IMG/VR virus record: IMGVR_UViG_3300027911_000066
Location: 1-23,744 of that record
Direction: 5' to 3' (one strand)
DNA from: a virus
DNA: 23,744 bases
The notes below the pieces were generated by a model, which was given only the letters and a program-made list of their open reading frames with translations, was not told where the DNA came from and did not search any database. Below are positions 1-23,744 of this stretch, in pieces. The position numbers and the translations under genes are program-made. Positions within the stretch are counted from its first letter, which is position 1. Every line of letters starts with the position of its first letter.

Positions 1-60
1 ATCGGATACACGGGTAGGACGATACTTCTCAACCCAGAGAAGTTGTTCATTGTCACTCAT
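1..60 (-). CDS. gp44: Sliding clamp loader large subunit gp44, N-terminus only
   Basis: This is the first 20 codons of a gene running off the left edge. The start is the ATG at 58-60, with a strong GGAGG ribosome site just upstream (minus strand, about 64-68). The visible peptide contains LWVEKYRP, the characteristic beginning of T4-type and other AAA+ clamp loader large subunits, which load the ring-shaped clamp at primer-template junctions using ATP. Walker motifs lie outside the window, so identification rests on the N-terminal signature and on the presence of gp45 in the same transcription direction. In T4 gene 45 directly precedes 44; here four genes separate them. A structured leader (83-136) lies before the start. 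Confidence 0.75.
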   Translation of the reverse strand, partial: MSDNEQLLWVEKYRPTRVSD

Positions 61-82
61 AATACCTCCATAATATAAGGGT

Positions 83-136
83 TGTGGGTCGCGGACCGGG
101 AAAATCCCGCCCACACTTATGCTGATCGGGCATAAG
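83..136 (-). promoter_or_regulatory. Hairpin-rich leader upstream of gp44
   Basis: In the gap between the HNH-like gene and gp44 the minus-strand RNA can fold into a compact three-way junction: an outer stem of 83-87 with 111-115, an arm of 97-101 with 105-109 (loop of 3), and a 3-bp arm of 88-90 with 94-96. A separate perfect 7-bp stem-loop (116-122 with 130-136) lies just upstream in the transcript. There is no T-tract, so a simple terminator is unlikely. The position 20-80 nt before the gp44 start would suit a translational operator or processing signal, but that is inference. Confidence 0.4.
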
Positions 137-143
137 GTACTAA

Positions 144-689
144 TCAATTCGTAGATGATATTCTATTACATAACTCCACGAAATATTTTTCATCAAAAGC
201 ATTCTTCATCCTGTTTACATCTTTGTGTAACCATTGTACATTTCCTTCAACATAACCCCTTGAAGAATCAATTCTATCCAATGATGCGGTTTGTTTACTG
301 CTAACTCCATCAAACTTCAATTCAATACCGCTCAATTTACATTTTCGTTCTTGTTGTAAGAACAGATTCCAAGCATACTCTATTGTGATAGAGAAGTCAA
401 TAGCACGGCGCCTCTTATTACCTTTCGAGCCTCTTTGGCAAGAACTCCAATATGAACCACTTATTTCACCAAATCCGGTCCAATTTCTGGGTATAGGTCT
501 TTTTATGCATCCACAATGGGTGGTATTTCCTTGCGTCAGGTGTGTTCCGAATATTATCTTTTCGTTACCACATACACATTCACACAACCATTTAGCGTGG
601 CCGTTTCGGGAAAAGGAAACCAATTTTCTGGCAATCAATTTACCGAAAACTAAATTAGTAAGGTCGTTGGGAATTTTTCCTCGGGGCAT
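144..689 (-). CDS. HNH-type mobile endonuclease-like protein with N-terminal zinc cluster
   Basis: A 181-residue protein. I chose the ATG at 687-689 because a perfect AGGAGG lies just upstream; an in-frame ATG nine codons earlier lacks such a site. The N-terminal half has a Cys cluster (C36, C38, C40, C59, C61) like the small zinc domains found in phage mobile endonucleases. The C-terminal half has CKLSG (117-121) and the block SLDRID-x3-GY-x2-GNV (about 136-151), typical of a degenerate HNH/treble-clef family common in T4-like phages. It probably nicks or cuts DNA to promote its own spread. It sits between the ribonucleotide reductase and gp44 genes, with its own late promoter and a hairpin over its ribosome site. 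A catalytically dead relic cannot be excluded. A shorter relative is at 6224-6577. Confidence 0.7.
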   Translation of the reverse strand: MPRGKIPNDLTNLVFGKLIARKLVSFSRNGHAKWLCECVCGNEKIIFGTHLTQGNTTHCGCIKRPIPRNWTGFGEISGSYWSSCQRGSKGNKRRRAIDFSITIEYAWNLFLQQERKCKLSGIELKFDGVSSKQTASLDRIDSSRGYVEGNVQWLHKDVNRMKNAFDEKYFVELCNRISSTN

Positions 690-692
690 AAT

Positions 693-736
693 GTCCTCCT
701 GTATTATACATTTCACATATATTTATACAGGAGGAC
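693..736 (-). promoter_or_regulatory. Hairpin sequestering the ribosome binding site of the HNH-like gene
   Basis: A perfect 12-bp inverted repeat (693-704 and 725-736) with a 20-nt loop. On the minus-strand RNA the downstream arm contains the whole AGGAGG ribosome site of the gene starting at 689, and the upstream arm is its exact complement. A transcript reading through from the ribonucleotide reductase gene would hide the site. The late promoter at 720-727 overlaps the upstream arm, so a transcript starting there would lack it. On the plus strand the same repeat is followed by five Ts, but nothing appears to be transcribed in that direction. Confidence 0.7.
720..727 (-). promoter_or_regulatory. 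T4-type late promoter (TATAAATA)
   Basis: An exact match to the T4 late -10 element TATAAATA on the minus strand, recognised in T4 by gp55-bound host polymerase. Initiation about six bases downstream would fall near 713-714, inside the hairpin loop, giving a leader of roughly 25 nt before the ATG at 689 that still contains AGGAGG. Confidence 0.7.
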
Positions 737-750
737 TTTTTCATTGTGAA

Positions 751-2634
751 CTAAATAAGTTCGCATACTCCGCCTTGGCAGGCGAGTGTCTGTGTTCCGG
801 TGGTATTATCTTGGTGTTCGTTCACATTGAACTTGCTCCAATCTACCTTAGGTGTTCTAGCCAACCACTTATCATATTCTTCCTTAGTGATAGGTTGATA
901 TGGTGCTTGTTGGTAGATACTGTCGGTGTAAGGAAGGAAAGAGATACCTCCTACCTCATCAAAGTGCTTATACACCCAGGCACCTACCTCCATCCATTCG
1001 GACTCCTTGACATAGACGGTGATAGAGACTGTGTGTTCAGCCCAATGCCGATAATACAACAAATAATGTTCCAATTGCTGTACTGCTGAGACTTCTGGGA
1101 CTGTGACGGCTTTCTCAGGCGACATATGTGGGAAATGGAATACCCAAGTTTTCTCAGGCTTCATCACATCATCCTCACAATACACTCCTTGTTCCTTGAG
1201 GAACTTTCCGATAGGATCACTCTTATCGGAACGAACGGTGCGGATGTAATAACGGGAATATCGTGGGTGAATTCCTGATGCTGAGTCCACTAACTGCGAT
1301 ACTGTTCCTGATGGCTTGACTGTGGTGATGGCGACCGAAGGATTGATGCCGATCTTCTTAGCCCAAATCTCATTCACTTCGATGGCATGTTCCTTCATCT
1401 TAGTGAGCCATTCTGCCGTCTTGTCGTTGGTCTTGTTCAATACAGGATGATCCATGATTCCTGTAAGTGATACACCGAGAAGTCTTTCTTCCTCTGCATT
1501 CCTCTTCCAGACATTTCGTAGATAACGGAAATCAGTGAGACTGGATTGGAATGTGCCCATGATCGTGGCAAGTTCAACCTTCTTGAGAAGGTCTTCCAAC
1601 TTATCGCTGGGACGAATAACAACTTCAGTGAGATTGCAGAATCCTGATGAACGAAGGAAAATCTCACAACACGGATTGGCACCCAAGAATTGTTCTTCGG
1701 CTTTCTTGGCGTCCCGGCGACCACCCTTCTTGATCTTCTTCAGGGCTCCTTGGCGATTGAAGATGCCTCGTTCGCCAGACTTGGAGTTGTATAGTGAAAT
1801 CCATTCTTCCATGAACAAACCAATTTCTGGCTTCTCAGTGTATGCTACCGAATTATTCGACAAGGCGCGCTGAGGATTGTCAATCCACCACTGACCCATC
1901 TTGGCATTGCGCATACGGTCATCAGAGAGATTCGAAAGACTGATCTGAGCAGACCTACGTACACCTCCGACCACGATGGCTGAAGCAATGTGATTCATCA
2001 GGTCGTGGCACTCGATGGACTGAAGGCGGCGTCCTGCTGCGTTCCTGAAGATTCGGACCGTATGCTTCATGAGGTCATCAAGAGGAGCCGGACCTGATGA
2101 TCGACCTCCGAAGGTCTTGAGTGGTGCGCCGGCAGGTCGCAGCGAGGATAAATCCCACTTAGGAATCTGTCCTGAATACAGCATTGCTACCAGTTGGCGA
2201 TAGGCGGCTGCCCAACCCACCTTAGAGTCAGCAACCTTGATGACGGTATCTGTATCATAGAAATCTTCGGATACCAAAGGCAACTTGGAAACAGCTTGAC
2301 GTTCCACGGAGAATCCTACTCCACAACCACACATCAAAAGATACATGGTTTCATCAAATGCGCGTGGATCATCCACGGCGATGTATGCGCAATTGTATCC
2401 TGCGGCATGGTCACGATCCAGGGCTTTGCCGGCGGTCATGAGGGCACGCATTGATGGCATGACCTCTAGTTCGTGTATATGTTCGTAAATCTCTTTCTTT
2501 GGAAACTGCTTGTCCTTCTCAAACCAAAAATCACAATATCTCGATACTGTTTCTTCCCATGTCTCTCTTCGATTTAGTTCTGGCAAAAAGCGGGCGTATC
2601 TACTCGCCGCTATGTAGCGTTGGTAGTCGTTCAT
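751..2634 (-). CDS. nrdJ: Class II (adenosylcobalamin-dependent) ribonucleoside-triphosphate reductase
   Basis: A 627-residue monomeric B12-dependent reductase that converts ribonucleotides to deoxyribonucleotides for phage DNA synthesis. Visible active-site elements are NCAYI (C82, one redox Cys), NPCCEI at 320-325 (N320, thiyl-radical C322, E324), FCNLTEV with the partner C333, and a C-terminal CQGGVC (C619, C624) shuttle pair. MCGCGVGFS (101-109) and VKPSGT (about 440) also fit the family. It is about 110 residues shorter than the Lactobacillus enzyme of roughly 740 residues. There is no separate small subunit gene nearby, consistent with class II. The start at 2634 is preceded by GGAG; the gene follows GMP reductase by 5 nt, so the two are probably co-transcribed. 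It needs host-supplied cobalamin. Confidence 0.88.
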   Translation of the reverse strand: MNDYQRYIAASRYARFLPELNRRETWEETVSRYCDFWFEKDKQFPKKEIYEHIHELEVMPSMRALMTAGKALDRDHAAGYNCAYIAVDDPRAFDETMYLLMCGCGVGFSVERQAVSKLPLVSEDFYDTDTVIKVADSKVGWAAAYRQLVAMLYSGQIPKWDLSSLRPAGAPLKTFGGRSSGPAPLDDLMKHTVRIFRNAAGRRLQSIECHDLMNHIASAIVVGGVRRSAQISLSNLSDDRMRNAKMGQWWIDNPQRALSNNSVAYTEKPEIGLFMEEWISLYNSKSGERGIFNRQGALKKIKKGGRRDAKKAEEQFLGANPCCEIFLRSSGFCNLTEVVIRPSDKLEDLLKKVELATIMGTFQSSLTDFRYLRNVWKRNAEEERLLGVSLTGIMDHPVLNKTNDKTAEWLTKMKEHAIEVNEIWAKKIGINPSVAITTVKPSGTVSQLVDSASGIHPRYSRYYIRTVRSDKSDPIGKFLKEQGVYCEDDVMKPEKTWVFHFPHMSPEKAVTVPEVSAVQQLEHYLLYYRHWAEHTVSITVYVKESEWMEVGAWVYKHFDEVGGISFLPYTDSIYQQAPYQPITKEEYDKWLARTPKVDWSKFNVNEHQDNTTGTQTLACQGGVCELI

Positions 2635-2639
2635 TGTTA

Positions 2640-3710
2640 TTATTCTCCATAGACTTTATTGTGTGTGTTGTTTACTTTGCAGAATACGGCGCACTTAGGA
2701 ATATCCTTCAATTTACGCGCACCAATATATGTACAGGTGCTACGAAGTCCGCCTAACATTTCTTCTGCTGTATTGGATACAGGACCCCTGTAGGAAACAA
2801 GAACCTCTTTTCCTTCGGATGCCCGATAATTTGCTTTACCGCCATAATGATCTTCCATGGCCTCGCGCGAGGACATACCGCGAAACTTCATGTGTGGCCA
2901 GTCCTGGTCGTGGATGATTTCTCCACCACACTCGTCATGTCCAGCGAACATGCTGCCGCACATGACGAAATCGGCTCCGGCACCGAATGCCTTGGCAATA
3001 TCTGCGATATGAACCACACCTCCGTCAGAGCATATATGACCGCCTTGGCTATGTGCAGCATTGGCACATTCGAGAACGGCTGAAAATTGGGGATATCCAA
3101 CCCCTGCGACTTTGCGTGTAGTACATACAGATCCAGAGCCTATGCCGACCTTGACGATATCGGCGCCGGCTCTGATTGCCTCGATGGTGACTTCAGGTGT
3201 CACCACGTTTCCTGCCATGATGATGGCATATTCACCTAGTTGTTCACGAACACGGCGAATACGCGAAAAGAATTGTTCTGTGTAACCATTTGCCACATCA
3301 ATGCATATAAGGATTGGTTTTTCTCCAAACCAAGAACCGAAATTCATTGCACTGAACTTCACAAAATCGTCATCAGAAATTCCCATGGAATAAAAAGCAA
3401 AACCACTCCTGGCTTCACCAGAACACTCATCAGAATAGTATTCTTGGAGGGATTTGACAGTGTGAAATTTGTGTAACGCCGTAAGCATTTTGAACTTTGA
3501 TAACGTACTCGCCATCTGTAGGGTGCCTACAGTGTCCATGTTTGCGGCGATGATTGGTACTGCGGTTATCTGGTGCTTACTGTGTTTGAATCTAAACGTT
3601 CTTTCTAGCACAACACCTTGTCTACTTCCGTTACTAGCCCAAGGTGTTCTTTGAGGGACAAACAATACATCAGAAAAATCCAATTTCGTATCATTGACAA
3701 TCGTTGTCAT
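2640..3710 (-). CDS. guaC: GMP reductase (GuaC type)
   Basis: A 356-residue enzyme of the IMP dehydrogenase/GMP reductase (β/α)8-barrel family. It aligns along its length with E. coli GuaC (347 residues) as I recall that sequence: FKDVL-like start, VPIIAANMDTVGT (51-63), CIDVANGY (136-143), AGADIVKVGIGSGSVCTTR (181-199, catalytic C196), SDGG (228-231), FVMCGSM-x-AGH, GMSS and a C-terminal GGLRS-x-CTY-x-GA. The short length and absence of inserted CBS domains favour GMP reductase over IMP dehydrogenase. The reaction is NADPH-dependent deamination of GMP to IMP, which would allow guanine nucleotides to be recycled towards adenine nucleotides. Start supported by GGAG upstream. It sits between dUTPase and RNR in the DNA-precursor module. 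This is not a standard T4 gene and was probably acquired from a bacterium. Confidence 0.87.
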   Translation of the reverse strand: MTTIVNDTKLDFSDVLFVPQRTPWASNGSRQGVVLERTFRFKHSKHQITAVPIIAANMDTVGTLQMASTLSKFKMLTALHKFHTVKSLQEYYSDECSGEARSGFAFYSMGISDDDFVKFSAMNFGSWFGEKPILICIDVANGYTEQFFSRIRRVREQLGEYAIIMAGNVVTPEVTIEAIRAGADIVKVGIGSGSVCTTRKVAGVGYPQFSAVLECANAAHSQGGHICSDGGVVHIADIAKAFGAGADFVMCGSMFAGHDECGGEIIHDQDWPHMKFRGMSSREAMEDHYGGKANYRASEGKEVLVSYRGPVSNTAEEMLGGLRSTCTYIGARKLKDIPKCAVFCKVNNTHNKVYGE

Positions 3711-3722
3711 AACAAAACTCCA

Positions 3723-4208
3723 TTATTGCCCAGTGGATCCAAAACCTCCTTGGCCACGGTCCGTATTATTCGTAAACTCATCTACGAGATTGAACTGTGC
3801 TTTAATAATGGGCACGAAAATCATTTGCGCAATTCTCTCACCTGGCTTGATGATAATATCTTTCGTTGTATCCATCCACGACTGAAACATGATGGATTCA
3901 GGAAGAGTATTACGATTCCAAGCCGACACCATAAGAGGACCCTGATAATCAGGATCTATCACGCCTGCTGTATTCCCTAGTACCAAACCTCGCTTATGTC
4001 CGTTTCCTGAACGTGGCAGTATGAGTCCCATAACACCGGGTTCTTTTATGTATATTGCGAGTCCTGTTGGTATTAAAACAGCAGGATCCCCCGGTCGCAT
4101 ACGAACATCTTCATCAATACAGGCTACTAGGTCCAGCCCGACGGAATAATCCGTCCCGTATTGAGGAACAACGGCCCGAGGATCTAATTTCTTAATTTCT
4201 ACTTGCAT
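3723..4208 (-). CDS. dut: dUTP pyrophosphatase (dUTPase)
   Basis: A 161-residue trimeric dUTPase that hydrolyses dUTP to dUMP and pyrophosphate, keeping uracil out of DNA and providing dUMP for thymidylate synthesis. All five conserved motifs are visible in order: DYSVGLDL (motif 1), PRSGNG (motif 2), NTAGVIDPDYQG (motif 3, with the catalytic Asp and the Tyr), RIAQMIF (motif 4) and the C-terminal RGQGGFGSTG arm (motif 5). Length is normal for the family. The start has GGAAGG at good spacing. It lies 36 nt downstream of the sliding clamp gene and 12 nt before guaC, within the nucleotide-metabolism cluster. Confidence 0.93.
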   Translation of the reverse strand: MQVEIKKLDPRAVVPQYGTDYSVGLDLVACIDEDVRMRPGDPAVLIPTGLAIYIKEPGVMGLILPRSGNGHKRGLVLGNTAGVIDPDYQGPLMVSAWNRNTLPESIMFQSWMDTTKDIIIKPGERIAQMIFVPIIKAQFNLVDEFTNNTDRGQGGFGSTGQ

Positions 4209-4244
4209 AGAAACCTTCCACTATTATATATCAAACCCAATCTT

Positions 4245-4913
4245 TCAAACTTTGTTGCCAATCTTTTCGGTTGTAATCCAATATTCAACGGCAACATTCT
4301 TGTTCTTGAAGTGAGAAATTCCATTCGGAGAAATCTCAACATCATACGAACCGGGAATCATTTTCAGATTGTCGGTCTTGAACACAAAGCGGAAGGTCTT
4401 GTCTGTTTCACCAACGTTGATACTACCCTTAGTAGCCGAGTCATTGGCACTGTCATAGGTAACTAGCAATAGTTTACCATCAACACCTTCGACGGCGACG
4501 TTAGGCGAAGTCAACACGTTGGCTTGCTTCATAAGACTATTTAGTTTTGCTTCACTCAAAACAAACGAAATATGAACGGAAGGAAAATTTATATTTTTTT
4601 CTGGAGGCGTAACAATCATCGTCCTCTCGGTGCAACGATAATCGATCCTGCTCTCGCCGTCTTGGGAGGTGATGCGAACGTTCACTCCGTCGAATGAGAG
4701 TTCTGGATCCTTGTTCAGTGAAAGTACAGACAAGAATTCGTTCAAATCATAAATACCAAAATCTGTAGGAAAAGATTCGGTAACGGTGGCCTGGGCCAAC
4801 ACGGTCTTGTTCTGAGAGATTGTGGACAACTTGCTTCCTTCACGGAAGAAAAGTCCAGAATTGATCGAAGAAAAGTTCTTCAATACGTTGAGTGTTTCAC
4901 TTGAAAGTTTCAT
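4245..4913 (-). CDS. gp45: DNA polymerase sliding clamp gp45
   Basis: A 222-residue processivity factor that forms a trimeric ring tethering the phage DNA polymerase; in T4 it also activates late transcription together with gp55 and gp33. The N-terminus (MKLSSETLNVLKNFSSINSG) closely follows the T4 gp45 beginning, and IYDLNEFLSVLSL matches the T4 segment IYDLNGFLGILSL; NLKMIPGSY matches the T4 NMKMQPGNY block. The ATG at 4911-4913 is preferred over one four codons upstream because GGAGAA is at the right spacing and homologues begin with MKLS. It begins 2 nt after the stop of the dNMP kinase gene. It is separated from the clamp loader gene by four genes. Confidence 0.92.
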   Translation of the reverse strand: MKLSSETLNVLKNFSSINSGLFFREGSKLSTISQNKTVLAQATVTESFPTDFGIYDLNEFLSVLSLNKDPELSFDGVNVRITSQDGESRIDYRCTERTMIVTPPEKNINFPSVHISFVLSEAKLNSLMKQANVLTSPNVAVEGVDGKLLLVTYDSANDSATKGSINVGETDKTFRFVFKTDNLKMIPGSYDVEISPNGISHFKNKNVAVEYWITTEKIGNKV

Positions 4914-4914
4914 G

Positions 4915-5565
4915 CTATTCTCCATTCACAAAAAGTTGCTCAATTATATCTGATCCATATCTGTGTGTCAATACTTGGGCAAGATGTTTTTTCAGATCAT
5001 CTACGGAACCATCATTGACAATGGTATAATCGATTTGACCGCCAATCCACTTCCATTCAGATTCATGTATACCATACATCTTCATTTCCTGAAGTGCCTT
5101 CACATCGCCGTTATTGGCATCCTTGGCAGTGTGATACCAGTCGGGTAGTTCACCGCGTTGAATGTGAATCAAGACTCCGGAATTACGACGGATGAAATCC
5201 ATTTCGTTTTGAAAACGAACATCGGTGATTACGGTGTTTCCTGTAATACGGCGTTGCAACGATTCAATCCAAATGTCATTATGAAACACATTGCGACCTG
5301 CTTCAGTTCCGAGTTTCTGCAAGGCTTCTCTAGGTGTAAATGGTCGACCCATAACCTTGGACCAGAATTCGTCTGGTTGTTCTCGCCATTCTCTGGATTC
5401 CTTAGTATCACCTTCCAACATATTTCGATCCCAACCAAAGATAACCGAAGCGGCGTCCTTGAGAGGACCTGCGAAACTCTGTTTGGTGAATCCGATTTTG
5501 GTGAGCATATCACCAGCGGTTCCTTTACCTGAACCGATGAATCCTACAAGTCCTACAAACATCAT
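4915..5565 (-). CDS. gp1: Deoxynucleoside monophosphate kinase (T4 gp1 type)
   Basis: A 216-residue P-loop kinase that phosphorylates dNMPs to dNDPs; the T4 gp1 enzyme handles dTMP, dGMP and hydroxymethyl-dCMP. Walker A is GFIGSGKGT (8-16). A DVRFQNEMDFI segment and the RPFTPREALQKLGTE-x-GR region are typical of this phage family. The C-terminal part (DYTIVNDGSVDDLKKHL) is the usual lid and end of adenylate-kinase-like dNMP kinases. GAGGAG sits upstream of the first of two consecutive ATGs, so I start at 5565. The gene abuts the methyltransferase gene upstream and the sliding clamp gene downstream. Which dNMPs it accepts cannot be told from sequence. Confidence 0.88.
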   Translation of the reverse strand: MMFVGLVGFIGSGKGTAGDMLTKIGFTKQSFAGPLKDAASVIFGWDRNMLEGDTKESREWREQPDEFWSKVMGRPFTPREALQKLGTEAGRNVFHNDIWIESLQRRITGNTVITDVRFQNEMDFIRRNSGVLIHIQRGELPDWYHTAKDANNGDVKALQEMKMYGIHESEWKWIGGQIDYTIVNDGSVDDLKKHLAQVLTHRYGSDIIEQLFVNGE

Positions 5566-5567
5566 GT

Positions 5568-6224
5568 TTATCTCCTCAAATCTTGCGGGAAATCTTGTTT
5601 GTTGTGAATGGCATCAGAGCCATATACACGGAGATTATCAAAGTCTGTTCGGTGCTGATGGATTCTGCGTGGATATAGACCGAGATAATTCACGTCCTTG
5701 ATTAGTACGGCGTTGAAATCGTTCCAACGATTCCACAGGTCTACATTCTGTGCTTGGTGTGAAGTAAACGATTCGAGCATACCAACATTAGGCATACCAG
5801 AACGTTTACACCAATTCGCCATGGCATATCCTGCATCAGGATAGAATCTCCAGCAATCAACAGGATATCGGTGGAATCCACCGTTACTTGGTGCATTGAT
5901 ATACATTACACCAGTTGGCTTCAGAATTCTCATGGCTTCGAGTAGGGTCAGCCAGAAAAACTCCGAGTGTTCGAAACAGGAAGAGGTTACGATCAAATCA
6001 GCAGAATCGGATTCAAGTGGATATGAATATGGGTCGGTGATGACCATATCCACTCCGTTACCAGGAACAAAGTCAAGTCCGATGTATCGGTGTTGGCGAG
6101 CGGCAACGTTTCGTAGAGAACCGTTTACGTCCTGTGAACCAATCTCGACAATTGTTCCTGGGTTTAGGTGGTCAGCATATACACGGAAAAAGAAATCTCC
6201 GTTTCGCATTGCAGTGGCGTGCAT
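5568..6224 (-). CDS. Class I SAM-dependent methyltransferase
   Basis: A 218-residue Rossmann-fold methyltransferase (Methyltransf_11-like). VEIGSQDVNG (26-35) is a motif I SAM-binding loop, YIGLDFVPG-x-GVDMVI contains the acidic residue at the end of strand 2, and DLIVTSSCFEHSEFFWLTLLEAMRILKPTGVMYI is the motif IV-VI region of small-molecule or sugar methyltransferases. No DNA-methylase DPPY-type motif is present, so a glycan or other small substrate is more likely than DNA. It is close to a glycosyltransferase gene (6583-7380), which may suggest a joint role. Its ATG overlaps the stop of the preceding HNH-like gene (TAATG), with GGAA upstream. Substrate unknown. Confidence 0.75.
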   Translation of the reverse strand: MHATAMRNGDFFFRVYADHLNPGTIVEIGSQDVNGSLRNVAARQHRYIGLDFVPGNGVDMVITDPYSYPLESDSADLIVTSSCFEHSEFFWLTLLEAMRILKPTGVMYINAPSNGGFHRYPVDCWRFYPDAGYAMANWCKRSGMPNVGMLESFTSHQAQNVDLWNRWNDFNAVLIKDVNYLGLYPRRIHQHRTDFDNLRVYGSDAIHNKQDFPQDLRR

Positions 6225-6577
6225 TACAGTTTTCCTTCCATGTATTGGAGCAAATTCCTACTTTGATCCAATGTCAAATCACATTTCATTGAGTTGGCTT
6301 TTCGTGAAATAATTTTCACATTGCCTTTGATATAACCCTTCGCATTGTCTATTCGGTCATAGGATGCTGTATTAGCGGACTTCCTAGTTCCCACTCCTCT
6401 CTGAAAGGAAATAGGTGTGCCCAATATAGGACACACCTTCGGACATTCCAAAGACAGAAGATAATCTTTATCGCACTCCATTCCTTTTTTCTTGCATCTA
6501 CTAACTATCATATAGACAACATATTCTTTGGAATGATTTCTGCGATATTCTTCCATGTATTCTTGTCTATAATACAT
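6224..6577 (-). CDS. Small HNH-superfamily mobile endonuclease-like protein
   Basis: A 117-residue protein with C-x3-C (C45, C49) followed by PILGTPI and the block ASYDRID-x3-GYIKGNVKIIS-x2-AN (71-95). This block recurs in many T4-like phage HNH-type or degenerate endonucleases, and the same block occurs in the protein at 144-689. It lacks the larger N-terminal zinc domain of that relative. It lies between the glycosyltransferase and methyltransferase genes, and its stop codon overlaps the start of the latter. No late promoter or hairpin is visible upstream, and the ribosome site is poor (GGAG about 15 nt before the ATG), so expression may depend on coupling to the upstream gene. It may be inactive. 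Confidence 0.6.
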   Translation of the reverse strand: MYYRQEYMEEYRRNHSKEYVVYMIVSRCKKKGMECDKDYLLSLECPKVCPILGTPISFQRGVGTRKSANTASYDRIDNAKGYIKGNVKIISRKANSMKCDLTLDQSRNLLQYMEGKL

Positions 6578-6582
6578 AGATA

Positions 6583-7380
6583 CTACATTTCTCCAACGTG
6601 ATTAGCGATAGCCGGCATATCTCCCACAAAATGGTAAGTTCCAATGTGCGTGGTCCTCATCCATGGGCAAAGGTAAATCTTTCCACCAATTCGCCGCCAC
6701 CATTGACAGAACATGTAGTCCTCAGACAGATATCGTTCCGACTGCTTATCGATAACGGTGTCAAAGTATGCGTGGATATATCTAGAGCCGTCAAAGTTGG
6801 CTTGCCCAACGTGATCTGGACGATACTTCAGTTCAGGATACGCTTCAGCAAACTTGCCGAAAACTTCCCTCTTGACCATCATGAAGCCGGTGCCAATTTC
6901 AAGGACTTCCAAAGGCTCGGTCACGGTGAATTGCTGTGTTCCCTTTACAGGATTGAACACGAAATCTCCGGTGAGTTTGGACAATTCTTCTTCAGTGACG
7001 GCTGGATTCTTTGTCATTGCCTTCTTGATGTTTCTCCACTTGATGGCTTTCTTGGGATAGGGACCACCAATAACGTCCTTATCGAGTGCAAGTAGGGCAA
7101 TAACGTCCTTCGGATCGAAGTTCACGTCCGAGTCGATGAAGAGTAGATGAGTATAATCGCTGCGATTCAGGAACTCATCCACTAGGTAATTTCTGGCTCT
7201 CGTAATGAGAGATTCGTTGAACAGGAAGGAAAACTTGATTTGAATTCCATACTGCATACACATGCCTTGCAAGTCAAGGCAGGCCTTCATGTAAAGACCG
7301 TGGTTTTGTCCACCATACATCGGAGTGGCCACGAACAATCTTTTCTTCTTCAATTCATCTACTTTGATACTGATTTCCAT
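6583..7380 (-). CDS. GT-A-type glycosyltransferase
   Basis: A 265-residue protein. I start at the ATG at 7378-7380, which has GGGAG upstream, rather than an ATG seven codons earlier. The N-terminal half has the layout of a GT-A nucleotide-sugar-binding domain: LFVATPMYGG (15-24), SLITRARNYLVDEF (57-70) and HLLFIDSDVNF (78-88), where D83-S-D85 is the metal-binding DXD-like motif. It probably transfers a sugar from a nucleotide-sugar; the acceptor (modified DNA base, virion protein or cell surface) cannot be seen. The start overlaps the end of the HNH endonuclease gene by 26 nt, consistent with that gene being a late insertion. A methyltransferase gene lies downstream beyond a second inserted endonuclease-like gene. 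Confidence 0.72.
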   Translation of the reverse strand: MEISIKVDELKKKRLFVATPMYGGQNHGLYMKACLDLQGMCMQYGIQIKFSFLFNESLITRARNYLVDEFLNRSDYTHLLFIDSDVNFDPKDVIALLALDKDVIGGPYPKKAIKWRNIKKAMTKNPAVTEEELSKLTGDFVFNPVKGTQQFTVTEPLEVLEIGTGFMMVKREVFGKFAEAYPELKYRPDHVGQANFDGSRYIHAYFDTVIDKQSERYLSEDYMFCQWWRRIGGKIYLCPWMRTTHIGTYHFVGDMPAIANHVGEM

Positions 7381-7816
7381 GTGTCTCTCCCTTAGGTACA
7401 TCTACTATGCCGGCATGAATTTTTCTATGACAATTTGAACACACAACCACACATCTATCTAATTCACCAATCAAACGATCTATTTTGAAGTTCCATTTTA
7501 TCAACTGAGATATCTCATATTCTTTTTTAGAAGGATCTGTGTGATGAAAATCTAACGTACATATGGTTTTTTCTCCGCACAAACAACAACCTTGTTCCTT
7601 CTTTTTATTCATGAAAGATTTTCGCTTATAATATCTTTCTTTCCTTCTTTGCACAAAGGATTTTTTATATGTTTCGGTTTTCATTCTCTTTTGTGTGTCT
7701 GCGACACAACATTGCTTACACATATAATTCAAACCATCAGTATACCTATGGTTCTTATAAAACGAATCGGAAGTTTTATTTTCCTTACACCTAGTACATA
7801 TCTTATATGTTGACAT
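7355..7816 (-). CDS. HNH endonuclease (putative mobile/homing)
   Basis: About 153 residues. The N-terminus has a zinc-ribbon (CTRC...CKQC) and the C-terminal half carries a classic HNH site: CLCG, then LDFHHTDP with the catalytic His pair, then CSNCHRKIHAG with the Asn and second Zn/His set. Such stand-alone HNH enzymes in T4-like phages usually behave as homing endonucleases. The DNA is visibly more AT-rich than its neighbours. I take the ATG at 7814-7816, but there is no ribosome site: the bases upstream are the T-tract of a terminator. An in-frame ATG at 7853-7855 lies upstream of that terminator stem. The 3' end overlaps the glycosyltransferase start. Confidence 0.75.
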   Translation of the reverse strand: MSTYKICTRCKENKTSDSFYKNHRYTDGLNYMCKQCCVADTQKRMKTETYKKSFVQRRKERYYKRKSFMNKKKEQGCCLCGEKTICTLDFHHTDPSKKEYEISQLIKWNFKIDRLIGELDRCVVVCSNCHRKIHAGIVDVPKGETHGNQYQSR

Positions 7817-7820
7817 ATCG

Positions 7821-7851
7821 AAAAAAAAGCCAGGACGGATCCTGGCTTTTT
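7821..7851 (-). terminator. Rho-independent terminator after the winged-helix gene
   Basis: A perfect 7-bp GC-containing stem (7829-7835 with 7840-7846), CGGA on the plus strand as the loop, followed on the minus strand by eight Ts. The plus strand also ends in five Ts, so it could work in both directions. It lies 18 nt downstream of the winged-helix gene and directly before the HNH endonuclease start. Confidence 0.88.
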
Positions 7852-7869
7852 CCATCTTGCCGATAACGA

Positions 7870-8145
7870 TTAGCGGGCGTCGCGGAACGTGAAGCCAGCA
7901 GCAAGGGCCGATTGCACCAGCTTGCGGCTAGGCGTACCCATGCGATACACGTTGATGGTACGGCCATCAGCGGTCGTCTTGCGATTCGTGTAAATCACAT
8001 GACCTTCATTGCGAAGTTCCTCAATACGGGCAGCAACGTTCTGAACACCAAAGCGCGATTGTGCTTGGGCAACTGTCAGTGTGTTGTATGGGCCGTCCTT
8101 CTTCAGGAAGTTGAGGATACGGGTCTTGGCGGAAAGTTTGCTCAT
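7870..8145 (-). CDS. Small winged-helix (HTH) DNA-binding protein
   Basis: A 91-residue protein. The ATG at 8143-8145 has AGGAG at ideal spacing; an in-frame upstream ATG would add 15 residues that look like leader sequence. Residues 1-70 (LSAKTRILNFLKKDG..LTVAQAQSRFGVQNVAARIEELRNEGHVIYT) fit a winged helix-turn-helix of the kind found in small phage proteins (HTH_39-like), with a basic wing (TNRKTTADGR) and a short C-terminal tail. It has its own strong sigma-70-like promoter and its own terminator, so it is probably expressed early as a single gene and may be a transcription or replication regulator. The target is unknown. Confidence 0.72.
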   Translation of the reverse strand: MSKLSAKTRILNFLKKDGPYNTLTVAQAQSRFGVQNVAARIEELRNEGHVIYTNRKTTADGRTINVYRMGTPSRKLVQSALAAGFTFRDAR

Positions 8146-8203
8146 TGTAAAACTCCTAACGAAAAATGATAAGGTTGAAAAAATACTCATTGCGAGTGTT
8201 CAC

Positions 8204-8232
8204 ATCATAACATTACTTATCTCTCATGTCAA
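8204..8232 (-). promoter_or_regulatory. Strong host sigma-70-type early promoter
   Basis: On the minus strand TTGACA (8227-8232) is followed after exactly 17 bases by TATGAT (8204-8209). The -35 is a perfect consensus and the -10 differs at one base. Initiation near 8197 gives a leader of about 50 nt to the start of the winged-helix gene. This is the only convincing sigma-70 promoter I found in the window. Confidence 0.8.
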
Positions 8233-8253
8233 ATAATTTAGAGGTATAAGTGG

Positions 8254-9519
8254 TTATCTGCCAATCTGCGGCAGGTACTTAGCTTTCGTTTCCTCCCAGG
8301 AAAGAAAGATAAGATCGGAATAGAACAAGGATTCGGAGGAAACCTTATTCTGCTTTACCAACTGCTTGATTCTACCCTTGGCAAATTTGGTCTTCCAAAT
8401 ATTGCTCAGTGTTTCCTCGGAGGTATCGAAGGACTTGACAAGGCTATCTTCCTTGATTTCCTTCCTCAGAAACTCATTGGTATTATTGTACAGCGGCGAA
8501 AAATAAATTCCACGTTGGTGGGCGGTGCGGGTGATGTTCTTAGGAATGCTCAACTTGGAATATGCGAAATTGAGTGATCGATTCTTGTGGTCACGCTTGT
8601 ATGGTAGGCCAGCAAGGTTCTTGGCTTCCCACCACTCGAAATACTTGCGCGGATAGTTCTCCTTGATCCAACCATACACCATATTGGCGGTGGAGCGCCT
8701 TGGTTCGAATGCTACGGAGCCCGCAGAGAAACCCATCTTGTTCCAGTGATCGAGTCCATCATACTGGGACAGACCTCCCGACTTGGTGTTTCCATACAAG
8801 GAGGTTGTGGTGACACCAACCAAAACATCACCATACTGTCTCTTCCAGTCATTCTGGACAGTATCAGCAAGACAAAGAAGGGCAAGTAGCTTGCCTCCCA
8901 TGTAATTGAATCCCAGTGGTTGCAACGGAACGATGGTGGAACCGATGGCGGTGTGATTTATCATACCCTGTTGTGTCTTGACTTCTCTAGGCCACCCAAT
9001 GGCATTGTCGCGTGGTGTAAGGTCCAAGAAGTCTGAAGAAATACAAATCACACCGAGATATTTGTGGGTTACTTTGTCCTCGACCATATAGAACAGGTTT
9101 CTACCGATGTTGGAGTTATTCTTCATGGTTGATGAGAATGTACGAACGGCATTCCAAGTCTCCGCAAGTTCTCCGTTATGGAGAACAAGGGTTGGTTGCA
9201 ACTTTTCATAATCGTCCGGATGTTTCGGTGACCAGAAGTTTGCACGGACCTTCTTGAGCAATTCTTCCTGCTCAGGAAACTCCATCTGTTCCTCTTCACC
9301 CCAAAGTGTTTCGACCATCGTGGTAGGATATCGTTCCTTCACTTCAAGCCACTTTTGATAGAGTGTATATTCTCGCACATCCATCTTGGAGGCATAGGTC
9401 AAGTCCTCAATGAGGATTTTCTTGACCTCTTCGGTATCGTAGTGTGTTCGGGCCTCGGGAGGATTCTTTTCCTCCCATTCTTCCCATTGCTTGTCTACGA
9501 ATTCGATAGGGGTAGCCAT
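8254..9519 (-). CDS. DruA/DUF4338-like protein of unknown function
   Basis: A 421-residue protein. The central region (about 125-270) resembles the DUF4338 domain of the Druantia defence protein DruA and transposon-linked relatives: a strand YLGVICISS, then LTPRDNAIGW (168-176), a segment with IGSTIVPLQPL, a helix LLALLCLADTVQNDWKRQYGD (211-231), VGVTTTSLYG and YDGLDHWNKMGF. This resembles a GNAT-like acyltransferase layout. The N-terminal 120 residues (acidic, helical) and C-terminal 150 residues (basic, LPYKRDHKNRS, QLVKQNKVSSESL) are unfamiliar. It starts 2 nt after the deformylase stop, in the recombination operon. Its activity is unknown; a phage member may modify nucleic acid or serve in replication rather than defence. 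The assignment is from pattern memory, not a search. Confidence 0.55.
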   Translation of the reverse strand: MATPIEFVDKQWEEWEEKNPPEARTHYDTEEVKKILIEDLTYASKMDVREYTLYQKWLEVKERYPTTMVETLWGEEEQMEFPEQEELLKKVRANFWSPKHPDDYEKLQPTLVLHNGELAETWNAVRTFSSTMKNNSNIGRNLFYMVEDKVTHKYLGVICISSDFLDLTPRDNAIGWPREVKTQQGMINHTAIGSTIVPLQPLGFNYMGGKLLALLCLADTVQNDWKRQYGDVLVGVTTTSLYGNTKSGGLSQYDGLDHWNKMGFSAGSVAFEPRRSTANMVYGWIKENYPRKYFEWWEAKNLAGLPYKRDHKNRSLNFAYSKLSIPKNITRTAHQRGIYFSPLYNNTNEFLRKEIKEDSLVKSFDTSEETLSNIWKTKFAKGRIKQLVKQNKVSSESLFYSDLIFLSWEETKAKYLPQIGR

Positions 9520-9521
9520 TA

Positions 9522-10130
9522 TTATGCCTTGAGTTTCGAGAATTGTTCCATCATGAGTTTTTGTGCCTTGATGTGAGCCTTACGCTTCTTGTTCCACCTA
9601 TCAAGAGCCATCTTACGGGCGAGCGGCTTGGCACGATCCAACATCGTCGTTCCATTCAGATGGTCGAACTCATGGCAAAACTGACGTGCGGTGAAGCCTG
9701 TGAAAGTCTGTTCATGGCGTTCGCCTGTGAAATCGAAATATTCAACAGATACCATGAATGGACGACACACGGAAACTTCGAGTCCTGGGAACGAAAGGCA
9801 GCCTTCTTTCTGGATAATGGAACCATTATCTCCCCCAAGAATACGTGGATTGAAGAATGCCACATATTCATTGTCTAAACCCATAACGAAAACTGCTGTC
9901 TTGATTCCGCACTGGTTGGCAGCAAGACCAACACCATTAAGTTTCTTACATGTCTCTACGAGAGTGGAAGCCAACTCGTTGGGGTTCATAATGGGATTGG
10001 CGAAGTCGAAAGGAACCACAGGTTCATAAAGGATAGGATCATTAGGAGCTACTAAATTGAACGTAGCAATCTCCTTCACTTCCACCTGTTTCAATGTGTC
10101 TTCGGTATTGAATGTAATCACGTCACTCAT
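9522..10130 (-). CDS. def: Peptide deformylase
   Basis: A 202-residue metalloenzyme that removes the formyl group from N-terminal formyl-methionine of nascent proteins. All three family motifs are present: GVGLAANQ (66-73), EGCLS (109-113, metal-binding Cys111) and HEFDH (153-157, two metal His and catalytic Glu). The first ~25 residues are extra compared with typical deformylases. I use the ATG at 10128-10130, with AAGGA upstream; a longer frame to 10229 would lie inside the end of gp46. It starts 1 nt after the gp46 stop. Phage deformylases are known from marine T4-like phages, where they are thought to help rapid processing of viral or photosystem proteins; here no photosystem gene is visible. 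Confidence 0.9.
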   Translation of the reverse strand: MSDVITFNTEDTLKQVEVKEIATFNLVAPNDPILYEPVVPFDFANPIMNPNELASTLVETCKKLNGVGLAANQCGIKTAVFVMGLDNEYVAFFNPRILGGDNGSIIQKEGCLSFPGLEVSVCRPFMVSVEYFDFTGERHEQTFTGFTARQFCHEFDHLNGTTMLDRAKPLARKMALDRWNKKRKAHIKAQKLMMEQFSKLKA

Positions 10131-10131
10131 G

Positions 10132-11850
10132 TTATTTTCCTTCAATTTGACTGAAATTGCCCTTCTTGACAAACTTGATAACCGATTCGAACTTATCAAA
10201 CAACTGGTCTCCCTTATGTGAGATAACAAACACGTTCGTATCAGAACTCATTTCATACATCAGCTTCAGGAACTCTTCGGTTCCCATCGTATCAAGACTT
10301 CCATCGAAAACCTCGTCTAGTATCAACAGATTGGTATTCGTGGAATTCTTCAACTTGGCAACCTGTCTCCATGTAAACAATATTGCCAAGTCAATACGCA
10401 TCTTCTCACCTTCAGAGAAGTTATGATAACTAAAATCGTCCCTGAATCTAGACTTGATCGTTTCTTCGAAATTCTCGTTCAGGTTGAAGTTGATATACGA
10501 GTCCATGGACTGAAGATACTTGTTTATCAACTTGTTCATGATAGGAAGATACTGCTTGATGATCTTGGTCTTGATGCCTGTATCTTTCAGCAGATTCGAA
10601 GAATATTCATAATACTGCTTTTCAATGGACAACTCTTCTTGTCTAGCAATGACCTTCTTCAATTCTTCCTTCAACTCAGTCAACTTGACATTTTCCTGCT
10701 CCACACCCTCCTTCTTTTTGGAAAGTTCGGAGATTTCCTTGTTCAGTTTTGCGACATAGTTGTTGATTGCTGTAATCGAAGTGTTCTTCTTGACAAGTTC
10801 AGAATTATGGTTCGTGATATCCTGAAGCACCGCTTTGATCGCATTGAGTCTTGTGTTTACTTTATCGATTTCCTTGTTGACTTCATTGAGTCCTGTCTGT
10901 TGTTCGGACAACTTACGGCTGCGATCCAGTATTGTTGTTTCCTTGAAAGCAGAATCAATTTCCTGTTTGCATGTGGGACAGTTATCGTTACCATTATAGA
11001 AATCGATATCCTTCTTGATCTTTGTGATATTACCTTCGATCTTGGTGTCCAACTGAATCAGCTTTTTGTGCTTGCCTTCCAATACAGGCTTATCGGAGAT
11101 ACTAGACATGAGAGAATCGACATGTTTTTGTATCAGGTCGATATCAGACTGCAACTTGGAAATTTGTGTTTCCGACTCTGTAATTTCCTGCTTCTTCTTT
11201 TCAATCTCAGCGTCGTTGTGTTTCTTCATGTCCTCGATGTTCTGCCGCTGCATCTTGATCTTTTCGGCAATCAGGTCCATCGAATACTTGTTCTTGGTAA
11301 TTTCATCCTTCAGCAAAACCAACTTTTGCTTGACCAAGGTATTCATGGACGAAAATATCTGAATATCCAGCAGATCCTCGATAATAGCACGTCTATCAGC
11401 GGCAGACAACTGCATAAACGGTGTAAATGATGCGGAACCCAAGATTACGATTTGGGTAAATGACTTGAAGTTCAGTTTGAGAATACTGTTTTCCAAAACT
11501 TCCTGGTAGTCTCGGGAAGAGGCGTCTTGGTTGAGTAGAACTCCATCTACATGAATTTCAAAGACATTCGGCTTGATACCACGAATTACCTTATAGTTCT
11601 TTTTGCCGATGGTAAACTCAATTTCAACCAGACACTCACTATTGTTGATGGAGTTTGGTAATTGTGGCTTGTTGATCTTTCGGAATGGCTTACCGAATAG
11701 AGCAAAGGTCAACGCATCGAGGATGGTTGACTTACCGGAACCATTCGTTCCTACAATAAGCGTGTTGGAAGATTTTGCCAGGTCAATTTCTGTGAATACA
11801 TTGCCTGTAGATAGCAGATTTTTCCAGCGGATCTTTTTGAATATTATCAT
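10132..11850 (-). CDS. gp46: Recombination endonuclease subunit gp46 (Rad50/SbcC type)
   Basis: A 572-residue SMC-like ATPase that partners gp47 to resect DNA ends for recombination-dependent replication and host DNA breakdown. Walker A is GTNGSGKS (34-41); FGKPFRKINKPQLPNS, KPNVFEIHVDG and FKSFTQIVILGSASFTPFMQLS match the T4 gp46 head domain closely. A long coiled coil with a zinc hook CPTC (C291, C294) follows, then FSEGEKMRIDLAILFTW (signature motif) and LLILDEVFDG (Walker B). Length is near T4 gp46 (560). The start overlaps the gp47 stop by 4 nt (ATGA), indicating translational coupling. Confidence 0.95.
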   Translation of the reverse strand: MIIFKKIRWKNLLSTGNVFTEIDLAKSSNTLIVGTNGSGKSTILDALTFALFGKPFRKINKPQLPNSINNSECLVEIEFTIGKKNYKVIRGIKPNVFEIHVDGVLLNQDASSRDYQEVLENSILKLNFKSFTQIVILGSASFTPFMQLSAADRRAIIEDLLDIQIFSSMNTLVKQKLVLLKDEITKNKYSMDLIAEKIKMQRQNIEDMKKHNDAEIEKKKQEITESETQISKLQSDIDLIQKHVDSLMSSISDKPVLEGKHKKLIQLDTKIEGNITKIKKDIDFYNGNDNCPTCKQEIDSAFKETTILDRSRKLSEQQTGLNEVNKEIDKVNTRLNAIKAVLQDITNHNSELVKKNTSITAINNYVAKLNKEISELSKKKEGVEQENVKLTELKEELKKVIARQEELSIEKQYYEYSSNLLKDTGIKTKIIKQYLPIMNKLINKYLQSMDSYINFNLNENFEETIKSRFRDDFSYHNFSEGEKMRIDLAILFTWRQVAKLKNSTNTNLLILDEVFDGSLDTMGTEEFLKLMYEMSSDTNVFVISHKGDQLFDKFESVIKFVKKGNFSQIEGK

Positions 11851-12917
11851 GCTTGTTCTTGATTGAGTGCTTCCACGTAAAGTTCTTTCACGATACTTTT
11901 CAAACGATTAGTATCAATGTTGGTGTCCTTAATACTATCGATATAGGTATTCAGTGTTGTTATCGTATCTTGTGCCTGATCCACCATAGCATCTTCTACG
12001 CCTTCTGTCAATTCGGTGAAATCTTCCACTACTGTAACATCGGATGGATTGGTTTGATATAGATTATTCATGAACATATCGAAGAGGTATGGATTGGTTT
12101 TATTAAGAACTACTACCTTGATATATTTACCTGTATAGGAAGACATATCATGTCCCACAATTTCATTGACGGTGGACTCTTTATCGTCATATGTCAAACG
12201 AATAAACATGTCGGTAGTATTAGGAATAAATTCTAAGTTGCGGGTTGAAAGGTCGAATAGGTGGAATCCTCTTTGGTCACCGAAATCCTGCCAGGTGAGT
12301 TGGAACGGATTACCCAGATAAAACATGGAACCATCGGATGATCTATAGTGATAATGACCTGAGAAAGTCAGGTCGAATTTAGCGAATGTCTCTCGTGGAA
12401 GACCGTCATCCAAGACAGCGCCCTTATACATGGCGAAGCCGGCAATCTCAAGGTGACCACAGCAAATCTCGGCTTTGGTGTTCTTTAGTTCGGCTTGGAA
12501 TCTTTCGTAGTTTCCAGAACATATCCAAGGAATCATACAAAAGTCGGTTCCTTGAATATTGATGGTTGTTGGTTCGGGAATTATTTCTAGATTAGGATAC
12601 TCACCTAGAAGGAGTGAAACAGAGTTGACCTCATTAGTATTCTTGAAATATGTATCGTGATTTCCTACGAGTACATACGCCTTGATTCCTCGTTCTACCA
12701 ACTTATCAAAGAATATTTCCTTGGCTCTCTGTAGTGTGTGAAAGTTCACGTACTTACGGCGATCAAAGGTATCACCGAGAATGATGATAGTGTCAATACC
12801 TTCCTCTTCCAGCTTAGGAAAGAATGTATTCTTGAAAAAGTTATCGTAATGATCCAGAAAGATTACAGAATCATTCCTCGCACCGAAGTGAATATCGGTG
12901 ATTAGGGCAATTTTCAT
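11847..12917 (-). CDS. gp47: Recombination endonuclease subunit gp47 (Mre11/SbcD type)
   Basis: A 356-residue metallophosphoesterase nuclease, the catalytic partner of gp46. Motifs in order: DIH (8-10), GDTFD (48-52), GNHD (85-88), CGHLEIAG and GHYHYRS, which together give the two-metal site of Mre11/SbcD. The length is close to T4 gp47 (339). The C-terminal third (VEDFTELTEGVEDAM...TLNTYID) is acidic and helical, like the Rad50-binding end of T4 gp47. Its start overlaps the cytidylyltransferase stop by 4 nt, and its stop overlaps the gp46 start, so the three genes are tightly coupled. Confidence 0.94.
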   Translation of the reverse strand: MKIALITDIHFGARNDSVIFLDHYDNFFKNTFFPKLEEEGIDTIIILGDTFDRRKYVNFHTLQRAKEIFFDKLVERGIKAYVLVGNHDTYFKNTNEVNSVSLLLGEYPNLEIIPEPTTINIQGTDFCMIPWICSGNYERFQAELKNTKAEICCGHLEIAGFAMYKGAVLDDGLPRETFAKFDLTFSGHYHYRSSDGSMFYLGNPFQLTWQDFGDQRGFHLFDLSTRNLEFIPNTTDMFIRLTYDDKESTVNEIVGHDMSSYTGKYIKVVVLNKTNPYLFDMFMNNLYQTNPSDVTVVEDFTELTEGVEDAMVDQAQDTITTLNTYIDSIKDTNIDTNRLKSIVKELYVEALNQEQA

Positions 12918-13537
12918 TCGTCCTCATAATCAGGTGAACGATCTTGTTGATTTTGTCCGAAGGAGAAGGGTGCTTGTCCTTGGTGGGCTCCACCTATGGT
13001 TAGTGGAGCAGGGAGTGTTCCGACACTAAAACTGGTGTTGGATTTCATTACACCTCCCGTTCCACCAACAACAGTTATTGAAGGTTGAAAAACAATTTCC
13101 CGCTTCATCTTCTCTTCTTTTTCCAATCTATCAACCTCTGCCATAACGACCCTACTGCGTAGTTCGGTGGTGCTGAATGAGTGTCGGCGGGTATTGTAGT
13201 GAATAGGAATGCCTAGGTTCTTACCTGTGAATTCCTTGTCCTTGTATTCTTCTCCCACGAAACGAATACCGATGGGATAGGATTGGAGTAAGTCGAGAAG
13301 ATCCTTCTCTGTGGAATAGATGACGATTTCATCAATATACTTACAGGCCTGCAACTGCGTGAACCGTTCGAAGATGGATTGAACGGGTTTGTTCTTTTGA
13401 GGACGATCAATGGTAGGATCTGTTTGCAAACCTACGATAAGATAGTCGCAGTTTTCCTTTGCTTCCTTCAGCATAAGGATGTGACCTGCGTGAAACAGGT
13501 CGAAACAGGATGCTACGAAGCCGATTTTGCGTGCCAT
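12914..13537 (-). CDS. Cytidylyltransferase-family nucleotidyltransferase
   Basis: A 207-residue protein. Residues 1-135 form a nucleotidyltransferase of the glycerol-3-phosphate/ethanolamine-phosphate cytidylyltransferase type: SCFDLFHAGHI (10-20) carries the HxGH motif (H16, H19), PVQSIFERFTQL (51-62) fits the family's ERF/ERY segment, and HSFSTTELRSRV (119-130) is the counterpart of the RT-x-G-[IV]-STT motif. It likely joins CMP from CTP to a small phosphorylated compound. Residues 145-207 are a low-complexity Gly/Ser/Gln tail (TVVGGTGGVM, GGAHQGQAPF) ending in acidic residues, which TagD-like enzymes lack. AGGAGG precedes the start. Product unknown; it could feed surface or base modification. 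Confidence 0.75.
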   Translation of the reverse strand: MARKIGFVASCFDLFHAGHILMLKEAKENCDYLIVGLQTDPTIDRPQKNKPVQSIFERFTQLQACKYIDEIVIYSTEKDLLDLLQSYPIGIRFVGEEYKDKEFTGKNLGIPIHYNTRRHSFSTTELRSRVVMAEVDRLEKEEKMKREIVFQPSITVVGGTGGVMKSNTSFSVGTLPAPLTIGGAHQGQAPFSFGQNQQDRSPDYEDE

Positions 13538-13562
13538 AATATTCCTCCTAACTCACATTGTA

Positions 13563-14111
13563 TCACTCATCAAGATAATTTTCAATACCTTTTTCCTTCT
13601 TTACCTTATCTTTCTTTTTCCTCTTGCTTTCCTCGAAATTCTCAATGAATTCAGAGATATTGTCATATAGTTCCACAGGAGGACGGTGAGCATCGTCCAT
13701 TTCCAGAAATTCGTGTTCGTCAAGTATACCAGTTTGTTGGGTGGCTTTGTATTTCACGTATAACTGTTTCTTCTCTTTTTGTATTCTGCGGAGGAAGGCG
13801 AAGTAGATGATCTGGGTGAAATAGGCGAAGGCGTTGTTGGACTTTTCAGGATCGAAATTGTCGAAATACATGAGACAGTTTTCGATAGCATCACCGATCA
13901 TATCCTCACGGCAGGGGTAATTGATGAAGTTGGGTTTGTGGGATAGTCCCTCCGCAATCTTCATGAAGCATTCTCCTATGTAGTTCGGAATAGGAGGCTT
14001 CTCCAATTTCTTCCTCTTGGCGTCCTTACATGCCTTCTTATAGGCAATCAGACACTCTACGAATGCTGCATTGTTGACGTATTCCTTCTTTTTCTTCGGT
14101 GCGGTAGCCAT
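13563..14111 (-). CDS. gp55: RNA polymerase sigma factor for late transcription gp55
   Basis: A 182-residue minimal sigma factor that directs host RNA polymerase to TATAAATA late promoters. The order of blocks matches T4 gp55: YVNNAAFVECLIAYK at the start (T4 YVNNKELLQAIIDWK), IAEGLSHKPNFINYPCREDMIGDAIENCLMYFDNFDPEKSNNAFAYFTQI (T4 [49 protein letters not shown]) and FLRRIQKEKKQLYVKYK, the region 2-like core. The basic C-terminal end (KRKKKDKVKKEKGIENYLDE) fits the part that contacts the sliding clamp in T4. GAGGAA precedes the ATG. Its product explains the late promoters found upstream of the head genes and two endonuclease genes. Confidence 0.93.
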   Translation of the reverse strand: MATAPKKKKEYVNNAAFVECLIAYKKACKDAKRKKLEKPPIPNYIGECFMKIAEGLSHKPNFINYPCREDMIGDAIENCLMYFDNFDPEKSNNAFAYFTQIIYFAFLRRIQKEKKQLYVKYKATQQTGILDEHEFLEMDDAHRPPVELYDNISEFIENFEESKRKKKDKVKKEKGIENYLDE

Positions 14112-14262
14112 ATCATTCCTCGGTAATCAAACGGTATAATTAAATCTAATCTGTAAAAACGTATTCAAAAAGTCCTACCTACTGGAGATCCTCCAGGAAA
14201 ACCATAAGGACTCCTATAAGGACCACCTTATGGAATACCATAGGAACCCGGAGGCCATTTTT
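14112..14262 (-). other. Gap with a possible lost Pro/Gly/Tyr-rich C-terminal tail
   Basis: This 151-nt gap follows the Sm-like gene. In the -1 frame relative to that gene, the sequence at 14266-14168 reads LEKWPPGSYGIP, a TAA at 14228-14230, then GGPYRSPYGFPGGSPVGRTF and TGA at 14165-14167. The composition and internal repeat (SYGIP-x-GG / SPYGFPGG) look like protein rather than random sequence. A 6-bp stem-loop (14182-14187 with 14191-14196) and a T5 run also lie here, too far apart for a convincing terminator. No other gene is visible. Confidence 0.4.
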
Positions 14263-14667
14263 CTAATTGAGTCGATTGTCTTTCTTGAGTTTGGTAAGTA
14301 TTCTCTCATCATCTTCATTCATAGTAAGAGGTAAAGTATGGTCAGTTACCTCCATTTCATCATCCAAGTCAAACTCACCTACACCATCATGGTATAGTTC
14401 AACTATATCATCGGTCGGTTCCATGTAAGTCAAAATATCAGAACAACTGATTTCTACCATATCATGTTTGATGACCATGATAGGAAGCCAAGGAAGCATT
14501 ATCAGGAATGGCTTACCGGTTGTTTTATTGATATTGCTCGAAATGAATAGAGGAGAATCTAACAAAATCTTGTCCTCATCTACCTTCAATATCTCGGAGA
14601 TTATATCTTCACCAGTTTTCAGTCTGATGATACGAATACATCCCTCACTTAGATCCGTTGTTTCCAT
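14263..14667 (-). CDS. Sm-like (LSM-fold) small phage protein
   Basis: A 134-residue acidic protein of a family often found beside uvsW and gp55 in T4-like phages of marine and soil bacteria. The N-terminal ~80 residues (IRIIRLKTGEDIISEILKVDEDKILLDSPLFI...LLPWLPIMV) have the five-strand pattern of an Sm/LSM barrel, with the GEDI turn typical of these proteins; the C-terminal part is acidic and probably disordered. A role in RNA binding is a guess from the fold. It overlaps the end of uvsW by 23 nt, so translation is likely coupled; its own ribosome site is weak. The original C-terminus may have been longer (see 14112-14262). Confidence 0.6.
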   Translation of the reverse strand: METTDLSEGCIRIIRLKTGEDIISEILKVDEDKILLDSPLFISSNINKTTGKPFLIMLPWLPIMVIKHDMVEISCSDILTYMEPTDDIVELYHDGVGEFDLDDEMEVTDHTLPLTMNEDDERILTKLKKDNRLN

Positions 14668-16168
14668 TTTTCAACCCTATCTTGTAAATCTTGTAAGGGA
14701 ACTTCTCTTCATTATACAGTCTAACTCTCTCCACAAAATGCTTGAGGGTCACATTCATCTTCTTACCTGACCTCATATCATCGGCAATATCAAATAAGAT
14801 AGCTTCGGTCTTATTATCACCTGTACGAAGTCCTCTTCCAATACTCTGTAGATTCCTGATTCTACTCTTGGAAGGAGATGCGAAGATGACATGATGAAGA
14901 TTACGCATGTTCACACCAGTAGAGAAGGTGCCATAGGAGGCTACAATGATGACTCCATCTTCCTTCTCTAACAGCTTACGAATCATTTCTCTCTCTTCAG
15001 CCTCAACTCCTCCATGAATGAAATACACTTTCTTGTCACCCAAGTTTTTGGATGCAAGTAACTTATCATAGAGGACTCGGCCTTGTTTGTCAACAAACTG
15101 ATAGAGTATTAGGGTGTTTTTACCTAAGGAGAGGGCTAGATTCTTGATGAAGTTGTTTCTTTCATCATTAGTCACCAGATATTCAAGTTCGGCCTGATAA
15201 TCCTTTATCAACTTGAATTGTTCACAGACCTTTTCAGGATGTTTGAGTACCAGACACTTGATATACAGTTCCGCCAATTGCTTGCGGTCCATGAGTTCGC
15301 GTGTCGTGGTAACCTTTCGAACAGGACCGAACAACCCTTCCAACACCAACTTATGAGTTTTCGTGTTGTCCAAAGAACCGGTAAGTCCTACCCGATACTT
15401 GGCGTTGATACATGAGGACATGATATGTGTCAAGGACTTGGCCTTGAATAGGTGGGCCTCGTCCCCAATGACGAAATCAAACTGCTTGAAATAATCTTCA
15501 GGAAGGGTATATAGAGATTGCCAGGTAGATATGATGAGTCCTTTGTTGGTTACTTTATCTTTTCCTTGGTAGATTCTATGTACATTGGCTTCCACGTCAA
15601 AGTCGTTTTTGGTGGAATATTCTTGAAAGTCCGAATATAACTGTTCTACCAGCGATGTTGTCGGCACCAGTATTAGACCTCTTAGCCCTCTTTCTCTCAT
15701 CATCATAATGATGGCGTAAATGATAAGGGACTTACCAGATGCGGTAGGTGACAATAGGAGGACCCTGCGACTCCGGATGGCATGAACGAAGGCATTCAGT
15801 TGATAGTCGCGTGTCTCCAAGTCTTTCCCATTGGCGTGGAGACACAAGGAGTCAATGAATTCTTGTCCTTGTATCAGTGAGTATTCGTCCGCCAAATCGG
15901 GCCTGGGGTCTCCATACTCGACCACGTAGTCGCGTTCATTGGCGAATTCTTCTATGTAACTGAGTAGACCCAGATAGATGGTGCTGGATTGAAGGTTGTA
16001 AAGACGGATTTTCCCGTCCCAAATTTTGTTGCGAAACGCCGGAGAAAACTGACAACCTGGAACCACGAAGGTGAAGTATTCGGATAGCTCCTTGGCCATC
16101 GCTCTTTCACAATGTATCTTAGCGTATACTTCATCCTTCTTGGTAACTAAGATTGTATTATCGTCCAC
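14645..16168 (-). CDS. uvsW: UvsW DNA/RNA helicase
   Basis: A superfamily 2 helicase of about 507 residues (T4 UvsW about 500) that unwinds R-loops and branched DNA, switching the phage from origin- to recombination-dependent replication. Motifs: N-terminal domain with FVVPGCQFSPAFRNKIWDGKIRLYN (T4 YRFNPRFRYGNWDGRIRLLD), SPTASGKS (Walker A, about 140-147), VPTTSLVEQ (Ia), GDEAHLF (II), GLTGSL (III), VASYGTFSTGVNMRNLHHVIFASPSKS (V) and QSIGRGLR (VI). No ATG is available at the start: I choose GTG at 16166-16168, which has GAGAG eight bases upstream and matches the T4 N-terminal length; TTG at 16181-16183 is the alternative. It overlaps the end of uvsY. Confidence 0.92.
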   Translation of the reverse strand: MDDNTILVTKKDEVYAKIHCERAMAKELSEYFTFVVPGCQFSPAFRNKIWDGKIRLYNLQSSTIYLGLLSYIEEFANERDYVVEYGDPRPDLADEYSLIQGQEFIDSLCLHANGKDLETRDYQLNAFVHAIRSRRVLLLSPTASGKSLIIYAIIMMMRERGLRGLILVPTTSLVEQLYSDFQEYSTKNDFDVEANVHRIYQGKDKVTNKGLIISTWQSLYTLPEDYFKQFDFVIGDEAHLFKAKSLTHIMSSCINAKYRVGLTGSLDNTKTHKLVLEGLFGPVRKVTTTRELMDRKQLAELYIKCLVLKHPEKVCEQFKLIKDYQAELEYLVTNDERNNFIKNLALSLGKNTLILYQFVDKQGRVLYDKLLASKNLGDKKVYFIHGGVEAEEREMIRKLLEKEDGVIIVASYGTFSTGVNMRNLHHVIFASPSKSRIRNLQSIGRGLRTGDNKTEAILFDIADDMRSGKKMNVTLKHFVERVRLYNEEKFPYKIYKIGLKNGNNGSK

Positions 16169-16619
16169 CAATAAATCTCTCAAAGGTCATGTGTTCCCTT
16201 AGTTGAAAGGTACGGTTGCTCAGTTCCTTCATGATGGCCGTGCATACTTCCACAACCTCGTCGTGATAGGACTTGCGTTTCATCAATTCAATGATATCCG
16301 TGTCCGCTTCCAAATAGGTAGCTACGTCCGATTTCAGTGTGAATCGGAAAGGTTCCCATCCGTGCTTCTCCAGTTCCTCCTTGTCCATCTTGCCTGTGTA
16401 ATATTCCCACTTGATCTTCTTCATGCGGGCGATATCAAACGAAGCCTTCTTGGAGGCCAGTCGATGTTTGGTAAGAATGTTGAGGTATTTTGAGTGTAGG
16501 AGGGGAACCCGGAGAATCTCCTTTGATGGTTCGGTCATATCGATTACCGAATCCCGTTCCCACAACCGTAACACATTGCGAAGAGGACTTTCCTCTTCCG
16601 TTTTTTCTTGAGTTTCCAT
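16158..16619 (-). CDS. uvsY: UvsY recombination mediator
   Basis: A 153-residue protein resembling T4 UvsY (137 residues), which helps UvsX recombinase displace gp32 and coat single-stranded DNA. The helix with HSKYLNILTKHRLASKKASFDIARMKKIKWEYYTGKMDKEEL corresponds to T4 YSKWLNKHSSIKKEMLRIEAQKKVALKARLDYYSGRGDGDEF, and TLKSDVATYLEADTDIIEL to KTVLSADKDVLKV. Directly upstream of uvsW, as in T4 and cyanophages, which supports the call. The ATG at 16617-16619 has GGAT at fair spacing. The first ~30 residues are an extra acidic segment compared with T4. UvsX itself is not in the window. Confidence 0.85.
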   Translation of the reverse strand: METQEKTEEESPLRNVLRLWERDSVIDMTEPSKEILRVPLLHSKYLNILTKHRLASKKASFDIARMKKIKWEYYTGKMDKEELEKHGWEPFRFTLKSDVATYLEADTDIIELMKRKSYHDEVVEVCTAIMKELSNRTFQLREHMTFERFIGGR

Positions 16620-16671
16620 GATGAATCCAAAGATAAAGATTTGATGATATTACACGAAACCACTAAGCAAG

Positions 16672-17187
16672 TCAAGCCATCCGGATGTTGTATACTGTGA
16701 ATCTGAAGGTGGCAATCGCCACGATAGGCTGGGTGTCCGTGTCGGTGGAGTTGAAATCGATGCCAGAAAGGGTCGTTGGAAACATGTCCTTGAAGTCCAC
16801 ATACATCACCGGATTGTTCAGGGCCGACATGATTTGCAGAGTTCCATCGGAAAACTGTGGTTCCTTGGCGAAAGCAGAAACCTTGGATAACCTCGATAGA
16901 TCATTGTACTGATCGAAATTCTCTGGAAATGCCATGGCGTGGATCCAATCATGAATCTGACGCCAAGATTGCAGATCCTCATTGACCAGAAAGTGCATTG
17001 TAAACAGATCGTATTCCAGTTTGTTGCCTGGTCTGAAGGTGGTGATGAAGGCGGTGGGTTGTTCCAGTTCCTTGATGGTCAGACCAGGAAGGTTGACCTC
17101 TTGACAGAAATATTGGGTTGACTCAAGCCTTGGGAAGGTCATGAGGAACCTGGTGGTTTGGAGTAGGTTGGCGTTGTTGGGTTGCAT
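16672..17187 (-). CDS. gp3: Tail completion/sheath stabiliser protein, gp3-like
   Basis: A 171-residue probable tail protein. FLMTFPRLESTQYFCQEVNLPGL near the N-terminus and LEYDLFTMHFLVNEDLQSWRQIHDWI in the middle are typical of the tail tube/gp3 fold, where a short tube-like protein caps the tail. In cyanophage-type T4 genomes the gene between 23 and uvsY is annotated as gene 3, so I favour gp3 over a gp19 tail-tube paralogue. The start has AAGGAGA at ideal spacing and lies 22 nt after the GIY-YIG endonuclease gene, which seems to have been inserted between gp23 and this gene. The exact role is inferred from position and fold resemblance. Confidence 0.62.
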   Translation of the reverse strand: MQPNNANLLQTTRFLMTFPRLESTQYFCQEVNLPGLTIKELEQPTAFITTFRPGNKLEYDLFTMHFLVNEDLQSWRQIHDWIHAMAFPENFDQYNDLSRLSKVSAFAKEPQFSDGTLQIMSALNNPVMYVDFKDMFPTTLSGIDFNSTDTDTQPIVAIATFRFTVYNIRMA

Positions 17188-17209
17188 ATTATCTCCTTAG
17201 ATGGAGTAT

Positions 17210-17800
17210 TTAGGAGACCTTTGTGGCTCGCCAGCCTTTGTGTTTGCCTCTTGACAGATTGCCTTGGTCAAGACTGTGTTCCTTACAAAAGGCAAGTAGG
17301 TTTGTGATTGTCATAACTTGACCTATGGGACTGATAATGGTCCAAGTAGCAGAGTTGAACTTAGACACCGCATCCTTTTGTGATTGAGGTTGTTTGAAGC
17401 CTATACGAGACTGACGGAGTTTCTCATAGTCATAACGACCTTCTTTATGTCTTTGTATAGCCTTCTGTCGGTTGATTTCGTTGCTTTCTTCTTTATGTTT
17501 GTATCCAATGGGCCACCCGCCACCATCCAATCCGTTTTCTTCTCTTAGATTAGCCCATTCCGAAGAACTAACAATGTTGTTATCTTGAGAAAACTTTGAA
17601 GCATAATCGATTAGTTCTTTTTCGTCGGTGAATAGTTGATGCCATAGGGTTACTACATGTTCAACTCCATGCTTCTTGATGTGACTAACCCAGTGTTTTC
17701 CGGAACCAAGATATGATACTGGGTCTGACTTGGTGGTCTTACCAAAGTATTTGAGTTTGGTAACTGAGTGTTGTTTGATATAGAGGTAGGTGGGTTTCAT
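17210..17800 (-). CDS. GIY-YIG-type mobile endonuclease
   Basis: A 196-residue protein. Residues 4-45 carry a variant GIY-YIG module: YLYIK (5-9) for the GIY segment, KYFGKTT (17-23) for YIG, then YLGSGKHWVSHIKKHG, the pattern seen in a family of T4-like phage endonuclease-like genes. The C-terminus (ISPIGQVMTITNLLAFCKEHSLDQGNLSRGKHKGWRATKVS) looks like a NUMOD/helical DNA-binding element of homing endonucleases. It lies between gp23 and the gp3-like gene, has its own late promoter (17829-17836), and follows the gp23 terminator. I use the ATG at 17798-17800; its ribosome site is weak. TTG codons at 17816-17821 are alternatives. Activity is not certain. Confidence 0.72.
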   Translation of the reverse strand: MKPTYLYIKQHSVTKLKYFGKTTKSDPVSYLGSGKHWVSHIKKHGVEHVVTLWHQLFTDEKELIDYASKFSQDNNIVSSSEWANLREENGLDGGGWPIGYKHKEESNEINRQKAIQRHKEGRYDYEKLRQSRIGFKQPQSQKDAVSKFNSATWTIISPIGQVMTITNLLAFCKEHSLDQGNLSRGKHKGWRATKVS

Positions 17801-17828
17801 AGTAATCCGATGGGTCAACAATATAATG

Positions 17829-17836
17829 TATTTATA
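17829..17836 (-). promoter_or_regulatory. T4-type late promoter before the GIY-YIG gene
   Basis: Exact TATAAATA on the minus strand, two bases after the T-tract of the gp23 terminator. Initiation near 17823 gives a leader of about 23 nt before the ATG at 17800. It would allow the endonuclease and the gp3-like gene beyond it to be transcribed late despite the terminator. Confidence 0.75.
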
Positions 17837-17838
17837 AC

Positions 17839-17866
17839 AAAAAAAGAGGAGCCTTGCGGCTCCTCT
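17839..17866 (-). terminator. Rho-independent terminator after the major capsid gene
   Basis: A perfect GC-rich 8-bp stem (17846-17853 with 17858-17865), extended by one A-T pair, with a 4-base loop, followed on the minus strand by seven Ts. It lies 46 nt after the gp23 stop and probably ends the head-gene transcript. Confidence 0.9.
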
Positions 17867-17911
17867 CTAAGACTACCACTCTTTTTACGGGTGGCTTGTA
17901 AGTCTTTGATA

Positions 17912-19258
17912 TTACATCAAATTTTTCACGCCAAAAATCCTGTAGTAAACGTTGCTACGAGCGTGGAGACGACCATTGCCGACTGTCGAACCTTCAGCAA
18001 ATGGGTTTGCAACCATGCCATAACGTGTCTTGAAACCGATCTTTGGTTGGAACGTGAACTGGTCAACAGCACGAACCATTTGCAGCGGAACGTATGGGCA
18101 GTAGAACAGACCTGCGTCATATGGGCTGGTTCCCTTGTAACCAACGGTCACAAGTTCTTGGTTCGATGTGTAGCCACCGAAGTATGGGTCGATAAAGACC
18201 TTGATACGACCGTGGAGCATACCAGCGAATGTGTTGCCTGTATCGTCAACTTGCAGGTCAGCTTGCAGAGCAGGCGTGAACTGAAGAACACCAGCCATAG
18301 CCATGGCAGATGCAACGTCCGAAGAAACGATAAGGACGTTACCCTTACCACGACGGGTTTGCTTGGCGATAACGTTTGCGTCACGTTCGATCTGGAAAAT
18401 CAGACCCTTGAAGCGTTCAACTGACCAACGACCGTTCGAGTCAGTATCAAGGTCGAAGTAACCAGCGGTTTGTACACCGTACTGAGCACCGACAACGGCT
18501 GTCGTGTAGATCGTGCGGATAACTTCGCGGTTGATTTCGGCAAGGATTTCTGTCGAAAGGATGTTCGAAAGTTCTGTTTCAGCGTCCAGACCATGGATTG
18601 CCTTCAGGTCTTGCGCAAGTTCAAGCGAGTATTCTGCCTTCAGAGCGCGGGATTGTGCTGTAACGGTAACCTTTTCGATAGAGAAGGCCATTTCGTTGAA
18701 GATTTGCTTGCTGTCAGCGCCCAGGAATTCAGCGTTGGCGGTAGGCATTGCAACACCAGTCGTGAATGCGTTTGCTGTCAGGTCACGGATGGCGCTGTTC
18801 GATGTGTCTGTCGATACGTTACCAGCAAAGCCGTATGGGCTGTTGGTTGAAAGCGTACCAGAGAACACCGTGTTAGCTTCGTTGTAGAAGGCTTCGTTCG
18901 AATCTGTCGTTCCTGCGGTACCTTGTGACGAGAACTTGGCACGCATTGCGAAGATAAGACCGGTTGGGCCTGTCATAGGCTGAACACCAGCTACATCATA
19001 GGCGATCAGGTTAGGAAGCGAACGACGAACGAGCGAGATAAGGATAGGGTCAAAGTTGTTGACACCAGCACCAGTAACGTTCGTAGGACCATTGTCAGTT
19101 GTTTCGTTAAGAGCCTGACGATCCTTCATCATTGCTTGCTGTTGGTTTTCAAGGATAACGGCTGTAACAGCCTTCTTGTATGGATCCTTGATGGCTTCGA
19201 GTTCTGGGTGATCCAGAACCTTTGTCCACTTTTGTTGAAGTTGTTCTGATAGGTACAT
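17912..19258 (-). CDS. gp23: Major capsid protein gp23
   Basis: A 448-residue HK97-fold capsid protein, the main shell component of the head (T4 gp23 is 521). Diagnostic blocks shared with T4: LVRRSLPNLIAYDVAGVQPMTGPTGLIFAMRAKF (T4 MVRRAIPNLIAFDICGVQPMNSPTGQVFALRA), ALKAEYSLELAQDLKAIHGLDAETELSNILSTEILAEINREV, FKGLIFQIERDANVIAKQTRRGKGN, VTVGYKGTSPYDAGLFYCPYVPL and FKTRYGMVANPFAE. The N-terminal ~52 residues look like the delta region removed by gp21: L50-N51-E52 fits the [L/I]-x-E cleavage rule. The start has AGGAGA upstream and a consensus late promoter 39 nt before it. The smaller size comes mainly from missing T4 inserts. Confidence 0.97.
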   Translation of the reverse strand: MYLSEQLQQKWTKVLDHPELEAIKDPYKKAVTAVILENQQQAMMKDRQALNETTDNGPTNVTGAGVNNFDPILISLVRRSLPNLIAYDVAGVQPMTGPTGLIFAMRAKFSSQGTAGTTDSNEAFYNEANTVFSGTLSTNSPYGFAGNVSTDTSNSAIRDLTANAFTTGVAMPTANAEFLGADSKQIFNEMAFSIEKVTVTAQSRALKAEYSLELAQDLKAIHGLDAETELSNILSTEILAEINREVIRTIYTTAVVGAQYGVQTAGYFDLDTDSNGRWSVERFKGLIFQIERDANVIAKQTRRGKGNVLIVSSDVASAMAMAGVLQFTPALQADLQVDDTGNTFAGMLHGRIKVFIDPYFGGYTSNQELVTVGYKGTSPYDAGLFYCPYVPLQMVRAVDQFTFQPKIGFKTRYGMVANPFAEGSTVGNGRLHARSNVYYRIFGVKNLM

Positions 19259-19296
19259 AAGATATCTCCTGTTTTGTTATTAGTATCAGTTAGGTT

Positions 19297-19304
19297 TATT
19301 TATA
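19297..19304 (-). promoter_or_regulatory. T4-type late promoter before gp23
   Basis: Exact TATAAATA on the minus strand, four bases after the scaffold stop codon. The predicted start near 19291 gives a leader of about 33 nt with AGGAGA before the capsid ATG. Confidence 0.85.
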
Positions 19305-19308
19305 CCCT

Positions 19309-20475
19309 TTAGGCCTTCACTGACTTAGAAATTGCTTGCGTGTAAATGTCCATTTCGTCAGCAGACTTCTTGGCTGGCTTTTCTTCCTCAATCACGATTT
19401 CTTCTGTGAGAGCGGCTTTGTCGGCAACCTTCACGTCACTTGGGAAGTAAGACTTCTTCAGTGTGTTCATCTTGTCGGCAAATTCAGACTCGTCGGTAAA
19501 TTCGACACTTTCTGCAAGTGACTTCAGTTTTTCGACTTGGGTCTGCGTCAAACCTTCACACGCTGCGGCGATGGCTTGTACCTTTCGTTGTTCGCTGATA
19601 ACCTTAGCGGCTTCAACGTTCTTACGAATTTCTTCGTTCAGGCTGGCTTCCAGTTCTTCGACCTTTTCGGCGAGTTCACCGATAACGTCAACCTTATCTT
19701 CTGGAATGTCGATGTACGATTCTACGAACAGGTTACGCAGCTTGGCGATGAATTCTTCAACGATTTCAGCACGTAGACCCTTTTCGATAGCCAGTTCATT
19801 GTCCTTCATCCACGATTCTACCATGTATTCCAGATAGTCGTTGACCTTTTCAGCAAGTTCGTCCTTGACCTTTTCGACAGCGGCTTCGAATTGCTCGGCC
19901 ATTGTAGCTTCGGTTTCTTCAACAATCTTCGAAACACGGGCTGCAACAGCAGCTTCGAAAATCGTGGTAGCCTTCTGCTTGAATTCTTCCGAAAGGTTTT
20001 CACCTTGGAGAAGGGCTTCAACATCTTCGTAGCAGTCGAATGTTGCGCCAGCATTCTTTTCGAATGTCTGTGGAGCCAGCTTCGAAGCCTTGCGATCAAC
20101 CATGGCAGCATGGTCGTTAGCAGGGGCTTGAGCGGTATTCACGAGGTCAGCACGACCTTGTGTTTCTTGTGGCTGTCCAGCAGGCTTCTTGGCACCAACA
20201 CCGTCAGACTGCTTACCAACAGGAGGCGTTGCACCTGGTGGGGTTGCTTGTGGTGTGCCCTTCAGGTAGTCAGGAAGATCGTCGTCCTTCTTTTCAGGAG
20301 ACTTACCAACTACGCCAGCATCCTTTTCGCCGTAGGCAACAGCAGCATCCAACTTGTCCTCGCCAACAGCACCCTTCTTGTGCGCGTCGCCTGAGTCACG
20401 TTCGGCGCGCTTTGAGGCTACGCTTGTGTCAAGAATTTCTTTAGCAGCTTCGCTCAGTTTAGTGAATTTACGCAT
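19309..20475 (-). CDS. gp22: Prohead scaffolding (core) protein gp22
   Basis: A 388-residue protein very rich in Glu, Lys and Ala with long helical stretches (about 150-340: VSKIVEETEATMAEQFEAAVEKVKDELAEKVNDYL, LAEKVEELEASLNEEIRKNVEAAKVISEQRKVQAI), as expected for the gp22 core on which the prohead assembles. T4 gp22 is shorter (269); the excess is the N-terminal Gly/Pro/Ala-rich part (30-125: TPPGATPPVGK, AGQPQETQG), which may be disordered. ITTADIKK-like and [L/I]-x-E sites suggest cleavage by the protease encoded just upstream. Position between gp21 and gp23 is that of T4. Late promoter at 20505-20512; AAGGAGAG ribosome site. Confidence 0.88.
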   Translation of the reverse strand: MRKFTKLSEAAKEILDTSVASKRAERDSGDAHKKGAVGEDKLDAAVAYGEKDAGVVGKSPEKKDDDLPDYLKGTPQATPPGATPPVGKQSDGVGAKKPAGQPQETQGRADLVNTAQAPANDHAAMVDRKASKLAPQTFEKNAGATFDCYEDVEALLQGENLSEEFKQKATTIFEAAVAARVSKIVEETEATMAEQFEAAVEKVKDELAEKVNDYLEYMVESWMKDNELAIEKGLRAEIVEEFIAKLRNLFVESYIDIPEDKVDVIGELAEKVEELEASLNEEIRKNVEAAKVISEQRKVQAIAAACEGLTQTQVEKLKSLAESVEFTDESEFADKMNTLKKSYFPSDVKVADKAALTEEIVIEEEKPAKKSADEMDIYTQAISKSVKA

Positions 20476-20504
20476 TTTGGAACTCTCCTTATTAGCTATG
20501 TTGG

Positions 20505-20512
20505 TATTTATA
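20505..20512 (-). promoter_or_regulatory. T4-type late promoter before gp22
   Basis: Exact TATAAATA on the minus strand, one base after the gp21 stop codon. Predicted initiation near 20499 gives a leader of roughly 24 nt containing AAGGAGAG. Confidence 0.85.
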
Positions 20513-20513
20513 T

Positions 20514-21158
20514 TTACAGTTTTTTCACGAAGTTTTCAAAGATGCGTAGACTTACTTCCTCGATTTGCTTTGGAGTAGCTCTGACGATCCGAGCCCGTGC
20601 CGCAGCATAATCCATTTCAGTCCAAACGCCATCAACCAGCATCCACTCCTTGCCTTCCATGATACCTTGAACGAAGGCACCAGGAGCAGAAGGATCAGCC
20701 ACAATATCCGCCGCTGTAGCGAGAAAAAAGTCATCCTGAACTACGTTTACTCCGTTGACATTCTTGAGTGAACCCATACCACGAGAAGAAACACCCAGTT
20801 GCGCACCGCCTTCGATCAGGTTACGAGCGATGGTGCCCATAGGAGTGTCAAGAATCTTTGCCTTACCGATCCATTGAGAACCTTCCTGCTTCAGACCCAC
20901 GATAAGGTGGGACACGCGGTCCAGGTTGATGGATGGGGTGTCTGGGTGACCCAGTTCACCGAATGCGCGGTGCTTGCTGATATACTGGTCTTGATAACGC
21001 TCAACTTCCCGGCGCATTGTATCTTCTTTGTACAGACGACCATTCTTGTTGGCTACTTCAGCCACAAGGAACGGACCCTGGATGTAGAGAGACTTCTTGC
21101 CTCCCACATCTTCCGTCAGAACTTCTACCGATTCCGTGATTTCTTTGATAAGTAGCAT
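20514..21158 (-). CDS. gp21: Prohead core maturation protease gp21
   Basis: A 214-residue serine protease related to T4 gp21 (212 residues) and the herpesvirus assemblin fold. It cleaves the scaffold and the capsid N-terminal region during head maturation. Visible features are YIQGPFLVAEVANKNGRLY (25-43), HRAFGELGHPD with probable catalytic His71, and LGVSSRGMGS with Ser124/125 as nucleophile region, followed by DFFLATAADIVADPSAPGA. Spacing between His and Ser agrees with the T4 pair H85/S140. The GAGGAT ribosome site lies before the ATG at 21156-21158. It precedes gp22 and gp23 in the conserved head-assembly order. Confidence 0.92.
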   Translation of the reverse strand: MLLIKEITESVEVLTEDVGGKKSLYIQGPFLVAEVANKNGRLYKEDTMRREVERYQDQYISKHRAFGELGHPDTPSINLDRVSHLIVGLKQEGSQWIGKAKILDTPMGTIARNLIEGGAQLGVSSRGMGSLKNVNGVNVVQDDFFLATAADIVADPSAPGAFVQGIMEGKEWMLVDGVWTEMDYAAARARIVRATPKQIEEVSLRIFENFVKKL

Positions 21159-21167
21159 TTTTATCCT

Positions 21168-21605
21168 CTATAGACCTAACATCCGTCTTTTTCTTAGTGA
21201 TATTTTGCGTTTTCTCAACGCCTGTCTTAATTTTCCGCGCCGCTTGATCTTAGCTTTTCTAGCACCTCTCTTACGGTGCATTCTCTCTGCCGGAGTCATT
21301 CGAATGACCCTACCACCCCGAAGCGTATATCCCTTTACAGCCGCAAACTTCTTTCTGCGCTGAATCTTACCGTTTCTGACTCGCGCCCGAATGAGTTTGA
21401 CCCTTCCCATCCTCTGGACATTCTTTACTTCATCCAGTTCCTCTACCTCTTCGAACACGAAATCGTTCTCATCGAACATTTCTTCAATGATGCCCATCTT
21501 CAGAGAAGCCGCCTTATCCTTGGCGATTTCCGTTATTTTGCTCTCCAGTAATGCGTTTGCTTCCGCCAAGTTACCAGAAAGAATCGCATCAAGGAGTTCA
21601 CGCAT
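21168..21605 (-). CDS. Prohead core protein, gp67/gp68-like
   Basis: A 145-residue protein. The start is the ATG at 21603-21605, 1 nt past the stop of the preceding gene; the longer frame upstream lies inside that gene. The N-terminal half (MRELLDAILSGNLAEANALLESKITEIAKDKAASLKMGIIEEMF, then an acidic stretch) resembles T4 gp67 (LIEAIKSNDLVAARKLFAEAM...). The C-terminal half is extremely basic (RVKLIRARVRNGKIQRRKKFAAVKG, KRGARKAKIKRRGKLRQALRKRK) and ends in RRMLGL, like gp68 of T4-type phages. Position directly before gp21 fits gp68. It may combine both minor core proteins; the acidic-basic charge split is striking. Confidence 0.65.
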   Translation of the reverse strand: MRELLDAILSGNLAEANALLESKITEIAKDKAASLKMGIIEEMFDENDFVFEEVEELDEVKNVQRMGRVKLIRARVRNGKIQRRKKFAAVKGYTLRGGRVIRMTPAERMHRKRGARKAKIKRRGKLRQALRKRKISLRKRRMLGL

Positions 21606-21606
21606 C

Positions 21607-22128
21607 TTATGGACGGATTCCGTAGTTGCCAGCGTTGAATGCAGCAGGATCGCGGTCTTGACCACGGCTGTATGTCGCATTGTCCTTGCGAAGTTCGATA
21701 ATGATCGTGTACGAACTATTAGCAGCAGCACCAAAGGTTGATACCGAAATGTCACCTGTTCCGTTGGCGGCATTGTTCGTGATTGCGCACATTCCTTGAT
21801 CTTCACCGAATTGACCGTCACGGTTCAGATTGGCAATCGTGCCTGGAGTTGATCCGTTCCAAGCCAGCTTTACATAGCCTGGGGTAGGCATATTGACAAT
21901 ATAGTTCATCTTGAGAACTGAGAGTCCATAGGAACTCAGAGCCGTATTGCTGAGGCTGGCGCCAGTTCCGAGAACAGCACCATTGGCATCCAGGGCACCA
22001 AAGAGTGAGTTGGCTTGAATACGAACCACGTTCGATTCTTGGCCTGAACCATCAAAGGCTCCAGTGATCTTGATGACCGCCTTTTGGTTGGTGTCGCGGA
22101 GAACTTGATATTCGAATGAGTTTGCCAT
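21607..22128 (-). CDS. Probable virion structural protein
   Basis: A 173-residue protein of a family I have seen as a hypothetical or structural protein next to the head genes of T4-like marine phages, without a known function. It is rich in Gly, Ala, Asn, Ser and Thr, has alternating β-strand patterns (QKAVIKITGAFDGSGQESNVVRI, LSVLKMNYIVNMPTPGYVKLAWNG, NSSYTIIIELRK) and no charged coil or signal sequence, consistent with a β-rich capsid-associated or decoration protein. AAGGAT sits before the ATG. It lies within the head operon between core-protein genes and gp67/68-like gene. Function is inferred from position and composition only. Confidence 0.6.
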   Translation of the reverse strand: MANSFEYQVLRDTNQKAVIKITGAFDGSGQESNVVRIQANSLFGALDANGAVLGTGASLSNTALSSYGLSVLKMNYIVNMPTPGYVKLAWNGSTPGTIANLNRDGQFGEDQGMCAITNNAANGTGDISVSTFGAAANSSYTIIIELRKDNATYSRGQDRDPAAFNAGNYGIRP

Positions 22129-22137
22129 TTTTTATCC

Positions 22138-22608
22138 TTATTTGTGATTCTTCCAAGCAAAATCCACAATCTTACCGAAGTGGTGCTTGCTCTTGTGTAT
22201 CATATCGTGTAACTTAGCCTTGTTTGCGTCATTCAGTGCGCCATGGACATTCAACACAGCCTTTGCCGTCGTTGGGTCCACACTCATCTGAGTTCCGTCC
22301 CTGAACTTCATCGGCTTCTTAGCGTGTCCGTCCACGATATCCTGTAGCTTCTTCAGATTATCTTCAACGATAACCTCTTCTTCTACCGCAGAGCCAGCCC
22401 ACTTCATTTCATCATAAGGGATCGAGATATATTTATCTAATTTATCGATATAATACAAAGCGATGCGCTTGTTGCCAGGAAACGATCTAATCGACTTTCT
22501 ACGCATAATGAGAACGGTCGGAGGGTCCATAGGAACCTGGTGGTTCTGACGGTCACCTTCGACAATTTCTTCTACATCTTCATCCAGAAAGTCATTGAAG
22601 TTTTTCAT
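22138..22608 (-). CDS. Prohead core-associated protein (MKNF-type N-terminus)
   Basis: A 156-residue hypothetical protein. The ATG at 22606-22608 has GGAA upstream, and the following MKNFNDFLDED resembles N-termini common among T4-like head-operon proteins. The middle part (VLIMRRKSIRSFPGNKRIALYYIDKLDKYISIPYDEM) is a small β-rich segment. The C-terminal 45 residues (VDPTTAKAVLNVHGALNDANKAKLHDMIHKSKHHFGKIVDFAWKNHK) form a helical module that I recognise from several phage prohead-core-region proteins. It lies in the head operon, 1 nt after the preceding gene. I cannot give a function. Confidence 0.6.
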   Translation of the reverse strand: MKNFNDFLDEDVEEIVEGDRQNHQVPMDPPTVLIMRRKSIRSFPGNKRIALYYIDKLDKYISIPYDEMKWAGSAVEEEVIVEDNLKKLQDIVDGHAKKPMKFRDGTQMSVDPTTAKAVLNVHGALNDANKAKLHDMIHKSKHHFGKIVDFAWKNHK

Positions 22609-22609
22609 C

Positions 22610-22804
22610 TTATTCCGAATACTTTGTGCCGATGCGCTCATGAAACTTCTTGGCATCGAAGTTAGGATTCAAGTCCTTCAGCCTCTTAGCAGCCTCATCA
22701 GCGTGTTTCTGCCTGTGTTCCGCAGGATGATGCTTGATAGTATCCGCGATTATCATGTGGATATCTTCAGACTTCTCTGTAAGGAACTGACTGAAGTTCT
22801 TCAA
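22610..22804 (-). CDS. Small head-operon protein, TTG start, paralogue of upstream gene's C-terminus
   Basis: A 64-residue protein. I start at TTG (22802-22804): GGAG lies at good spacing, the start is 1 nt after the stop of the previous gene, and the N-terminus (MKNFSQFLTEKSEDI) then matches the MKNFNDFL beginning of the next gene. The only ATGs lie far upstream inside the previous gene. Residues 17-64 (IADTIK..P..RQ..A...A.....NPNFDAKKFH...GTKYSE) align with the last ~47 residues of the 22806-23666 protein (VADTLK..P...RQ..A......NPRFDHGRFH...GTKHGE), so the two are paralogous. Function unknown; likely prohead core or internal protein. Confidence 0.6.
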   Translation of the reverse strand: MKNFSQFLTEKSEDIHMIIADTIKHHPAEHRQKHADEAAKRLKDLNPNFDAKKFHERIGTKYSE

Positions 22805-22805
22805 C

Positions 22806-23666
22806 TTATTCTCCGTGTTTAGTACCACTTGCCGCATGGAAGCGACCATGGTCGAAACGTGGATTCTGCTTTGCGAAGATAGCAGCATGATGATTTGCCA
22901 TTTCTTGGCGCTTCTTCATGTCTGGGATTTCCTTCAGCGTGTCAGCGACCATCTGGAAGTGCTTGCGCGATACGGCTTCTTCAAGATCCACTTCCTCGAA
23001 ATGGTGCTTTGCATTCTTAGCGAAGTTTGCCATGCGAGCAGCGTGACCACCAGCGGCAAGACCCTTCTTAATATCGGCTGTCGTGATAGATTGATTTTCC
23101 GACTTACCGAGCCAACGATGAAAGGCACCCTTCTTGATTCCCTCGAAAGCAGCTTCATCCAACTGTTCTTCCGTCATCAGATGTTCATGCAGTTCTGCTT
23201 CTTCAGCAAGGTGGTGATGGACTGGGTTTTGGTGGGCCGTCTTTGACATTGTAAACTTAGGACCCTTTTCCTTATGCATGTCGGCAGCATCATAGTGCAT
23301 ATGTAGTGTGTGTCCGTGACCAAGATAGTGGTGTGTCACTTGACGACCACCCATGTGGGTGTCCTTTTCTTCGGAACCAGAATACTTGAAACCCTTGTCC
23401 TGAAGTGTCTTGTGTGCAGCTTGAACCTTCTTCTTGTTGGCAGCGAAATGATCTGCGGCAGGAATCGTATATTCCATGCTTTCACCAACCACTGCTTCCT
23501 CAGCAGGAGTTTCCACTTCTTGTTGACCAACAAGATTACGAGCAATTTCTTGCTTCTTGGCTTCAAGATGCTGGGCTACACGGTCATAGATGTTGGCATA
23601 GAGTGCCTTACGCAGTTCGTTTGCGTCATCATTTTGTGCGAAGTCTACGATTTCCCTTGGGTTCAT
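22806..23666 (-). CDS. Prohead core-region protein with gp67-like N-terminus
   Basis: A 286-residue His-rich, charged protein. The N-terminus (NELRKALYANIYDRVAQHLEAKKQEIARNLVGQ) resembles the helical start of gp67-type prohead core proteins. Residues about 70-150 are a His-rich β-like segment (GGRQVTHHYLGHGHTLHMHYDAADMH). GIKKGAFHRWLGKSENQSITTADIKKG...MANFAKNAKHH (about 180-225) is a module recurrent in head-region proteins of T4-like phages, and the last ~47 residues are shared with the next small gene. Several [L/I]-x-E triplets could be gp21 cleavage sites. AGGAGA precedes the ATG. By position (after the presumed portal gene, before gp21) it takes the place of T4 gp67. Its function is inferred from that. 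Confidence 0.6.
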   Translation of the reverse strand: MNPREIVDFAQNDDANELRKALYANIYDRVAQHLEAKKQEIARNLVGQQEVETPAEEAVVGESMEYTIPAADHFAANKKKVQAAHKTLQDKGFKYSGSEEKDTHMGGRQVTHHYLGHGHTLHMHYDAADMHKEKGPKFTMSKTAHQNPVHHHLAEEAELHEHLMTEEQLDEAAFEGIKKGAFHRWLGKSENQSITTADIKKGLAAGGHAARMANFAKNAKHHFEEVDLEEAVSRKHFQMVADTLKEIPDMKKRQEMANHHAAIFAKQNPRFDHGRFHAASGTKHGE

Positions 23667-23691
23667 TCTAAGTCTCCTATACTTGATAGCC

Positions 23692-23699
23692 TATTTATG
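23692..23699 (-). promoter_or_regulatory. Probable late promoter before the head-core genes
   Basis: CATAAATA on the minus strand, one base off the TATAAATA late consensus, three bases after a stop codon, matching the stop-then-promoter layout seen before gp22 and gp23. TATAAATC at 23714-23721, also one base off, is an alternative inside the upstream reading frame. Confidence 0.5.
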
Positions 23700-23702
23700 T
23701 TC

Positions 23703-23744
23703 CTAGATTAGACGATTTATACGCCGAACGAGTGCCTTACCTTC
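23703..23744 (-). CDS. C-terminal end of an upstream gene, possibly portal protein gp20
   Basis: One minus-strand frame is open from the window edge to a TAG at 23703-23705, reading EGKALVRRINRLI at the end; the other two frames stop within the first 9 codons. In T4-like genomes the gene before the small core proteins and gp21 is the portal gene 20, but these 13 residues are too few to confirm it. The stop is followed closely by a late-promoter-like sequence, as at other gene ends here. Confidence 0.45.
   Translation of the reverse strand, partial: EGKALVRRINRLI

Follow-up and report, generated by a model that had tools for sequence, protein, structure and literature searches.

The window analysed here, a stretch of 23,744 nucleotides, is a 23.7-kb fragment from an uncultured virus. 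On its minus strand, a gene for an HNH-family endonuclease starts 61 nt beyond the stop codon of a ribonucleotide reductase (RNR) gene. The two genes and the leader between them contain the following features.

144-689, minus strand: free-standing HNH-family endonuclease gene, 181 aa (P0001), from PHROG matches and predicted fold
687-689, minus strand: ATG start codon, with AGGAGG 5 nt upstream and the same N-terminus as in relatives
693-704, minus strand: proximal stem arm (3' in the RNA), holding the ribosome-binding site and perfectly complementary to 725-736
695-700, minus strand: Shine-Dalgarno (SD) sequence AGGAGG, predicted to be fully paired in read-through RNA
705-724, minus strand: loop, from the fold
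712-717, minus strand: TGTGAA, right half-site of a dyad (TYRCA..TGYRA in relatives' leaders), over the predicted start; putative operator
713-714, minus strand: predicted late start site, in the loop, placed by T4 late-promoter spacing
720-727, minus strand: TATAAATA late-promoter box of the HNH gene, exact match
725-736, minus strand: distal stem arm (5' in the RNA), missing from RNA begun at the predicted late promoter
745-750, minus strand: TTCACA, left half-site of the same promoter-flanking dyad
751-2634, minus strand: RNR gene with intact redox tail ..ACQGGVCELI (phrog_367, E 2e-180)

The function of P0001 is assigned by profiles and by a predicted fold, which together point to an HNH (beta-beta-alpha metal) nuclease. 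Searches against PHROG returned endonuclease/HNH matches (E 1e-21 and 5e-19), and there was no match in Pfam. The AlphaFold2 model (pLDDT 88.9) contains a beta-beta-alpha element at residues 135-164, and its best Foldseek matches in the PDB are HNH nucleases, with PacI at probability 1.00 and E 0.014; the further matches, to Gme HNH and Cas9 HNH, have E-values of only 0.01-0.1. A sequence search of the PDB found no relatives, and a near-identity search of annotated phages found no match. The gene appears to be free-standing, in that the RNR gene ends intact ahead of it and an Rfam scan of the window matched no family, group I introns included. A clamp-loader-like frame (MSDNEQLLWVEKYRP) comes after the HNH gene on the minus strand.

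The hairpin and the predicted late promoter

The inverted repeat at 693-704/725-736 is exact over 12 bp, encloses a loop of 20 nt, and is far beyond chance. Perfect repeats of at least 12 bp with a loop of at most 30 nt occur twice in the window, against a mean of 0.08 in dinucleotide shuffles, and the second of them, at 7824-7835/7840-7851, lies ahead of another HNH gene and is a terminator of the usual kind. The minus-strand RNA of the hairpin folds at -26.3 kcal/mol (z -5.0), a stability reached by 0 of 200 shuffles. As the preliminary description had stated, the entire AGGAGG lies within the stem. The predicted fold gives it an unpaired probability of 0.0 in read-through RNA, and the predicted cost of opening it falls from 16.8 kcal/mol in that RNA to 1.3 in RNA that starts at 714. 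The ribosome-binding site is thus predicted to lie in a stable stem of the read-through RNA, as in T4-type gating.

Could the stem instead be mainly an RNA end structure, which either terminates antisense RNA from the plus strand or stabilises the 3' end of the RNR mRNA, with its overlap of the ribosome-binding site incidental? On the plus strand the same repeat is followed by TTTTTC, and 660-760 folds at -27.1 kcal/mol, so that the element also resembles a terminator for antisense RNA. However, the plus strand has no gene that such a structure would serve. On the coding strand, which is also that of the RNR gene, the stem is not followed by a U-run, and a terminator role there was rejected. 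The relatives, discussed below, also bear on this explanation.

The distal arm is overlapped by 3 nt by an exact TATAAATA on the minus strand, again as previously described. This box occurs 4 times in the window against 0.62 expected, a count reached in none of 100 shuffles. All four copies are on the minus strand, in front of gp22, gp23, the HNH gene and a GIY-YIG-like gene. With the HNH gene excluded, the box is found in 3 of 28 window leaders against 0.17 expected (P 7e-4). The other copies and the genes that bear on late transcription are as follows.

4245-4925, minus strand: gp45-type sliding clamp gene (PF09116; phrog_223, E 2e-71)
13563-14111, minus strand: gp55-type late sigma factor gene (phrog_234, E 3e-61)
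17829-17836, minus strand: TATAAATA before the GIY-YIG-like gene, with a terminator just upstream and no SD hairpin
19297-19304, minus strand: TATAAATA before the gp23 major head protein gene (sequence, profile match)
20505-20512, minus strand: TATAAATA before the gp22 scaffold gene (sequence, profile match)

The phage therefore encodes its own gp55-type late sigma factor, although the gene is not next to the HNH gene, as had been proposed, but sits about 13 kb off. It also encodes a gp45-type clamp; the gp45 clamp is required for late transcription in T4. The late RNA presumably starts near 713-714, within the loop, if the T4 late-promoter spacing applies, and such an RNA would omit the distal arm.

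Early or middle expression of the RNR gene is assumed from T4. In read-through RNA from that gene, the 12-bp stem would cover the whole ribosome-binding site and the HNH gene would not be translated. When gp55 directs transcription from TATAAATA, the RNA would begin at about 714 in the loop, without the distal arm, and would be translated. This two-layer mechanism is very likely, and it is of a known kind. The interpretation that we favour, with a probability of roughly 0.8, is that a free-standing HNH homing gene took up a place downstream of RNR in a T4-like phage and brought its own timing device with it. It builds on features that the sequence shows directly, namely the stem and the box, genes for gp55 and, next door, for RNR, and an architecture that recurs in relatives; the late start, the silence of the read-through RNA and the homing of the nuclease to the RNR 3' end are its predicted elements.

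The GIY-YIG-like gene at 17210-17836 lies behind gp23 and has its own TATAAATA and a strong terminator ahead of it, with no SD hairpin; here the terminator is another route of insulation from read-through.

Parallels in T4-like phages

The combination of a hairpin with a late promoter is known from T4 genes e, soc and 49 and from I-TevI, and from the free-standing genes segB of T4 and mobE of phage Aeh1 (PMC2988022; PMC3014915). The last of these is a free-standing HNH gene inside nrdA, with a late promoter and a hairpin over its ribosome site (PMC2988022; PMC3014915), and it thus shares with the window gene its enzyme family, its tie to an RNR gene and both regulatory elements. The two differ in that Aeh1 mobE splits nrdA, whereas the window gene comes after an intact RNR gene of another type. 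Given segB and Aeh1 mobE, the contrast drawn earlier with the intron-borne I-TevI overstated the novelty of this logic at a free-standing gene.

In the I-TevI leader, as proposed here, early/middle RNA carries a stem over the ribosome-binding site and RNA from the late promoter lacks it, but I-TevI is a GIY-YIG enzyme in a group I intron, and the window gene is of the HNH type in a window with no Rfam intron. The leaders of T4 e (lysozyme) and soc share the sequestering stem, although these are ordinary phage genes (lysis and capsid decoration) and not mobile elements. T4 mobE, like the window gene, lies directly behind an RNR gene (nrdA), but it overlaps nrdA, which suggests coupling (PMC2988022); among the relatives described below, 16 RNR-linked loci overlap or leave a short gap, nearly all of them without a hairpin. 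Neither BLASTP nor HHalign detected similarity between P0001 and the MobE protein of T4, so that by these tests the window gene is a parallel case rather than a MobE orthologue.

Spread of the HNH gene beside RNR genes

Viral contigs were scanned four times with HNH queries, which yielded 240 usable loci, or 108 after proteins more than 85% identical were dropped. Within this non-redundant set, 76 adjoin the 3' end of an RNR gene and 32 are not RNR-linked. Identity between the RNR of the window and those of two relatives is only 31-33%, against 51-54% for the HNH proteins of the same loci. The 80 RNRs nearest to that of the window all lack the HNH gene. Diverse RNRs, more similar HNH proteins and unoccupied nearest RNRs together argue that the HNH gene moves. 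Among annotated phages, four matches had their neighbourhoods inspected and none was RNR-linked; in GTDB genomes no HNH relative was confirmed; and a phrog_138 search of the records matched nothing anywhere and is hence uninformative.

How might such a gene lodge in the end of an essential gene and leave it functional? Copies of the RNR redox tail (..GGACEI and similar) form the end of the HNH protein at 21 of the 76 RNR-linked loci (L018, L021, L083, L089, L095 and 16 more) and at 0 of the 32 others. At L095 the HNH gene lies between exact direct repeats of 27 nt from the tail. At L080 and L083 the HNH proteins end in CPI and their RNRs in CPV and CPI, respectively, and two HNH proteins that are not RNR-linked end in a copy of the C-terminus encoded by the gene upstream of them (YRRFY at L348 and QVLKK at L355). 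These copies suggest that the HNH gene inserted within the last codons of RNR while a new tail was provided upstream, a way into the gene's end that would spare its function. Several loci have atypical RNR tails (CSIE at L021, CDLK at L089), which could shield the RNR from the enzyme. No convincing leftover of an RNR tail was found past the HNH stop codon in the window. The pattern as a whole (76/108, 0/80 and 21/76) is one of sporadic insertion beside a conserved target gene, as in homing.

The RNR gene itself is in two pieces several hundred bases apart in the records of L025 (G008; 884-2338 and 2731-3291) and L037 (G022; 62039-63061 and 63896-64774), possibly owing to an intron or a further insertion. 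The L080 RNR frame, which starts at about 419, opens with an intein-like C-terminal stretch (..DDTHNFFANGICVH).

Leaders of the relatives

Where the RNR and HNH genes are separated by a gap of 40-125 nt (n=55), the leaders have a median hairpin z of -4.4, and 37 of the 55 fall below -3. These z-scores come from an 81-nt window that takes in the RNR terminator at some loci. The median is -0.6 at the 16 overlapping or short-gap RNR-linked loci (1/16 below -3), -0.7 in the leaders of the 32 HNH genes not linked to RNR (1/32), and -0.9 in 111 other leaders used as controls (23/111, or 21%, so that hairpins are commoner there than expected). The 55 gap leaders differ from the 111 controls with a Mann-Whitney P of 2e-11; P-values here are optimistic, since relatives below 85% identity are still kin. 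For the relatives, start codons were assigned by a rule that gives some weight to SD sites, and the same rule was applied to the comparison sets of 16 and 32. Among the leaders of RNR-linked loci with a gap, roughly one in four shows no clear hairpin (z above -2).

In the relatives the start region stays covered by a stem whose letters differ between loci. Because a MAFFT alignment of the leaders misplaced the stems, we compared arm-swap energies instead. In five leaders of similar layout, the pairing energy is -20 to -25 kcal/mol for a leader's own arms and -8 to -19 for swapped ones, and own arms outpair every swapped arm in 21 of 55 leaders against 10 of 111 controls. The compensatory change in the two arms that had been suggested as a check is thus found. 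Behind RNR genes without an HNH gene, the 3' ends have neither the leader hairpin (median z -0.8) nor the dyad, and this, with the sporadic occurrence of the HNH gene, supports the earlier idea of a mobile regulatory cassette.

These results also make the RNA end structure an improbable account of the stem, since HNH-less RNRs do without it, relatives hold it at the start region, and several of them have no T-run on the opposite strand. Slightly less probable still is that the stem is a site at which RNase III or E cuts the HNH part off the RNR mRNA. RNase E sites, or sites like them, are indeed where the transcripts of T4 segB, segG and Aeh1 mobE are processed (PMC2988022), but among the relatives the stem changes in length and position and still covers the start region.

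What happens to the promoter? A search of viral contigs for the exact hairpin-plus-TATAAATA pattern gave 4 matches, none of which proved on inspection to be an HNH gene, and TATAAATA is missing from most relatives. Other promoter-like motifs lie between the arms instead, and they differ by locus: TATAAATA, GTATAATA, TAnnTTTG and TATTTA among them. Such a motif is present in 37 of 42 hairpin leaders against 12 of 29 control hairpins, a comparison that is partly circular because the motif list came from these same leaders. A less circular comparison is with the other genes of the same record, before which several motifs are enriched: TATAAATA in that of L087 (6 against 0.84 expected), GTATAATA in L008 (7 against 1.2), TAnnTTTG in L021 (9 against 3.1), ACTAYTTA in L052 (4 against 0.44) and TATTTA in L034 (11 against 1.7). 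With motif wording picked record by record, about half of 18 records show enrichment at P < 0.05, and the rest are short or null. A gp55 homologue is present in the L087 record, which is of the TATAAATA type, and was found in none of 16 others tested, several of them fragments. In the HNH tree, whose deep branches are weak, TATAAATA leaders fall in three places and promoter labels need 27 changes; the TATAAATA-type leaders may have a single origin.

The two-layer control first proposed thus gains from the sequence, from folding and above all from the hairpins that relatives keep with changed letters, whereas its expectation that TATAAATA would be retained mostly fails. By sequence comparison of uncultured contigs, it is the leader architecture that recurs across the mobile RNR-targeting HNH family, with promoter types changing. 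What is new here is this recurrence, with unrelated stems and varied promoters, and it points to delayed expression of homing nucleases behind a hairpin gate as a solution that recurs across a large family of uncultured origin, not one peculiar to T4. It also supplies dozens of natural replicates with which to test why a selfish nuclease has to be silent early when it sits in an essential operon for nucleotide synthesis.

A second element of the leaders is the dyad TTCACA..TGTGAA, in general form TYRCA..TGYRA, which lies around the hairpin or makes it up. It is found in 37 of 55 RNR-linked leaders, 1 of 32 other HNH leaders and 2 of 111 controls. I-TevI represses its own promoter by binding an overlapping operator similar to its homing site (PMC2988022). 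By that analogy the dyad is a reasonable candidate operator, and its half-site TGTGAAAT reads as the RNR tail codons C-E-I. Perhaps, then, the conserved element is a DNA operator for self-repression by the HNH protein, and the RNA pairing is a by-product of its symmetry. We consider this unlikely as a replacement for the gating hairpin, although less so than the end-structure and processing explanations. The letters of the SD stem in the window differ from those of the dyad, so the stem needs an explanation of its own, and the half-site spelling, compared by eye with the tail captured at the same locus, agrees in 3 cases and disagrees in 3, which leaves the operator reading unproven. The dyad could also be a third layer added to the hairpin.

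More broadly, and tentatively, the RNR-targeting HNH family may move among unrelated phages as a unit, made up of the nuclease, a replacement redox tail, a hairpin leader enclosing a promoter rewritten in the recipient's vocabulary, and half-sites like the homing target that serve as operator. If so, it would be a portable timing module able to work with T4-late, -10-like and Bacteroidota-type promoters.

Two further genes of the window may be mentioned. At 7355-7855 there is another HNH gene, with a likely ATG at 7816 and the perfect 12-bp-stem terminator (7824-7851) ahead of it, and the product of 8254-9519 matches the DruA family (PF14236, E 6e-19), here in a T4-like phage.
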